Below, one piece after another: positions 1 through 64,000 of a stretch of DNA of 64,000 bases. Location of the stretch: contig JAHLLQ010000002.1 of NCBI GenBank assembly GCA_020444065.1, positions 434,001 through 498,000 on the forward strand, read 5' to 3'. Both the position numbers and the translations under genes were made by a program. Numbering within the stretch: position 1 is the stretch's first letter; every line of letters begins with the position of its first letter. The notes beneath the pieces are model-generated. The model had not been told where the DNA came from. It saw only the letters and a program-made list of their open reading frames with translations, and made no database searches. Source of the DNA: a bacterium (GTDB lineage Bacteria; Sumerlaeota; Sumerlaeia; SLMS01; JAHLLQ01).

Positions 1-402
1 ACAGAAGAGGAGTGGAGCAACTTGAGATCACAATCTGTGACCTCAAGTTACGGCGGGCGGCGGTACCTCCCCAGGGTCTTCACTCAGGAGGGCGTGGCCA
101 TGCTCTCGAGTGTCCTTCGGAGCAAGCGTGCGGTCGAAGTGAATGTGGAGATCATGCGAGCATTTGTGCGCTATCGTCAGTTGATTGTCGCCCACGGCGA
201 ATTGACCAAGAAGCTGGAGGCTATCGAGCGCGAATTCGGCGGTCGTTTAGACAGTCACGACGAGAAATTCCGCATGCTCGCGGCGGCCGTGAGGATGCTA
301 CGTGACGAACTGCGCGGTGGTTCCGCCAGTTCGCAGTCACCTGCGCCCGGGAAGAGCCGACGGAGAATCGGCTTCCATCACGACGAGGGAGAATCGGACT
401 AA
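1..402 (+). CDS. ORF6N domain protein, 5'-truncated by window edge
   Basis: The reading frame is open from the first base, so the N-terminus lies outside the window. The visible part begins with EEWSNLRSQSV and contains GGRRYLPRVFTQEGVAMLSS followed by RAVEVNVEIMRAFVRYR, which is the C-terminal half of the ORF6N domain found in phage antirepressor-like and chromosomal DNA-binding proteins. A helical segment (about residues 60-105 of the fragment, ELTKKLEAIEREF) looks like a coiled coil, and the tail is basic and Ser/Pro rich. ORF6N proteins are common as stand-alone chromosomal genes, so this alone does not show a prophage. The following genes are unrelated housekeeping or surface functions. 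Function beyond probable DNA binding cannot be stated. Confidence 0.8.
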   Translation, partial: TEEEWSNLRSQSVTSSYGGRRYLPRVFTQEGVAMLSSVLRSKRAVEVNVEIMRAFVRYRQLIVAHGELTKKLEAIEREFGGRLDSHDEKFRMLAAAVRMLRDELRGGSASSQSPAPGKSRRRIGFHHDEGESD

Positions 403-552
403 CCCCACCGCCAAACAGTCGTCTCCCTGCCATTTGGTTTGCGCCGCGGTGCGGGGCTTCGCACAATGACACTTCGCAGAAGCTGTGGGTGGATGCCCCG
501 GGCGGTGCGGACGGCGGGCGGCCGTCGATTCCTCGTGGTTCGGAACGTAATC

Positions 553-1491
553 ATGATCGATCTGAAAGACATTCTGGAAGTCAGACCCCACGTGCAGGAG
601 GCCCTGGATGCAGGCGACCCCGTCGTGGCGTTAGAGTCCACCATCATTACGCACGGGTTGCCGCGGCCGGCAAACCTGGAAACGGCCCGCGGATGCGAGG
701 AGATCGTCCGCGAAGCTGGTGCGACGCCGGCAACGATCGGCATCATCCGCGGCAAGCTGATCGTGGGCCTCGAGGACGCTGAGATCGGGCGCCTCGCCAA
801 CGCGGATGAAGTCGTCAAAACGAACTTGAGCAATCTGGGTACGGCGCTGTCTCGCGGTGGCTACGGCGCCACCAGCGTCAGCACCACCATCCACGCCGCG
901 GCCCTGGCTGGGCTGTCTGTGGCGGCCACCGGCGGGATCGGCGGAGTGCATCGCGGCTTCGAGCAAACGATGGACATTTCCTCCGACCTGACGGCTCTGA
1001 CGCGCACTGACATCGTTCTGGTTTCCGCCGGCGCGAAGAGCATTCTGGATGTGGCTGCCACCCGCGAACAGCTTGAAACGCGCGGCGTTCCGGTCGTTGG
1101 ATACAAAACGGACTGGTTCCCGCTATTCTACTCGCCCGGACAGGACATCCCCGTCGACGGGCGCTTCGACGAGTTCGGCGACATTGTCCAGGCCTACCTG
1201 ACACATCGGATGCTCGGGATTGGCTCGTCAATGATGGTCGTCGCGAATCCGCCGGAGGAAGACGCCATCCCGGCAGACTTGATGAACAAGATCGTCGCTC
1301 GCGCCGTCGATGATGCGAAAAAAGAAGAGATCCACGGCCGCGGCGTCACGCCATTCGTTCTCCAGCGCGTCAAGGAACTGACCGAAGGAGACAGCCTGCG
1401 GGCTAACCTGGCGCTGATCCGGAACAACTGCCGAATCGCCGCGGGAATCGCGGTCGAACTCTCGAATCAACGGAAGGCCGCCGAGGCGTGA
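553..1491 (+). CDS. psuG: Pseudouridine-5'-phosphate glycosidase
   Basis: Cleaves pseudouridine 5'-phosphate reversibly to uracil and ribose 5-phosphate, a cytoplasmic step in degradation of RNA-derived pseudouridine. The 312-residue product has the usual family length and opens with the family signature VALESTIITHGLPRPANLET (residues about 25-44). Further conserved stretches are TGGIGGVHRG and the K-T-D-W-F-P-L-F region near residue 190. The frame stays open upstream to 439, but family alignment points to the ATG at 553 (MIDLKDILEV). No psuK kinase gene lies next to it; the 3' neighbour is a glycosyltransferase whose GTG start overlaps the stop codon, so the two are probably co-transcribed without an obvious metabolic link. 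Confidence 0.93.
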   Translation: MIDLKDILEVRPHVQEALDAGDPVVALESTIITHGLPRPANLETARGCEEIVREAGATPATIGIIRGKLIVGLEDAEIGRLANADEVVKTNLSNLGTALSRGGYGATSVSTTIHAAALAGLSVAATGGIGGVHRGFEQTMDISSDLTALTRTDIVLVSAGAKSILDVAATREQLETRGVPVVGYKTDWFPLFYSPGQDIPVDGRFDEFGDIVQAYLTHRMLGIGSSMMVVANPPEEDAIPADLMNKIVARAVDDAKKEEIHGRGVTPFVLQRVKELTEGDSLRANLALIRNNCRIAAGIAVELSNQRKAAEA

Positions 1492-2699
1492 AACGCAGGA
1501 CCTTCGGTCGCGGCACACGCACTCTGATTCTGAATCACAACCTGCGCGAACGGGGGACGTACTTCCGTGCGTGGAAGATTGCGCGGTGTTTGGCCGACCG
1601 GGGCCATCGCGTTTCATTCATCACGACCGGGGACGGCTGGTACCGTCCTCGTGTTGGGCGTCGCCAGGGCATTCGCACTTTCGAAACGCCGAGTTGGAGT
1701 TTCGTCCACGGCCCGGACGGCGGGTGGTCGCCATTGGGATTGATCTGGCGACTGCTTTGGGTTCTGACGCATCGCGTCGACCTGGTGTATTGCTTCTCGC
1801 ACAAGCCCATCGATCAGTTCCCTGCTCGGCTGGCACGTCTGCTGTGGGGGGCGTACTGGATTGCCGACTGGTGCGACTTGTGGGGTGGGCCGGGACTGTT
1901 TGCTCTGAATCGCGACCTGCGCGGTCCGGCGGAGACGCGTCGCGATCGGATCTCCGATCGTGTGGAAATTCTCGACGCGGCGCTTGAACGAGCCGCCGTG
2001 CGCGGTTGCGATTTGCTGACGGTGATCAGTACCGATCTTGCCCGGCGCGCACAGAAGCTCGGCGTTCCACGCGCGCACATTCACCTGATGGTCAGTGGAG
2101 CGGACTTGGAGAACATCAAGCCTCTGCCGCGCGATGAATGCCGAAAGCAACTCGAACTCGATTCCGATGCGACGATCATTGGCTACATCGCAAACTGGTT
2201 CCCGGACGAAGGCCTCCTGCTCGATGCGCTCGAACACATCTTCGCCGCGCACCCGGAGGTCGAGTTACTCGTCGCAGGCCCTCCGTTTCGTGCACCGCAG
2301 GATGAGCTACGCCGCCGCGGCATTGATCGCAACACCCGGCATCTTGGGCGTTTGCCCTTTGCGCGCATTCCCGTCTTCCTGGGAGCGTCGGACGTCTTGC
2401 TGTTGCCGCTAAGGAACTCGGCGTTCAATCGCAGCCGTTGGCCGAACAAGATTGGCGATCATCTCGCAGCCGGCCGCCCGCAAGTTGCCAGTCGCGTCGG
2501 CGATGTCGGACCGTTGATGGACAAGTTTGAAATCGGGATTGGAACGGGAACATCCGCCGCGGCGTTCGCTGACGGCGTCATTGAACTCATCGAGAATCCG
2601 CCGCGCCGGGAAGCTCTCGGCAAGAACGCGCGCCGCGTGGCAGAACGTCATTTCGCCTGGTCGCGCATCGTGGATCGACTTGTGCAGGCGATGCGCTGA
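1488..2699 (+). CDS. Glycosyltransferase, GT4 (GT-B fold) type
   Basis: The 403-residue protein resembles GT4 retaining glycosyltransferases: an N-terminal Rossmann half with NHNLRERGTYFRAWKIARCL, where sequences of this kind scan for an acceptor site, and a C-terminal nucleotide-sugar half with GYIANWFPDEGLLLDALE, a central VSGADLENIKPL linker and the late NKIGDHLAAGRPQVAS segment that contacts donor sugar in relatives. There is no signal peptide or membrane span, so it should act at the cytoplasmic face on a lipid-linked or polysaccharide acceptor. The GTG start overlaps the psuG stop. It converges with the GT-C membrane protein ending at 2700, with no gap. Donor and acceptor are unknown. 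Confidence 0.82.
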   Translation: MKRRTFGRGTRTLILNHNLRERGTYFRAWKIARCLADRGHRVSFITTGDGWYRPRVGRRQGIRTFETPSWSFVHGPDGGWSPLGLIWRLLWVLTHRVDLVYCFSHKPIDQFPARLARLLWGAYWIADWCDLWGGPGLFALNRDLRGPAETRRDRISDRVEILDAALERAAVRGCDLLTVISTDLARRAQKLGVPRAHIHLMVSGADLENIKPLPRDECRKQLELDSDATIIGYIANWFPDEGLLLDALEHIFAAHPEVELLVAGPPFRAPQDELRRRGIDRNTRHLGRLPFARIPVFLGASDVLLLPLRNSAFNRSRWPNKIGDHLAAGRPQVASRVGDVGPLMDKFEIGIGTGTSAAAFADGVIELIENPPRREALGKNARRVAERHFAWSRIVDRLVQAMR

Positions 2700-4763
2700 C
2701 TACTGAACTGCTTTCAGATCGATCACAAAGACATTGTCGCGCGGCGAGAATACCACGCCCTGCATCAGGCGATGGATCAGGTCTTCGTAGCGCGTCCATT
2801 CGGCGTCTGTGAACCGCGGGCGGAAGTACGCCTGCTCGTACATCCGCAGCTCGGCGAAGTTGAACAGCACATACCGCACGCCTTCCTCGCGCCACTGCGC
2901 CAGCATCGCGTCGTTATTCGGCGTCGTGCGAATGTCGACCAGCACGCGCGGCTTGTCGAACCAATCGGAAAGGATCGCTGGGTATTCCGCGTACAACCCG
3001 CGATGTTCCCCGATGTAGTACACCTTTTCACCGGGCTCGGCTTCGACATTCAGCCATGCGACCGCATCGTAGAAATTCAGCACTGCGGAGAGGAAGCTTT
3101 CCTCATCGACAAGTCCAATGCCAGCCACTGCGGGCCGCGTCGGTGCGACCGCCAAAATGTATGTGCCCTGCCATGCGGCCGCAGAAATTCCGAGAGCCAG
3201 CAGCAGGCTCTGCATCAAAGGCCTGAAGCGATCTCCCAGAATCATCAGCGCTACGGAGCCAGCGACAGCAATCAGCGCCAGCGGCACGAGCAGAAACCGC
3301 ACACTCTGATATGTCGCGAACCAGAACAGCCATCCGCCGATGAGTTGAGTTCCAATCAACCACACGGCGATGGAAGTGCGCCGTCGCCAGATTCCGATTC
3401 CCAGTGCCACGAGTGCCGCGGGCAGCAGCGCGAGCCCCATTGGCCCAGGATTCTGATCCTCGAAGCCCGGGCGCTCTGGCGTTGCCTTCCAGGCCGTCGT
3501 GATGTCCCACGGCGACCGGACCAGATCCATTGGCCCCTTTCCAAATCCCTTCTCCGCCGCCTTTGCTTTGTAGAACGCATCCGTGTCGGCATCCCATTCA
3601 GGGCCGCCGAAAACACCATAACCGGCCGGGTAGACGGGGTTATGGTGGATGACGGCGCTCTTGACGAACCAGGGCGACGGGACCAATGCGATGGGCAGAA
3701 CAAACAGCGCCAGCCGCCAGGGCTTACGGGGCCGTGTGACAAGGATCCCCAGTACAACCAGCCCCAGAAACGTTGCCGGAACGATGGCCGTCAGTTTCGT
3801 TCCAATCGCGGCACCGGCAAACAGCCCGGAAACGACGAGGCGATGATCCTGTCGACGCAGGCTGCCCGGGCACAGCGCCCACGTTGCGGCCAGCAGGAAC
3901 GCCGCCGTGCTCAGGTCCACGAACGGCCAGCCGGCGATCACCGTCATCACAGGTGCAAGGCCCGCCAGAACCCCCGCGGGCACGGGCGAGTATTTCCGCC
4001 CCAGCGCGCGGGAGAGCCTGTCCGCCAACGCTCCGCCGAAGATCATGATTAGCGGCAGATACGTCCAGTGCATCAACTGGGCGGCGCGCTCGCCGCCGAA
4101 CGACATCGCGGCCATGAACAGCATATTCGTCTGAAACGGGAGATTTGTGAATGCGTGATAGGGGAGCGCCACAATCGCGCCGGCCTTCAGGTACTCCTGC
4201 GGGCCGAACAGGTGATAGCGCAGTCCATCGCTTTCCACCACGGGGGCTAGCGCGGCCAGAAAGGAGATGAGCAATGGAATCGCCGCCAGCACCAGCCAGG
4301 CAATGGTCCAGGCGCTCGGACGGGCGCAGTTGCAGGGCCGGCGAGTCTTCCATTCCAGCCCGACGCCGACAAACCCTACCGCCAGGATCAGCAGTCCCCA
4401 TGGTAGCAGATGCACGATTCCAGCGCAGAAAGTCAGGGCGGCAACGACGATGTGTCCGATACTTAGTGCAACCGCCAGGCGGATAATGGGTGGGGCCGGG
4501 CGCGGGACCCTCAGGAGGCTCAACACAAGCGCTCCCCAGCCGAAAGCCGCCAGATTCAGCGCCAGAAAGGCGCCGACCGCACGCAACTGCTCGACCGGCC
4601 AGGTCGGATCGATTCCGGGGGGAACGATCGGCCCTAGGTCATCGGTGGTCCACACCCATCCCAGCACTAACCAGACGACCAATCCCCCCAACGCCCAGAG
4701 GGCGAGGATGATTGCGGCAGCCGATGCGCCCGACGAGGAGTTTGTACGTGTGTTTATGGACAA
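2700..4763 (-). CDS. Polytopic membrane glycosyltransferase-like protein (GT-C/ArnT type)
   Basis: About 687 residues with roughly ten to twelve hydrophobic helices across the first two thirds and a soluble C-terminal part, the layout of GT39/PMT-type polyprenyl-phosphate-sugar transferases. A loop containing VVESDGLRYHLFGPQEYLKAG holds an acidic residue after the first helices, as in that superfamily. The start is not certain: the frame is open to 4805, but a TTG at 4763 (LSINTRTNSS) has a GGGAGAG ribosome-binding site about five bases upstream and is preferred here. It is likely to transfer sugar outside the cytoplasmic membrane; the substrate is unknown. Three other large proteins of this general type lie at 21236, 42804 and 47651. 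Confidence 0.7.
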   Translation of the reverse strand: MSINTRTNSSSGASAAAIILALWALGGLVVWLVLGWVWTTDDLGPIVPPGIDPTWPVEQLRAVGAFLALNLAAFGWGALVLSLLRVPRPAPPIIRLAVALSIGHIVVAALTFCAGIVHLLPWGLLILAVGFVGVGLEWKTRRPCNCARPSAWTIAWLVLAAIPLLISFLAALAPVVESDGLRYHLFGPQEYLKAGAIVALPYHAFTNLPFQTNMLFMAAMSFGGERAAQLMHWTYLPLIMIFGGALADRLSRALGRKYSPVPAGVLAGLAPVMTVIAGWPFVDLSTAAFLLAATWALCPGSLRRQDHRLVVSGLFAGAAIGTKLTAIVPATFLGLVVLGILVTRPRKPWRLALFVLPIALVPSPWFVKSAVIHHNPVYPAGYGVFGGPEWDADTDAFYKAKAAEKGFGKGPMDLVRSPWDITTAWKATPERPGFEDQNPGPMGLALLPAALVALGIGIWRRRTSIAVWLIGTQLIGGWLFWFATYQSVRFLLVPLALIAVAGSVALMILGDRFRPLMQSLLLALGISAAAWQGTYILAVAPTRPAVAGIGLVDEESFLSAVLNFYDAVAWLNVEAEPGEKVYYIGEHRGLYAEYPAILSDWFDKPRVLVDIRTTPNNDAMLAQWREEGVRYVLFNFAELRMYEQAYFRPRFTDAEWTRYEDLIHRLMQGVVFSPRDNVFVIDLKAVQ

Positions 4764-4956
4764 GCAGGCTCTCCCGGCCCGATAATCGCAACGCCAGTGC
4801 GCCAATCAAGCGCCTGAATGTGCAACGGAGACAATGACTAATGACCATCTTATGGCCCGTTCGGACCGATTCGAGTTGCCTCCATTGCCGCCCCGGGTTG
4901 ACAACTGCCCGGTATACTAGCGCAATACCGCGCTTTCGAGGATAGGACCCAGCCCG

Positions 4957-6399
4957 GTGGACTCATTACTGATTCCCGTCGTCTTGCTCTGCTTTGCCGC
5001 CGGCATCACGTACATCGTGAAGCTGAAGCGACGGCTGTGGTTCGCCAATTACCAGATACAGAACCGGGATCGCGAACGCCATACGGTGTTCAGTTTCCTC
5101 AACGAGATCGGCGAGCGCATCACCAAGCGCGTTGATCTGGAGGAGACGTTCGAGCTCGTCGTGGACTTCTGCATGAACGCCACCAAGGCCGATGCCGGGG
5201 CGATTTTCGTCAAAGATGACGACGATGACAAGATCATCCAGGCGCGCGTGGTCCAGGGCCTTTTCCCGCCGCTGCACGAAACGACCACCGATAAGCTGAT
5301 CTCCAAGCGCAAGTACCTGGCCGACTACGTCAAGAAAGAGAAGCTCCGGGTCGGCGAAGGTGTGATCGGTCTGGTTGCCCAGACGGGCGAGGCCATCCTG
5401 ATTCCGGACGCGTCGACCGACAAGCGCGTGCCGAAGTCCGCCGGCGAGATCGTGCGACTGGAGGGCCTGATCCTGGCGCCGCTCGTGGTCCGCGGCGTCG
5501 TCCTGGGCGTTCTGGTCCTGATCAACAAGCGCGAAGACGGGCAGACTTTCAACGAAGTCGACCGCGATCTGGTCACAGCGCTGGCCGACCAGGCCGCCGT
5601 GACCCTCGATATCGTCCGCCTGTACGAGGAACTGGCCGAGAAGCAGCGCCTTGAGCAGGAATTGAAGATCGCACACGATTTCCAGGCCCTTCTGCTGCCG
5701 CGCGAGATGCCGAAACTGCCGGAGGCCGTTATCCATGGCTTCAGCCAGCCGGCTCTGGAGGTCGGCGGCGACTACTTCGACTTCGTCGAGGTCGACGAGG
5801 AGCATCTGGGCGTCGTGATCGGCGACGTCAGCGGCAAAGGCATTCCCGGGGCGCTGGTCATGGCTACGTTGCGCAGCACCCTGCGCGCCGAGGCCCCTGG
5901 CGATCTGTCCCCGCGGGCAGTGCTATCGCGCGTGAATGAGCATATTATGCGCGACACCAAAGAGAACGTGTTCATCACGGTCACTTACGGCATATTGAAC
6001 AGGACAACCGGAAGTTTCCGCTTTGCCCGCGCCGGACATGAGCCCACAATCACCGTTTCGCCGGAGGATTCGACGGTGAAGCTCTACTCTCCGAACGGGA
6101 TTGTTCTCGGCCTCGTCACTGGCGATGCCTTCGAGATCACCGAAGAAGAGGAAATCAGCGCCAAGGATGCCGGAATTGTCGTCCTTTACACGGACGGGGT
6201 TCCTGAGGCAATGAATGAGCAGAGAGAAGAGTACGGCGAAAAGCGCTTCCAGAGCGTCTTGCAGCGCAGTGCGGGGACAAGCCCGCAGCAGTTGATTGGC
6301 AATGTGATGGAGGATATCGGCCGCTTCACCGGCGGGATTCCACAGCATGACGACATTACGCTTGTCGTGATGCAATGGCGCGGTAATGATGCGGCTTGA
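4957..6399 (+). CDS. Membrane-anchored GAF plus PP2C (SpoIIE/RsbU-type) phosphatase
   Basis: A 480-residue protein with one N-terminal membrane helix (LLIPVVLLCFAAGITYIV), a GAF domain at about residues 45-215, a short coiled linker (EKQRLEQELKIAHDFQ) and a PP2C-like SpoIIE domain at about 240-475. The metal-binding signatures are intact: EVGGDYFDF, GDVSGKGIPGAL and YTDGVPEAMN. Proteins of this family dephosphorylate a STAS-domain anti-anti-sigma factor in response to a signal; the GAF domain is the likely sensor. It is followed by a STAS gene and an RsbW-like kinase gene, which fits a complete partner switch. The membrane helix makes sensing close to the envelope plausible. Ligand unknown. 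Confidence 0.88.
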   Translation: MDSLLIPVVLLCFAAGITYIVKLKRRLWFANYQIQNRDRERHTVFSFLNEIGERITKRVDLEETFELVVDFCMNATKADAGAIFVKDDDDDKIIQARVVQGLFPPLHETTTDKLISKRKYLADYVKKEKLRVGEGVIGLVAQTGEAILIPDASTDKRVPKSAGEIVRLEGLILAPLVVRGVVLGVLVLINKREDGQTFNEVDRDLVTALADQAAVTLDIVRLYEELAEKQRLEQELKIAHDFQALLLPREMPKLPEAVIHGFSQPALEVGGDYFDFVEVDEEHLGVVIGDVSGKGIPGALVMATLRSTLRAEAPGDLSPRAVLSRVNEHIMRDTKENVFITVTYGILNRTTGSFRFARAGHEPTITVSPEDSTVKLYSPNGIVLGLVTGDAFEITEEEEISAKDAGIVVLYTDGVPEAMNEQREEYGEKRFQSVLQRSAGTSPQQLIGNVMEDIGRFTGGIPQHDDITLVVMQWRGNDAA

Positions 6400-6450
6400 T
6401 GACTGTCCGCTTAGCTGTCAGCCTTCAGACATCACCCCAAGGAGCTGATC

Positions 6451-6825
6451 GTGAAAAACTACGATCTTCAGATTCACCCCGACGACGGATCGACCAACTA
6501 TCGCAAGGTCGACGTTATCGGATGTCTCGATAGCCACACGGTCGTGGGGTTCGAGAAGTCTCTCCACAACCTGCTGGACGAGGGAGTGTCCCGGGTGATG
6601 ATCAACCTGTCCGACCTCAGCTACATCTCGTCGGCAGGCATCAGCGCGTTGATGGGATTGACGCACCGCCTGCGCAAGAATGGAGGGGATCTCGTTCTGC
6701 TCAAGCCGACCGAGAAGGTGCATCGGGTCTTCCGGACCCTGGGCTTCACAAACATCTTCAAGATCGTTGAAGAGGAAGCCGACGTCGAAGGCGCTTTCCC
6801 CAATCCGAACGCCGCGCCGCAGTAG
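6451..6825 (+). CDS. STAS-domain anti-anti-sigma factor (RsbV-like)
   Basis: A 124-residue single STAS domain. The phosphorylation loop reads LSYISSAGISALMG, with the serine at the usual phospho-acceptor position in a variant S-S-A-G context in place of D-S-S/T-G. The start is GTG at 6451, supported by an AAGGAG ribosome-binding site six bases upstream. It probably binds the RsbW-like protein encoded next when unphosphorylated, and is reactivated by the phosphatase encoded upstream. Acts in the cytoplasm. The final 20 residues are acidic and then Pro/Asn rich. Confidence 0.88.
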   Translation: MKNYDLQIHPDDGSTNYRKVDVIGCLDSHTVVGFEKSLHNLLDEGVSRVMINLSDLSYISSAGISALMGLTHRLRKNGGDLVLLKPTEKVHRVFRTLGFTNIFKIVEEEADVEGAFPNPNAAPQ

Positions 6826-6927
6826 CACGAACGCGTTCGTCGCGCCGGCCGCCGAAATCCTCCCCCGACTTGGCGACCGAACATCAAGATTCGTTGCGAG
6901 GCCCGAACACAGACCGGGAGTGCCGAG

Positions 6928-7488
6928 ATGGAATTGAAGTCCAACCAGGGTGGAGCGCCGGACACCGTCGACCTGGAAATTCGTTGCCCAATTGAAACTC
7001 GAGTTCTTTCCCTGCTCCGGTGCATCGTCACATCGATGTCGGAGCAGGCTGGATTTTCAGACGAAGAAATCGGCGAAATCGAAATGGCCGTCGACGAGGC
7101 CTGCACAAACGTCGTCCGCCATGCCTACAAGCACCTTGGCCTGTCGCCCGATTTCGAAGAAGCGCCTGAGAACTTTCACGCGCCGCGATTGCCAAACGGC
7201 GACAATGGCGAAAACGGCGACCAGAAGAACTGCTGCGTTCTGAAAATGAGAATCACCCTTGGCGACCAGATGATTCGCTTCCGCATCATCGACCACGGCC
7301 AAGGCATGGACCCCGGACCGCACGGCGTCCACGACGTCGAGGAGTATGTTGCGAAGGAGGGCAGGGGCGGACTCGGCAGCTTGATCATTCGAAACTTCAT
7401 GGACGAGGTGAAGTACGATTTCCCCGCAGGCAAGGGAACCGTCCTGACGATGACCAAGTACGTTCGCGCCGCCGAAGCGGAGGCTTGA
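6928..7488 (+). CDS. RsbW/SpoIIAB-like serine kinase (anti-sigma-type GHKL ATPase)
   Basis: 186 residues with the GHKL ATPase boxes: N box EIEMAVDEACTNVVRHAY, G1 DHGQGMDPG and G2 GRGGLGSLIIRNFMDEV. It should phosphorylate the STAS protein encoded immediately upstream and sequester a target when that protein is phosphorylated. Unlike classical RsbW it carries an extra loop of about 40 residues between the N box and G1, rich in Asn, Gly and Asp (around NGDNGENGDQKN). No sigma factor gene lies beside it, so the regulated target may be a sigma factor elsewhere or a non-transcriptional output. A histidine kinase gene follows 58 bases downstream. Confidence 0.87.
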   Translation: MELKSNQGGAPDTVDLEIRCPIETRVLSLLRCIVTSMSEQAGFSDEEIGEIEMAVDEACTNVVRHAYKHLGLSPDFEEAPENFHAPRLPNGDNGENGDQKNCCVLKMRITLGDQMIRFRIIDHGQGMDPGPHGVHDVEEYVAKEGRGGLGSLIIRNFMDEVKYDFPAGKGTVLTMTKYVRAAEAEA

Positions 7489-7546
7489 AGCAACAACGGG
7501 TTGGCCGTCGAACCCAAACCGCGCTTCGCCCAGTGAAGGTGACACG

Positions 7547-9022
7547 ATGGCTTCCGAACCGACCACTTCGCCCCAGCATACCGCACACCTTCTGAACCAG
7601 ATCCGGTGGGTCACGCGCATCAGCGTCGCCCTCAGTTCCGCCATTCACATCGAAGACGTCTACTCCGTCCTGCTGTCCGGGCTGATTTCGCCGCTCGGGC
7701 TCGGCTACTCCCACGCGCTCGTGTTCGAAGTCGACGATCTCGGCGAACACATCATCGGCAAGTTCGCCATTGGCTTTAAGAGCAACAAAGAAGCCGCCAC
7801 GCTGCGCCGTGAACTCGAGGAAGAAAGCCAATTCCTCGAACAGCGCCGCCGCCAGTTGGTCGAGGAGCCTGACCGCGACGTCTCCAACGAAGAAGAACTG
7901 CGGACGCTCGAAATGGGCAGCCATTGGGTCACCGTCTTCCAGCGCCTCGGCCCGGATAACCCCGAGACGCGCCTGATGGAGACGTTCCGGTATCCCCTGC
8001 GCGGGGCGAGTCAGGACGGCGAGAAGCCGACGCTTTTTGAATTGGCCGCGAACCGCCGCACTCCGCTCGCCATGCGGCGCGACAGCGATCGCGCCAGCGT
8101 TCCGGAGGAAATGGCCGAACTCCTGCCGGAGCAATTCGCCCTCGTTCCGCTGCACACGAACAAGGGCCTGCGCGCGCTCGTGCTGCTCGACCGCCGCCTC
8201 GGCGACCCTACCATCGGGCGCTCCGACATCGAAGCCCTCGAGTGGTTCACCACCCAGGCCGCCCTCGCGCTGCAGAACGCCGAGCTCATCACGGACCTTG
8301 AAAACGCGTACCAGGAACTGAAGACCGTCGATCAGTTGAAGTCCAACTTCCTCTCCATCGTGTCGCACGAACTACGCACGCCGCTGACGGCGATCACGGG
8401 ATTTGTCGAACTCGTGCTGGCGCAACGCGTCGGCGACATCAACGAAAGCCAACGCAGCCTGCTGACGCGCGTCGCGAAGAACACCGGCCACCTGAACAAC
8501 ATGGTCAACGACCTGATCGAGATCGCCGAGATCGAAGCCGAAGGCATGACGGACGTGCGCCTGGTGCCGATCGATCCGCTCGCGACGTTCTTCAACACGA
8601 TCCCGAAACTCGAATACCGCCGTCGCGATCGCATGGTCGACATCCAGCCGATCTTCGAAGGTGCCGTCCCGCGCATCCTGTGCGATGAACGCGTGCTCGA
8701 ACGCATCTTCTTCCACCTGCTCGACAACGCCGTCAAATTCTCGCCGCCGGACGAAAGCGTCCGCGTCGAATTCAAGTCCACCGACGACGACCGCCTTGCC
8801 ATCACGATCCGCGACAAAGGCAAAGGCATCCCGCAAGACAAACTCCGCCGCATCTTCGATCAATTCTACCAGATCGAAGGCACCCTGACGCGCAGCCACG
8901 AAGGCCTCGGCCTCGGCCTCAGCGTCACGCGGATGCTGATCCAATCCACCCGCGGCGAGATCGACGTAAACAGCCAGGTCGGCCAAGGCTCCGCCTTCAC
9001 GGTGATTTATCCCGTGGCGTAG
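7547..9022 (+). CDS. GAF-domain sensor histidine kinase
   Basis: 491 residues, soluble. A GAF-like sensor occupies about residues 30-250 and includes a charged helical insertion with many Glu and Arg residues (ELEEESQFLEQRRRQLVEEP). A short coiled coil (NAYQELKTVDQLKSN) leads to the dimerisation/phospho-acceptor helix FLSIVSHELRTPL, with His274 as the phosphorylation site. The ATPase domain has the N box LLDNAVKFSPP, G1 RDKGKGIPQDK, an F box IFDQFYQ and G2 GLGLGLSVT. No response regulator is adjacent; the dual-receiver gene at 55049 is far away. Position directly after the partner-switch genes suggests joint expression, but a functional link is inference. Confidence 0.9.
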   Translation: MASEPTTSPQHTAHLLNQIRWVTRISVALSSAIHIEDVYSVLLSGLISPLGLGYSHALVFEVDDLGEHIIGKFAIGFKSNKEAATLRRELEEESQFLEQRRRQLVEEPDRDVSNEEELRTLEMGSHWVTVFQRLGPDNPETRLMETFRYPLRGASQDGEKPTLFELAANRRTPLAMRRDSDRASVPEEMAELLPEQFALVPLHTNKGLRALVLLDRRLGDPTIGRSDIEALEWFTTQAALALQNAELITDLENAYQELKTVDQLKSNFLSIVSHELRTPLTAITGFVELVLAQRVGDINESQRSLLTRVAKNTGHLNNMVNDLIEIAEIEAEGMTDVRLVPIDPLATFFNTIPKLEYRRRDRMVDIQPIFEGAVPRILCDERVLERIFFHLLDNAVKFSPPDESVRVEFKSTDDDRLAITIRDKGKGIPQDKLRRIFDQFYQIEGTLTRSHEGLGLGLSVTRMLIQSTRGEIDVNSQVGQGSAFTVIYPVA

Positions 9023-9060
9023 GGGGAGGAGAGCCGTCGCTTTTCACTGGGAGGAAGGCG

Positions 9061-11814
9061 ATGAGAATCGAACAATTCAGAACAAGCGAATGTGTTTTGC
9101 GAATCGTCTGCACGCTGCTGATTGCAGGTTTCCTCGCGACGAACTCGCAAACGGTAACGGCTGCTGTGCCTGCGGACAAGACGCCCCTGTTGCCCGGAGG
9201 CGTCGAGTTGCCCTTGATCCTTGTCCGCGCGCCGCGGGGATCGGATGAAGGCACGGGCATTACGCGCGATTTCTACATGAGCCAGTTCGAGATCACGAAC
9301 GGCCAATGGCAAGCTCTCATGGGCTCCACGCCCACCGGCGAATCTGGCGCTCCAGAGTCACCGGACTTTCTGAAACCGGCCACGAACATGACGCAAGACG
9401 AGGCCGTGAACTTCGCGAAGGCACTCGGTGACTATCTGCGCGCTGAGTACCCAGAAGACTTCGCCGGTGCAGCCCTGGCAACCCCGGACCAGTGGGAGTA
9501 CGCCTACGCAGCGGGCACAACTACGGACTACTACTGGGGCGATGACCCACGCCACACGGCGATAGGGAACTACGCCTGGTTCGAGGACAATGCGAACGGC
9601 GTGAAACAACCAGTTGGTGGCAAGCTCCCAAACGACTGGGGGCTCTTCGATATGAGTGGCAATGTGGCCGAGTGGACCACGTATCGCTATCAGGTCTGTA
9701 CTGCTCCGAATCCACCCTGGGAACCAGATGGGCATTGGGAGAGCGTCTGCCACGCCTATGGAGGCAGTTGCGACACGGAAGCGGATTCCTGTACGGGGAC
9801 ATCCTGGGAATCGCTCTACCTGAATGATATCGTCCCGGATTGCTTTAATCCCGTCCACGATGTCGTCTGGCAGACCAGGCGCTCCGACTTCATCGGCCTT
9901 CGTGTTGTGGTCTTTCCTGGTACGCCTTCTCCAAGTCGTGATCCGGAGCCGCCCTCCGTCGTGTTTGATTTCACAGGGAGCCGCGAGGGGTGGAAGCCAT
10001 TCGGGTGGCCACCATTCGATGCACCTGTCTTCTCAAGCACCATCGGTGACCCGGGAACGCTGAATATGACAGCCGTCCCGAGTTCCAGCCTCGTGGGCAT
10101 CTGGGAATCGCCAGCCTTCGAGATTGCCGAATCAAATGCGACCCTTCGTGATTCCAGCAGCATTCGACTCACCGTCGACCGAGCCGATGGCAGCACGATC
10201 TTCAAGGCATCCTGTAGAGTTTTGAGCGATCAGAACGATGCCTCTGTCATTCCCACCTTCCGCATTCGCATGACAACGCAGAACGCTCAGCAATCCGACG
10301 TCCTGGTAGTCGAATCAAATGCAGGAGGCGCCTACTCCCCACGGCAAATTGGTTCCTACTACGACCTCTATTTCTCTCCGCCCGCCACAAGTTCCATCTT
10401 CGAGTTGTACTTCGATATGCTGAATTTCTATCCGGAGGACTCGAACACCGCGACACTCAAACTGGATCGCGTTTCCATCGCCCCACTATCGGACTCCAGC
10501 CTTTCTCAATCCCGCGTCGAACGGGTTTATGACTTCGCGAACGGAACGGATGGCTGGCAGCATTTCGACATTCCAGGTCTGTTTGATTCTCCGGAATTCT
10601 CTTATGATTCAGACGGACAGCGACTCGCTGTTTCACCATCCGATTCGAATGAGTACCAATTCGGCTTCTGGGGCTCCTCCCTCGACCCGGAGAACAACGT
10701 CCTGATCGAACCCGGCAGGATGTACTACGGGATCTTCACTGTCGCTAGTGATTACGAAGATCCCCAGATGGCGCCATCTTTCCGACTTCGCATGAACGAA
10801 TCGCTCTTTCGCGCGGGACGCTACACGGTTGTTTCCCCCACAGGGCAGGCCTTGAACACGCCGACCCTGGGCGAATCCCGGCAGTACACAGTATACTTCC
10901 CGCCGAACTTGGGCGTGGGCGAGAGTCTGGTCGAGTCCTTTGACATGCTGGCCGATCCGGAGCATCAGCTACTTGATCCGGATGGATACTTCTTCCTCGA
11001 GAGCGTTGAAATTCGCTCAGCACCAACAGAAGCCACAATCATGCTCCCCGGCGATGTGCCTCTCACGTTTGCTCCCATCCCCTCCGGCAGCTTCCTGATG
11101 GGGCGCTATCCGGGAGAGCAGGACACCTCCGACTTCGAGGCCCCACAGCATGAAGTAACACTAGATTACTCCTACTACATGGGGAGATTCGAACTGACGA
11201 AGGGGCAGTGGAAAACGGTGATGGGAACCGAGCCTTGGACCGATCAAGAAACCGCGGTCCCCCACTATGCAAATCAACCTGCGACCTACATCTCTTGGGA
11301 CGACGCGCAGGAATTCATCGCAAGGCTCAACGACTACATCGATGCAACGAATCAGGGGACATTCCGCGTGCGTCTTCCCTCGGAATCCGAATGGGAATAT
11401 GCCTGCCGTGCAGGAACCACGACGAGATTCTACTGGGGGGATGACCCAAGGTACGAACAAATAGACTTGTATGCCTGGTATAGGGCCAATATAGGAGAAT
11501 ACTACGCTCATGTGATCGGACAGAAGCAGCCGAATCCATGGGGACTATTCGACATGAGTGGGAATGTCGGAGAATGGTGCCAGGATCATTCTCACTTCTC
11601 GTACACTGGTGCTCCCCCGGATGGTTCAGCCTGGGAGGAGGGATCAATGGACCTTGATCTGCCAAGATGCCTGCGCGGATATGGATTCTTGTCTATGAGC
11701 CACCTGTGTCGCTCCGCATTTCGATATCCCTATTGCTGCATTTCGACAGCGAGGCGGGAGGACATCGGAGTTCGGCTCGCTGGATACTGGGATATCGGAG
11801 AAGGAGCGAAATGA
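9061..11814 (+). CDS. Secreted protein with two formylglycine-generating-enzyme-like (SUMF1) domains
   Basis: 917 residues with a signal peptide (hydrophobic LRIVCTLLIAGFLATNS, cleavage probably after TAA). Two FGE/sulfatase-modifying-factor folds lie at about residues 40-285 and 660-912, recognisable by FYMSQFEITNGQWQALMG, YYWGDDPRHTAIGNYAWF and WGLFDMSGNVAEWT in the first, and YYMGRFELTKGQWKTVMG, WGLFDMSGNVGEWC in the second. Between them are two similar beta-rich blocks of about 170-180 residues each beginning FDFTGSREGWKPF and YDFANGTDGWQHF, probably jelly-roll modules. No sulfatase gene is nearby. Many secreted FGE-fold proteins are binding proteins, not formylglycine makers, so enzymatic activity is doubtful. 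A strong GGGAGGAAGG ribosome-binding site precedes the ATG. Confidence 0.85.
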   Translation: MRIEQFRTSECVLRIVCTLLIAGFLATNSQTVTAAVPADKTPLLPGGVELPLILVRAPRGSDEGTGITRDFYMSQFEITNGQWQALMGSTPTGESGAPESPDFLKPATNMTQDEAVNFAKALGDYLRAEYPEDFAGAALATPDQWEYAYAAGTTTDYYWGDDPRHTAIGNYAWFEDNANGVKQPVGGKLPNDWGLFDMSGNVAEWTTYRYQVCTAPNPPWEPDGHWESVCHAYGGSCDTEADSCTGTSWESLYLNDIVPDCFNPVHDVVWQTRRSDFIGLRVVVFPGTPSPSRDPEPPSVVFDFTGSREGWKPFGWPPFDAPVFSSTIGDPGTLNMTAVPSSSLVGIWESPAFEIAESNATLRDSSSIRLTVDRADGSTIFKASCRVLSDQNDASVIPTFRIRMTTQNAQQSDVLVVESNAGGAYSPRQIGSYYDLYFSPPATSSIFELYFDMLNFYPEDSNTATLKLDRVSIAPLSDSSLSQSRVERVYDFANGTDGWQHFDIPGLFDSPEFSYDSDGQRLAVSPSDSNEYQFGFWGSSLDPENNVLIEPGRMYYGIFTVASDYEDPQMAPSFRLRMNESLFRAGRYTVVSPTGQALNTPTLGESRQYTVYFPPNLGVGESLVESFDMLADPEHQLLDPDGYFFLESVEIRSAPTEATIMLPGDVPLTFAPIPSGSFLMGRYPGEQDTSDFEAPQHEVTLDYSYYMGRFELTKGQWKTVMGTEPWTDQETAVPHYANQPATYISWDDAQEFIARLNDYIDATNQGTFRVRLPSESEWEYACRAGTTTRFYWGDDPRYEQIDLYAWYRANIGEYYAHVIGQKQPNPWGLFDMSGNVGEWCQDHSHFSYTGAPPDGSAWEEGSMDLDLPRCLRGYGFLSMSHLCRSAFRYPYCCISTARREDIGVRLAGYWDIGEGAK

Positions 11815-11867
11815 GTCCGCGGTCTGAGGGCTGATTGGGCACAAAACCATCCTTTCTTTCACTGACA

Positions 11868-11956
11868 CCCAGGCCCAACGGGCCGGCGATTCCTTAGCCC
11901 AGGCCGTCAGGCCTGGGTTCCTGGATCGGCCCAGGTCCGCGGCCTGAAGGGACGCG
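11868..11956 (+). repeat. REP-like repeat, copy A
   Basis: Begins CCCAGGCCCAACGGGCCGG and ends CGGCCTGAAGGGACGCG. Its first 37 bases (11868-11904) are identical to those of copy B at 12243-12279, and the rest is similar with small substitutions. Internal palindromes (GGCCCAACGGGCC; CCCAGGCCGTCAGGCCTGGG) give it a multi-hairpin structure. Confidence 0.85.
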
Positions 11957-11969
11957 ATGCAGGATCATG

Positions 11970-12060
11970 TGTCGCCCCTTCAGGGCTCGAAATAACGGAC
12001 GCGCCTCGAACCCAGCCCGATGGGCTGGGCTAAGGGATAACGCGCCGTTGGCGCTGACAG
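11970..12060 (-). repeat. REP-like repeat, diverged inverted copy
   Basis: Reads as the reverse complement of the repeat unit with many changes: CCCCTTCAGGGCTCG, then AACCCAGCCCGATGGGCTGG, then GCTAAGG and GCGCCGTTGGCGCTGAC. The order of palindromes matches copies A and B read from the other strand. Confidence 0.65.
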
Positions 12061-12097
12061 GTTCGCCTCTCAACCCGGCAGCCAATTCCACCCAAAT

Positions 12098-12116
12098 ACA
12101 GGCCCAACGGGCCTGT
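12098..12116. repeat. REP-like repeat fragment (palindrome)
   Basis: A 19-base near-perfect palindrome, ACAGGCCCAACGGGCCTGT, corresponding to the first hairpin of the repeat unit without the remainder. Confidence 0.6.
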
Positions 12117-12242
12117 GATTGCGTCGGAGCTCAGGGATGTTCCGTTTTTCGGCCCCAATCCAACTTCACCAACCGCCCCATACCTTCCGCCCGGATTTCC
12201 GCTGGGGTAAGCCTCACAACGTGAATGCCATTTTCACCCATC

Positions 12243-12330
12243 CCCAGGCCCAACGGGCCGGCGATTCCTTAGCCCAGGCTGCAGGCCTGGGTTTCCGGAC
12301 GGACCCAAGCCCGCGGCCTGAAGGGTCGCG
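12243..12330 (+). repeat. REP-like repeat, copy B
   Basis: Direct repeat of copy A: 37 identical bases at its left end, then the same GCAGGCCTGGG hairpin and a closing CGCGGCCTGAAGGGTCGCG block. It lies about 90 bases ahead of the APH-like gene. Confidence 0.85.
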
Positions 12331-12416
12331 ACGAAGGCTTGACCTCCTGCCCCCAGCAGGGCAGGTCACGACTTCTATCGCGAATTACCGAATCAGCGCA
12401 TCCAAGGACTCCTCTC

Positions 12417-13382
12417 ATGCCAACCTCACCACCCCTTCTTCCCTTGGTTCGGGACGAACCTCAATTCGAGGCCCTGAAGTCGGCGGGCACGGATTTTCGG
12501 CCGGCGATGCGGGCGATTTGTGATCGGCATGGGATCGAGGCGAAGGAGTTGGTTCCGCTCACGCCGTCGAGCCTGATTGTGTTTCGGGCCGGCGATCGCG
12601 CGGTTGTGAAGTTGTTTCCACCCTGCTGTGAAAAGGAATTCACGGTCGAGTCGAAGGCGTTGGAGTTGTTGTCCGGCCGCGCCGAGGTGCCGACGCCGCG
12701 GTTGATTGCGACCGGGGAGTTGGAAGGTTGGCCGTACGTCGTGATGGAGCGCATCGCCGGCCGGCTTCTCTCCGACGCGTGGCCGGAGATTGCAGCGGCC
12801 GATCGCGAACGCCTGGCCGAGGACCTCGGGCGTTGTATCCGAGCGATGCACGATTCGCCGGCGGACGATCTGCCTCGGCCGGGCGGAGGCTCGTGGGAAG
12901 AAATGCAGGCCCGTTTCCAGGACGCGGCCCTGGCAAGGCACCGCGCATCCAGCGCGCCGCGGGAATGGATCGATGCGTTGCCGGAGTTTCTGGCCGGCCG
13001 GACGCTGCCACTGGAGGAGAATTGCCGCGCGTTGCTCCACACCGAACTGGCGGACATGCACATTCTCGTCGAGCGCGCTGCGGAACATTGGGAATTGCGT
13101 GGCGTGATCGATTTCGAGCCCGCCATGCCGGGCGATCCCATGTATGACTTCGCGGGCCTCGGGTTTCTGCTGTTCAACGGAGAGCACGCGCTGATCCGGC
13201 GATTCCTGCGCGCGTACGGAATCGCCGACTCACAACTCGGCGCGGAGTTCCAGGAAACGGCGCTGCGGTACGTGCTGACGCATCGTTACACGAACCTGGA
13301 GTGGTTTCTTTCGGCGATCCCACCAACGGGAGCGGCGGGGGACTTCAAGTCCTGGGCGCAAGATTGGTACGGGCTTGCGTGA
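12417..13382 (+). CDS. Aminoglycoside-phosphotransferase-like small-molecule kinase
   Basis: 321 residues from the ATG at 12417 (MPTSPPLLPLV); the frame is open further upstream but that part is repeat sequence. The APH fold is visible as SLIVFRAGDRAVVKLFP (nucleotide-binding lysine), the hinge WPYVVMERIAGRLL, a catalytic loop HTELADMHILV and the metal-binding segment GVIDFEPAMPGDPMYDF. The catalytic loop has Glu where most family members have Asp (HTE instead of HGD), a pattern I believe occurs in some APH-like subgroups. The substrate may be an antibiotic, a sugar or a small metabolite; resistance cannot be inferred. The sirtuin gene converges 10 bases downstream. Confidence 0.8.
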   Translation: MPTSPPLLPLVRDEPQFEALKSAGTDFRPAMRAICDRHGIEAKELVPLTPSSLIVFRAGDRAVVKLFPPCCEKEFTVESKALELLSGRAEVPTPRLIATGELEGWPYVVMERIAGRLLSDAWPEIAAADRERLAEDLGRCIRAMHDSPADDLPRPGGGSWEEMQARFQDAALARHRASSAPREWIDALPEFLAGRTLPLEENCRALLHTELADMHILVERAAEHWELRGVIDFEPAMPGDPMYDFAGLGFLLFNGEHALIRRFLRAYGIADSQLGAEFQETALRYVLTHRYTNLEWFLSAIPPTGAAGDFKSWAQDWYGLA

Positions 13383-13392
13383 GACGCGCTCG

Positions 13393-14118
13393 CTAGCCTG
13401 AAAGCGACTGCACAATGTCCTTCAACTCCCCATTCAACACATGATCCGCAAGGGTGTCGAGCGGCGTCGGTTCTCGATTGATGATGACGAGTTTCGCGCC
13501 CGTGTACCTGGCGCGGGCGGGGATCGCGGCGGCGGGATAGACGACGAGCGACGTGCCGATCGCGATGAAGAGATCGCACGTCGACGCGGCCTCGAAGGCA
13601 CCGGCGATCGCGACCTCGGGCAGGGCTTCGCCAAAGAACACAATATCGGGCTTGATCGTGCCGCCGCACCGGCACGACGGAATACGCATCTCATTCAGCT
13701 TAGCACGCATCGCTTCGATGTCGAATTCGCGCCCGCAACCCAGGCAATGGCTGACGGCGATCGAACCGTGAACCTCGAAGACGTTTTTCGTGCCCGCGCG
13801 CTGGTGCAGCATGTCTATGTTCTGCGTGATGCAGGCCTTGAGCTTCCCCGCTTGTTCCAGACGCGTGATTGCGTGGTGCGTGACGTTCGGTTGTGTCTCG
13901 GTGAACGCGTACAATTCCTCGCGCGCGAAATCGAAGAAGTACGCCGGGTCGCGGTGAAAGTAGTCGATGTCGAACACGCGGTTGGCATCCCACCGCGCGT
14001 ACGTGCCGGAGGGGCTGCGGAAATCGGAAATGCCGGAGTCCGTACTGACGCCGGCTCCGGTCAGAATCGCGATGTTGTCGCTGTTGCGGATCAGTTCGAT
14101 CACCGCATCGGTGTTCAT
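13393..14118 (-). CDS. cobB: NAD-dependent protein deacylase, sirtuin family
   Basis: 241 residues starting at the ATG at 14118 (MNTDAVIELI); the frame extends upstream but without family similarity. Hallmarks: the NAD-binding GAGVSTDSGISDFRS, the catalytic QNIDMLHQRAG and EVHGS, four zinc cysteines in CLGC and CRCGG, and IKPDIVFFGEALP and IGTSLVVYPAA. It removes acetyl or related acyl groups from lysines using NAD+. Length and motif spacing match bacterial CobB/SrtN enzymes. It is divergent from the GH13 gene and convergent with the APH-like gene, so it is probably a single-gene unit. Confidence 0.94.
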   Translation of the reverse strand: MNTDAVIELIRNSDNIAILTGAGVSTDSGISDFRSPSGTYARWDANRVFDIDYFHRDPAYFFDFAREELYAFTETQPNVTHHAITRLEQAGKLKACITQNIDMLHQRAGTKNVFEVHGSIAVSHCLGCGREFDIEAMRAKLNEMRIPSCRCGGTIKPDIVFFGEALPEVAIAGAFEAASTCDLFIAIGTSLVVYPAAAIPARARYTGAKLVIINREPTPLDTLADHVLNGELKDIVQSLSG

Positions 14119-14434
14119 TGCTCGGGTCCATACGGCGCCGAGAATATCTCGACGCGCTGCAGATTCAACGCCCCGCCGATTTGTAGAAGCTGATGCGCCG
14201 GATCGGCAAGCACATCCATCGAGCAGAGCAGATATTGCCCGGCCGCCATGTCTGGTGGGAAGAAAACGAGGTACGTCTTTGGCGCGCCGGGCGTCGGGAC
14301 GTTCTGCGCCAGTCCCGTCGAGGCGATTCTGTTCCTGTGTCATCGAACGCGATCTGCCGCAGGTATCCGGTGTGTTCCCGTTGCATTCAGCAACTCCGGC
14401 CTTGAAACTTATCGGCGGCCAGGGGGTCCTCGCC

Positions 14435-17092
14435 TTGCTACTCAAAGCCCACAAATCGCTTTTCTTCCTCACCTTCCTGCTCTTCGGTTTCGTTGGCACG
14501 GCAACGGCAGCCTACGAGCATCAGTGGACCGACGCATTCTCTGTCGCGACGAGCCGTTGGGAGGAAGGCACTGGCGCGCTCGACGGCAGCCAGGTGGAGC
14601 TCACGCCGGACAACGTTTCCTTCAGCAGTGGCCTCCTGACTGTCGCACTCACTGAGAAGTCCGCCGGCAGCATGGGCGAGTTCACGGATCGGCCATACTG
14701 GGGCGGCGAGTACTCCACCGTCGCGCCCTACGCGCATGGTCGCTTCCTGGTGACTATGCAGCCGGCCGCGCCCTCGGGTGTCGTTTCTGAGATTGTTCTT
14801 CAGCTTCCGGCTGCGTCCACTGACTCGGCTCAGATTGCCATTCGATTCCTTGGTCGGACCGACCAGGTGCAGTATCATCTCGAGTGGAAAGACTCCATCG
14901 GCACTGTTCACACCCAGGATGCGTCGGTTGATCTCGGTTTCGATGCTGCCGCCGCACAGCATCACTACATGATGGAGTGGACCTCGTCGCACATCACATT
15001 CTTCGTCGATGGGTTCTACTCTCACGCATTCGTGAAGCCATCGGTCCTGGATGAATTCCAGGCCGACATGGAGGTCCGCCTGCGAGCCTGGATTCCCGAA
15101 TCGTCTGCTTTAGCAGGAGCATTCGACCCCGCCTCGCTTCCGTTGCAGGCGACGTTCGATGCAGCATTCTACTTCGAATGGCAGACTTTCGTTTCCTCTG
15201 CGACGGTGATGGGGGCGTACCCTCATTCCGGCGGCACCACATTCCGCGTCTGGGCACCGAATGCGGATTCCGTGCATGTGCGCGGCACGTTCAATGGTTG
15301 GGGGCTGAGCAATCCGCTTTCCCGCGAGGCGGCGACCGGATACTGGTCGACGTTTGTTTCGGGGGCGAGTGCCGGCGACGAGTACAAGTTCTACGTCACA
15401 AATAATAGTCCTTCCGCGGGCCTGGATACGACCGTCTGGCAACGCGATCCGTACAGTCGCCGCATCGCCAGTTTCCAAAGCCCCGGGGACAACTCGGTCG
15501 TTTACGATCCCAACGCGTTCGATTGGGAAGGCCCAAAGACGTTCGTTCCGGAGCCGCGAGAGAAGCTGATCATCTATGAAATGCACGTGGGCACGTTCAA
15601 CGCCCCATCGGGCGCACCGGCGACCTTCTATGAAGCGATTGGCCGCCTCGATCAACTCGTCGATCTTGGCATCAACACCATCGAAGTGATGCCTGTCCAG
15701 GAAGTTCCGTCGAACAACGGATGGGGCTACGATCCTGTATTCTACAATTCCGTGGAGCTCGGTCTCGGCGAGGCAGACGCCTTCAAGGCATTTGTCAAGG
15801 CCTGTCACGAACGCAACCTGGCCGTTCTCGTGGATGTGGTCTACAATCACACCACGACAACAAGAAGCCCCCTTTGGCAATTCGATCTGTGGTACGAACA
15901 GGATGGCGGCGGTATCTGGTTCTATAACGATGCGTACTGGCAGACCACGCCGTGGGGGCCACGGATGGATTTCCGTCGGCCGGAGGTTCGCGAGTTCATC
16001 AAGCAGAACATCCGGACGTATCTCGATGAATTCCGTGTCGACGGATTCCGCTTCGACGCAACCCGCATCATGAGGGAGGTCGTGGACGAGAACTGGGACA
16101 CGGTGGAGGAAATCGAAGAGGCCCTGGCGTTGTTGCAGGAAATCAGTGCCATGATCGATCGCGAGTACCCCGACGCCATTTCAACGGCAGAGGATTTTGG
16201 CGTGGACCAATTGGCAAGCCTCGACCTCGGCAGTAATGGCGCGGGTTTCGATGCGGAGTGGGGCTCCTTCAAGTTCTACGCGGCGCGTGCGCTCGTGGCC
16301 TCCGATTCCGCGCGCGATCTCGATGATCTGCGCAGAGGCATGGAGCGAACCATCAACGGCGATCCAATGAAGCGCGTCGTCTACGTCGAGTCGCACGATT
16401 CCGCCGCGACTGAGGATCCAGATGGCGAGACGTTTCCCTATCGAGGCGGCTACTTGCCCAAGCGCCTGAATCAGATCGATCCGGAGACAAACATTACCAC
16501 GCGGAAACTCTCCATGCTCGGCAGCGTTTTCACCTTCACGCTGCCCGGCGTTCCGATGATGTTTATGGGCCAGGAAGCCTATGCGACGGGAACGTTCGAT
16601 TTTCCCTCACCGCCGGCGCTGGATTGGGACCAGATGTTGGGCGATCATCCCGGGATCTTCCAACTGCACCAGGATCTGATCGATCTGCGCCTGAATCACG
16701 GTGGAGCAACGCGCGGACTGCAGGGACCGGCACTCGACGTCTACCATCAGAATGGCAGCGCTAAAGTCATTGCCTACCTGCGACAAGATGTCGGCGGCGC
16801 GGCAGACGATGTGGTTGTTGTGATGAACCTTTCCTCCACGACGTTCAACCTCGGATATAAACTTGGAATGCCGGAGGGGGGAACATGGCACGTTCGATTC
16901 AATAGCGACCTGACATCTTACGACCCGGCCTTTGGAACAAGTCCGGGAGAGCTTGTTTCTCTCGATACGACGGCCGATGGACGAGATGGTTACCCCCAGA
17001 GTGTAAAGATCCCCGTTCTTCAACCCTACACCGCACTAATCCTCTCGCAGGATGCCGTTTCACCTCGCGAAATCGGCTGGATGCTTCGCTGA
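14435..17092 (+). CDS. Exported GH13 alpha-glucan enzyme (branching-enzyme-like) with N-terminal lectin-like domain
   Basis: 885 residues from a TTG at 14435, chosen because AGGGGG lies eight bases upstream and the translation begins directly with a signal peptide (LFFLTFLLFGFVGTATAA). Residues about 30-245 form a beta-rich ConA/LamG or GH16-like domain (GRFLVTMQP, FFVDGFYSHAF). A CBM48-type module follows (TTFRVWAPNADSVHVRGTFN) and then a GH13 catalytic barrel close to GlgB or trehalohydrolase types. Catalytic residues are Asp541 in GFRFDAT, Glu586 in TAEDF and Asp655 in ESHDS. Cytoplasmic GlgB has no signal peptide, so this enzyme probably acts outside the membrane on alpha-glucan. The C-terminal beta domain is present. 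Confidence 0.86.
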   Translation: MLLKAHKSLFFLTFLLFGFVGTATAAYEHQWTDAFSVATSRWEEGTGALDGSQVELTPDNVSFSSGLLTVALTEKSAGSMGEFTDRPYWGGEYSTVAPYAHGRFLVTMQPAAPSGVVSEIVLQLPAASTDSAQIAIRFLGRTDQVQYHLEWKDSIGTVHTQDASVDLGFDAAAAQHHYMMEWTSSHITFFVDGFYSHAFVKPSVLDEFQADMEVRLRAWIPESSALAGAFDPASLPLQATFDAAFYFEWQTFVSSATVMGAYPHSGGTTFRVWAPNADSVHVRGTFNGWGLSNPLSREAATGYWSTFVSGASAGDEYKFYVTNNSPSAGLDTTVWQRDPYSRRIASFQSPGDNSVVYDPNAFDWEGPKTFVPEPREKLIIYEMHVGTFNAPSGAPATFYEAIGRLDQLVDLGINTIEVMPVQEVPSNNGWGYDPVFYNSVELGLGEADAFKAFVKACHERNLAVLVDVVYNHTTTTRSPLWQFDLWYEQDGGGIWFYNDAYWQTTPWGPRMDFRRPEVREFIKQNIRTYLDEFRVDGFRFDATRIMREVVDENWDTVEEIEEALALLQEISAMIDREYPDAISTAEDFGVDQLASLDLGSNGAGFDAEWGSFKFYAARALVASDSARDLDDLRRGMERTINGDPMKRVVYVESHDSAATEDPDGETFPYRGGYLPKRLNQIDPETNITTRKLSMLGSVFTFTLPGVPMMFMGQEAYATGTFDFPSPPALDWDQMLGDHPGIFQLHQDLIDLRLNHGGATRGLQGPALDVYHQNGSAKVIAYLRQDVGGAADDVVVVMNLSSTTFNLGYKLGMPEGGTWHVRFNSDLTSYDPAFGTSPGELVSLDTTADGRDGYPQSVKIPVLQPYTALILSQDAVSPREIGWMLR

Positions 17093-17144
17093 AGCGTGTT
17101 TCTCTTGGCGAGCCCACAACGAAGCATGGGCCTCCCTCCTATCC

Positions 17145-17660
17145 TCAGCCCTGCTCTTCCAGTCGGGCGAGAAGTTTCTCGGCAACGATCGATGGATCAT
17201 CCGAAACCAGCCCGGGATCAAGCGCGTGCGTCAAAGCCTCGAGCAAATCGGCATAGGGCTTTTCGTGCTGATTGCGGAAGATGTGATGGACTCCCCTCTC
17301 GAACGCGAGCGACTCTGCGCCCTCACGGGAGAGCTTGCGAAGAAGCGCGGGCCAGGCATCCTTGCCAAAGCGCACCAGCGCATCCGCCGCGACCCATTGC
17401 ACGTCGGCATCGTCGTCTTCCAGCGCCTCAACGAGCGCGGGGATCGCATCGGCATCGCCGATTGAACCGAGGGCCTTCGCCGCTTCCCAACGCAGGCGAT
17501 CGGAGTGCGAGTTCTCCAGGCCATTGACCAGGCACGGAACGGCCGCACTGCCAAGCGCGATCAGTGCATACCGCGCATGTTCGCGCTTCAGGCCATCCTT
17601 TTGCCCGAGTTGTTCCATCAGTCCTTCCAAGTTCGTTTGCGTGTTGATGTGCGTTTTCAT
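17145..17660 (-). CDS. HEAT-repeat protein
   Basis: 171 residues. Three to four HEAT-like helical repeats are visible: HARYALIALGSAAVPCLVNG, LRWEAAKALGSIGDADAIPA and VQWVAADALVRFGKDAWPAL. Such repeats form a curved scaffold for protein binding or, in lyase subtypes, tetrapyrrole lyase accessory roles; there is no evidence for a specific role here. A very good AGGAGG ribosome-binding site precedes the ATG. It lies 39 bases after the proton ATPase gene on the same strand and is probably in its operon. Confidence 0.8.
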   Translation of the reverse strand: MKTHINTQTNLEGLMEQLGQKDGLKREHARYALIALGSAAVPCLVNGLENSHSDRLRWEAAKALGSIGDADAIPALVEALEDDDADVQWVAADALVRFGKDAWPALLRKLSREGAESLAFERGVHHIFRNQHEKPYADLLEALTHALDPGLVSDDPSIVAEKLLARLEEQG

Positions 17661-17699
17661 GGCGCACCTCCTGGGGGATTTTTTGTGTGCGTGTAGAAG

Positions 17700-20219
17700 T
17701 TACTTGGCCGCGTGCCATTGTCCTTCGGCGTGCGCCGCTCTCCGAGTCGTTTTCCTCGGCTCGGTGCTGGCCTGTTTTGGTGAGTGTTCAAGAAGACGAT
17801 AGGCGAGGAGCTTGATTCGATCCGAAACCAGGAACCATGCGATCGCATATCCCCAGACGAACAGCGCCCAGCCCCAGCCCAGCGGCGTCATGAACAAGCC
17901 GTACACAGCGATCAGTGTGGCCAAGATCTGCGTGCCGAGGACGGCTGTCAGAAGGATCTTCGCCGGACGGATCGACCAGAACGGCCCGCGCGTTCGTGTC
18001 AGGAAGATCGTCAAGTGCCCCGCCACAGACAGCATCAGGTACATTAGAGTTTGGATCTGCGCGCGATCCATGTGGGCGTATCGTTCACCGATGAAGAACA
18101 ATCCGAACGCGGCGATTGGACCAATGATGCCAAGCACCGTTGCGATGCTGAGCACCATGCGCATATCCCACGCTTCAGGCCGGTTCTTGTAATGCACGTT
18201 GTCGTACGCGATAGAGAGAATCGCCCCATCGTTCAGCAGCGCCAGCATCACAATCATGACCGCCGTTAGTGGATAGAATCCGAAAATCAGAATCGCGGCA
18301 GTCATGAAGAGCAGAACGCGTAGCGTCTCCGCGATGCGATAGGTGGCATAGCTTGTCATGCGCTGGAAGATACGACGGCTTTCTTTTACGGCATCGACGA
18401 TCACGGACAGCCCTGGCGTCGTGAGTACGATCGACGCGGCGGCGCGCGCGGCATCCGTTGCATCCGCCACGGCAATGCCACAGTCGGCCTTCTTCAGCGC
18501 CGGTGCGTCGTTCACGCCATCGCCGGTCATGCCGACGATGTGATCGCGCTGCTGCAGGACATCAACGATGTGGAATTTGTGCTCGGGAAAGACCTGAGCA
18601 AAGCCATCGGAGTCCTCGATGGACCTGGCTGTCTCGGCGGTTTCCTTCTGCTTCGCATCGCCCAGTCCGCTGGCATCGAATATCCTCGTCCCCATATTCA
18701 GTTTCCGCGCGGTCTCCTGCGCGATGGCGAGCGCATCGCCCGTTACCATTTTCAGTTTCACGCCCATCTTGCGCGCCGTTGCAATTGTCTCTGCGGCGTC
18801 CTCACGCGGCGGATCGAACAGTGGCAACACCCCCTGGAATTCCCAGCCGCCATTGGCCTCTGACCGGGCCACGCCCAACGAGCGATAGCCACGCGAGGCG
18901 AATTCATTCACGGCGGACTCCACGCTCGGCTTCACTTCTTCGGCATTGTCTGAAAGACCTAGAATCACCTGCGGAGCGCCCTTCGTGACCTTGAAGGTCT
19001 TGCCATCCAGCGATTGGAGAACGGCCTCGGTGCGCTTATGCACAGGGTCGAAAGGTGAGAAATGCAGCACCTTGTATTCCTTCAGCGAACTCTTATCCTC
19101 CAATCCGCCGATGACTGCCAGATCGATCGTGTCGTTGTCTTCCGCACGCGATGCCAATGCGCCTTCAAGAATCACCTGATCCTTGGGAAGATTCTTCACG
19201 GTGAACGGATCGCCGAGTGTCAGCTTGTTCTGAGTCAGCGTTCCCGTCTTGTCTGCGCAGAGGATATCCACGCCTGCGAGTTCCTCGATCGCAACGAGTT
19301 TGCTGACGATTGCTTTCTTGCGCGCAAGCAGCCGCGCGCCGACTGCCATCGTCACGGACAGAACCGTCGGCATCGCCACGGGAATGGCCGCGACCGTCAG
19401 GACGAGTGCAAACTGCACGGTTTCCAAAAGCGGATCGCCGCGATACAAAGCAACCGCAATGATCAAGGCAACCAGCACAACCGCCAGCGCGATCAGGTAG
19501 TTCCCGATTTTTAGAATGGCCTTCTGGAAGTGACTGACCGTATGCCCCTCTTGAACCAACTGCGCGGTCTTTCCGAAGTAGGTCTTCTCCCCCGTGGCAT
19601 AAACGAGCGCGTCAATCTCGCCCTGCCTTATAATCGATCCAGAGTACACAGATTCGCCCGTTTTTCGCGAAGCCGGCAGCGATTCTCCAGTGAGTGCGGA
19701 CTGGTCGACTTCGACGGGGTCGCCGTCCAATAGACGAGCGTCCGCAGGCACGATATCGCCCAGCCGCAGGCGGATGACGTCGCCCGGAACAAGCTCTCGG
19801 GACGGCGGCATCGTCCATTCGCCATCTCGGATCGCACGCGCCTTGATGGCCAGTTTGGCTTTCAGGGCATCGATCGCGTTGCCCGCCTGGCGTTCTTCCC
19901 AATAGGCAACAAGTGCGTTCGCCAGCAGCAGGGTGAGAATGATGAAGAAGTCCGGCCAATGCCGAACGACCGCAGACAGGATGACCGCGACTTCAATCAT
20001 CCACGGGATCGGACCCCAGAAGTAACTCAGGAACTTCAGGAGCGGATTCTCTTTCTTCTCCACCAGTTCATTCGGCCCGTATTGCTCCAGGCGCTTCTTC
20101 GCTTCTTCCTGTGTCAATCCTGCAGGCGACGTGTCGAGCTTCTTCATCAACTCCTGCATGGGAAGCGACTTCATATCGTTCTGTGTTGTCGATTCATTCA
20201 TCTTGGGGCTTGGCTTCAT
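17700..20219 (-). CDS. P-type ATPase, P3A plasma-membrane proton pump type
   Basis: 839 residues from the ATG at 20219 (MKPSPKMNEST), preceded by GGGGAG. It has the full P-type layout: N-terminal cation ATPase domain, actuator motif LTGESLPAS, phosphorylation site CADKTGTLTQNKL with Asp323, and hinge MTGDGVNDAPALKKADCG. Membrane helix 4 has AIPVAMPTVLS and helix 6 region ALLNDGAILSIAYDNV, both typical of P3A H+-exporting ATPases of plants, fungi and some bacteria and archaea, not of metal pumps (no CPC). It would export protons at ATP cost. Clustering with a HEAT protein suggests an accessory partner, but that is inference. Confidence 0.9.
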   Translation of the reverse strand: MKPSPKMNESTTQNDMKSLPMQELMKKLDTSPAGLTQEEAKKRLEQYGPNELVEKKENPLLKFLSYFWGPIPWMIEVAVILSAVVRHWPDFFIILTLLLANALVAYWEERQAGNAIDALKAKLAIKARAIRDGEWTMPPSRELVPGDVIRLRLGDIVPADARLLDGDPVEVDQSALTGESLPASRKTGESVYSGSIIRQGEIDALVYATGEKTYFGKTAQLVQEGHTVSHFQKAILKIGNYLIALAVVLVALIIAVALYRGDPLLETVQFALVLTVAAIPVAMPTVLSVTMAVGARLLARKKAIVSKLVAIEELAGVDILCADKTGTLTQNKLTLGDPFTVKNLPKDQVILEGALASRAEDNDTIDLAVIGGLEDKSSLKEYKVLHFSPFDPVHKRTEAVLQSLDGKTFKVTKGAPQVILGLSDNAEEVKPSVESAVNEFASRGYRSLGVARSEANGGWEFQGVLPLFDPPREDAAETIATARKMGVKLKMVTGDALAIAQETARKLNMGTRIFDASGLGDAKQKETAETARSIEDSDGFAQVFPEHKFHIVDVLQQRDHIVGMTGDGVNDAPALKKADCGIAVADATDAARAAASIVLTTPGLSVIVDAVKESRRIFQRMTSYATYRIAETLRVLLFMTAAILIFGFYPLTAVMIVMLALLNDGAILSIAYDNVHYKNRPEAWDMRMVLSIATVLGIIGPIAAFGLFFIGERYAHMDRAQIQTLMYLMLSVAGHLTIFLTRTRGPFWSIRPAKILLTAVLGTQILATLIAVYGLFMTPLGWGWALFVWGYAIAWFLVSDRIKLLAYRLLEHSPKQASTEPRKTTRRAAHAEGQWHAAK

Positions 20220-20568
20220 GATGTAAATTCTCCCCGTTCCATGATTTTGACCGTGAAGACCCGCCGCCGATCGATGCGGGGGCACCGATCACGCTACCAA
20301 GAGAGCGCTGATGTCAGGGGTTTGTTGTACGCGGTGCTGCGGAACACGGGCTCTTGGCGAGAGTACTTCTCGCGGATGCCAACTAGTGATGTAGCTGTTT
20401 CCATACCAGTTCTCAGACCGCGATCATCCCACTCGTCCATGCAATCATCCTGTCCATACCGGATATCCCATCAATCATTGGTGCACAGCGGGAGTGGCCA
20501 TGGAAAGGATTGCTCCGCGGCGCATTAGGATCATCTTGGAGCGACGCAACATCACGAGAGGCAAGCAT
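20220..20568. other. Intergenic region between divergent ATPase and LOG genes
   Basis: About 350 bases that must hold promoters for both divergent genes. I found no convincing sigma-70 pair. A short hairpin GCGAGAGTACTTCTCGC occurs near 20357-20374. No gene is supported here. Confidence 0.5.
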
Positions 20569-21132
20569 ATGAAGCGAGTTTGTGTCTTTTGCGGATCGAG
20601 TTTCGGGGGTGACCCCGCTTACGCACAGGCTGCCCGTGATCTCGCGGTGGCACTCCTCGAACAGGATCGCGAACTGGTCTATGGAGGCGCGCGCGTCGGA
20701 CTGATGGGCATTTTGGCCGACACGATTCTCGGCGGTGGGGGAAACGTGCGCGGGATTATCACCGAAGCCCTGGCGCGCAAAGTGTCACACGATGGACTGA
20801 CGGAACAACTCGTCGTCCCATCCATGCACGAGCGTAAGATGGCCATGTTCGAGATGGCGGACGGGTTCATCGCCTTGCCGGGTGGGATGGGAACACTGGA
20901 GGAAATCACTGAGGTTGTCTGCTGGGCGCAACTTGGGATTAATCCGAAGCCTTGCGGGCTGCTCAATGTTGCGGGATACTACGATGCGTTTATGGAGTTC
21001 TTGGACCACTCCGTGCGGCAGGGCTTCATGAAGCAACCACATCGAGACGTACTCCTTGTCGAGCCGGAACCGCGGGCATTGCTGGCCCGGATGGCTTCGT
21101 ACAAGGCCCCCAATATCGAGAAGTGGCAGTAG
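20569..21132 (+). CDS. LOG family protein (TIGR00730; nucleotide 5'-monophosphate phosphoribohydrolase)
   Basis: 187 residues beginning MKRVCVFCGSSFGGDPAY, the usual start of the family. Signature elements are GGARVGLMGILAD and the active-site PGGMGTLEEITEV (PGGxGTxxE). Enzymes of this family release the base from nucleoside 5'-monophosphates, including cytokinin nucleotides in plants and pathogens; in most bacteria the true role is unclear. The ATG at 20569 is chosen on family alignment and an upstream GAGAGGCA. The next gene starts 103 bases downstream and is unrelated. Confidence 0.9.
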   Translation: MKRVCVFCGSSFGGDPAYAQAARDLAVALLEQDRELVYGGARVGLMGILADTILGGGGNVRGIITEALARKVSHDGLTEQLVVPSMHERKMAMFEMADGFIALPGGMGTLEEITEVVCWAQLGINPKPCGLLNVAGYYDAFMEFLDHSVRQGFMKQPHRDVLLVEPEPRALLARMASYKAPNIEKWQ

Positions 21133-21235
21133 GTCGCACTGCCCCGTGAAACGCTGCAAGGCGATGTTGGGCTTGCCCATGGTCGTGCGCCGCCCCTGAT
21201 TATTCCCGTTAACCCCAATAGAAGTACCCGGATCG

Positions 21236-23854
21236 ATGGCGAAGCGAAAGAGACGGACCGCAAACACCCAAAACAGCGAATCGGCGTCCGCAAAGGCGCC
21301 GGAGGCGGCCAGTCCGCCTCGGCCGGAGCTTGTTGTTCTGCAGCCCATCCTTTCCGACGATCAGGACCTTTCGTCGAAGCAAGGGTGGTGGGCGCTACTG
21401 ACTTTCACGGTGCTCGGCTTCATTACCCGGTTTGCTTTCCTGGGTCGCAAGGACCTCTGGTTCGACGAAGTACGCTCAGTCATCGATGCCCAATGGAAGC
21501 GCATGGATACGCAGTTCCATTTGCTCTTCTACGACATCCTGGCGCCCTTTCTCCACTTCTCTTCCGATCTGACGGTTGCGGCTCGACTCTATCCGGCTCT
21601 GGTCGGCGCGTTGTCGATTCCACTTGTCTATCTGGTTGGAAGGCGAATCATCGGACGTCTCGGCGGTGTGCTTGCTGCCACGGTGATGTTGGTCCAACCC
21701 TTCCAGCTCTTCTACTCACAAGAGTCGCGCTTCTACGCGCCGATGATCTTCTTTCAACTGATCGCCTTCCTTGCCATAGTCGAGTTCGCTGCGCGTCGCG
21801 ATTGGCGACGATTCCTGTTCTTGCCTATCATTCCCCTCGCAATGTGGGCGAATTATCAGCACCAACCCACGACCCTCCCATTCACCTTCTGGATGGTGAT
21901 TTGGTTTGCGTTGGCGATTTGTCTGTCGGGTTGGGGATTCAGTCTCCTCAGTCGTACGGTTCCTCCTCTTCGGCGCCTTCCATTTCCGCGTATCCTGCTT
22001 CTCGTTTTAGGTGTGGTTGTCGTAGGGATTGCGTTTGCTGCTGCCGGTCCCTGGCGGACGCGCGCCATCAACGCGCTCTTCAAGTCCGCCTGGGGAGAGA
22101 CTCCCCTCGTGGACTTCAGATGGAGTTTCTTCGCCCGGCATCTTAACGCTTTCGGTTGGGATATTGATCGCTGGGCTGGGACCTCCCTATCCGGAATCGT
22201 ATCGCTTGTCTTGCTGTTCGCTGGCGTCGGTTGGATGACGCGCTATCGCCCGTGGGCGGCAGCTCTTCTCCTGGGTGGAATCGTTGCCACTTTCGTTGCC
22301 ATCTTCGCCTACACCGCAAAGCCCTACGACTTGAAATATAGCTGCGCGATGGAACCCGCATTTGTATTGCTCGTTGCAGCCGGTCTGGCGTTTCCAATCA
22401 GTGCGATTCGCGCCAGAATGGCCGAAGCACGCCGGATCTGGATTCCCGCGGTCGCGCTCTTCCTGGTCTTTGCCGGCGCCCTTCCGGGACTTTCTTCGTA
22501 CTACCGTCAGTACAAGCAGCCTCTTCGCGCTCAGCTTCGATGGGTGAATGAAAACGTCGACCAATCGGCCTACGTCTATATCTTTGGTCACATGGCGTAC
22601 CTGGGTAGCATCTACGACGACGTGCTCGACGAGCGCCACACGTTGGTCTGGATGCCATACTCGGGGAAGACTGACGGATTGTTGGAAATCGAAGTCATGG
22701 AGGCGCGCGCGGCCACCGGATCTCCCACGTTCCTTGCAACAAGCTGGCCGCATGATATTCCCAAGGAGTTGCGCCGTTTCCTGGATGAAGACACCAAGCA
22801 GGTTCTCCGTCTGCCGAGCGTTCTGGGAAAAGAGTTCGATGGACGGCTCTTCCAAATTCCAGCCGCCGATGAATCCGATCTGGAACGAGACGGCAACGAG
22901 ATCGTCCGCTGGAGCATGGAGTTCCGTCCGAAGTCTCGAAAGGGACCCGGAGAAGACAACGCTCGTAGTCTCCTCTTCGACAATGCGTCGACCGTCCGCT
23001 ATGCATTCCGGACGCAAGCCGATACCACCTATGATGTTGAAATCGACGTCAATGTGACGAATACCGACCGTCAGATTCCACACTTCCTCGGATTCTATCC
23101 GGATGGAACCGAACCAATCTTCCTGATGGTGCCGCCCGACAAGAAGGGGACGCAGACGCTGCACGCTCGCTTCACGCCGACGATCGATGGGAAGTATGCG
23201 GAACTCTCCTACCTTTCGGATATCGTCGAGGCGGGGGAGAAGCTGAACGCAGGCCTTCTCATTCGACGGATCGCTCTAACGCCCAATCCAACGACAGAGC
23301 CCGACACCTCCAACATCGTAGCGATGCCTCCAATCGAGAACATGGCCCTCACGAACGGCGGCACTCCACTTCCCGGATGGCAGGCGCTGCCGAGTGGCTT
23401 TGTCGACTTCGCGCTCAACCCTGATGATCCGCCCAACACCGCACGCATTCACATCCTGAAAGATATCGAGGGCACGCCGATGGTGGTCAGTCCTCCGACT
23501 CCCCTTTCTGGTCAATCGCTCGTCTATGCAAACGTGGAACTGAAGTCCGACCAGGCGTTTGCGGTCGGGGGAAATGCGACGCTTCTCTTCCTTGATGCGA
23601 ACGGACAGGTTGCCGGCCAGGCCTACATGTCGAGGCGGAGCTATGACGTCCGGATCGAGTGGGAACCGGCGACGGCGAACCTGACAAAGGACCGCTGGTT
23701 GCGGTTCCGTGCCCTTCGTGCCACACCGCCCAGAGCAGCTTCGGTTTGCGTCGCTTTGCCGTTTTGGAAGATCCCCGGGAAGCACTATCCGGAGGCCCAC
23801 AACGAGCTTCTTATCCGAAACGTGCGCCTCAGCATTGCGCCACTTCGTCAATAA
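21236..23854 (+). CDS. PMT/ArnT-like membrane glycosyltransferase with C-terminal beta-rich extension
   Basis: 872 residues. A basic cytoplasmic head (MAKRKRRT) precedes about eleven membrane helices between residues 45 and 430. The first periplasmic loop has LWFDEVRSVIDAQW, matching the D-E acidic pair after helix 1 in GT39/ArnT-type transferases, and VYLVGRRIIGRLGGVLAA and YSQESRFYAPMIF are also typical. The remaining 440 residues are soluble and probably extracytoplasmic, with beta-rich stretches and no recognised domain. It should use a polyprenyl-phosphate sugar on the outer face of the membrane. A small hairpin GGCTCTCCGAGAGCC just after the stop may weakly terminate it. Confidence 0.78.
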   Translation: MAKRKRRTANTQNSESASAKAPEAASPPRPELVVLQPILSDDQDLSSKQGWWALLTFTVLGFITRFAFLGRKDLWFDEVRSVIDAQWKRMDTQFHLLFYDILAPFLHFSSDLTVAARLYPALVGALSIPLVYLVGRRIIGRLGGVLAATVMLVQPFQLFYSQESRFYAPMIFFQLIAFLAIVEFAARRDWRRFLFLPIIPLAMWANYQHQPTTLPFTFWMVIWFALAICLSGWGFSLLSRTVPPLRRLPFPRILLLVLGVVVVGIAFAAAGPWRTRAINALFKSAWGETPLVDFRWSFFARHLNAFGWDIDRWAGTSLSGIVSLVLLFAGVGWMTRYRPWAAALLLGGIVATFVAIFAYTAKPYDLKYSCAMEPAFVLLVAAGLAFPISAIRARMAEARRIWIPAVALFLVFAGALPGLSSYYRQYKQPLRAQLRWVNENVDQSAYVYIFGHMAYLGSIYDDVLDERHTLVWMPYSGKTDGLLEIEVMEARAATGSPTFLATSWPHDIPKELRRFLDEDTKQVLRLPSVLGKEFDGRLFQIPAADESDLERDGNEIVRWSMEFRPKSRKGPGEDNARSLLFDNASTVRYAFRTQADTTYDVEIDVNVTNTDRQIPHFLGFYPDGTEPIFLMVPPDKKGTQTLHARFTPTIDGKYAELSYLSDIVEAGEKLNAGLLIRRIALTPNPTTEPDTSNIVAMPPIENMALTNGGTPLPGWQALPSGFVDFALNPDDPPNTARIHILKDIEGTPMVVSPPTPLSGQSLVYANVELKSDQAFAVGGNATLLFLDANGQVAGQAYMSRRSYDVRIEWEPATANLTKDRWLRFRALRATPPRAASVCVALPFWKIPGKHYPEAHNELLIRNVRLSIAPLRQ

Positions 23855-24034
23855 ACGGCTCTCCGAGAGCCCAATGTCGGTCACAATCTGTCACACCGTC
23901 CAGACCGCGCTCCACAAGTGGTTATCTGGGGACGGAGAGAGCGATTTCCCCTGAATCGAGTCCGTATTGCCATCTGCATTGAACCAGAAGTGCAGTAGCG
24001 CCAAACATCCATTTTGTTGGGCAGGCGTTAAAGA

Positions 24035-24064
24035 TTGCTTGCATCTCTGTACCCCCTTTAGACT
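24035..24064 (+). promoter_or_regulatory. Candidate sigma-70 promoter for the YadA-head gene
   Basis: TTGCTT at 24035-24040 and TAGACT at 24059-24064 are separated by 18 bases. If used, transcription would begin near 24071 and give a leader of about 290 bases. Both boxes deviate from consensus, so support is moderate. Confidence 0.35.
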
Positions 24065-24070
24065 AAGCTC

Positions 24071-24362
24071 CTAGATACGAGAGCGAATTCAAGTACTGCC
24101 CGAATGGGGTTGATGCTCCATAAAGGCTGTCTTGTGCTACCACGAGCCTGACGGATTCTTTCTCCGGAAGGGGGATGGTGGAGACGGCAAAGCAGGGACG
24201 GAGTAGGCGTGGCAGGGTATTTGCGTACTTGGGATCGCTTCAGAAGTGGTGGTTGTACAGAATCTCACCTCTGGGATGAGACGAAACCGGCTTACACGTC
24301 ATTGTGCATGCCTGCCCAGCAAACGTCTATCCCCCAAATCTTCCTCTGCAAGGAGAGATACG
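24071..24362 (+). ncRNA. Long, potentially structured 5' leader (possible cis-regulatory RNA)
   Basis: No gene is visible between the candidate promoter and the ATG at 24363. Several complementary segments can be paired by eye: CAAGTAC near 24089 with GTACTTG near 24228; AGGC...TTGTG with CACGA-GCCT around 24122-24150; and TCTCC with GGAGA around 24170-24195. An alternative pairing CTCCG with CGGAG would compete with the last one, as in a switch. The unpaired stretch GACGGCAAAGCAGGG is A/G rich like a ligand-binding core and faintly recalls the c-di-GMP-I riboswitch, but the expected second hairpin does not fit. Identity unknown. Confidence 0.3.
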
Positions 24363-25748
24363 ATGACATCAGGCCGTATCGAAACTACGAAAGGCATTTC
24401 CAGATTCACAGCAACGGCTCTCTTCGCCGCTGCCGCTGGCATTTTTCTCGCCCCCCAGTATTCGGACGCAGCCCCGCTGCTGACGACTACCAAGGAATCC
24501 AATGTCGATGCGGTCTCCGTCGGCAGTAGCCCCGTCAAGCCCGCCGCGACTCGCGCCGGCACCGACGCCATCGAGATCGGCACAGGCGCCAACGCGTATG
24601 GCTTCCAGTCGATCGCCATCGGCTGGCTGGCTCGCTCCTACGACAGCTACGGCGTTGCCCTGGGCTCCTCGGCCCGCGCCTACGGCCTCTCCACGGCCCT
24701 CGGTCGCAACACCCGGACGGAGAACACTGGTGCTCTCGCCGTCGGCGCAAGTGCCCGCGCCATCGGCTTCGGTTCTGTCTCACTCGGCGAAGGTGCCGAG
24801 ACCGTGAACCACTCGATCGCGTTGGGTGCCTACTCCTCAGCGAACTACTTGTCCTCGATTGCGATCGGCTTCCAGATGGACACGACGGAGGACTACCAGA
24901 TCCTCCTCGGTAACCACTACAACAACACCGACGTGCCGGGCACGATGGCCATCTGGGGCGATCACCTCAACGTTGGCGCGGCTTCCCCAAGTGAACGCTT
25001 CGACCTGAACGGTCGCATGAAGCTGTGGAACACCACGCACCCGACCGATCTGCCGACCAGCGGCGTCGTCTTCTACGCCGTCGATGGAATGCCCTATCTG
25101 GCGACCCCGACGGGGTCTGTCACGCGCTCTTCCTATGATTTCGATCCGGCGCAGGTCGATCCGAAGGCCCGTTCCTCCTTCTCCGACTTGAGCGTGAAGG
25201 TCCCCATCTCGATCAACCAGTCCAATGCCTACCTCGGCAAGGGCACCGTCGTCGACCTGACCAAGGCCCTTAGCTGGGTCGAGCGCCAGATGCAGCGCGA
25301 GATGGGTCGCGAAGCCGGCAAGGTCTTCTATGATTACGATCTGCCGAACGCCTCGCACCGCAGCGCCGCGGACTTCCAGGTCAACGCGATGGCCGACGCC
25401 GTTATGGCCGACCTGGATGCGAATCCCTGGACCGAAGTCGAGATGGTTGGCAATCGCATCCCCGACAACGCTTGGGAAAGAGCGGAAGTCACCGAGTGGG
25501 TCGAGGTCGAGAAGACAGTCACCGACTACAAGGTCAACTGGGAAACCAACGAGGTTGTTCCCGTCCAGCGCACCGTTGTTGAGCCGCAACTGGTCGGAAC
25601 CGGCGAGTTCCACAAGCAGTTGAAGGACAACTACAAGCTGGAAGACGGCAAGCTGTATCGCCAGCGCACTGCTGACGACGTCGACTTCAGCCGCCTCGAT
25701 GTTCCCGAGCTTCCCTCTTGGGTTGGCAAGCGCGTCGCCACCAAGTAA
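24363..25748 (+). CDS. Secreted YadA-head-like (Hep/Hag repeat) protein without membrane anchor
   Basis: 461 residues from an ATG with an AAGGAGAGA ribosome-binding site. A signal peptide (TALFAAAAGIFLAP..DAA) is followed by YadA-type head repeats at about residues 55-170: FQSIAIGWLARSYDSYGVAL, LSTALGRNTRTENTGALAVG, GSVSLGEGAETVNHSIALG and YLSSIAIG. Such repeats form trimeric left-handed beta rolls in adhesins. The last 220 residues are a different, charged domain with no recognised fold (WVERQMQREMGREAG, WVEVEKTVTDYKVNWE) and there is no C-terminal YadA beta-barrel anchor. It therefore cannot be a self-translocating type Vc autotransporter; it may be a secreted or otherwise attached fibre. 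Codon use is strongly GC-biased, suggesting high expression. Confidence 0.8.
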   Translation: MTSGRIETTKGISRFTATALFAAAAGIFLAPQYSDAAPLLTTTKESNVDAVSVGSSPVKPAATRAGTDAIEIGTGANAYGFQSIAIGWLARSYDSYGVALGSSARAYGLSTALGRNTRTENTGALAVGASARAIGFGSVSLGEGAETVNHSIALGAYSSANYLSSIAIGFQMDTTEDYQILLGNHYNNTDVPGTMAIWGDHLNVGAASPSERFDLNGRMKLWNTTHPTDLPTSGVVFYAVDGMPYLATPTGSVTRSSYDFDPAQVDPKARSSFSDLSVKVPISINQSNAYLGKGTVVDLTKALSWVERQMQREMGREAGKVFYDYDLPNASHRSAADFQVNAMADAVMADLDANPWTEVEMVGNRIPDNAWERAEVTEWVEVEKTVTDYKVNWETNEVVPVQRTVVEPQLVGTGEFHKQLKDNYKLEDGKLYRQRTADDVDFSRLDVPELPSWVGKRVATK

Positions 25749-25769
25749 CAAGCTACTGCAGGAAGTAAC

Positions 25770-25809
25770 AACTGCCCGCACCGGATCGCCGGTGCGGGCA
25801 GTTTCTTTA
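25770..25809 (+). terminator. Rho-independent terminator between convergent fibre genes
   Basis: A perfect 15-base stem, AACTGCCCGCACCGG paired with CCGGTGCGGGCAGTT, with an ATCG loop, followed by TTCTTT. It sits 21 bases after the YadA-head gene and may also stop transcription from the opposite strand. Confidence 0.9.
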
Positions 25810-25837
25810 ATGCCGCTTTCGAGGGTGAGGGAACTCG

Positions 25838-27763
25838 TTAGTTGCCTTTTGCCAATGCTTCCTCAACTGACTTGAGCCTGTTCTCCAACTCATCCACGCG
25901 ATTCCGGAGATCTGCATTCTCCTCCTCCAGCTTCGCATTCAGCCCCTGAAGGGCCGCGATCGTTATCCCGTTCGCATCGGTTGTGGAGATGGCCTTGTCC
26001 GAATCGCCGAGGCCGAACGCAGCATAGAAATCCTCCGCCACTGGCCCGACGTGCTCGCCTTCCGAACTGCCGATATAACTCCACCGAGTGACCGGAAGAT
26101 CGACGATGCGCTGCAGGACATCCATCTTGTCCAGCGTGAGAAAGCCCTCTTTCAGTGCGCGACTCGAAGCGTTAGTCCACGTTCCACCGGGAGTCAGGTA
26201 AGCTCCATTTCCATTGCTGGATGTTGTGCCGACCTGGAACGCCTGGACGGTCGTGTCTCTGAAGAGCCCCATCTTGCTGTCGTCCGCCTCCAAGTAGAAC
26301 ACAGGGGCCTCCAATGTCTCATACGTGGACATGTTGAAGTCAAAACGGGGATCAATGCTCGATCTTCCATCAGCATAGGGATTGTTACGGTCATAATACC
26401 AGATCCAATCTGCATCCGCGGACATGGTCAGATTGTATGTCCTCCCCTCTCGAACAGGCACGGCATGATCCAGCGGCATACTGTACCAGCCGTAAGTGAA
26501 GTCGCCACTGACTTGGCCATGCCCAATCACGGTCCCAGAACTGCTGATCCAGTATTCAACCGTGGCGGGATTCGTCTGGGTCCTCCATAGCGCCCGTAAT
26601 TTGACGATATTGCTTGTGCGTGGTGCTGTCCAGATTTGATAGGCTGCCTCTCCTGGCTCCATATAGTGATAATTCGTCCAATCGGGAATGTTGATCACAC
26701 GTTGGCAGACTCCCGGATTCACGTACTCCAGTTCATTCGTTGGATCCGAGTCGTCATCGGCGATATCGATCCCAGTCAGTTTAGAGCCGTCTCCCTCGAA
26801 TTGCGCTGCATAGACAGTCCCACCCGCTTCGATATCGTCGGCGACCCACAGATCTGCCGCGCCATCTGTCCCAAAGTCGACATCGGCCGAAGAATCGATG
26901 TATACCAGATCGACTTCACCGCCGCTACCCACTGCCAGGCTGTCCTTGAATTGACTGGCAAAACCTGTCATCCCATGAATTACGGAGAATCGGTTGGCAT
27001 CCCCGGAACTCTGAACGCTGAAGAGCTGATACTCGCCCAGCGCGTCGGGATTATCCTGCGCTTGAACGACAAGACCCTGCGATGCAGGGGCACCCTTGGC
27101 GGTTTCGAAGCCATCCGTGAAGATCTGGTAGTTGCCGATGGCCAGATTTCCATAACTGACGTCTGTTGTGCCGCTGTCATTCAGTCCGCCATCCACGCCG
27201 ATACGAAGTGCGCTGTTCGTCTGCCCATCAGAGTGATTGCCCGAACCCGTTGAACCGGGAATCTGAACCCGGCCGAGGTTGAGAGCTTCCAACCCACTCG
27301 CATCCGATCCGGCCGCAAGAACGGCGCTCAACGACTGCAACTCGTTCGTCGGATCGCGATCGTTGTCATCCGCAGCGGTGCCTGCTGTTGCCGCGTGTAC
27401 CGCGTAGGGCACCGGCAGAATCTGAATGCGCGGAAGAACCGTCTCAAACGCATCCGTTCCACCATCCGGATCTACGTCAACTTGCATCCATCGTGGCGAT
27501 CCATCGAAGACCGCGCCGAAGTCCAACGACTCGTCGACCATTCCCTCTGCCGCGAGCGTATCCTCGTGCGTGATCGGTCCTGCAACGAGACTGCCAGTCG
27601 TTGCCTCGTCGTACAGCGAGAAGCGCAGGCTGACTGTCCCGTTGATGGGCGTTCCATCGTCCTCCAGGTGTCCCTGGTAACTGAATGCCGTTCCCGGCTC
27701 AGCGATTCCTGCGACTGCCGGCAGCAGAAATGCCAATATCGCCAAATAGCAATAACGTTGCAT
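25838..27763 (-). CDS. Secreted tail-fibre-like protein with C-terminal S74 intramolecular chaperone
   Basis: 641 residues from the ATG at 27763 (MQRYCYLAILAFLLPAVAGI, a signal peptide), with GGAGGGGAGG upstream. The N-terminus FSYQGHLEDDGTPINGTVSL through PRIQILPVPYAVHA is a beta-domain common in secreted proteins of environmental phyla. The middle is rich in DDxDPTNEL-type repeats (twice: DDNDRDPTNELQS, DDDSDPTNELEY) and a jelly-roll-like block. The end carries a Peptidase_S74 domain: SSRALKEGF keeps the Ser and Lys of the self-cleavage site, then WSYIGSSEGEHVGPVAEDFY, closing with a leucine-zipper-like coil (LEEENADLRNRVDELENRL). In phage fibres this domain trimerises the shaft and then cuts itself off. 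Convergent with the YadA-head gene. Confidence 0.85.
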   Translation of the reverse strand: MQRYCYLAILAFLLPAVAGIAEPGTAFSYQGHLEDDGTPINGTVSLRFSLYDEATTGSLVAGPITHEDTLAAEGMVDESLDFGAVFDGSPRWMQVDVDPDGGTDAFETVLPRIQILPVPYAVHAATAGTAADDNDRDPTNELQSLSAVLAAGSDASGLEALNLGRVQIPGSTGSGNHSDGQTNSALRIGVDGGLNDSGTTDVSYGNLAIGNYQIFTDGFETAKGAPASQGLVVQAQDNPDALGEYQLFSVQSSGDANRFSVIHGMTGFASQFKDSLAVGSGGEVDLVYIDSSADVDFGTDGAADLWVADDIEAGGTVYAAQFEGDGSKLTGIDIADDDSDPTNELEYVNPGVCQRVINIPDWTNYHYMEPGEAAYQIWTAPRTSNIVKLRALWRTQTNPATVEYWISSSGTVIGHGQVSGDFTYGWYSMPLDHAVPVREGRTYNLTMSADADWIWYYDRNNPYADGRSSIDPRFDFNMSTYETLEAPVFYLEADDSKMGLFRDTTVQAFQVGTTSSNGNGAYLTPGGTWTNASSRALKEGFLTLDKMDVLQRIVDLPVTRWSYIGSSEGEHVGPVAEDFYAAFGLGDSDKAISTTDANGITIAALQGLNAKLEEENADLRNRVDELENRLKSVEEALAKGN

Positions 27764-27902
27764 CGAAGGCCTCCCCTCCGAAATGAAGTGAATCATCTGA
27801 CAAGACATGGGGTTTACCAGAACGCTTGGCTCATGCTCAAGGAATTCCCGAATGACAGGGAGGGCGTTTGGGATGTCGCAGCCAGTTTTTCACGACTGCC
27901 GA

Positions 27903-27940
27903 AAGGCAAAGAAAGACTGGCCTGACGGTGTCAGACCAGT
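27903..27940 (-). terminator. Probable terminator after the nucleotidyltransferase gene
   Basis: ACTGG-C-CTGAC-GGT-GTCAG-A-CCAGT (27916-27940) forms a 10-pair stem with one mismatch. On the minus strand it is followed by CTTTCTTTGCC. It lies 39 bases after the stop at 27980. Confidence 0.6.
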
Positions 27941-27979
27941 CCGAGGGAGTTCCTTTTGTCAGGGGACCGCTCTTCCGCT

Positions 27980-28981
27980 TTATCCGATACTGATGGTGCT
28001 GTGATCGCCGATGTTCAGGCTCAGGCCGCGGCCTTCGACTTCGGCGTTCGCGCCGATCAGCGATTCGCGCAGCATGATGTGCGTGATCTGTGCATTGTCG
28101 CCGGCGATAATGTCTTCCAGGATCGAGCGCTTCACTTTGCTGTTTCGTCCCAGCACGACGTTCGGGCCGATCACGGAATCGACAATCTCGGTGCCTTCAC
28201 CGATCGAAACGGGTGAGATGATCACGCTGTCGGGATAGCGCTCTTGGTATTCCCGTTGGTTCGACTCGGACAATTCACCGAGGAGTTCACGATTCGTCTC
28301 GAACAACGTCTCCGGTTTTCCGCAGTCGAGCCAACCGTCGATGCGGAACGGGACCATCTGTTCGCCCTGTCCCAGCATCCATTCGAGCGCATCCGTCAGT
28401 TGGAATTCTTTCTTCGTGCGGATGTCGTTCTGGATGATGTGATCGAGCCCCGCGTACATCAGCGCTGGGTTGTTCATCTTGTACGCGCCCACGATTGCCA
28501 GGTTCGAAGGCGGAACCTCCGGCTTCTCGTGCATTTTGCGAATCGTGCCGTCCTCGTTCAATTCAACAACGCCAAACCGACGTGGATCTTCCACGTCCTT
28601 CACGCCGATGGCGGTTTTATTGCTGGCGAAGAGCTTCTTGAAGTCCGCTCGCAGGATTGTATCGCCAAGGATGATGAGTAAGTCCTTGTCATCCTTGTGA
28701 ATTTCTTTCGTGATGCTGATCGCGTGGCCAAGTCCCAGCATTTCTTCCTGCGGAACGAAGTTCCATTCCAGGTCCGGGTAGCGCTTGCGCACGTGGGCCT
28801 CGATGCGATCGCCCATGTAGCCAACGACCAGCGTGACGCCCGTGATACCGGCATCGATCAGAGAATCCAGGATATGCTCCAGCATCGGCTTGCCGGCAAC
28901 GGTCAGCAGGACTTTGGGATGTGTGTGCGTATGTGGGCGCATCCGGCTGCCGAGGCCGGCGACGGGAATGATTGCTCGCAT
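27980..28981 (-). CDS. Sugar-1-phosphate nucleotidyltransferase with left-handed beta-helix tail
   Basis: 333 residues. The N-terminal nucleotidyltransferase domain has AGLGSRMRPHTHTHPKVLL (pyrophosphorylase signature GxGxRxxPxTxxxPK), ILGDTILRADF (metal-binding Asp) and GVKDVEDPRRFGVVELNEDG. The WLDCGKPETLFETNR segment is typical of RmlA-long/StrD-type thymidylyl- or uridylyltransferases. After residue 250, hexapeptide-like repeats (VIISPVSIGEGTEIVDSVIG) form a left-handed beta helix that may bind a regulator or act as an acetyltransferase-like appendage. It makes an NDP-sugar, probably from glucose-1-phosphate, for glycan synthesis. The UXS-like gene nearby could use such precursors. It lies 103 bases after glyA on the same strand. 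Confidence 0.85.
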   Translation of the reverse strand: MRAIIPVAGLGSRMRPHTHTHPKVLLTVAGKPMLEHILDSLIDAGITGVTLVVGYMGDRIEAHVRKRYPDLEWNFVPQEEMLGLGHAISITKEIHKDDKDLLIILGDTILRADFKKLFASNKTAIGVKDVEDPRRFGVVELNEDGTIRKMHEKPEVPPSNLAIVGAYKMNNPALMYAGLDHIIQNDIRTKKEFQLTDALEWMLGQGEQMVPFRIDGWLDCGKPETLFETNRELLGELSESNQREYQERYPDSVIISPVSIGEGTEIVDSVIGPNVVLGRNSKVKRSILEDIIAGDNAQITHIMLRESLIGANAEVEGRGLSLNIGDHSTISIG

Positions 28982-29084
28982 GTATCAGGGTCCTTCCTGT
29001 TTCGTTATTTGCTCTGCGGAATGGTCGAGCAAGATGGGCGCCACCGAATTCGCTCCGGTGGCCGCTCATCATTCGACGCAATCG

Positions 29085-30356
29085 CTATTCCTTTGCGCGC
29101 AGCGGAAAGCCGGAGGCCAACTCCTCGACCTGCTGCCGCACCTTCTTGATCGTTCCCTCGTCCTCGACATTCTTGATCACCTCGGTGATCCATGCGCCGA
29201 TTGTGCGCATTTCCGCTTCGCCCATACCGCGGCTCGTCAGCGCCGGCGTTCCGATGCGCACGCCGCTGCACTCGGTCGGCTTCCGCGTGTCGAACGGAAT
29301 CATGTTCATGTTGATCGTGACGCCAGCCTTCTCGAGCGCGTCGCTCGCGGCCTTGCCCGTCACGCCACCGAGAGGCGTCAAATCGACCAGCACCAGGTGT
29401 GTGTCCGTTCCGCCGGCGACCAGGCGCATGCCGCCCTCCACCAGCGTCTCGCCCAGCACCTTGCAGTTCGCGATCACCTGCTTCGCGTACGTCTGGAAGC
29501 TCGGCTTCAGGCATTCGCCGAACGCAACGGCCTTCGCTGCCACGATGTGCATCAGCGGACCGCCCTGCAGCCCGGGGAACACGCACCGGTTGATGTCCTT
29601 GGCGAAACGTTCCTTGTCGCGTGAGATCAACAGGCCGCCGCGCGGACCGCGAAGAGTCTTGTGCGTCGTGGAACTCACGATGTCGGCGATAGGCACCGGC
29701 GACGGAATCGCCTTGCCCGCGACCAGGCCGGCGAAGTGCGCCATGTCGACCAGGAAGACCGCACCGACCTCGTCGGCGATCTCGCGGAACTTCCCGAAGT
29801 CGATCAGGCGCGGATAGGCCGACCCGCCGGTGATGATCATCTTCGGCTTGTGCTCGCGAGCCAGCGCCGCCACTTCGTCGTAATCGATCAGTTCCGTGTC
29901 CTTGCGAACGCCGTACTGGACGATGTTGTAGAGCTTGCCGGCCATGTTGACCTTGTGGCCGTGAGACAGGTGCCCGCCGTGCGCGAGCGACAGCGATAGA
30001 ACCGTGTCTCCGGGCTGGCAAACGGCCAGGAAGACCGCTTGGTTCGCCGTTGTCCCGCTGTGCGGTTGGACGTTGGCGTACTCGGCGTCGAACAGTTCCT
30101 TCAGGCGCTCGCGAGCCAGGTTCTCCATGTCGTCGTACAGTTCGCAGCCGTGGTAGTACCGGCGGCCGGGATAACCTTCGGCGTACTTATTCGTGAAAAC
30201 CGAGCCGGTCACTTCCAACACGGCATCGGAGGCGATATTCTCACTGGCGATCATTTCCAGGGTCGTGCGTTGGCGATTCAACTCGGCGGAAAGAGCCTTG
30301 AAGACCTGGGGATCCTGGGCATCGAGGCTGGAAGATGGTTCTCCGGTAACTGTCAC
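29085..30356 (-). CDS. glyA: Serine hydroxymethyltransferase
   Basis: 423 residues, the normal family length. It interconverts serine and glycine with tetrahydrofolate, supplying one-carbon units in the cytoplasm. Clear landmarks: [20 protein letters not shown] near the N-terminus, [28 protein letters not shown], and the pyridoxal-phosphate lysine in [14 protein letters not shown]. The C-terminal domain is complete ([17 protein letters not shown]). The start at 30356 is a GTG/ATG-type codon consistent with the short N-terminal extension [15 protein letters not shown]. It is divergent from the UXS-like gene. Confidence 0.97.
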
Positions 30357-30545
30357 TTTCGCTCATCCTCTGGGTGAATTGACCTTCCCGGGGACTATGA
30401 CATTACGCCCTGCGGCGGACGCAAAGGGAAAGCCCGCCAATGACCCACACGTAAACTTTTGCTGGCGTCCGAGGGGCCCTGCTGGTTGGGTCTGATCCAG
30501 CGCAGACCGCGCAATCAGACCACCCGAAACGTTCAGGACAGCATC

Positions 30546-31514
<969 letters not shown>

Positions 31515-31537
31515 TCCAGACAACAGACTCAAAGAAG

Positions 31538-31569
31538 AAGCCCCCCGCCGATCGGCGGGGGGCTTCTGC
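31538..31569 (+). terminator. Probable terminator after the UXS-like gene
   Basis: GAAGCCCCCCGCC, GATC loop, GGCGGGGGCTTC forms a long stem with one bulged C, 23 bases after the stop. The tail is only weakly T-rich (CTTCTGCATTC). It lies between convergent genes and could serve both. Confidence 0.6.
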
Positions 31570-31586
31570 ATTCATAACAACCAGCA

Positions 31587-32222
31587 TCAGGCGGGGGCCG
31601 CCGAGTCCGGATGCGGCGCGCCGAGGAGGCGCTTCAGGAAGGGGAAGAGAGTGCGGAAAACGCTTCGCGTGATTCTCCAGCAGGTCTTCAGGATGAAGTA
31701 CGCCGCGATCATCATCAGCGCCACAATGAACAGCGACAGGACCGGATTGGCTGCGATCAGCGCCACAGTTCCGACCACCAGGGCATCCTCGCCGACGCTG
31801 ATGATCGGGCTGAGAATCGGCGAAGTCCCCGTCGAATGGGCCGCCACGCGCGTTGTGGCCTTCGTCGTGTGGGCCGTTGCCGCCAGCGTACCGCCGACCA
31901 TACCGGCGATTACCTGGAGCTCCATGGGCACATCCCCGAGCGCCATGGCGGCGATCACAACGCCCGCCGGTACCCTCAGGAACGTGTGGACGGTATCCCA
32001 GGCGGAGTCGACAGCCGGGACTTTATCTGCAACAAATTCAATGCAATACATGACGCCTGCGACGCCGATGACCCACGTGTGCTCCAGCACCATCAGGTCC
32101 GGCGGCAGGTCGAAACCCGTGTATCGGCTCATCAACCCGAGGACACAGACAGTGGCGTACAGATTGATACCCGCACACCAACTGGCTCCCAGGGCCAGGG
32201 CCAAAGTTCCAAAGACTTCCAT
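31587..32222 (-). CDS. DUF4126 family membrane protein
   Basis: 211 residues from the ATG at 32222 with a GGAG site upstream. Five to six hydrophobic segments are present (LALALGASWCAGINLYATVC, VPAGVVIAAMALG, VIAGMVGGTLAATAHTTKAT, GEDALVVGTVALIAANPVLSL), with the conserved G-INLY and TKA-TR motifs of DUF4126. The function of this family is not established. It converges on the UXS-like gene. Confidence 0.82.
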   Translation of the reverse strand: MEVFGTLALALGASWCAGINLYATVCVLGLMSRYTGFDLPPDLMVLEHTWVIGVAGVMYCIEFVADKVPAVDSAWDTVHTFLRVPAGVVIAAMALGDVPMELQVIAGMVGGTLAATAHTTKATTRVAAHSTGTSPILSPIISVGEDALVVGTVALIAANPVLSLFIVALMMIAAYFILKTCWRITRSVFRTLFPFLKRLLGAPHPDSAAPA

Positions 32223-32437
32223 CGTCGGGGGGCTCCTTTCCCAGCTTTCTATTCCTTTATACGGCTTGCTTCTCGTTCTATTCAACTCGATTTCACAGGA
32301 AAAAGTTTGATCCGGCGATTGCGGCGGTTCCGATGGGAGATCGTGGATACAAGTGTCGATTGCCGCTCGATCATTGGGAGGTGGAGATTATTCGTGCCGA
32401 ACCAATGCGCGGCAGGAGGAACGATTGCTGATCCAGA

Positions 32438-33058
32438 TCATCTTCGAATCAATCGGCGCCAGAGAGCATACTGATCGTCCTGGACTTGAGCGACCGAGAA
32501 GCTCCGCGCGACTACGAACTGATCGTCGACGATCAGGACGAGATGCTTGGGGCCTTCGCGTTCATCCCCACAATTCGAGATCGTTGTGCTCAGCACGGGC
32601 TCAACAGCCTCTGCGAATGTCTCCAGTAGTTCGAGGGGGCCAGTTGCAACGACACCAGCTGGCTTTCTCAAGTTGCATTTCTCATTGATGAAGGATGGCA
32701 TGTTCAGCAGGAACCGAGGATCGAGGAAGTCCTGCTGGGCCTTGTGCAAACGACCCCAAACCGCGAATGGATCCTCGGGAGGCGACACATAGTTCAGCTG
32801 AGCTCGACGACTGCAATAGGCCTCCAGGAGCGGATGATCCTCGTAGATCGCCAGGGACTCAACATATTCGGAGGAGACGCACATGCTGCATGCGAGTACT
32901 TCGTCACACCCCAACTCCAAGTACCGGCGAACTTGGGTCTCAGGGCTCTCCTTGGCCGAGAAAAGCAGAGTCAACGAGCCGGCTCTCTCACGGATTATGG
33001 CATCAATATACCCGTCAAGATCCTCGTAGTACCATTCGCATAGCTCTTCGATCGTCAC
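32438..33058 (-). CDS. Hypothetical protein, acidic, unrecognised family
   Basis: 206 residues. The GTG start at 33058 is supported by an AAGGAGG ribosome-binding site. The protein is acidic with no signal peptide or membrane span; it has several Cys (residues about 53-60, CDEVLACSMC) and a C-terminal half ending DDQYALWRRLIRR. The N-terminus (MTIEELCEWYYEDLDGYIDA) looks like a short helical module seen in immunity-like or HNH-associated proteins, but this is only an impression. Base composition is less GC-rich than its neighbours, which suggests an accessory gene. It lies 28 bases after the DUF389 gene on the same strand. Confidence 0.6.
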   Translation of the reverse strand: MTIEELCEWYYEDLDGYIDAIIRERAGSLTLLFSAKESPETQVRRYLELGCDEVLACSMCVSSEYVESLAIYEDHPLLEAYCSRRAQLNYVSPPEDPFAVWGRLHKAQQDFLDPRFLLNMPSFINEKCNLRKPAGVVATGPLELLETFAEAVEPVLSTTISNCGDEREGPKHLVLIVDDQFVVARSFSVAQVQDDQYALWRRLIRR

Positions 33059-33086
33059 TTTGCACTCCTCCTTGCCACTTCAGGCC

Positions 33087-34103
33087 TCACTCCCGCGCCA
33101 CGTAGATCAGCAGTACCAGTACCGCCAGCATGACGGCCCAGAGCGTGGCGGCCCAGCGGGTCATGCGTTTCGCCCGCTCCGATTCCCACCAGTGCCGCGG
33201 ACGAACGCCTTGCCACAGGAATGTCGCCACGCCAGCCAGGTTGATGCAGACCACGTTGATCGTCGTCAGAAGCAGCGCGCCCATCGCGCCCTGCCAGTTG
33301 CCCGCGCCGGCCAGCAGCCCCGTCGTGGCCAGCGGCGGCAGCAGCGCGACGGCCACCATGACGCCGACAAGCGCCGAGGACAGCCCAGTCGTGAAGGCGA
33401 GTGCTCCAACGCTGCCTGCGGCGAGCGCGAGAACCACGTCGCTCAACCCGACGTAGGTGCGGCTGTCGATTTCGCGCAGGGAGGCATCGAAGGGCAGCAC
33501 AGCGCCCACAATCGCGGCCATCGCCAACGCTATCGCAAAGCCGATCGCGTTCACGCGCAGCGAGTTTCTCACCAGCTTTGTGTCCCCCAGCGTCGTTCCC
33601 AGCGCCAACGTCATATTCGGCCCCAGCAGGGGAGCGATCACCATCGCGCCGATGATGACAGCCACATTGTCGCGCACCAGCCCGATCGTCGCCAGAATCG
33701 TCGAGAGCAGGACCGTGACAAAGAAGATTCGATTCGCGACTGCGCTCTCGGAGAGCTTCTGAACCAGTTCCGCAACCGCAATGCGATGGGGGTCCCGGGG
33801 CGGTTCCTCTTTCGACTCCTCCGCGTCTTCATGCGGCTCCGGTTTCTCGACCACGGGCGGGGGGAGCGTCGCCTCGACTTCGAAGATCACGAGCCGGAAA
33901 TTCGGTGTATGGCCGTACCGCGTCTCCAGCTCATTGAGCACAGACTCGGAGCTTTCGCTGCGCACGAGCACGCGGAGGAGACTCAGATCGTTGTCCAGCG
34001 GTTCGCGCCAGATGCCGATGATCGGCAGCTCCTCCTCGAGCCGCGTCACCTCCTCCCGACCATCCGTGGCCGGGGTCACCAATTCCACCATGCGCAGACT
34101 CAT
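33087..34103 (-). CDS. DUF389 (TIGR00341-like) membrane protein
   Basis: 338 residues. An N-terminal soluble alpha/beta region of about 80 residues (MVELVTPATDGREEVTRLEE) is followed by a charged linker and six hydrophobic segments. The family signature NVAVIIGAMVIAPLLGPNM lies near residue 170, and ALVGVMVAVALLPPLATTGL near 265. DUF389 proteins are thought to be membrane proteins of unknown transport or signalling role. The linker is rich in Glu and Pro (PHEDAEESKEEPPRDPHR). No clear operon partner with known function. Confidence 0.85.
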   Translation of the reverse strand: MSLRMVELVTPATDGREEVTRLEEELPIIGIWREPLDNDLSLLRVLVRSESSESVLNELETRYGHTPNFRLVIFEVEATLPPPVVEKPEPHEDAEESKEEPPRDPHRIAVAELVQKLSESAVANRIFFVTVLLSTILATIGLVRDNVAVIIGAMVIAPLLGPNMTLALGTTLGDTKLVRNSLRVNAIGFAIALAMAAIVGAVLPFDASLREIDSRTYVGLSDVVLALAAGSVGALAFTTGLSSALVGVMVAVALLPPLATTGLLAGAGNWQGAMGALLLTTINVVCINLAGVATFLWQGVRPRHWWESERAKRMTRWAATLWAVMLAVLVLLIYVARE

Positions 34104-34217
34104 TGGAGTTCCTCGACGTTTTGTAGGTTCTTGTGGCGAAATACTGTAGTTCCGAGCCGGCAGGTTTCGATACGCGCTCGATGCTCACAGTTCATCGTCG
34201 ATTCGTTTCTATGCCGA

Positions 34218-35072
34218 CTAGATTCCTCGAGTCCCCTCCACCTTGTAGGCCTCCCAAGGACGATCACACTCATCCAACTCCGGAGCCTCGCGAAGGATTC
34301 GGTACTGCTCTGGCGTGAGGAACACTATCCCCCCGTCATTGCCACCCAGAAGGCCATAGGCACGCTCCTCAGAGCCAACGTTCTCCAGCAGCTTGTTCAA
34401 AATCAAGATCGTGTGACAGTGCCCTGCCTCCCAACACTGCACATCCGTCATCGAGCTGTTCCAGATAACTTGACTGACATTTCCTATGGTGACCGTGTAA
34501 TGATCGCCATCCTCGGCGCAATCCCCGACAATCGGACGGATGAAGTTTCCGCCAGCCCCATTTGGAATCTCATCATCGATGACTGGACGTTTCTGGCGGG
34601 AAGGAGCGACAGCGCCACTCCGAGGATTCCTCTCAATAAGATTCACGGGCTCATGCCTCACTGGAACATGGACACCTTGCCAGCTCAGAAACGGGGCGGC
34701 CTCACCAAGGAAGTCTAGGACACCATCCTCGCAGAGCGACTCTGCATCTGCTGCAAAGTAGCGCTCCACGCCCTCAATGTAGACATTTCTCTCCAACTGG
34801 ATTCTCCGCCTAACTTGTTCCAGTTCTCCGACGGCCACGTAGCGGAAGTAGCCACTCTCTTCAAGTCGCTCGACGAGTGGATGCAGATTCCTGCTCTCTG
34901 CCCGAGACGATCCGCTTCTCCTTCTCGATAGTCGCGCGACCACAGTCAAGAGAGCGGCTGAGGCGGCCAGGCACATGATTAGAAGAGCGATCTTCACCAT
35001 CTGCATCGTATCCCGTAGATAGTCCATTACCAGAACCGCCGATCGCGCGCGGCGGCGCAAGGAAACTCGCAC
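34218..35072 (-). CDS. Hypothetical single-span membrane protein
   Basis: Up to 284 residues; the start is uncertain (GTG at 35072 or ATG at 35027 or 35006). One membrane helix near the N-terminus (VKIALLIMCLAASAALLTVV) is followed by an Arg/Ser-rich stretch (RLSRRRSGSSRAESR) and a soluble domain with no recognised fold (NVYIEGVERYFAADAESLC, GNVSQVIWNSSMTDVQCWEA). Codon use is less GC-biased than nearby pil genes. Function unknown. Confidence 0.55.
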   Translation of the reverse strand: MRVSLRRRARSAVLVMDYLRDTMQMVKIALLIMCLAASAALLTVVARLSRRRSGSSRAESRNLHPLVERLEESGYFRYVAVGELEQVRRRIQLERNVYIEGVERYFAADAESLCEDGVLDFLGEAAPFLSWQGVHVPVRHEPVNLIERNPRSGAVAPSRQKRPVIDDEIPNGAGGNFIRPIVGDCAEDGDHYTVTIGNVSQVIWNSSMTDVQCWEAGHCHTILILNKLLENVGSEERAYGLLGGNDGGIVFLTPEQYRILREAPELDECDRPWEAYKVEGTRGI

Positions 35073-35085
35073 ATTCGCAAACGAA

Positions 35086-35134
35086 CCGCTCCCCCCTGGG
35101 CCAGGCGGTCGGGAACAGCCTCAGGGGGGAGCGG
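35086..35134 (-). terminator. Terminator of the minor-pilin operon
   Basis: Perfect 13-pair stem CCGCTCCCCCCTG with CAGGGGGGAGCGG, loop of 23 bases. On the minus strand it is followed by TTCGTTTGCG. It lies 29 bases beyond the last gene of the operon. Confidence 0.65.
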
Positions 35135-35162
35135 GGTTGAGGAGCTTGCTTGGGGCAGGCGA

Positions 35163-35600
35163 CTACGGCGTGCGAGATCCCGGGGCCATTACACGGTGGA
35201 TACCGTAGCCGGCGCTGCCGACCGCGATCAGCAGAACCGTTACGGCGAGCGAGATGCGCACCGCATTCTCAGACCGATCGATTTCGCGTTCGCGGGCGGC
35301 CATCTCCTGGCGGAGTTCCTCCCGGCGGACATCCGCCGTGGCGCGCAGGTGTTGCGCCCATTCCTTCTTTTTCTCCTGGCGTTCCTCGTAGCGCTTCTTG
35401 CCAACCTCGATCTTCCGCTGCAGCGATTCCTCCGCCTGCTGATTGATGTACGCTTCCCGGACATCCAGCGGGGCGTTCTCGATTTCTTCCGGCAGCGGAT
35501 CGACAGCCATGATCGGCGCCGCGAGCAGTGCCAGCATGCTCACGAGCAGGCAAAGCGAGCAGATTCGCTCCATTCGTTTCAGCATTCTATCAGCCCGCAT
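35163..35600 (-). CDS. Small exported or membrane protein ending the pilin operon
   Basis: About 145 residues from the ATG at 35600; GAGGGG stands seven bases upstream, and the start overlaps the PilX-like stop (35590) by 11 bases, implying translational coupling. A signal-like helix (CLLVSMLALLAAPIMAV) is followed by a highly charged helical region (EESLQRKIEVGKKRYEERQE, RREELRQEMAAREREID) and a second hydrophobic helix (ISLAVTVLLIAVGSAGYG). No family recognised. In other type IV pilus operons this place is often filled by pilY1 or pilE, so it may be a novel accessory subunit. Confidence 0.6.
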   Translation of the reverse strand: MRADRMLKRMERICSLCLLVSMLALLAAPIMAVDPLPEEIENAPLDVREAYINQQAEESLQRKIEVGKKRYEERQEKKKEWAQHLRATADVRREELRQEMAAREREIDRSENAVRISLAVTVLLIAVGSAGYGIHRVMAPGSRTP

Positions 35601-37305
35601 CATAATACCCCTCGACGGGAGTGATCTCTGCAAACGTCTCCAGCCGAACGCGCTCTGCGATCGGAAGGCCAAGGTCGATATAGCGATTCGGATCGTTGCT
35701 GTAGCGGCTGTGGATGCGCGGATCGTAGTAGAACTTCAGCGTGCTGGTGAAGATGATCGCCTCGTCGCGCAGGATCAGCGCGCCGTGCATCACCGCATTG
35801 CTCGAGCCGAGGCGCATGGCCGCCGCGTGGTTGGTGTAGATGACCCCATCCACCTTGTTCATGCTGTTCGTGGAGAGATCGTTGAAGTTCTTCGGCGTCA
35901 CGCCATCGGCTTGAAGTGGATAGTTCAGGATATCGCGGGCGCGCGACGTCGTCATCTTGATGTCGTTGTCGTAGTTGTACGCCAAGTCCACGGTGCCGTC
36001 TTCGTCGGCATCGTACCAGGCGCTGTCGGCGACTCCGTCCCCGTTTGTATCCAGGTAATCCTGGCCGTCGTCGGGCGTGTGTGCGATCCCATCGGCACCC
36101 AGGTTCCGCTCATCGCCGACGTACTTCAGTCCATAGCCGCTCGGATTGAAGCAGCGACTCTTCCATTCGCTGGAGTTCACTTCGCCGGCGAAGACCGACT
36201 CGCGCACCGCGAAGGAGATCAGGTCCTTATCGCCTTCATTGGCTTCCTGGACCCAGTCGTCCCGATCCTCGTTATTCATCATGGCGGGGGCCGTGCTGAA
36301 GTCCGGCGGATTGGAGTACGTCATGTCGCCCGCAACGTAGAGGCTGCCGCCGACATACAACGTTCCCTGGCCGGTGATCTTGCCGCTGATCACGACGTCG
36401 CCCGGAACGACGACAGGACCGTTGATCTCGATCGGTTTCGAGTCCGTTCCCTTCAGGTAAAGGCCCGGCTGCGTCGCATCGTCCTGGATCGCGTTCACGA
36501 GCACGTTGCCATCCTGGACGATCGTGCCACCTTCATCGACGGCCTTGTCTTCGTAGTAAGACAGATCGAGTAGATTCGGCATCGTCAAGCGCGGCACGCC
36601 GGAGTGCACGTACGTCAGCGGATCGTCGCCGGCCAGACCGCGGAACGGCGCTTCGCCGCTGAACGGGTCGACAGGCGTGGAGTCTTCCTCGATATTCCCA
36701 CCGGCCAGAACGTGACCATTCACGCGCGGATCGTAGCGGAAGTCGAAGTCCCAGTTGGCGCGGTTGTCGCCATAGCCGGTGATCGATGAACCCCACCACC
36801 AGCCCCAATTATTGAGGAAGTACTCGTAATCGAACACTCGGCTCGGAGGGTCCTTCTGCACTTCGGACTGCAATGTCCGGATCTTGTCGCCGACCTTTGC
36901 AGAGCAGGTCACCAGGTACATATTGTGGATACCGTTCGGATGGTTCTCCACGGTGATCCACATATCCTCCAGGTGTGCATTCTCCAGGTTGCCGGCATAC
37001 GGAATCGCCGCCTGGAAGTCGCTATCTTCGGTGGGCTCGCCCGGGCCGTAGTAGTGCCCCAGGAACGCCGCGGTATTGCCGCCTTCGTCGGCATCGGCGA
37101 TGACCTGCGACACCCAGTTCAATCCGTTTTCTGCGTGGTAGTAGGCCTCGTGCCAATCCCAGCGATCGTACTGCATCTTCAGCCGGTGCGAGCTCAACTG
37201 CACCAGGCCGACGATCGTGGCACTCAGGATCACGGTAAAGACCAGCGCGATCAGCATCGCCGACCCGGCCCTTCGCTTCAAGTTTCCAACCATCCTGCTC
37301 ATCAT
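35590..37305 (-). CDS. PilX-like minor pilus protein with calcium-loop-type repeats
   Basis: 571 residues. The N-terminus RRAGSAMLIALVFTVILSAT is a PilX/pilin-like helix following a short basic leader, without a canonical prepilin GFTLIE site. The body is large for a pseudopilin, with a tandem beta segment (VVVPGDVVISGKITGQGTLY, a bactofilin-like or autotransporter-like turn pattern). At residues 403-440 two acidic loops, DTNGDGVAD and DADEDGTVD, resemble EF-hand or thrombospondin type-3 calcium loops. It sits third in a row of pseudopilin genes, so it is probably a tip or priming component of a type IV pilus or related filament. Calcium binding is inferred from motif only. Confidence 0.72.
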   Translation of the reverse strand: MMSRMVGNLKRRAGSAMLIALVFTVILSATIVGLVQLSSHRLKMQYDRWDWHEAYYHAENGLNWVSQVIADADEGGNTAAFLGHYYGPGEPTEDSDFQAAIPYAGNLENAHLEDMWITVENHPNGIHNMYLVTCSAKVGDKIRTLQSEVQKDPPSRVFDYEYFLNNWGWWWGSSITGYGDNRANWDFDFRYDPRVNGHVLAGGNIEEDSTPVDPFSGEAPFRGLAGDDPLTYVHSGVPRLTMPNLLDLSYYEDKAVDEGGTIVQDGNVLVNAIQDDATQPGLYLKGTDSKPIEINGPVVVPGDVVISGKITGQGTLYVGGSLYVAGDMTYSNPPDFSTAPAMMNNEDRDDWVQEANEGDKDLISFAVRESVFAGEVNSSEWKSRCFNPSGYGLKYVGDERNLGADGIAHTPDDGQDYLDTNGDGVADSAWYDADEDGTVDLAYNYDNDIKMTTSRARDILNYPLQADGVTPKNFNDLSTNSMNKVDGVIYTNHAAAMRLGSSNAVMHGALILRDEAIIFTSTLKFYYDPRIHSRYSNDPNRYIDLGLPIAERVRLETFAEITPVEGYYDAG

Positions 37306-37337
37306 TCACCTCGTCCTTACGAGTATCGATATCGATT

Positions 37338-37937
37338 TCAGTGGTTGCGGAATGTTACGGTGAAAGATCGGACAACCCGCGTCGGTTTCACGACGTAGCG
37401 GTCCTCTGTCTCGTCGAAGGATTTTCGTCCGGATGCGCCGTTGTCGTCGAATTCCACCCAAACGTTGACTGTCGAATTATCGGGGACGCCGCCCGCCTTC
37501 ATGGACGGTGCGAAATGCACGTCGCGCAATTTGGTCAGGCGACCGCTCTTGGCCAGCACGATCTCGTCGTTAGCCACGGCGCGGTTCGGATCGTGGGTCA
37601 GCGTCTGCGCGTCGGGATCGAACGTCAGGCTCTCCAATGGATTGCCGATGCCGCTCGACATCACGACCGTGCGGTAGACCTTCGAGCCATCGTCCAGTGT
37701 CACCGGCTGCCCATACGCAATGCTGTCGCTGCGGCTCATGGAGCGCATCGTGCGCTCGATCCGGTCCTGCACCTTCACTGCGATCGAGTTCGCCTGCGCA
37801 TCGACGAGGCCGCGTTTCTGCTCCCGGGCGACCTCGAGAACCAGGTACGCCGTGGCGAACGACACCACCGCGCCGATTGTGGATGCGATCACGACCTCCA
37901 CCAGGGTCATTGCCAGTCGATTTCTCTTCTTCATCAT
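37338..37937 (-). CDS. Prepilin-type N-terminal methylation protein (PilW-like)
   Basis: 199 residues. The leader MMKKRNRLA and the segment MTLVEVVIASTIGAVVSF form a type III prepilin signal with the invariant Glu at position +5 after the expected cleavage site; the site has Ala instead of the usual Gly at -1. The rest is a beta-rich globular domain. Likely a minor pseudopilin processed by PilD. It lies 10 bases after the PilV-like gene and 32 bases before the PilX-like gene. Confidence 0.78.
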   Translation of the reverse strand: MMKKRNRLAMTLVEVVIASTIGAVVSFATAYLVLEVAREQKRGLVDAQANSIAVKVQDRIERTMRSMSRSDSIAYGQPVTLDDGSKVYRTVVMSSGIGNPLESLTFDPDAQTLTHDPNRAVANDEIVLAKSGRLTKLRDVHFAPSMKAGGVPDNSTVNVWVEFDDNGASGRKSFDETEDRYVVKPTRVVRSFTVTFRNH

Positions 37938-37947
37938 CTCTCTGTTC

Positions 37948-38469
37948 CTACACGTCGACGAATCGGGTCATGTCGAGTTGAGCCGTCATGCGGCGGCCTT
38001 TGCCCATCGGTGAATCCCAACGAATCCGCACTCGGACGTGTTTCGTCTTCTCGCGTGATCCATCCAGGGTAGTCGTCATGCTGACGCTGATTTCCGGGTT
38101 TCGGGCTTCCAGGAGAACAAGCTCCGGGTGGAAGGTCTCGAAGTCGTCGCTCGACAAGGAAACCCAATCGTCTGTCGTCGGGACGCGGATGTCCGGGGCC
38201 CCATCCTGTCCGTCGTACAGCGGATTGATCGGCGAGCCCGGTTGCAGGTCTGAGAACGGGAGGCCCTTCAGGTGCTCGATGTAATGCGTGGCGAAGTCGA
38301 GAACGACGGCTCGCTCCTGGTATTTCTTGGCCTGGATGCGGTGCATATACAGCGCGGACAGCGCGGCCATGAACAGCAGGGCGACAATTGCCGTCGCGAA
38401 CATGACTTCAATCAGAGAGAAGCCGGATTTGCGGCTTCGAGAGAACGGAAGCGCACGGCGAACGTGCAT
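37948..38469 (-). CDS. Prepilin-type N-terminal methylation protein (PilV-like)
   Basis: 173 residues from the ATG at 38469, with AGGAG about ten bases upstream. The prepilin signal SRKSGFSLIEVMFATAIVAL is canonical (G, F at the cleavage site, Glu at +5). The hydrophobic helix continues to residue about 45. The globular part has no recognised family beyond the pilin fold. First gene of the four-gene unit running to 35163; probably a minor pilin acting in filament initiation. Confidence 0.85.
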   Translation of the reverse strand: MHVRRALPFSRSRKSGFSLIEVMFATAIVALLFMAALSALYMHRIQAKKYQERAVVLDFATHYIEHLKGLPFSDLQPGSPINPLYDGQDGAPDIRVPTTDDWVSLSSDDFETFHPELVLLEARNPEISVSMTTTLDGSREKTKHVRVRIRWDSPMGKGRRMTAQLDMTRFVDV

Positions 38470-38862
38470 GGTCTGCAAACTCCTGATCGCTGAGGATCGA
38501 TTTCGTGACGGTCCAAAAATGCGCATGTTCTATGCCTCTGACTGAGAGGCCTGTGAGGGGGCCTTGCAAGAGTCACATTACGTATTTGGAGAATGTTGAA
38601 ATACTTGCGCTTAGAATCTGGCCATGAATGTTGAATTTGTGCCCTCGAAGAGGCCTTTGCAGGGGATTCTGTCGGGTGGTGCAGAAATACAACCTGCACA
38701 ATAACTGTGCGATTGTCTGGCCAAAAAAAAGGCAGCGCAGGCCACGAACCAAGCCTTGGCAATCGGGAGTCATACGGCTAATATGCTGGCAATGGAATTG
38801 CTTCTCAAACCGCCATTCCCGCCAACTGAATTACGGCCAATCCGTTCGAAGGAGTTCGGAAG
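38470..38862. other. Intergenic region between the divergent pilin operon and DUF1579 gene
   Basis: Nearly 400 bases that are visibly less GC-rich than the flanks, with several A/T-rich runs and an A8 tract near 38723. It holds the leader of the pilin operon, including a hairpin GCCTCTGACTGAGAGGC around 38536-38552, and the promoter listed for the DUF1579 gene. I found no convincing sigma-54 (GG-N10-GC) site on the pilin strand. No gene is supported. Confidence 0.6.
38756..38784 (+). promoter_or_regulatory. Sigma-70-type promoter for the DUF1579 gene
   Basis: TTGGCA at 38756-38761 and TAATAT at 38779-38784 are separated by exactly 17 bases, the best housekeeping-type promoter match I found in the window. 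Transcription would begin near 38791, giving a leader of about 72 bases before the ATG. Confidence 0.55.
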
Positions 38863-39570
38863 ATGAAGAAGCTCATTGGTACTGCCACGCTCACTCTCGC
38901 TCTGGTGCTCGGCGCCGGGACGTTCGTGCATGCCCAGGAATCCCGCCCCACAACACAGCCGACGAAGATGATGGAGAAATCGGGCGAGCATCATCGCAAG
39001 TCAGCCAAGGCCTTGAAGGATCAGGACATCGAAAAGACAAAGCAGGCCATGGACCAGCAAATGGCTGAGATGGAAGAAATGATGGCGGACTATGAAGTCC
39101 CCCAGCCTGCCCCGGAACACAAGGTCCTGGCACAATCAGAGGGAACGTGGGACGCCGCCATCACGATGTGGATGGCTCCGGGCGCACCACCCCTCAAGAC
39201 CACCGGGAAAGAAACCAATGAGATGATGGGGCCCTTCTGGCTGAAGTCCGAGATGGAAATGGACTTCATGGGTCAGACGATGCAGGGAGCCGGAATCATC
39301 GGGTTCGACACTCAGAAGAACGAGCTTTTCGTTGTCTGGGCTGACTCGACGAGCTCCGTTCCGACTGTCATGGACGGCAGCGTGGATAAGGCGACCGGAA
39401 CGATGACGTTCGAGGGCGAAATGTACGATCCCATGGCTGGCCAATACGTTCACATGCGCATGGTCGAGGAGCATCCCGATAACGATCACCGCGTCACACG
39501 GATGTACGTGAAGGGCCAGGACGGCGAAGAATTCATCACGATGCAGATCGAATACACGCGAAGGAAGTAA
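38863..39570 (+). CDS. Secreted DUF1579 family protein
   Basis: 235 residues with an AAGGAG site eight bases upstream. A signal peptide (LIGTATLTLALVLGAGTFVHA) leads to a Gln/Lys/Met-rich helical spacer (residues about 25-75, with QQMAEMEEMM). The DUF1579 domain follows: SEGTWDAAITMW, then FWLKSEMEMDFMGQTMQGAG and GFDTQKNELFVVWAD. The domain is a lipocalin-like beta barrel of unknown function, common in planctomycete and related genomes. Followed by a terminator, so probably monocistronic. Confidence 0.85.
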   Translation: MKKLIGTATLTLALVLGAGTFVHAQESRPTTQPTKMMEKSGEHHRKSAKALKDQDIEKTKQAMDQQMAEMEEMMADYEVPQPAPEHKVLAQSEGTWDAAITMWMAPGAPPLKTTGKETNEMMGPFWLKSEMEMDFMGQTMQGAGIIGFDTQKNELFVVWADSTSSVPTVMDGSVDKATGTMTFEGEMYDPMAGQYVHMRMVEEHPDNDHRVTRMYVKGQDGEEFITMQIEYTRRK

Positions 39571-39606
39571 GGCCAAACGGCCGGATCACAAAGTCCTGCA
39601 ATACCG

Positions 39607-39638
39607 GGCGGCGGTCACATCCGCCGCCTTCTCCATTT
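39607..39638 (+). terminator. Terminator after the DUF1579 gene
   Basis: GGCGGCGG, TCACAT loop, CCGCCGCC gives an eight-pair GC stem, followed by TTCTCCATTTT. It lies about 37 bases after the stop. Confidence 0.6.
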
Positions 39639-39667
39639 TCGGCAGGTCAGCGCGAGGCTTGACTCTC

Positions 39668-39684
39668 GGGCCCCATGGGGGCCC
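39668..39684 (+). promoter_or_regulatory. Hairpin just upstream of the RNase J start codon
   Basis: GGGCCCC-ATG-GGGGCCC is a perfect seven-pair stem ending 12 bases before the ATG at 39697. The 12 bases between (AATTCCCTTCCT) are pyrimidine-rich and contain no ribosome-binding site, so translation may depend on this structure or on a leaderless or upstream mechanism. Confidence 0.45.
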
Positions 39685-39696
39685 AATTCCCTTCCT

Positions 39697-41409
39697 ATGA
39701 AGAAGACGAAACCAACTCCTCCGATTCTCGACCTTCCCCCCAGATCCGATGCCGTTCGCGTGATGGCCCTGGGCGGCCTGGGCGAGATCGGCATGAACTG
39801 CACGCTTTTCGAGGTAAATGGCGAACTGCTGATGGTCGATTGCGGCCAGCGTATGCCCGACGAAGAAATGCTCGGGGTCGATTACGTGATACCCGATATG
39901 AGCTACGTCGAGGCCCACGCCGATCAGCTCCGCGGCATTGTCCTGACCCACGCTCACGAAGACCACGTCGGCGCCCTGCCCTACGTCCTGCCGGAATTGC
40001 CGAACGTGCCCGTTTACGCAAGCCGACTGACCATTGCGATGCTCAAGGAGAAGCTCCGCGAGCACAAGCTTGCTCCCGACTTCCGTGAGCTTACCCCCCG
40101 TGAAGTCGTACGCATTTCCGAAAACTTCGAGGTCGAGCCGATCTCCGTGACGCACTCGATCATCGATGCGCTGGCGCTTGCGATTCGCACGCCCGTTGGC
40201 GTGATCATGCATACCGGCGATTACAAGATCGATCCCGATCCGCCGGACGGTATCGCGTTCGATCACTATGCCTTCGCGCGCTATGCCGAAGAAGAGGAAG
40301 ACGGCATTCTCCTCCTCCTCAGCGACTCGACGAACGTCAGCCGCCGAGGCTCCTGTCCGTCCGAGCGCGAAGTCATCCCCGGCCTGGAAGCGATTTTCCG
40401 TGCCGCGCCGGAGACATTGATTATCTCGACCTTCGCCTCATCGCTGCACCGCATCCAAAATGTCCTGAACCTGGCGGCAGACTATGGGAGAGCCGTGATC
40501 GCAGTCGGCCTCAACATGGAGCGCAATATCCGCATCGCCTCCCAGATCGGCGCGATCGATATCCCGTGCGAGTACTACGACGATCCGCGCCAGGCGAAGA
40601 ACATCCCGCGCGAACGTCGCCTGATCCTCTGCACCGGCAGCCAGGGCGAGGCGATGTCGTCGTTGTCTCGCATGTCGATGGGCAACCATCGCGAAATCGA
40701 CGTGGAGGAAGGCGATACCGTCGTTCTCTCCGCCCGCATGATCCCTGGAAACGAAAATCCGATCTATCGCATGATCAACCATTTGTCGCGCCGAGGAGCT
40801 CGCGTCATCCACGAGAAGATGTCCCTCATCCACGTGTCCGGCCACGCCTACCGTGACGACATGAAGCATCTGATCAACCTGACCGATCCGCGCTTTTTCG
40901 TGCCCGTTCACGGCGAGTACCGTCACTTGAAGGAGCACTGCAATCTGGCGCTCGAGCAGGGACTCGATCCCGAGGAAGTGCTCTTGATGGAAGACGGCGA
41001 TTGCCTCGAGCTGACCGCCGAGACGGCGGAGATCCTTGGCAAGGTTCCTCACGGACGCGTGATGGTGGACGGCAAGGGAATCGGCGACATTGGCGAAGTG
41101 GTGCTCCGCGACCGCCGGTACCTCTCGCAGGATGGCATGATCGTCGTCATTCTTGGCGTCGATCGCGAAAGCGGCGAAATCCTGAACGGTCCGGAGATCA
41201 TCACCCGCGGTTTCCTGGGTGAGGAAGAACAGGAGATCGGGCTCGAACGAATGAAGGCTCTCGTGCTCGAGGCCTATGCCGATCTGGATCCCCAGACCCG
41301 GACCGATCAGCCCGAGTTGCAGGCCGCCGTGAAGCGTGTTCTGCGCCGTTCGATCAAGAAGGAAAGCCATCGTTTCCCGGTCATTCTGCCTGTCGTCCTC
41401 GAGATGTAA
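39697..41409 (+). CDS. rnj: Ribonuclease J
   Basis: 570 residues. A metallo-beta-lactamase/beta-CASP nuclease that processes and degrades RNA with 5' exonuclease and endonuclease activity. Landmarks: MALGGLGEIGMNC at the N-terminus, the metal site THAHEDHVGALPYV (HxHxDH), MHTGDYKID, the beta-CASP part with SDSTNVSRRGS and CTGSQGEAMSSLSRMS, HVSGHAYRDDM and FFVPVHGEYRHL, and a C-terminal dimerisation domain. Complete. The 5' region lacks an obvious ribosome-binding site (see hairpin at 39668). The MutT gene begins four bases after its stop, suggesting joint transcription. Confidence 0.95.
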   Translation: MKKTKPTPPILDLPPRSDAVRVMALGGLGEIGMNCTLFEVNGELLMVDCGQRMPDEEMLGVDYVIPDMSYVEAHADQLRGIVLTHAHEDHVGALPYVLPELPNVPVYASRLTIAMLKEKLREHKLAPDFRELTPREVVRISENFEVEPISVTHSIIDALALAIRTPVGVIMHTGDYKIDPDPPDGIAFDHYAFARYAEEEEDGILLLLSDSTNVSRRGSCPSEREVIPGLEAIFRAAPETLIISTFASSLHRIQNVLNLAADYGRAVIAVGLNMERNIRIASQIGAIDIPCEYYDDPRQAKNIPRERRLILCTGSQGEAMSSLSRMSMGNHREIDVEEGDTVVLSARMIPGNENPIYRMINHLSRRGARVIHEKMSLIHVSGHAYRDDMKHLINLTDPRFFVPVHGEYRHLKEHCNLALEQGLDPEEVLLMEDGDCLELTAETAEILGKVPHGRVMVDGKGIGDIGEVVLRDRRYLSQDGMIVVILGVDRESGEILNGPEIITRGFLGEEEQEIGLERMKALVLEAYADLDPQTRTDQPELQAAVKRVLRRSIKKESHRFPVILPVVLEM

Positions 41410-41413
41410 TGCC

Positions 41414-41824
41414 ATGACAGCAAACCACCAACATATGGTCGTGGTTGCTGCCATGATCGAGCGCGATGGCAAGTTGCTCCTGAACCAGCGTCCGCCCGGC
41501 GGCTGGGGAGCCGGCAAGTGGGAATTCCCGGGCGGCAAAGTCGATCGCGACGAAGACCCGCGCGATGCACTCGTGCGCGAGTGTCGCGAGGAACTCGGCG
41601 TCGAGGTTCGTATCGGGAAAGCCTACGACATCCTTTCCCACAAGTACGACTACGGCACGGTGATCCTGCTCTTCTTCGAAACGGAAGTCCTCAAGGGCGA
41701 GCCGCGTCAACTCGAAGGCGGCCAGATCGACTGGGCCGGACCGGATACGATCCTGGACTACGATTGGCTGCCGGCGGACAGGCCGCTGGTCGAGCAATGG
41801 GTCGAGGAGCGCCGCGCAAAATGA
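41414..41824 (+). CDS. mutT: NUDIX hydrolase, MutT (8-oxo-dGTP diphosphatase) type
   Basis: 136 residues from the ATG at 41414 (MTANHQHMVVVAAMIE). A perfect Nudix box is present: GGKVDRDEDPRDALVRECRE followed by ELG (GX5EX7REUXEEXGU). The flanking QRPPGGWGAGKWEFPGG and WLPADRPLVEQ fit MutT-like enzymes that remove oxidised dGTP from the pool. Its stop overlaps the next start (ATGA at 41821), so the downstream gene is translationally coupled. Confidence 0.9.
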   Translation: MTANHQHMVVVAAMIERDGKLLLNQRPPGGWGAGKWEFPGGKVDRDEDPRDALVRECREELGVEVRIGKAYDILSHKYDYGTVILLFFETEVLKGEPRQLEGGQIDWAGPDTILDYDWLPADRPLVEQWVEERRAK

Positions 41825-42807
41825 GCCTCGGATTCGGCACCGACAACGTCACCTTCGTCCCCGAGGGAGATCGGCTCCGCATCTGGGACGTCTACAACTG
41901 GCGCAAGATTGTCGTGGACGTGCATCGCCTCTACGCGCGCATGCAGACGGATGCGTACAACCAATTGCAGCTCGAAGTCGCCTCGTACCTGAACGAAGTG
42001 GCCAAAGACGAGAAGCAGGCAGAGCTGTACAATCACGCCGACAAGATGTTGAAAGCCCTCGCGACCCCCTTCGGACCGACTCCCGCCCAGGCCCCGACGC
42101 CGGCGACGGGCGAGCCGGCCATCTGGTGGGTTCGTTTGTCCGATACGCCCGTCGAGTCCTTCTTCGAGGAAGACTACGAGGATGCCTTCGACTTCGATGG
42201 CCCCGCGACGGGGCATCTCGTTTACGGCAATCTGACGCTCAACGATCTGGAGGGGCTTGAAGTCCCCTTCCCTGCGCAGGGCGCAGAAGCAGCCTTCCAA
42301 CTTCTCGTTCCCAGCGCCGACGGCATTTCGATTGAATCGATCGCCGAGGACGAGCCCCTTCCGCTCGTCGACGAATACTGCGGTTCCCAGGGCGTCTCTG
42401 CCCATGGGAACTCCGTGAATCTGGATTTCGAAGCCCGCATCGTGGCCGATCACATGGGTTGTTGCCCTGTGCGGAAGTTGAGCGACGGCCTTTACATGAC
42501 GCTGTACTTCCATCTGGCCCTGAAGCCTGAAGAGCGCATCGCTACGCGCCTTTCCTCCCGCCGGTATAAAGCCGTCGCTAAGGCGTTGTTGGAATCAGAT
42601 TTCGAAGAGATCCAGACTGGTCCGCGCTGGCGCATCTTCGAGCGCAAAGGCTACGTCGTGCACCTGTACCGCGGGCTTGAAGGTAAAGAGTCCGCCGGGC
42701 ATTCGGAGATGCCGCCCTTCGTCGTCATGGGGGCGGCGGGGGAGAACTCGACGCCGACGGTGCGGGCCGATCTTCTGGAGCAAATACTGGACGTCTCAGC
42801 CACGTGA
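41821..42807 (+). CDS. Conserved-looking hypothetical protein coupled to mutT
   Basis: 328 residues, unrecognised. The start is the ATG overlapping the mutT stop. Features: an N-terminal beta/helix region (NVTFVPEGDRLRIWDVYNW), a Pro/Ala linker near residue 85 (GPTPAQAPTPATGEP), and two copies of a WxRLS/phosphate-like beta pattern (EPAIWWVRLSDTPVESFF). The C-terminal part has FYMTLYFHLALKPEERIATR-like text and WRIFERKGYVVHLYRG. No signal peptide or membrane helix. Strong positional linkage to mutT and to the membrane glycosyltransferase gene suggests a cytoplasmic accessory role, which is inference. Confidence 0.65.
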   Translation: MSLGFGTDNVTFVPEGDRLRIWDVYNWRKIVVDVHRLYARMQTDAYNQLQLEVASYLNEVAKDEKQAELYNHADKMLKALATPFGPTPAQAPTPATGEPAIWWVRLSDTPVESFFEEDYEDAFDFDGPATGHLVYGNLTLNDLEGLEVPFPAQGAEAAFQLLVPSADGISIESIAEDEPLPLVDEYCGSQGVSAHGNSVNLDFEARIVADHMGCCPVRKLSDGLYMTLYFHLALKPEERIATRLSSRRYKAVAKALLESDFEEIQTGPRWRIFERKGYVVHLYRGLEGKESAGHSEMPPFVVMGAAGENSTPTVRADLLEQILDVSAT

Positions 42808-44399
42808 AGCAAGCGCTCAACACCGAGCCCCTCGATGTCCCCAAGCGCCAACTGGCGTACTTCGCCTTCGCGCTCTTCCTCTTTGGAACCATGGCCTGGC
42901 GGTATCGGTTTTTTGTCACGGACGATACATTCTTCGCCTTCCGATATGCCCGCAATCTGCTCGATGGTAACGGCTTTGCAATCTACAAAGGCGGCGGTTT
43001 TTATGAATCGAACCGACCGCTCTGGATAGTTCTGATTGCCGCCGTCACTAAACTGGGTCTTGTACCCTTGGAGGCCGCCCGGCTCTTCAATGTGATTCTC
43101 AGCGGTGCGATCCTGGCACTATTCTCCTTCGGTATCGGAAGGAAAGTGGATGGCAAGCATCTGGGCGAATGCCCGCTTGCTGCGATCATCCTGGCCATCT
43201 CCTACCCATTCGCCGTTTGGACAATGGGCGGGATGGAGATGATTCTCTATACCGCGCTTCTCCTCGCAACCGTGCTGATGGCCGCGCAATTGACCGAAGG
43301 CAAACGTTCACCCGCATGGCTGATGATTCCTCTCGTGCCGCTTGCACTGACCAGACCCGAAGGACTGGGCATCATATTCCCAGTGCTTGGGTTCGCCACT
43401 CTGTACCGCGGGAGTAGCGAATCGAAGGCAACCGTGAGGCCCCTCTTGTTGGGAATCATCCTCGCGTTCCTTCCATCGCTGGTCATCGCGATTCTCTGGG
43501 GGCTGCGATCAAGCTCTTCGGCGAATCTGCTCTTCGACGATGAACCTGTGAACTCCACAATGAGCCTGCTGGGAGCAGCGCGCTACCTCATCGGCTACTT
43601 CCTCGGCGCACCGCTCCTCATTCTTGCGCTGTCGATTCTCGCGTTCGTGACATCCGGTCGCCGCCTTGGAAAGTCTGCTTCTCGGCGCGACCTGGTTGTT
43701 GTCATGGCCGCACTGGCAGGTTTCTCGCATCTTGCGTTCGTCGTAATCGCCGGCGGAGACCATTTGCCAGGTATGCGATACCTCGTTCCGATTCTGCCAT
43801 TGCTGGCATTGATGGCCGGGCGCAGCCTGGAGCGAATTCCCGTCTTCATCGCCTGGATTCTGCTAGGCTTCCTGATTCTGTCTGCGCCTATTGAGGTTCG
43901 CAGCGAACGAACTGCTGGCTACGCGGCCCTCGAGTGGTATCGGGAGCACCCCCAGCGCGAGTTGCTCGAAGTCGGCGAGAGCCTGAACGCGATTGCCGAC
44001 GAAACTCAGACGATTGCGCTGAGTGAACCAGGAGCGATCCCATATCGATCCCATTCCGGGATTGTCGTGATGGCAACGCGCCTTAGTCCTTTGATGGGTT
44101 TTGGGGGACTGACGCAGCCTGGCCTGCCGCGCGCAGATCAATCGCCGAGTAAAAGTTTTAACACATCCGCTCTCCTCAAGCGTTCCCCCGACTTCATCCT
44201 TCTCGCGGCTGTCGATGACGCGGAAGGATTGCGGGGAATCTGGGCACCGGACGACGCGCTCTTGCATTCCGACGCCTTCCACGAGCAGTATTCGGAGCTC
44301 TTTCGCTGGCCGCGTGAATTCGCCGCCGCCAAGCTCGGCTCCACGCCGGGATTCATGATACTCTACGAACGCAAAGAACATCGGGAGCAGGAGAGATGA
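42804..44399 (+). CDS. Polytopic membrane glycosyltransferase-like protein
   Basis: 531 residues, beginning at a GTG that overlaps the previous stop. About ten hydrophobic helices (FAFALFLFGTMAWRYRFFV, LLLGIILAFLPSLVIAILWG, IPVFIAWILLGFLILSAPIE). After the first helix the loop VTDDTFFAFRYARNLLDGNG has the acidic pair typical of GT-C mannosyl/arabinosyl-type transferases; DGNGFAIYKGGGFYESNRPL also resembles that group. Probably a polyprenyl-phosphate-dependent glycosyltransferase. The stop overlaps the GH31 start (ATGA), linking it to glycan trimming. Confidence 0.75.
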   Translation: MKQALNTEPLDVPKRQLAYFAFALFLFGTMAWRYRFFVTDDTFFAFRYARNLLDGNGFAIYKGGGFYESNRPLWIVLIAAVTKLGLVPLEAARLFNVILSGAILALFSFGIGRKVDGKHLGECPLAAIILAISYPFAVWTMGGMEMILYTALLLATVLMAAQLTEGKRSPAWLMIPLVPLALTRPEGLGIIFPVLGFATLYRGSSESKATVRPLLLGIILAFLPSLVIAILWGLRSSSSANLLFDDEPVNSTMSLLGAARYLIGYFLGAPLLILALSILAFVTSGRRLGKSASRRDLVVVMAALAGFSHLAFVVIAGGDHLPGMRYLVPILPLLALMAGRSLERIPVFIAWILLGFLILSAPIEVRSERTAGYAALEWYREHPQRELLEVGESLNAIADETQTIALSEPGAIPYRSHSGIVVMATRLSPLMGFGGLTQPGLPRADQSPSKSFNTSALLKRSPDFILLAAVDDAEGLRGIWAPDDALLHSDAFHEQYSELFRWPREFAAAKLGSTPGFMILYERKEHREQER

Positions 44400-46729
44400 A
44401 CGACAAACCGACAACCGCCATCGAGTTCGAGATCGCCGGCCATGCGGCAGCTTTGGATATCGGCACTGATCGACTTGTCCGGTTGCGCATCGCCGCAGAG
44501 AAGTCCCTTCAACCGGACGTCAGCTACGCCGTCGCCTGCGACACTTGGATGGACGTCGACGCGGAGCGTGACGACGAAGGCGATGTCGCCGTTTTCAAGA
44601 CCGCCAGCCTGGTCATTCGCCTGCAGCGCGATCCATTCTCGCTTCGCATCGAAGATCACCAGGGGAACTTGCGGTTCTCCACCGCGGAAGACGCGATCGA
44701 ACACACCGACGAAGGTCTGGTCCTGCGCTATCGTCTCGGACAAGCGGAGCGCGTCTACGGCCTCGGCGAAACGGGCGAGAACTTCGACAAGGCAGGCGTG
44801 CGTTACTCCTTCTCCAACACCGATGATCCCAGCCACAACCCGCGCCAGAACTACTACACGGAAATTCCCTTCTCGATTCACCTGCGGCCGGACGGGACGC
44901 CTCCGCATGCCGTGTTCATGGACAACCCCAGCCGCGGGCACTACGACCTCGGCTGGTCCGATCCGAGTGTCGCCGCCTATCGAGCCGGCAAGGGCGACAT
45001 GGTCGTTTGGCTCTTGTTCGAGGACACCATCCGCGAGTTGCTCTCCGCGTGGTCCGATCTGACGGGTCGCATGGAGCGCCCGCCGATCTGGGCGCTTGGC
45101 AACCAGCAATGTCGCTGGTCGTATTTTCCCGAAGCGCGCGTTCGCGAAATCGCTTCGGAGTTCCGCAGCCGTCGGATTCCGTGCGATGTGCTCTATCTCG
45201 ACATCGACTACATGGACGGCTTCCGCGTTTTCACATGGGACCCGGAGCGTTTCCCCGATCCGAAGAAGATGCTGGACGATCTCCGCGAAGATGGATTCCG
45301 CGTCGTCGCAATCGTCGACCCCGGTGTGAAGATCGACAAAGAGTACCACATCTACAAAGACTTCATCGAACGCGACGAGTTCTTCGTCGAAGATCCCGAG
45401 ACCGGCAAACCCTTCATCGGCGAAGTCTGGCCCGGCGACGTTCACTTCCCCGATTTCACGAATCCGGAAGTCCGCAAGCGCTGGGGCGAGTTCCAGGAGA
45501 AGCACCTTCTCGAGCCCGGCATCTCCGGAATCTGGAACGATATGAACGAGCCGTCGAACTGGAAGGACGGCGCGAAGACGTTGGCGAACGACGTCATTCA
45601 GCACGACTTCGGTCTGCATCGTACTCACGAGCACATCCACCAGATCTACGGCATGACGATGGCGCGCACTTCGGCCGAGGGCTTTCAGACGGCGCGTCCG
45701 AATGATCGTCCCTTCGTGATTACTCGCTCCGGCTGGGCGGGCGTGCAGCGTTACTCGATGGTCTGGACCGGCGACAATCACTCGACCTGGGCCAGCATGC
45801 CGTTCGACCTACGCAGCAACCTCGGTATGAGTTTGACCGGCGTGCCGTTCGTCGGATGCGATATCGGAGGCTTTGTCCACGACTGCTACGGCGAGTTGTA
45901 CGCGCGCTGGATCGAATGGGGTGTCTTCCAGCCCTTCTGCCGCACGCACACGGCGACCGGCACGGCTGACCAGGAGCCTTGGTCCTTCGGGCCGGACGTC
46001 GAGCGCATTGCTCGCCGCATGATTGAGCTGCGCATGCAACTGCTGCCATACCTCTACACGGCCTTCGTAGAAGCCAGCGAGACGGGCGCCCCGATTAATC
46101 GTCCGCTTGTTTTTGAACACCAGAACGACGCGACCACGCATCGTATCGCCGATCAGTTCCTTGTTGGCGCCGATCTCCTGGTCGCTCCGATTCTGGAGCA
46201 CGGCAAGGAACGCCGCGCCGTGTATCTGCCGGCAGGGGAGTGGATTCACTACTGGTCGAACAAGCGCCACGAGGGCGGTCGCTGGATCGTCGAGGACGCG
46301 CCGCTGGGCGCGCCGCCCGTCTACGTGCGCGCCGGCGCCGTGATCCCGATGCACCCGGTTCGCCAGAACACCGCCGAAGCCGGCCTGGACCTGATGTTCC
46401 TGGATGTCTTCCCGGCCAATCAATTGCACGGTGGGCTGGTCGAGGATGACGGCCTGACCCAGGCTTGGCGTAATGGCGAGGAAGCCCGGCTCGGATTTGG
46501 CGGCTGGGAGAACGATCAGGAGTTGAAGCTGTTGATCTCCGCGCCGGAAGGTGATTTCCAAAGCCCGCGCCGTTCGTGGGCCATTCGCTTGCACCGATCG
46601 GATCGCCCGGTTCAGTCGGTGACCTGCAATGGAAAGGACGTCGCCTTCGAGCGAGAAGGCGGAATCGTTCAATGGACCGTCAGCGAGAAACGGACAGCCC
46701 TGGAGATCGTCGTCAAGTACGGCGCATAG
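44396..46729 (+). CDS. Glycoside hydrolase family 31 alpha-glucosidase/xylosidase
   Basis: 777 residues, cytoplasmic (no signal peptide). The GH31 nucleophile motif GIWNDMNEPSNW carries Asp382; the acid/base region MVWTGDNHSTWASM lies near residue 465. N-terminal beta domain includes LGQAERVYGLGETGENFDK, and the barrel has WALGNQQCRWSYFPE and IPCDVLYLDIDYMDG, both classic for alpha-glucosidase II-like members. Substrate could be alpha-glucosides, sulfoquinovosides or xylosides; the family covers several. Translationally coupled to the upstream GT gene and to the EEP gene, whose likely start lies 58 bases inside this frame. Confidence 0.93.
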   Translation: MNDKPTTAIEFEIAGHAAALDIGTDRLVRLRIAAEKSLQPDVSYAVACDTWMDVDAERDDEGDVAVFKTASLVIRLQRDPFSLRIEDHQGNLRFSTAEDAIEHTDEGLVLRYRLGQAERVYGLGETGENFDKAGVRYSFSNTDDPSHNPRQNYYTEIPFSIHLRPDGTPPHAVFMDNPSRGHYDLGWSDPSVAAYRAGKGDMVVWLLFEDTIRELLSAWSDLTGRMERPPIWALGNQQCRWSYFPEARVREIASEFRSRRIPCDVLYLDIDYMDGFRVFTWDPERFPDPKKMLDDLREDGFRVVAIVDPGVKIDKEYHIYKDFIERDEFFVEDPETGKPFIGEVWPGDVHFPDFTNPEVRKRWGEFQEKHLLEPGISGIWNDMNEPSNWKDGAKTLANDVIQHDFGLHRTHEHIHQIYGMTMARTSAEGFQTARPNDRPFVITRSGWAGVQRYSMVWTGDNHSTWASMPFDLRSNLGMSLTGVPFVGCDIGGFVHDCYGELYARWIEWGVFQPFCRTHTATGTADQEPWSFGPDVERIARRMIELRMQLLPYLYTAFVEASETGAPINRPLVFEHQNDATTHRIADQFLVGADLLVAPILEHGKERRAVYLPAGEWIHYWSNKRHEGGRWIVEDAPLGAPPVYVRAGAVIPMHPVRQNTAEAGLDLMFLDVFPANQLHGGLVEDDGLTQAWRNGEEARLGFGGWENDQELKLLISAPEGDFQSPRRSWAIRLHRSDRPVQSVTCNGKDVAFEREGGIVQWTVSEKRTALEIVVKYGA

Positions 46730-47634
46730 GCCGCCTGGCATGGGCGGCGCGGGCCGTGTTGGGGCTCGCGCTGGTCAGTCTTGCCGCCCGCTGGATGTTC
46801 GCAGATCGCTGGATCATCACCGAGTGGAACTTCCACATTCCTTTGCCGCTCCCGATGCTTGTTGCGCTGGGGGCGGCTTTCTTCGCCCGGCCGGGCAAGC
46901 GGCAGGCGCTGGGCATTGCAATCGCGCTTCCGATCCTTATCGTCATGCTGCTCTGGCGCGAGCAACCAGCGCTCTTCCCTCATCGCGAGCGCGAAGTCAT
47001 CCGCCCGGTTCGCCTCGTTGCCTGGAATCTGATGTCCTACAACCGCGGCGAGAAGAAAGTCACGGAGACGCTCGTTGGCGACGATGCCGACATTGTCTGC
47101 ATTCTGGAAGGCACCTACCGCGGACAGCCGCCCGAATTTCTTCAGAAGGCCCTCGGCGACGAGACCCAGTGGGCATCCACCCGTCAGATGGCTATCGGAA
47201 CAAGGTTCCCGATCCTCGAATCGGAAGAACTGGAGACGCGCACTCGTTTGCGCGTCTTCCGTGCAACGATCGAAATCGAAGGAACGCCTTGCACTGTTTA
47301 TCTGATCGACATGCCCGTGCCACCGCGATTCGACACGCGCGAGATGTACAACGAGCTCTGGGCGATTCTAAAACTCGAACGCAAGCCGCTGATTCTGGTG
47401 GGCGACTTCAACACACCGCGAGGTTCCTGGCATCTTCGGCGGACGACTTCGGAACTCACTGACGCATATCGCGCTGCTGCGCCGTTTGGCTGGCTGGCCT
47501 CATGGCCGTCGGAATTTCCAATCTATCAACTCGATCATGCCTTCTTCTCTCCGGAACTGCGTCCCTGCTTTTCAAGATTCGGCGACGCACACGCCTCCGA
47601 TCACTGTCGCCAGATCATTGAATTCGAACTCTGA
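46672..47634 (+). CDS. Membrane-anchored endonuclease/exonuclease/phosphatase (EEP) family protein
   Basis: About 320 residues, if started at the ATG at 46672, which overlaps the GH31 end; a GTG at 46756 is an alternative. Two to three hydrophobic helices (LAWAARAVLGLALVSLAARW, LPLPMLVALGAAFFA, LGIAIALPILIVMLLW) precede an EEP domain with VAWNLMSYN, the metal-binding ILEGTYRGQ, LILVGDFNTPRGSWHLRR, YQLDHAFFS and HASDH. Such proteins are phosphodiesterases acting on nucleic acids, phosphoinositides or lipids; the membrane anchor and the catalytic domain position suggest action at or outside the membrane. Substrate unknown. Convergent with the YfhO-like gene. Confidence 0.8.
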   Translation: MDRQRETDSPGDRRQVRRIGRLAWAARAVLGLALVSLAARWMFADRWIITEWNFHIPLPLPMLVALGAAFFARPGKRQALGIAIALPILIVMLLWREQPALFPHREREVIRPVRLVAWNLMSYNRGEKKVTETLVGDDADIVCILEGTYRGQPPEFLQKALGDETQWASTRQMAIGTRFPILESEELETRTRLRVFRATIEIEGTPCTVYLIDMPVPPRFDTREMYNELWAILKLERKPLILVGDFNTPRGSWHLRRTTSELTDAYRAAAPFGWLASWPSEFPIYQLDHAFFSPELRPCFSRFGDAHASDHCRQIIEFEL

Positions 47635-47650
47635 CGGTGGTGCGGAGATC

Positions 47651-49852
47651 CTACTCCAGTGAACCAGATTCTCGCCGCGCGCAATAGCTTGTAAGCAGAA
47701 AAAGCACACCGAACGCCAGACCGGTCAAGAACACACCGAACTGGAAACTGAAGGGGCGGTACTCCCATTCAATCCGATGGATTCCCGCACCGACCGAGAC
47801 GTCGCGTTTGAGCGCGACGTCTCGTGCCATGTTCCACTCGCCCTCATCGACGCGCCAGCGCCATCCTGGCGCAATTGTTTCCGCCAGTGAGCACGTTGCC
47901 GGTTGCGCGACTTCGAGCCGAAGCACCTCGCGATTGGGTCCACGCTCAAGCCATTCGAATATCCCGTCGACAGTTCCAGAGAATCGAATGGGACGCACTT
48001 GGTCGTTGATGAGCAAGACCCCGCCCGGGGCTGAGTTCAAACGACGTTGCTCGAGTACCCCAGGAACATCTTCCAATGGTTGTGGTGACCAGATCGCTGG
48101 CACACCCCAGAACTGTCGCCAATCCCAAGAGCCTGCCCCGAGTTCGTTGAGTTGATCTTCGAACTGGGCATAGCTGATCGGATGATAGCCGAGCATCGAA
48201 TCTCGACCGTTCAGAATCGGCCGCAATGACTGCTCGCGTCCGAGTTCCAGCACGCGGCATGGCTCTGTCATTCCTACGGCGAATTCATCGACGGCGTTTG
48301 GCGCCAGATACGCGGAGTAATCATCCCAATCTACCGCCAAGAGAAACGCGGAATTCGCGGACATCAAGTCCACCGCGAAGAGCAGCGCAAACGTGCATCC
48401 CGCCGCGGCACGCAACCACCCGGCGTGCATCTTCACGGCGGCCAGAAGTGCCGCGAGGAGCAGTGCGCCCGCGATGGCCAGGACAAGGAGCGACCTGCGG
48501 ATCGCGGCGATTGTGAACGCCGCTGCCGTTTGGGAGTCGCCGTCATGAAGGGCCAGGAATCCGATCAGCGAGCACAAGGCGAGCAACGCGAAGGCGATCA
48601 TGGCAGTTTGACGCCGCGGATGCTCTCGCCGAAGAAACCCGATGACGAACTGGAGTCCGAAACCGCTCATGACTGGAAGTGCCAGCGCCATCGCCGCCAT
48701 GAATGTTCCTGGCGAGCGGAAGCTCTTCATTCCTGGCCAGAACTCGTACAGCACGCGATAAAGAGGGACGGAGTCACCAAGTCCTACAAGAAGGGAGACA
48801 ATGGCCATTGCCGCCCAGAATCCCCATTCCCTCCTCCGTCCTGAAAGAATCCCCACCAGCGCCAACAACACCAGCGCCACGCCGGCGTAGTCGGAGACAA
48901 TGCGCTCTCCCCAGCCGCCGAAGTACTGCCCATGCCCGGCCCGTGAATTATCGCCAAGGAATCGCGGCAGAATCAGTTCCAACGTTTCGAGCGAGGGGTA
49001 GCTCGTCTCTACCGCTTCGGCAAACTCGACGCCAGTTCCCCGGTTTGAGAGTGCGCTCATCTCCATTCCGGGAAGCAATTGCGCAGCCCCGACGCAGCCA
49101 CCGAGCCCCCAGATCAGCACCAGGCGCACTGCCATTGCGCGCCAGCGACCTGCTCTCCAACCACCGAATGCCAGGACGTAGATGAAGCGCCCACCGGCCA
49201 TCATTGCCATGATGTAAGCAATCTGCGGATGGCCCGACAGGAACGCAGCGCCAAGCGCCAACGCCGCCGCTGCCGTGCCCACGAGTCCATCGCGCCAGTC
49301 GCTTTCCGCGGCCAGCGCCTTGACCATTCCTCCGGCGAACCATCCCATCCACGCCAACGCGAGGACCTTCTGCAGATGACCCGCGTGGATCAGTGTGACC
49401 ACGTGCCCGCATAAACCGAAGCCGATCCCGACAGCGAGGGCAACGCTGCGCCGCATGCCCAACACACGCGCCAACCAGTACCCGCCGAGCGCCGCCCACC
49501 ACAGTGCGATGACAAACTGAAGTCGTTGAGCCAGCGGAAAATCGAGAATCGCATGCAACCACAACGATGGCGCAAACGGCGTCCACAAGAACGCGCCGAC
49601 TGTTGGGAGCCCGCCCTTCAGCGGCGGCATCCACAGAGGAATTTCTCCACCGCCGCTGCGAACCTGATCCCAAACCCACATCTGCACCACGGCATCGTGG
49701 GCAACCGTATCCGTTCCGAAGAGAAACCACTCGCCGTCGGGGCGATCATGAACGAACGCCGACAACTGAACCCACGCCAGCACGAAGAAGCCGACGACGA
49801 TCGCAATCCGTGCGAGCACGATTTGTCTTGGATTCTCAAAAGGTGACGGCAC
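47651..49852 (-). CDS. YfhO-like polytopic membrane protein
   Basis: 733 residues from a GTG at 49852. About twelve membrane helices followed by a soluble C-terminal region and a last helix (FGVFLTGLAFGVLFLLTSYC). The segment GTDTVAHDAVVQMWVWDQVR after the first helix and the KSFRSPGTFMAAMALALPVM stretch match YfhO/GT-C-like proteins thought to glycosylate lipids or teichoic acid-like polymers. No catalytic residue can be named with certainty. It lies 21 bases after the glycosyl-hydrolase-like gene on the same strand, so they are probably co-expressed. Confidence 0.75.
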   Translation of the reverse strand: MPSPFENPRQIVLARIAIVVGFFVLAWVQLSAFVHDRPDGEWFLFGTDTVAHDAVVQMWVWDQVRSGGGEIPLWMPPLKGGLPTVGAFLWTPFAPSLWLHAILDFPLAQRLQFVIALWWAALGGYWLARVLGMRRSVALAVGIGFGLCGHVVTLIHAGHLQKVLALAWMGWFAGGMVKALAAESDWRDGLVGTAAAALALGAAFLSGHPQIAYIMAMMAGGRFIYVLAFGGWRAGRWRAMAVRLVLIWGLGGCVGAAQLLPGMEMSALSNRGTGVEFAEAVETSYPSLETLELILPRFLGDNSRAGHGQYFGGWGERIVSDYAGVALVLLALVGILSGRRREWGFWAAMAIVSLLVGLGDSVPLYRVLYEFWPGMKSFRSPGTFMAAMALALPVMSGFGLQFVIGFLRREHPRRQTAMIAFALLALCSLIGFLALHDGDSQTAAAFTIAAIRRSLLVLAIAGALLLAALLAAVKMHAGWLRAAAGCTFALLFAVDLMSANSAFLLAVDWDDYSAYLAPNAVDEFAVGMTEPCRVLELGREQSLRPILNGRDSMLGYHPISYAQFEDQLNELGAGSWDWRQFWGVPAIWSPQPLEDVPGVLEQRRLNSAPGGVLLINDQVRPIRFSGTVDGIFEWLERGPNREVLRLEVAQPATCSLAETIAPGWRWRVDEGEWNMARDVALKRDVSVGAGIHRIEWEYRPFSFQFGVFLTGLAFGVLFLLTSYCARRESGSLE

Positions 49853-49873
49853 GGCAAGTCTCTTGGCGGGGTA

Positions 49874-51187
49874 TCACGTGACGGCGACGGCGGGATGAAT
49901 CAGGTGCAGCATTCGGCTGACGAGTGCGATCTCGCGCTGGAGGTGTTTCTTATCGACGGGCACATCGACTTCGCCGAGCGCCATGCGTTCTTCCGTACGG
50001 TTCACGCTGGCGATCAGACGGCTGAGTGATACGGGATCGGGATCGAACTCGCCCAGGTAGTGATGAATGCGGCGATAGAATTTCCCCACGCGCGATTCAT
50101 CGCCGAGCTCCTTCGCAATGTACTCGGTCAACGCCAGTGCGGCCTCCTCTGGATCGTCCTCCAGCGCTCCCGTGCCGTCCCACTCGACAGGGACCTTTGG
50201 CAAGTCGGTGGTCCCATCCAGATCCGGTTCCCACACCCAATACCCCGTGGCAGGCAGCATCCGTAGCCGATCCGCATAGGAGACCGCCGCGCCTTCGTTG
50301 GCCAGCACCGGCATGATGGGCAGGCGCGAACCGGCGGTCCGATCGATGCGATCGAAAGCGCTCAGGAACCCGGCTCCCCAATCATCCGAGGCAACGGCCA
50401 ATTCCGCCACCAGCCCCTCGGCAAACCACTCCATCCATGGGGAATGCTCGATCGGACGATCCGCCGGCGACGGAACCAGCATGAGCCAACACAAGTCCGA
50501 GCGTACGGCCTCGACGCGCGCCTTCAGGCTTTCGATGAAGCACCGCAACTCATTCCAGACCCAATCCTGCCATTCAGCGATCTCTTCCCGCGAGCCAACC
50601 GCTAGCAGTCTCTCCAGGTTGTATCCGAGCGTCTCCTCGACGCGTCGCTGGCTGGAGAACGCACAGCAGAACCAAGACTGCGGATCGTCGGTTGCAATCG
50701 GGACGTGGCGAAGGTCCAGGACGATTCCGCCAATCGGATGCTGCTGAGCCATGCTCACCAGGCAGTCGCCCAGCATTCTCCGGAAATCCAGATTCACCCA
50801 GGAGAACAGCGGACGCATCCCATCCTCGCCCAGCGGGACCAGGCTGTTGTGGGTGTTCCACATCAGCCAGTTGCGGTGTCGCCGGGCAAAACGCGACAGT
50901 TCTCCCGTCGAGCTATTGGTGGCTGTCAGTGGATCAGCATAGAGCCAGACGGAGCCGTCAAAATGCTCCCGGGCCTGCTTGAGTGCCGAAATCAGCGGCC
51001 CCCGTGCTTCCTTCTTCCGACCTTTCGCCGGAGTCATTCGAAAGTGCCCTTCCGACATGACCGGCAAAGCGACCGTGTTGTACCCTCGTTCAGCAAGTTG
51101 GCTGAACATCGCTTCCGCCCGCGCGGGGGACAGCCGTCGTGCCGGCAGAGGAGCCAGGGTCGCAAGAGTCTGGGCTGGATTTTGCAT
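49874..51187 (-). CDS. GHL10-like (family 10-like glycosyl hydrolase) cytoplasmic protein
   Basis: 437 residues, no signal peptide. The order of elements matches a TIM-barrel of the 'glycosyl hydrolase-like 10' type: an opening beta-strand with AERGYNTVALPVMSE, then LMWNTHNSLVPLGEDGMRPL and FSWVNLDFRRMLGDCLVSMA, then HPIGGIVLDLRHVP, where relatives carry a GIHLD motif, and LCWLMLVPSPAD. The second half is a charged helical region. Catalytic acidic residues cannot be assigned by eye, and cytoplasmic location is unusual because most relatives are lipoproteins or exported. Upstream, a perfect inverted repeat GCTACG-TTGCAAT-CGTAGC (51268-51287) lies in the region shared with the divergent relA gene. 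Confidence 0.6.
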   Translation of the reverse strand: MQNPAQTLATLAPLPARRLSPARAEAMFSQLAERGYNTVALPVMSEGHFRMTPAKGRKKEARGPLISALKQAREHFDGSVWLYADPLTATNSSTGELSRFARRHRNWLMWNTHNSLVPLGEDGMRPLFSWVNLDFRRMLGDCLVSMAQQHPIGGIVLDLRHVPIATDDPQSWFCCAFSSQRRVEETLGYNLERLLAVGSREEIAEWQDWVWNELRCFIESLKARVEAVRSDLCWLMLVPSPADRPIEHSPWMEWFAEGLVAELAVASDDWGAGFLSAFDRIDRTAGSRLPIMPVLANEGAAVSYADRLRMLPATGYWVWEPDLDGTTDLPKVPVEWDGTGALEDDPEEAALALTEYIAKELGDESRVGKFYRRIHHYLGEFDPDPVSLSRLIASVNRTEERMALGEVDVPVDKKHLQREIALVSRMLHLIHPAVAVT

Positions 51188-51381
51188 TCCGATCCCGAGT
51201 AGAGGGCTTCGTGTTCAGATCGAATGCCCCCGGAATTGGGCTTTACAGGGACCAAGCCCTGTCAAAAGCTACGTTGCAATCGTAGCCGCTGCAAGGCCAG
51301 CGACTATACCCAAGGGGCGCCAAGGGAGGGCTCCAGGGCAAGGTCGAATCCCATTTCGACCAGTATTTTGCGAGAGACGTC

Positions 51382-53556
51382 ATGTCGCCGGACGCGAAGA
51401 ACAACTCCATCGAGGAGAGCATCGCTGCCCTCATCGAGAAGACCCCGGACAAACCCGGGGCCCGCGATCTCGTGCGCCACGCCTTCGAAGTCGCCGAGAA
51501 ACTGCATGCCGATCAACGTCGCAAATCCGGCGAGCCCTACATCGAGCACCCCCTGGCCGTCGCGCATATGCTGTGCGACATCAACATGGACGCCGCAGCC
51601 ATCGCCGCCGGCCTCCTGCACGACGTCCTCGAAGACACCGAGCTGACCCTCGAGAACATGCATGAGCTGTTCCCCGAGCCCGTCCCGACCCTCGTCGAGG
51701 GCGTGACAAAGATCAGCCGGATGCACTTCGACACAACCCGCGATCACCAGATCGAAAACCTCCGCAAGATCATCCTGGCGATGGCTCGCGATATCCGCGT
51801 GATCATCATCAAGCTCTGCGACCGCCTGCACAACATGCGAACATTGCGGTCCTTGCCGCCGGACCGCCGAATCGCCATCGCGCGCGAGTCCCTCGACATC
51901 TATGCGCCGCTTGCCAATCGAATGGGTATGGTGCGTATCAAGACGGAGCTCGAAGACCTGGCGATGTACTGGATTTACTCGAACGAATACCGCCAACTCT
52001 CGAAGATGATCGCCAAGAAGAAGATCGAGCGCGAGACGCACCTGCAGAAGAGCATGGGTTTCCTGCGCAACTACCTCTCAGAACTTGGCCACGACGACGT
52101 CGACATCAAAGGTCGCAGCAAGCACTTCTACTCGATCTTCCGCAAGATGCGCAACCAGGGCCTGACCTTCGAAGAAATCTACGATCTCAACGCACTGCGT
52201 ATTTTGTGCAAGACCGAAGCACAGTGTTACGAAATCCTCGGACAGATTCACTCCATCTGGCATCCCGTTCCAGGCCGAATCAAAGATTACATCGGAATGC
52301 CGAAGCCCAACATGTACCAGTCGCTGCACACGACAGTGATCGGTCTCGAGGGTATGGTTACCGAGATTCAGATTCGCACACAGGACATGCACCGCGTTGC
52401 CGAGTACGGCATCGCGGCCCACTGGAAGTACAAGGAAGGCCGTATCGATCAGAGCATCGATAAGCGCCTTCAGTGGCTGCGGCAATTGGCAGATTGGGCC
52501 ACGGAAGCCACTGACCCGTCGAACTTCCTGGATGGCTTGAAGAAAGACGTCTTCGCGGATGTCGTGCTCTGTTTCACGCCGCGCGGCGACGTGATCGAAC
52601 TTCCCGCCGGCGCTACGCCGATCGATTTCGCCTACGCCATCCACACGCAAGTGGGCGAGCGTTGCGTGGGCGCGCGCGTCAATCGCCGCATGGTCAGTCT
52701 CCGGACAACATTGACCCACGGAGATGTCGTTGAGATTCAGACCAGCCAGACCGGCCACCCCAGCCGCGATTGGCTGGACGTCGTTGTGACCGGGCGCGCT
52801 CGCAGCAAGATCAAGCACTGGCTGAAGTCGAAAGAGATGGTGCGCTGGGTCACCGACGGTCGCGAGTCGCTGAACCGTCTCCTCAAAGAACGCAACATCG
52901 ACGTCACCAAGAGCGAGTTGGACAAGCACCTGGAGACGCTCCTGGAGCCGTTCCGTCTCCAGACGATCGACGATTTGCTGGCAGAGATTGGTTTCGGCAG
53001 CATCAGCCCGCAGGCCGCCCTGACGCGCATGAACCCGGAGTGGTCCAAGCCGCGCCAGTCGCGCAGCCCGCGCAAGCGCCCGAAACGCAAGCAAGGTGCA
53101 ATCACCGTCGATGGCATCGACGACATGCCGATCAAGATCGCGAATTGCTGTAACCCGATCCCAGGCGATCCGATTGTCGGTTTCATCACCCGCGGGCGGG
53201 GCGTGACCGTTCACCACCGGAATTGCTCGAACGTCTCGCGCTTCCGAAACCAGGAAGGCGAATCGCAGCGCATTCTACCGGCGGTCTGGAATACCGAAGG
53301 ACCGATCAGCCACACCGTCTTCCTCCGCGTCGAAACCTTCGACCGCGCAGGGCTGCTGATGGACCTCACGCGAGAAATCTCCAAACACAACATCTTCATC
53401 GTCGCGTGCCATACCCGATCCCAGAAAGGGAAAGGGACGGCCACATTGCGCTTCGAAGTCGATGTCAGCGACATCACGCAGTTGGAAGAAGTCCTGGCCT
53501 CGATTCGCCAGGTCCGAAACGTCATCAAGGCCGAACGCACCAATCGGCCCGTCTAA
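51382..53556 (+). CDS. Bifunctional (p)ppGpp synthetase/hydrolase
   Basis: 724 residues, normal for RelA/SpoT homologues. The N-terminal HD hydrolase is intact (AAIAAGLLHDVLEDTEL and KLCDRLHNMRTL), followed by the synthetase with GRSKHFYSIFRKM, YDLNALRIL and PKPNMYQSLHTTVIG, the TGS domain (VLCFTPRGDVIELPAG), a zinc-finger/helical region (KIANCCNPIPGDPIVGF with Cys pair) and a C-terminal ACT domain. It makes and destroys the stringent-response alarmone from GTP or GDP and ATP, probably ribosome-associated. The HD site suggests a Rel-type bifunctional enzyme. The gene is separate from the divergent gene upstream. Confidence 0.96.
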   Translation: MSPDAKNNSIEESIAALIEKTPDKPGARDLVRHAFEVAEKLHADQRRKSGEPYIEHPLAVAHMLCDINMDAAAIAAGLLHDVLEDTELTLENMHELFPEPVPTLVEGVTKISRMHFDTTRDHQIENLRKIILAMARDIRVIIIKLCDRLHNMRTLRSLPPDRRIAIARESLDIYAPLANRMGMVRIKTELEDLAMYWIYSNEYRQLSKMIAKKKIERETHLQKSMGFLRNYLSELGHDDVDIKGRSKHFYSIFRKMRNQGLTFEEIYDLNALRILCKTEAQCYEILGQIHSIWHPVPGRIKDYIGMPKPNMYQSLHTTVIGLEGMVTEIQIRTQDMHRVAEYGIAAHWKYKEGRIDQSIDKRLQWLRQLADWATEATDPSNFLDGLKKDVFADVVLCFTPRGDVIELPAGATPIDFAYAIHTQVGERCVGARVNRRMVSLRTTLTHGDVVEIQTSQTGHPSRDWLDVVVTGRARSKIKHWLKSKEMVRWVTDGRESLNRLLKERNIDVTKSELDKHLETLLEPFRLQTIDDLLAEIGFGSISPQAALTRMNPEWSKPRQSRSPRKRPKRKQGAITVDGIDDMPIKIANCCNPIPGDPIVGFITRGRGVTVHHRNCSNVSRFRNQEGESQRILPAVWNTEGPISHTVFLRVETFDRAGLLMDLTREISKHNIFIVACHTRSQKGKGTATLRFEVDVSDITQLEEVLASIRQVRNVIKAERTNRPV

Positions 53557-53708
53557 ACGGCCGCTCTTCAACTTGCCCAGTTCCCCAAGTCATTCGTCTG
53601 CAAGGCTCCGATCCCCGCTTGCGCTCGGCCGGGCACTCCATTAGCTAGTGAACCTGTCGGCGGGAACAGCCGGCCTTCACTCTCAAGTTACCGAATTGCA
53701 GGGGTACG

Positions 53709-54086
53709 ATGAAACGATTCTCTTCTCTGTTTGCCTTGGCGCTGCTCATTCTGTCCTCCGTGGCCATCACCGGCTGCGGCGGAGGTGCCGGGAAGTTCGA
53801 CATCACCGTCGCCAACAACAGCGGCCAGTACGTCTCCGACATTATTGTTGAGTACGGGACCCAATCGACGACCTTCGGCCTGATCCCGCCGGGCGAGTCT
53901 CAGACCCAGCAAATCCAGATCGAATCCGCCGAGAAGTTCTACATCGATTACCTCGATGCGGACGGGAACAACTGGACCGAAACCGTGGATCTGCAACTCG
54001 AGCCCCGTTACCTGGGCAAGGTCGCGTTCAATTTGGAGCCAGACGGCAAAGTCCGTCCGATGGCGAACATCAACGTCCGCCGATGA
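53709..54086 (+). CDS. Small lipoprotein of unknown function
   Basis: 125 residues. A signal peptide with lipobox ITGCGGG predicts lipid attachment and export. The mature part is a small beta-rich domain (KFDITVANNSGQYVSDIIVE, FGLIPPGESQTQQIQI) that looks like an immunoglobulin-like or Spy-type fold; no family recognised. AGGGG lies six bases before the ATG. Its stop overlaps the start of the sugar kinase gene (ATGA), so the two are coupled, though a link between a lipoprotein and a cytoplasmic kinase is unusual. Confidence 0.7.
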   Translation: MKRFSSLFALALLILSSVAITGCGGGAGKFDITVANNSGQYVSDIIVEYGTQSTTFGLIPPGESQTQQIQIESAEKFYIDYLDADGNNWTETVDLQLEPRYLGKVAFNLEPDGKVRPMANINVRR

Positions 54087-55036
54087 GCAATCCTCAAACT
54101 TCTCGTCGCCTGGTGATTGGCGTCGATGGCGGCGGAACCAAGACTCTTGGCGCGATCATGGATTCGGAGGGGAATCTCCTCGCGCGGGAGCTTTTCCCAT
54201 CGAGCAATCCCCACGCAGCGTCCGCGGACGTGGTTCGCGATGTTCTGACGACGCTCGTGGAGTCCCTTTGCCAGCGGGCGGGAATTTCGCCCGCGGAGAT
54301 CGCTGCTATCTGCCTGGGAATGGCCGGTTGCGATTCCGACGCTGAGCGCGAGCACATCGAAGAGCTCATTCGCCCGGCCGTTCCGGATGATTGTCGACTG
54401 ATCGTCGTAAACGATGCGGTCATCGCGATGGTCGCATTGCTCGGACGACTTCATGGAATGCTCGTCATTGCCGGAACAGGATCCATCTGCATCGGCTACA
54501 ACGAGCACACGGGCGACTCGACCCGCTGCGGCGGCTGGGGGCATTTGCTGGCCGACGAAGGTGCGGGGTATCAGATCGGCCTGTCAGCACTCCGTGCCAT
54601 TCTGAAAGAGTTGGATGGCCGCGGTCCCAAGACCAGCCTGAGCAAGACAATCCTGGACCATCTCGAGCTTTCCGAGCCGCGCGATATCCTCACATGGCTC
54701 TATCGCGAAACTGCCGGCAAGGCTTCGGTCGCTGCGCTCTCGCGTTTTGTGATGGCTGCGGATGAGGATGGTGATGAAGCCGCCGCGAGCATTCTCGACA
54801 AGCAGGCGGCTGCGCTGGCCGGGCTCGTCAAGCCGGTCTACGATCGCCTGTTCCATGACGAATCGAAGCCCGTTCAGATTGGGCTGTGGGGAGGAAACCT
54901 CGTCCACGCGGCGAATTACCGCCGTCGGTTCGAGGAATGCCTGAATTCGACTGGCTTGCGGTTGGAAATTGTCTTCTCGCCAGAAGCGGACGCCGTTCTG
55001 GGCGCCACGCAGCATGCATTGAATTCGATCGGATAG
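54083..55036 (+). CDS. BadF/BadG/BcrA/BcrD-type N-acetylglucosamine kinase-like ATPase
   Basis: 317 residues. ASKHA ATPase landmarks: phosphate-1 loop GVDGGGTKTLGAIMD, DAVIAMVALLGRLHGMLVIA with the phosphate-2 site GTGSICIGYN, and GWGHLLADEGAGYQIG, the signature shared with GlcNAc kinase and MurNAc/anhMurNAc-related kinases. Likely phosphorylates an amino sugar, perhaps from cell-wall recycling or chitin. The start overlaps the lipoprotein stop. The response regulator gene converges 12 bases downstream. Confidence 0.87.
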   Translation: MSNPQTSRRLVIGVDGGGTKTLGAIMDSEGNLLARELFPSSNPHAASADVVRDVLTTLVESLCQRAGISPAEIAAICLGMAGCDSDAEREHIEELIRPAVPDDCRLIVVNDAVIAMVALLGRLHGMLVIAGTGSICIGYNEHTGDSTRCGGWGHLLADEGAGYQIGLSALRAILKELDGRGPKTSLSKTILDHLELSEPRDILTWLYRETAGKASVAALSRFVMAADEDGDEAAASILDKQAAALAGLVKPVYDRLFHDESKPVQIGLWGGNLVHAANYRRRFEECLNSTGLRLEIVFSPEADAVLGATQHALNSIG

Positions 55037-55048
55037 AGCGCTCGCCGC

Positions 55049-56350
55049 CTATTCCTTCTCGAACGGATTCTCATTCTTGTGGTCGGTCAGCCACTTCTGG
55101 ATGTCGCCGTAGGTCTTCCAGCGATTCTTGCGTCGTTCGCTGTGTTCCTCGCGTTCGCGTCGCAGGCCTTCTTCGTATAGAATCTCTTTGATTGTCTTCT
55201 TCTTTTCGGCGACCTGGAAGCCCGGAGCGGTCGAGACCTCGTTTAGCGCGTCCAGCAGTTTCTCCGTCTCGAACGGCTTGACCAGGTAATGCGTCACACC
55301 TTTTTCGAAGACCATCCGGCGATCGCGGGGGCTGCTCTTTGCCGAGGCAAAGATGATGGGCTTGGTGTGCGTGTCCATCGACTGGTGCAGCAGATCGATC
55401 AACTGATAGCCACTCATTTTCGGCATCATGCCATCGATGATGTAGATGTCGGGTTCCGTGTCCGGAATCTTGTTCAACGCATCGAAACCATTGTGCGCCG
55501 TCACGACTTCATAAATGTCCTCGAGTGCCGTGCGAATCATGAGAAGGAAGTCGGCGTCGTCATCAACCAGCAAGACTCGCGGTACCACGGGTGCCGCTGT
55601 TGGAGCCTTGATCAGACCGTTGCCTTCCCTGGGAATTGCAAACGGCAATGGACTATCATCCTCATCCTCCGGAGCCGGCGTGTTGCGGCGCTCGGAATAG
55701 GACTTCAGCAGCCTGCCGGAGGGATCCTTTACCTTGGGAACCTTCGCCTCTGAAATGTGCTCAACATGGCTGGACGGCGGAGTCTTCTTCTCCTCGGCTT
55801 CGGGAACGGGGAGCGGTGCCGAAACTTCCTGCAGCAGCTTGACTTCGCGCTCCTCTTCCTCCTCTCGCCGCGAATCCTCCAGCGCCTTGCGCGCACGGGC
55901 GCGCTCCAGATCGCGGGCGCTCTTCTCTTCTTTCTCGCGGATCTCGGCAATGGTCAACGTCTTGTGCCGGACGGGGCGCGACTCCAGCGACATCCGGACA
56001 TTCTTCGCAACGCGTTCCGGATCGAAGGGCTTCGTGAGATACAGATTCGCACCGGAACCATAGCCCTTCTTGATGTCTTCTTTGGAATCCAACGCCGACA
56101 GTGCGATGATTGGCATGTCCTGGTAGCCGGGCTTCTCGCGGATCTTGCGCGAGAGCTCCAGCCCGTCCATCAGCGGCATCATGATATCGATGATCGCCAG
56201 ATCTGGCTCGTACTTCGGGACCTTCAGCATCGCATCCAGACCGTTGGTCGCCTCGACGACCTCGAATTCCGGCGTCAGGGAGGCGTTGAGGATTGAACGA
56301 ATGTCCGGTTCATCGTCCACAACCATCACGCGAAACTTATCGGGACTCAT
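55049..56350 (-). CDS. Dual-receiver response regulator without DNA-binding domain
   Basis: 433 residues from the ATG at 56350 (MSPDKFRVMVVDDEPD), with GGGAG seven bases upstream. Two receiver domains: residues about 8-125 with phospho-acceptor in LAIIDIMMPLMDGLELSRK and signal Lys in LYLTKPF; and about 260-375 with IYIIDGMMPKMSGYQL and YLVKPFE. They are separated by a long charged helical linker (RARARKALEDSRREEEEERE). The C-terminus is a basic/acidic helix (EEGLRREREEHSERRKN) with no known output domain. It may act as a phosphate sink or scaffold, as in chemosensory or pilus-polarity pathways; mglA lies 4.5 kb away. Partner kinase unknown. Confidence 0.88.
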   Translation of the reverse strand: MSPDKFRVMVVDDEPDIRSILNASLTPEFEVVEATNGLDAMLKVPKYEPDLAIIDIMMPLMDGLELSRKIREKPGYQDMPIIALSALDSKEDIKKGYGSGANLYLTKPFDPERVAKNVRMSLESRPVRHKTLTIAEIREKEEKSARDLERARARKALEDSRREEEEEREVKLLQEVSAPLPVPEAEEKKTPPSSHVEHISEAKVPKVKDPSGRLLKSYSERRNTPAPEDEDDSPLPFAIPREGNGLIKAPTAAPVVPRVLLVDDDADFLLMIRTALEDIYEVVTAHNGFDALNKIPDTEPDIYIIDGMMPKMSGYQLIDLLHQSMDTHTKPIIFASAKSSPRDRRMVFEKGVTHYLVKPFETEKLLDALNEVSTAPGFQVAEKKKTIKEILYEEGLRREREEHSERRKNRWKTYGDIQKWLTDHKNENPFEKE

Positions 56351-56524
56351 ATCGTTACTCCCTGGCAATGTGCGCTGTAGTCACTCCCCATAATGGAGGG
56401 TCGCGTACTGCTGTCAACCTTAGCTCACTCCATGGCGCGGGGGCGGGTCAAGCAAACCAGGAAGGTCTATACATCAGTTGTTTGGAATAAACGAGTGTCT
56501 TTGTGGGTGGCTGCTTTCAAACAA

Positions 56525-56562
56525 CGAAAAGCCCCCTTCGCCGCAGTGGGCGAAGGGGGCTT
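56525..56562 (-). terminator. Rho-independent terminator of rpsT
   Basis: Stem AAGCCCCCTTCGCC with GGCGAAGGGGGCTT (14 pairs), six-base loop, followed on the minus strand by TTTTCGTTGT. It begins 32 bases after the rpsT stop. Confidence 0.9.
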
Positions 56563-56594
56563 GGAACCTTCAATCAGGGTTCAAGCCGGAAGCG

Positions 56595-56870
56595 TCAGGA
56601 ACTTGCGCTCTGAGCCTTGTGAGCAGCCTTCATCAGGCGGGAAACGCGGCGGGACGCGTTGCGCTTCTTGACGAGGCTGGTCTTCGCAGCCTTGCCCAGC
56701 TTCGACTGTGCGTCGACCAGGCTCGGAGCCAACAGCTCCTGGTTTTCGCTGTCCAGAATCAGGCGGACCTTCTTGATCGAGGAGCGCATGGCCGAGCGGC
56801 GAGCGCGGTTGTGCTCGCGACGGCGTTCGTTCTGGCGGACTCGCTTCATGGCAGATTTCTTGTTCGGCAC
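56595..56870 (-). CDS. rpsT: Ribosomal protein S20
   Basis: 91 residues. Binds 16S rRNA in the small subunit. The N-terminus VPNKKSAMKRVRQNERRRE and middle KKVRLILDSENQE, ending KRNASRRVSRLMKAAHK, are typical of S20. The GTG at 56870 is chosen as start because family members begin at this point (P/A-N-K-K-S-A) and an AAGGAG lies nine bases upstream; the in-frame ATG about 20 bases further up would place the ribosome-binding site inside the gene. Monocistronic, with its own terminator. Confidence 0.93.
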   Translation of the reverse strand: MPNKKSAMKRVRQNERRREHNRARRSAMRSSIKKVRLILDSENQELLAPSLVDAQSKLGKAAKTSLVKKRNASRRVSRLMKAAHKAQSASS

Positions 56871-57173
56871 GTCAACAGACTCCTTATAGTTCATCCAGAA
56901 AAGGTATTTGGTCTTCGTTCCAGGCCGCCGGGACGCACTTCTGCACCCAGCAGGGCGGGTATCTGCATCCATCCGGGGGCGTCCCGTCAAGGGAAAAACC
57001 CTGCTCCTCGGCGATTCCTGGGGATGATCGTGTCTATAGGCCGGACGAATGTCAAACCAGTGCCTGGCTGGACCTCAGTTCCCATTCTCCCTCTCTCTCG
57101 TTGACCTCGGCGCTCTTCTGGCTCTTGGTACGCTGGAAGAACAAATGAGTCATAAACTGGAGGCATTGCCAAC
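56871..57173. other. Intergenic region between divergent rpsT and pepF
   Basis: About 300 bases carrying both divergent promoters. A TTGACC near 57101 could be a -35 box for pepF, but no -10 box at proper spacing is visible. No gene or stable hairpin is obvious. Confidence 0.45.
56880..56885 (-). promoter_or_regulatory. Ribosome-binding site that sets the rpsT start
   Basis: AAGGAG on the minus strand, nine bases before the GTG at 56870. It rules out the in-frame upstream ATG as the main start. Confidence 0.75.
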
Positions 57174-59000
57174 ATGGCAGAAGAAGCAATCCAAGACACC
57201 GTGCAGTGGGATCTGACATCCTATTTCCCCGAGTTCGATGGCCCCGAATACAAGGCCCATGTGGAGAAGCTCGAAGAAGACATCGACCAGATGGGCAAGG
57301 ACGCCCAGGCGCTGAAGGAAATCACCACCGAGAACACAGACCAGTGGGCGGAACTGATCTGTCGCGACGAGGAAATCACCTGTAACTTCTCGCACTGGGC
57401 TTCCTACATCGGGTGCTTGAACTCCGCTGATTCCCGCAATGAAGACTACAAGCGCGAGCAGGCTCGCATGTCTCGAATCGGCGCGCAATACCGCAAGGCC
57501 GGCGTGCCGATCATGGCCGCCCTGCGCGACGTGACTGACGATGCCTTCGAGAAGCTCGTCTCGCATCCGTCGATGGAGACAGCCCGATTCTCCATGGAGC
57601 GCGGCCGTATCGACGCCAAGCGCACCATGGATCCGGAGCTCGAAATGCTGGCGGCGGACCTCAGCGTGGACGGCATGTCCGCCTGGGGGCGCCTGTATAA
57701 CGATCTGGCCGGGCGCCTGGAATTCGAGATGAAGAAGCCCGACGGCTCCACGGAGATGGTGCCGATGGCCCAGCGCCGTTCGTTGCTCGAGGATCCCGAT
57801 CCGGCCGTTCGCAAGGCCGCCTTCGTGGGCAGCAACAAGGCCTGGCAGGACGTTGAACACGTTGCCGCCGCCTGTTTGAACGGCATCGGTGGCTGGCGTC
57901 TCACCTTGAACGAGAAGCGCGGCATCGATCACTTCCTCGACGTCGCCATGTTCCAGTCCGCAACCGAGCAGAAGACCATCGATCAAATGTGGGATGTCAT
58001 CTCCCGCAATCGCGACGTGGCGTGGGAATACCTGCGGACAAAGGCGAAACTGATCGGACGCGACAAGCTCGGCTTCCAGGACATCGGGGCGCCGCTTCCT
58101 CTGAAGGATGCGCGTCGCTTCTCCTGGAAAGAGGGCACGCAGATGGTGTTCGACGCCTTCAATGACTTCTATCCGGAGCTCGCCCAGTTCACGAAGATGA
58201 TGCTGGACGAGAAGCGCGTGGAGTCCGAGAAGCGCCCCGGCAAGCGTCCCGGCGCTTTCTGCACGTCGTCTTACAAGACGAAGGAATCGCGCGTGTTCAT
58301 GACCTACGGCGGATCGCTGGGCGACATTCAGACGTTGGCGCACGAACTCGGTCACGCCTTCCACAACTGGGTGATGCGAGACATTCGCCCGTTCGCCCGT
58401 TCCTATCCGATGACGCTGGCTGAAACCGCCTCGACGTTCGCGGAGAGCGTTCTGTGCTCCGGCATCATCGACAGCGACTCCACCACCGACATGATGAAGG
58501 CGCAGTTGCTCAACACGCAGCTCGACCACGCCGCCGTCTTCATGTGCGACATCCACATGCGCTACATCTTTGAGAAGATGTTCTACGAGGAGCGGCAGAA
58601 GGGCGAACTCAGCGTCTCGCGCATCAAGGAACTGATGCTGAAGGCCCAGCGCGAGACCTTCGGCGACATCCTGAATGAAGACGAGATGGATCCGATGTTC
58701 TGGGCTTCGAAGCTGCACTTCTACATCACAGGCGTCACATTCTACAACTTCCCGTACACATTCGGCTACTTCTTCAGTCGCGGAATCTTCAGCCGGGCCA
58801 AGGCGGAAGGCGCGTCCTTCCTGCCGAAGTACGAGCAGCTTCTTCGCCTGACCGGAAGCGATGTTTCCGAGGGCGTGGCCAAGCGTTCGATAGATGTAGA
58901 CTTGACGGGCCCCGCCTTCTGGGAGGAAACCATCGAAGGCATTCGCGCCGACCTGGCGAAGTTCCAAGAGGTCGTGCCGAAGGTGCTTGGGAACTCGTAG
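57174..59000 (+). CDS. pepF: Oligoendopeptidase F, M3B family
   Basis: 608 residues, standard for PepF. A cytoplasmic zinc metallopeptidase that hydrolyses oligopeptides. The zinc site HELGHAFHNWVM is followed by the third ligand in AETASTFAESVL. Other family features are the N-terminal WDLTSYFPEFDGPEYKAHVE and FCTSSYKTKESRVFMTYGG. GAGG lies 11 bases before the ATG. A very long open frame on the opposite strand spans this gene and the next and is a shadow. The downstream gene is 30 bases away. Confidence 0.95.
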   Translation: MAEEAIQDTVQWDLTSYFPEFDGPEYKAHVEKLEEDIDQMGKDAQALKEITTENTDQWAELICRDEEITCNFSHWASYIGCLNSADSRNEDYKREQARMSRIGAQYRKAGVPIMAALRDVTDDAFEKLVSHPSMETARFSMERGRIDAKRTMDPELEMLAADLSVDGMSAWGRLYNDLAGRLEFEMKKPDGSTEMVPMAQRRSLLEDPDPAVRKAAFVGSNKAWQDVEHVAAACLNGIGGWRLTLNEKRGIDHFLDVAMFQSATEQKTIDQMWDVISRNRDVAWEYLRTKAKLIGRDKLGFQDIGAPLPLKDARRFSWKEGTQMVFDAFNDFYPELAQFTKMMLDEKRVESEKRPGKRPGAFCTSSYKTKESRVFMTYGGSLGDIQTLAHELGHAFHNWVMRDIRPFARSYPMTLAETASTFAESVLCSGIIDSDSTTDMMKAQLLNTQLDHAAVFMCDIHMRYIFEKMFYEERQKGELSVSRIKELMLKAQRETFGDILNEDEMDPMFWASKLHFYITGVTFYNFPYTFGYFFSRGIFSRAKAEGASFLPKYEQLLRLTGSDVSEGVAKRSIDVDLTGPAFWEETIEGIRADLAKFQEVVPKVLGNS

Positions 59001-59030
59001 CGCACAATTGGGGCGCAGAAAAGAAGCGCA

Positions 59031-60650
59031 ATGAAGAGAAGTCGACTCACCATCGGAGCAGCCGCCCTCTTGTTGGCGGCTGCTCCTGGTTTCTTGAATG
59101 CCTGGGGCGGAGACGGGCACCGCTATGTGAATGAAGCCGCCATCGACGATCTCCCTGCGGAGATGTTCGATGACGGATCGGGGAACGCGTTTGATGATTG
59201 GCGCGACTTCCTCATCACCAATTCGACGCGGCCCGACAGCATCAAGTCCGACGACTCCTCCGAATCGCCCCGCCACTGGTGCGACGCGGATCTGCTGATC
59301 GATACCTATCCGTATCCGTTCGACAATATGCCCCGCGACCTCGACAATTACATCGCCGTCTTTGGGCGCGATAACGGGGTCAACCAATGGGATGGCTACC
59401 GGGACCATTACGACGGACTCGTGGTCGCCTTCCGCATGAGGAACTGGAACGCCGCCTATCGCGTGGCTGCCGATCTGGGGCACTACGTCGCAGACCTGAA
59501 CCAGCCCTTTCACACGACCGTGAACTACAACGGCCAGCTGACCGGGAATTACGGAATCCACAGCCGCCACGAATCGTCTTTGGTTTCCCGAAAGATTAGC
59601 TACTCCGACTTGAAAACACGTCGCTCGAATCCGCCCCTGGTCGATGGATTCCGCGATATCAGTGATCCCGTCGAAGCCGCGTTCGATACGCTGGAGGACT
59701 CCTATCCAATGGTCGCGACGATCCTTGCCGCGGACACTGTCGCCGCGGCGTTGGATTCCAGCTACGGCACGGTTTACTACAATTCTCTCTACGCAGCAGT
59801 GGGGGAGCAGACCGTCGATCGTCTCTCCGAAGGCGGCCGCATGCTGGCCGATCTCTGGTATTCCGCCTGGAAGGACGCCGGACAGCCCAGTTTCGGCGAA
59901 GCGTTCGTTATCAACGCAGAAAGGTCGACCCCAACCATCGACGGCGACCTTTCCGACCTCCTTGGACAGGGACACCTGCAGACCAACACCACCGACTGGG
60001 GAGACAATGACAGCGAAATCGACCAGCTCTTCGTCAATGTAGACGGGGACTCGATTGTCTTCGGAATCGCCGGGAACCTGGGAGAAGACGAGGCCGTGAC
60101 GTTCTTCTTGGACACAGGGGCCGGCGGAACCTACTTCCTCAATGGCCAGTACGGGACGACTTACCTCAACTTTTCGTCTAATCCGATTCTTCTCCATGTG
60201 GACCTTCGTCCCGACTATCTTCTGAGCATCCGGCGGACAAGTGGGGGCATTTACGAAGTCCACCTTTTCGATATGAACTCCGGCACGGGCGTCACCCTTG
60301 GGTTCAGCAGCCAGACGGCGTTCGACCTCACCGGAGGCGGCCGTTTCGCCATCGATAACTCGAACACCGGCGGCGTGACCAATCGATACGCGAACCAGGT
60401 GCTCGACGCAGAGAATGTGCTGACAGGAATTGAACTTCGGATTCCCGCGGCCTCGATCGGCGTTGAAGCTGGGGAACAGATCGGCCTCGCGGCAGCCTTG
60501 ATGAACGGGTCCTCCCCGCAATTCTCCAACCAGACGATCCCGGGGCTGCCGATGGGCGAGTTTGCCTCCGACGTCGACTCGCTGACCTCTATCGGCCGGG
60601 CATTGTTCCTGATTCCACCGGCCGTCCGGGGCGGCTGGATGCTGTATTAG
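59031..60650 (+). CDS. Secreted S1/P1-type nuclease or zinc phospholipase C with C-terminal domain
   Basis: 539 residues. A signal peptide (AALLLAAAPGFLNA) is followed at once by Trp (WGGDGHRYVNEAAIDDLP), as in S1/P1 nucleases and bacterial PLC, where the mature N-terminal Trp binds zinc. Further ligands are visible: DLGHYVADLNQPFH (HxxxD) and GIHSRHES. The catalytic part ends near residue 290. The C-terminal 240 residues begin ERSTPTIDGDLSD and are a beta-rich domain like the carbohydrate-binding modules of secreted enzymes (CBM9-like), with a Gly/Thr-rich tail. Acts outside the cell or in the periplasm on nucleic acid or phospholipid. Confidence 0.82.
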   Translation: MKRSRLTIGAAALLLAAAPGFLNAWGGDGHRYVNEAAIDDLPAEMFDDGSGNAFDDWRDFLITNSTRPDSIKSDDSSESPRHWCDADLLIDTYPYPFDNMPRDLDNYIAVFGRDNGVNQWDGYRDHYDGLVVAFRMRNWNAAYRVAADLGHYVADLNQPFHTTVNYNGQLTGNYGIHSRHESSLVSRKISYSDLKTRRSNPPLVDGFRDISDPVEAAFDTLEDSYPMVATILAADTVAAALDSSYGTVYYNSLYAAVGEQTVDRLSEGGRMLADLWYSAWKDAGQPSFGEAFVINAERSTPTIDGDLSDLLGQGHLQTNTTDWGDNDSEIDQLFVNVDGDSIVFGIAGNLGEDEAVTFFLDTGAGGTYFLNGQYGTTYLNFSSNPILLHVDLRPDYLLSIRRTSGGIYEVHLFDMNSGTGVTLGFSSQTAFDLTGGGRFAIDNSNTGGVTNRYANQVLDAENVLTGIELRIPAASIGVEAGEQIGLAAALMNGSSPQFSNQTIPGLPMGEFASDVDSLTSIGRALFLIPPAVRGGWMLY

Positions 60651-60887
60651 GCGACGGCGAGGGGCTTGACGGTCCCTGCCCGATGGCCTATCAATGGACT
60701 GACGGAGTGATCGGGAAGGTCTATCGCGCCGGGGCGACCCGGGCTTATTCCGGTTGACCGCCGCCGGGTATCGGCAAGACGCTTGATAGTCCTGAACCTG
60801 GGACTGGGATACTTGGTCAGGGCGCTTGCAGGGGCGGAGCTAGCTGTAAGCGGGATGGAAGTCTTTGGAGAAGAAAGCACGGTTCTA

Positions 60888-61502
60888 ATGCCGATTATCA
60901 ACTACCGGACACGCGAAATTAACTGCAAGATCGTCTACGTCGGCCCAAGCCTCGGCGGCAAGACCACCAATATCGCTGCCATTCACGGGATGATTCCGGG
61001 CGAGAATAGAACGCAATTGCAGTCCATCGACACCGAGGGCGACCGGACACTGTTCTTTGACTATTTCTCGATGGATCTTGAAGAAATCGCCGGATTCAAG
61101 ACTAAGTTCCTGATCTACGGCGTCCCCGGTCAGCCCTACTACCGTTCGACCCGCAAGATGGTGCTCAATGGCGTCGATGGCCTTGTTTTCGTGGCCGACA
61201 GCGACAAGTCGCGCCTTCAGGACAACCTCGATTCCCTCGAGGACCTGAAGTCCATGCTCGCCGAGTACGGCTACGACTACGAGACGATTCCCCTGGTTTT
61301 TCAGTACAATAAGCGGGATCTGTTCTTCATCACGCCGGTCGAGGAATTCGAAGAAGTCGTCAACGACCGCGGCTGCCGATCCTTCGAGGCGATCGCTATC
61401 CAGAACAAGGGCGTGGTCGAGACCTTCCGTGCGGTCTGCGCCGAAGTCATCATGCGGCTGAACGCCACCCTGAGCCAGCAATACGGCTCCTTCAAGTCCT
61501 AA
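60888..61502 (+). CDS. mglA: MglA-type polarity GTPase
   Basis: 204 residues from the ATG at 60888 (MPIINYRTREINCKIVYVGP), matching family starts; the open frame extends upstream without similarity. P-loop GPSLGGKTTN, switch region GVPGQPYYRSTRKMVLNGVD, and guanine-binding QYNKRDL are all present. In Myxococcus and relatives MglA-GTP marks the leading pole and controls type IV pilus and gliding motor placement. The gene is followed by an mglB-like roadblock gene, its GAP, and then by pilM, which supports a role in pilus polarity here. No strong ribosome-binding site is seen close to the ATG. Confidence 0.93.
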   Translation: MPIINYRTREINCKIVYVGPSLGGKTTNIAAIHGMIPGENRTQLQSIDTEGDRTLFFDYFSMDLEEIAGFKTKFLIYGVPGQPYYRSTRKMVLNGVDGLVFVADSDKSRLQDNLDSLEDLKSMLAEYGYDYETIPLVFQYNKRDLFFITPVEEFEEVVNDRGCRSFEAIAIQNKGVVETFRAVCAEVIMRLNATLSQQYGSFKS

Positions 61503-61532
61503 CCAAGACTCTTACGAGGTTTTTGTCCTCCC

Positions 61533-62102
61533 ATGGTTCCCCCATCTCCCCCGCATAAGTCGTCTGGCACCGGCGTTCGCAAAATGGGCGCGGCAATGGG
61601 CATGCAGCCCTCAAACGCCCAGTTCTATTCGATGTCGAACGAAGTTCTGGAGATCATGCACGAGGGGTTGGAGCAGCTCGTGAAGGACAGCCGGGCGCGC
61701 TGTGCCCTGGTCCTGGACCGCACCGGCTGCATTATGGCCTCGGCGGGGGACTTCCACCCGATAAACCCTTCCACGATGGGGGCGACGGCCGCCGCGACGA
61801 TCGCGGCCCTGAACCGAATGGTCTCCCGCGCCAGCAGTCCGGAAGTCTCGGTCAAATTCTATGGCGCAGAGATCGACAAGATCCACTTCGTGCTCCTGGG
61901 CGAGCGCCTGGTCCTCTGCCTGCTCCACAGCCGGCACGTGACCAGCGGCCAGATTCGCTCCGCCGCCCGGACCTTCGTGAGCAAAATTGAGCCAGAAATC
62001 GAAGCCGACAAGTCCGCAGTTCGCGACCAGGAAGCAACCCTCCTGGAATCCGTCAACTACATCGAGACAAAGCTGGACGAACTGTTCAAAGATAAGTTCT
62101 AG
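61533..62102 (+). CDS. mglB: MglB-type roadblock/LC7 GTPase-activating protein
   Basis: 189 residues. The first 30 residues are Pro/Ser rich and the exact start is uncertain (ATG at 61533 or 61599). A roadblock/LC7 fold covers about residues 35-155: EVLEIMHEGLEQLVKDSRAR, ALVLDRTGCIMASAG and VSVKFYGAEIDKIHFVLLGE. The C-terminal extension is acidic and helical (NYIETKLDELFKDKF). MglB dimers stimulate GTP hydrolysis by MglA at the lagging pole. Order is mglA then mglB, opposite to Myxococcus mglBA. Confidence 0.87.
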   Translation: MVPPSPPHKSSGTGVRKMGAAMGMQPSNAQFYSMSNEVLEIMHEGLEQLVKDSRARCALVLDRTGCIMASAGDFHPINPSTMGATAAATIAALNRMVSRASSPEVSVKFYGAEIDKIHFVLLGERLVLCLLHSRHVTSGQIRSAARTFVSKIEPEIEADKSAVRDQEATLLESVNYIETKLDELFKDKF

Positions 62103-62150
62103 CGTCGAAATCCTGAATCCCCACCGTTCCCACGGTTTTTCAACACTTGT

Positions 62151-62187
62151 GCCCCTTGGAAAGGCCCTTTCCAGGGGGCTTTTTTTG
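62151..62187 (+). terminator. Rho-independent terminator after mglB
   Basis: GCCCCTTGGAAA, loop GGCCC, TTTCCAGGGGGC (12 pairs with one wobble), followed by seven T. It lies about 48 bases after the mglB stop and separates mglAB from pilM. Confidence 0.9.
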
Positions 62188-62629
62188 GGGCACGGAACAC
62201 CCCCTCTCGGGCGGGTCAATCCTTTTCTTGCCAGAATGCTGCGAGCCGAATTCAGTGCATCTGAAGTGCACAATCCGCATTGACCCTCCCTAAACCTTCC
62301 GGCAACTTGGCTCAACCGACTGGATGCAGGCCCGCGCGAGTGAGTTTTGCTCGTGTATTGCGGACCGGATTCCGTCGTGGATCGAAGTCCCGTTGCTTAG
62401 AGCGCTGGCAAGTTTGTGGTTGACCCCTTTGGGGGGGCTTTTTACCCGTCAACGGAGCAGCCTCAATAAGGACCGCAAGCCGCATCGGAAACCGATTCAC
62501 AGGACAGGCTGGAGAGCCTCTGGGGGAGAGCGCCATAAGCGCTGTTGGACGAATGTCCATGTCGAGACGATTCTCCAGCCCGGGCCACCCGTTTAGGGGA
62601 CACCACGAACGACGAAAGTTCATCTGTAG
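62188..62629. other. Intergenic region upstream of pilM
   Basis: About 440 bases with no supported gene; one opposite-strand open frame crosses it but lacks coding character. It should hold the pilM promoter: TTGACC at 62420-62425 with TTTACC about 16 bases later is a weak candidate. That candidate lies within an inverted repeat GTTGAC...GTCAAC (62419-62424 and 62448-62453) that could be an operator. Confidence 0.45.
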
Positions 62630-64000
62630 ATGGCGACGCTGAAAAAGTGTTTGGGTGTTGATCTGGGAACCAGCGCGGTCAAGGTCGTGGAACTGGCCGT
62701 TGACCGCACGGGCGTGAAGGTCGTTAAGGCCGCGTCCATGGAGACCAATATCGATCCGTCCGCTCCTGCCGAGGAGCGCCGGACCGCTGTTGCCAAAACC
62801 CTCCGCGATCTCATCCGCAAGAACAAGATCAGCACGAAAAACGCTGTCTTTGCGATTCCCGGACAGAAAGTCTTCATTCGGCGGTTCCGCCTGCCGGAGA
62901 CGACCGAGGAGCGCCTTGAGCGCATCGTGACCTACGAAGCGCGCCAGCAGATCCCCTTCCCGCTCGATAAGACAGACCTTCAATGGCAGTTCTTCCCCGT
63001 TCCCGAAGACAAGGAAGTGGAAGTTCTGCTTGTTGCCGTTCGGCACGACGAAGTGACGGATTTCATGTCGCTTGTCGGCAAGACCGGCCTGAAGCCGATT
63101 TTCATCGCGGTCAGCTCGTTCGCGATCTTCAACACACAGGCTTTCCTTACGAAGCCTGCCGCGGCGATCCTCGAAATCCTCGCGCCAAAGAAGAAGGCGA
63201 AGCCCAAGAAGGAAAAGAAGCCGAAGAAGGCAAAGAAGAAGAAGGGCGAAGCCGAGGCTCCCGAAGAGGAAGTCGTCGCCGAGGAACCGATGGACGACGA
63301 CATGTCGGCCGACGAGTTCGTCTATGAAGAGGTGAAGGGCTACGTCAATATCGGCGCGGCGGCCATGGATCTGGCGATCGCCCGCGAGGGCAAGAAGGCC
63401 CTGCTTGGCTTCTCCCGCTCCGTTCCGACGGCTGGCAACGAGATTACCCGCTCGGTCATGGAGGCTTGCCAGATTTCCAGCTTCCACGACGCAGAGCGCA
63501 TCAAGCGCCATCAGACGCGCCTGATGACCTTCGATTTCGAATTCGAAGAAGATCCGAATATCAATCACGACGCTTGCAGTGCAGCGACGCACAGCGCAGA
63601 CCGAATGATCTCGGAACTGCGGCGATCGATCGATTTCTACATTTCCCAGCCCGACGGCATGGCTGTCGACTCGCTGGTGCTGTCCGGCGGCCAGGCATTG
63701 CTGCCCGGCATGGATACGTACATTGAAGAGAAGCTGACGCTTCCGACGGAGACGCTCAAGGAGCCTCCCGAGGATTCAGCCCTGACTTGGCCAGATCCCT
63801 CAACGCCGATCACTTCCTACGTGGTGGCCATGGGTCTGGCGCTCCAGGGCGTCGGCATGAGCAGTCTCGATGTCGACTTCCTGCCGGAAGATCGCAAGAT
63901 CACGCGTGACTTCCCCTACAAGAGCGTCGCCATCATGGTGGTTCTCCTTCTCGGCATCATTGCGATGGCCTCCCGGGCTGGCTTGAATTACACGAGCCAG
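62630..64000 (+). CDS. pilM: PilM-type type IV pilus assembly protein, apparently fused to PilN; runs off window
   Basis: At least 457 residues, open to the window edge. The actin-like PilM core is clear: GVDLGTSAVKVVELAV, the phosphate-2 region GYVNIGAAAMDLAIAREG, and LVLSGGQALLPGMDTY. Residues about 185-225 are a Lys-rich then acidic insert (KKKAKPKKEKKPKKAKKKK, then EEEVVAEEPMDDD) that separates two subdomains. After the PilM core the frame continues into SLDVDFLPEDRKITRDFPY and a hydrophobic helix (VAIMVVLLLGIIAMASRAG), the start pattern of PilN (cytoplasmic LP motif plus membrane helix). PilM and PilN form the inner-membrane platform that couples the motor to the pilus. Follows mglAB by 527 bases. 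Confidence 0.88.
   Translation, partial: MATLKKCLGVDLGTSAVKVVELAVDRTGVKVVKAASMETNIDPSAPAEERRTAVAKTLRDLIRKNKISTKNAVFAIPGQKVFIRRFRLPETTEERLERIVTYEARQQIPFPLDKTDLQWQFFPVPEDKEVEVLLVAVRHDEVTDFMSLVGKTGLKPIFIAVSSFAIFNTQAFLTKPAAAILEILAPKKKAKPKKEKKPKKAKKKKGEAEAPEEEVVAEEPMDDDMSADEFVYEEVKGYVNIGAAAMDLAIAREGKKALLGFSRSVPTAGNEITRSVMEACQISSFHDAERIKRHQTRLMTFDFEFEEDPNINHDACSAATHSADRMISELRRSIDFYISQPDGMAVDSLVLSGGQALLPGMDTYIEEKLTLPTETLKEPPEDSALTWPDPSTPITSYVVAMGLALQGVGMSSLDVDFLPEDRKITRDFPYKSVAIMVVLLLGIIAMASRAGLNYTSQ

Follow-up and report, generated by a model that had tools for sequence, protein, structure and literature searches.

The known system closest to one of the two genes reported here is that of the MAT (mosaic adhesive trimer) fibres of Bdellovibrio bacteriovorus, the trimeric prey-binding surface fibres of a predator (Caulton et al. 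2024, PMC10769870). In that system a signal peptide is followed by a conserved domain, the proteins end with or without S74 and the tips can be TNF/C1q-like (PMC10769870). Since this architecture has already been published (PMC10769870), the combination of a signal peptide and S74 in a surface fibre is not in itself a novelty. The other two systems that come close are the S74 fibres of phages, with the endosialidase chaperone (PF13884), and the type Vc trimeric autotransporter adhesins such as YadA. We found no mention of adhesins in two papers on Sumerlaeota.

The window, that is, the whole stretch of DNA analysed, has 64,000 nucleotides and comes from a Sumerlaeota genome (GCA_020444065.1). 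This genome has an Omp85/BamA homologue and therefore the cell is probably diderm. Two genes of the window, A and B, are convergent and 89 bp separate their stop codons. A sequence-only reading had described them as a convergent pair of secreted fibre-like genes, and both have turned out to be real genes, although the span given there began at 24035 and gene A begins at 24363. The features are the following:

24363..25748, plus strand: gene A, secreted YadA-head fibre-like protein of 461 aa (open reading frame with a Shine-Dalgarno-like sequence)
24561..24929, plus strand: YadA-type head repeats of A, about residues 67-189, with a 13-14-residue period (Pfam, PDB, spacing)
25077..25745, plus strand: conserved C-terminal domain of A, about residues 239-461 (about 200 aa), of no known family (alignment A1)
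25770..25803, plus strand: hairpin resembling an intrinsic terminator, in the gap between genes A and B (perfect stem of 15 bp; tail TCTTT)
25838..27763, minus strand: gene B, MAT-like chimeric fibre-like protein with an S74 chaperone, 641 aa (open reading frame with a Shine-Dalgarno-like sequence)
25850..25975, minus strand: C-terminal coiled coil of B, residues 597-638 (helix 597-638 in the model)
26015..26167, minus strand: Peptidase_S74 chaperone of B, residues 533-583, with S533 and K538 (Pfam, over the cut-off)
26396..26671, minus strand: DUF4082-like beta-sandwich domain of B, about residues 365-456 (Pfam, model)
27356..27706, minus strand: N-terminal beta-sandwich of B (MAT-like N-domain), about residues 20-136 (alignment A6)

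The Shine-Dalgarno-like sequence 5' of gene A is AAGGAGAGATACG, also given as AAGGAGAGATACGATG, and the one 5' of gene B, which starts at 27763 on the minus strand, is GGAGGGGAGGCCTTCG, also given as GGAGGGGAGGCCTTCGATG. The signal peptides of both proteins were called by eye, the one of A as a signal-peptide-like N-terminus. Each gene has a paralogue: that of A, on G000:C13, is 35% identical across residues 27-460, and that of B (C1:632315) is 55% identical across residues 1-635. Regarding the terminator that the two genes had been said to share, a hairpin does lie between them, and none of 2000 shuffles reached its GC-rich 15-bp stem, but its T-rich tail is on the plus strand and serves A only. 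A second terminator-like hairpin (27914-27942, minus strand) separates B from the end of the NTP-transferase gene. A search of the region for RNA elements returned none.

The S74 domain of B scores 23.7 bits (E=6.2e-5) against a gathering score of 22 for PF13884, and its catalytic Ser-Lys pair (SxxxxK) is intact as S533-SRAL-K538 (SSRALK at 533), which bears out the S74 assignment made from the sequence. Among the S74 domains of 16 relatives the Ser is kept in at least 90% and the Lys in all of them. B resembles the phage S74 fibres in this domain with its Ser-Lys pair and in the C-terminal coiled coil, and differs from them in that its S74 sits on a cellular protein with a signal peptide, whose N-domain gave no phage match. 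The middle of B had been read as repetitive and shaft-like, but this does not apply to residues 365-456, which form a globular DUF4082-like domain (Pfam E=7.6e-5, just under the family cut-off; pLDDT 84-95 across most of these residues). In the monomer model the middle is of low confidence, and we counted this against our best explanation.

Directly behind the signal peptide of B there is a conserved beta-rich domain, as in MAT proteins, and its model is a confident beta-sandwich (pLDDT mostly 91-98 at residues 31-110). This N-domain, like the conserved C-terminal domain of A, had been overlooked in the sequence-only reading. It is present in 26 of the 39 genomes of the class and in 21 copies in this genome, and the paralogues, again as in MAT, combine a common N-domain with varied, mosaic tips: an LVIVD beta-propeller with or without S74, DUF4082 plus S74, C1q and others. 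S74 occurs in four proteins of the genome, and the N-domain is present in each of them. In one region (L084:7744-16263, G000:C3:262-271 kb) four MAT-like N-domain genes stand in tandem with a common ...GRALSETELLLDIE tip at the end. The NCBIfam model Bdello_MAT_N (NF053851) was matched by 12 of 33 aligned N-domains, with a best E-value of 6.1e-8, while no Pfam or other family matches the members consistently. B itself reaches E=5.6e-4 (15.5 bits at full length, 19.8 bits for the domain alone), short of the curated cut-off of 60 bits, and the best score in the genome is 35.3 bits; thus, we term B MAT-like and not a member of MAT. By sequence comparison, the N-domain of B is a divergent relative of the domain that defines the Bdellovibrio MAT.

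The likeness to the Bdellovibrio system (PMC10769870; NF053851) extends to the whole plan: a signal peptide, a beta-rich N-domain of about 110-130 aa, a variable middle and a tip with or without S74, in about 21 paralogues per genome, with TNF/C1q-like tips in the members without S74. Nevertheless, there are differences. S74 occurs on 4 of 21 copies here and on 13 of 21 in Bdellovibrio, the N-domain is far under the curated cut-off, DUF4082 and LVIVD-propeller modules are found here, some family members have a small secreted protein as a recurrent neighbour, and Sumerlaeota is not known as a predatory phylum. B belongs to a repertoire of MAT-like chimeric fibres, whose trimerisation, cleavage, surface display and ligand binding are inferred. 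In the mechanism that we propose, B would be exported via its signal peptide, the N-domain would most likely dock the fibre at the cell surface, the middle would provide a shaft and a carbohydrate-binding-like DUF4082 module, and the C-terminal S74 would trimerise the fibre and then cut itself at Ser533, exposing the tip.

Gene A is of another kind. The YadA_head family is matched over the cut-off (Pfam E=2.5e-6), the nearest solved structure of the head is PDB 1p9h (E=6.6e-7), and about 8 repeats follow one another every 13-14 residues. The Pfam search found no YadA_anchor in A, so the earlier description of a signal peptide and a YadA head with no barrel stands. Moreover, no score for YadA_anchor exceeded the cut-off in any of the 39 class genomes, and therefore A is not on the type V route via that anchor. 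A is thus similar to the type Vc adhesins in its YadA-type head repeats after a signal peptide, and differs from them in having another C-terminal domain in place of the anchor barrel, with the anchor above the cut-off in 0 of 39 class genomes. Our results support the view that A and B are secreted and fibre-like and do not follow the type V route.

The C-terminal domain of A is shared with the paralogue on contig C13 and with relatives in other Sumerlaeota. Of the 39 class genomes 8 contain it, and a search of about 347 other genomes gave no case. Its holders are Sumerlaeota and two MAGs titled just 'bacterium', and the closest named records are Candidatus Sumerlaeota MAGs. We found no relative of it in Pfam or PDB, and none in IMG/VR or in phage records, on which ground we rejected a viral origin of the domain. 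The model (pLDDT 76-91 at residues 331-450) has a long helix and a long beta hairpin. The fold search gave no significant match, with Foldseek weakly listing the S74 chaperone 3gw6 and L-shaped tail fibres; homology to S74 was rejected in a profile comparison (hhalign probability 0.1%). S74-like modules that we had seen by eye in the relatives from G017 and G019 were unsupported by the profile. A divergent relative of the domain at L070:8-525 (PIPWTFYTKNAYLG...) suggests that the family has further members beyond those collected here. On some contigs with A-type genes (G018 and G012) there are also type I-C CRISPR-Cas-like genes, recognised by eye (L080:259-6244 and L095:540-5861).

A would be a fibre of a second type: the signal peptide leads into a YadA-type beta-roll head, which is followed by a short fibre segment and, at the C-terminus, by a domain limited to Sumerlaeota. 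In the relatives of A this domain stands behind varied N-terminal parts (a beta-helix-like region, head repeats, another shaft) and runs straight on from the fibre motif, as S74 does. Because it occupies the position of S74 in other fibres, follows different N-terminal parts and continues the fibre motif, we propose that it is most likely a trimerisation cap or chaperone, which may be independent of S74. The main rival is that the domain is not a folding cap and instead serves as a signal for sorting or anchoring, or as a module that binds a partner. In favour of this, it is the sole conserved part among relatives whose N-terminal parts are otherwise unrelated. It might also serve a partner, as two genomes from one family have a large secreted RHS-repeat protein encoded immediately behind the A-type gene and in the same direction (gaps of 128 and 183 bp):

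L078:1120-9177 (G000:C13): RHS-repeat protein downstream of an A-type gene, with a PT-HINT pretoxin domain
L079:1-3210 (G004:C213): RHS-repeat protein downstream of an A-type gene

These two genomes have two and one DUF6531 genes in all. However, a direct extension of the fibre motif is what S74 makes too, and in one relative (G016, L072:1501-2293, minus strand) an S74 protein is followed closely, in a neighbouring frame, by the last part of the domain, an arrangement that may be a frameshift, an assembly error or a real boundary. We therefore regard the anchoring or partner-binding role as a real possibility that falls short of being probable.

Regarding the relation between the two genes, they had been taken together as one system, a functional pair forming a two-component trimeric surface fibre. 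Their convergent arrangement with 89 bp and a hairpin in the gap, as well as the secreted and fibre-like nature of both, would fit this, and at the genome level all 8 genomes with the C-terminal domain of A also have N-domain genes, compared with 18 of the 31 others (Fisher p=0.025), a weak association that could reflect genome size. Nevertheless, convergent genes cannot share a promoter, and the neighbourhoods speak against a pair: no N-domain gene or intact S74 gene is near the relatives of A (in complete contigs of 51, 25 and 18 kb and in stretches of 34, 12 and 10 kb), the neighbours of the 55% paralogue of B are unrelated with no A-type gene beside it, and each family has many members without the other nearby. 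The pairing is not conserved, the claim of one system fails in this comparison and we rejected it as very improbable. We consider it just as improbable that B and its relatives are left over from phage tail fibres, or that they are parts of a tailocin or of a contractile injection system. Phages do commonly have S74 and fibre motifs, but the phage matches are limited to the S74 end of B, B has a signal peptide, its N-domain is spread across 26 of 39 class genomes, and the window neighbours to which we could give a name have metabolic roles (P-type ATPase, lysine-decarboxylase-like, NTP transferase, SHMT and epimerase). Thus, the window probably holds two independent secreted fibre-like genes that converge by chance, B being MAT-like and A of a second kind.

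The small secreted protein mentioned above has a GGG...GQPDAG...GGFW core, often ends in DWML or GWTVR (alignment A8) and directly adjoins 18 of the 57 N-domain genes examined, in at least 9 genomes and nearly always on the same strand. Examples, among others, are:

L084:11757-12077: small GGFW protein (alignment A8)
L085:10372-10653 and 12687-12968: small GGFW proteins (alignment A8)
L092:15682-15960: small GGFW protein (alignment A8)
L093:9024-9305: small GGFW protein (alignment A8)

In 329 kb of this genome, which is DNA centred on N-domain genes, all 7 copies lie at most 300 bp from a same-strand N-domain gene, whereas 20,000 random placements put on average 0.24 copies near such genes and never more than 4. 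Neither A nor B has this protein adjoining. The NCBIfam family CPR_pilus_PamT was weakly matched by 5 of 17 small GGFW proteins (best 2.7e-7); our literature search found no PamT paper and therefore we make no claim of a pilus. The protein is a candidate surface partner of the MAT N-domains. A bolder reading, in which the Sumerlaeota MAT-like N-domains dock on the adjacent small GGFW protein and the C-terminal domain of A is, in addition, a new S74-independent trimerisation cap, we consider unlikely as a whole.

A and B are ordinary as a pair and informative as members of two larger, partly undescribed fibre families. With gene B and its paralogues, the plan of chimeric fibres of the Bdellovibrio type reaches an uncultured phylum, where the repertoire is about as large, and gene A shows that YadA heads can sit on a protein without an autotransporter barrel and with an undescribed C-terminal domain. 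The small GGFW protein offers a testable candidate for the surface element that holds MAT-type fibres, and docking on it, if true, would answer what the MAT N-domains bind.
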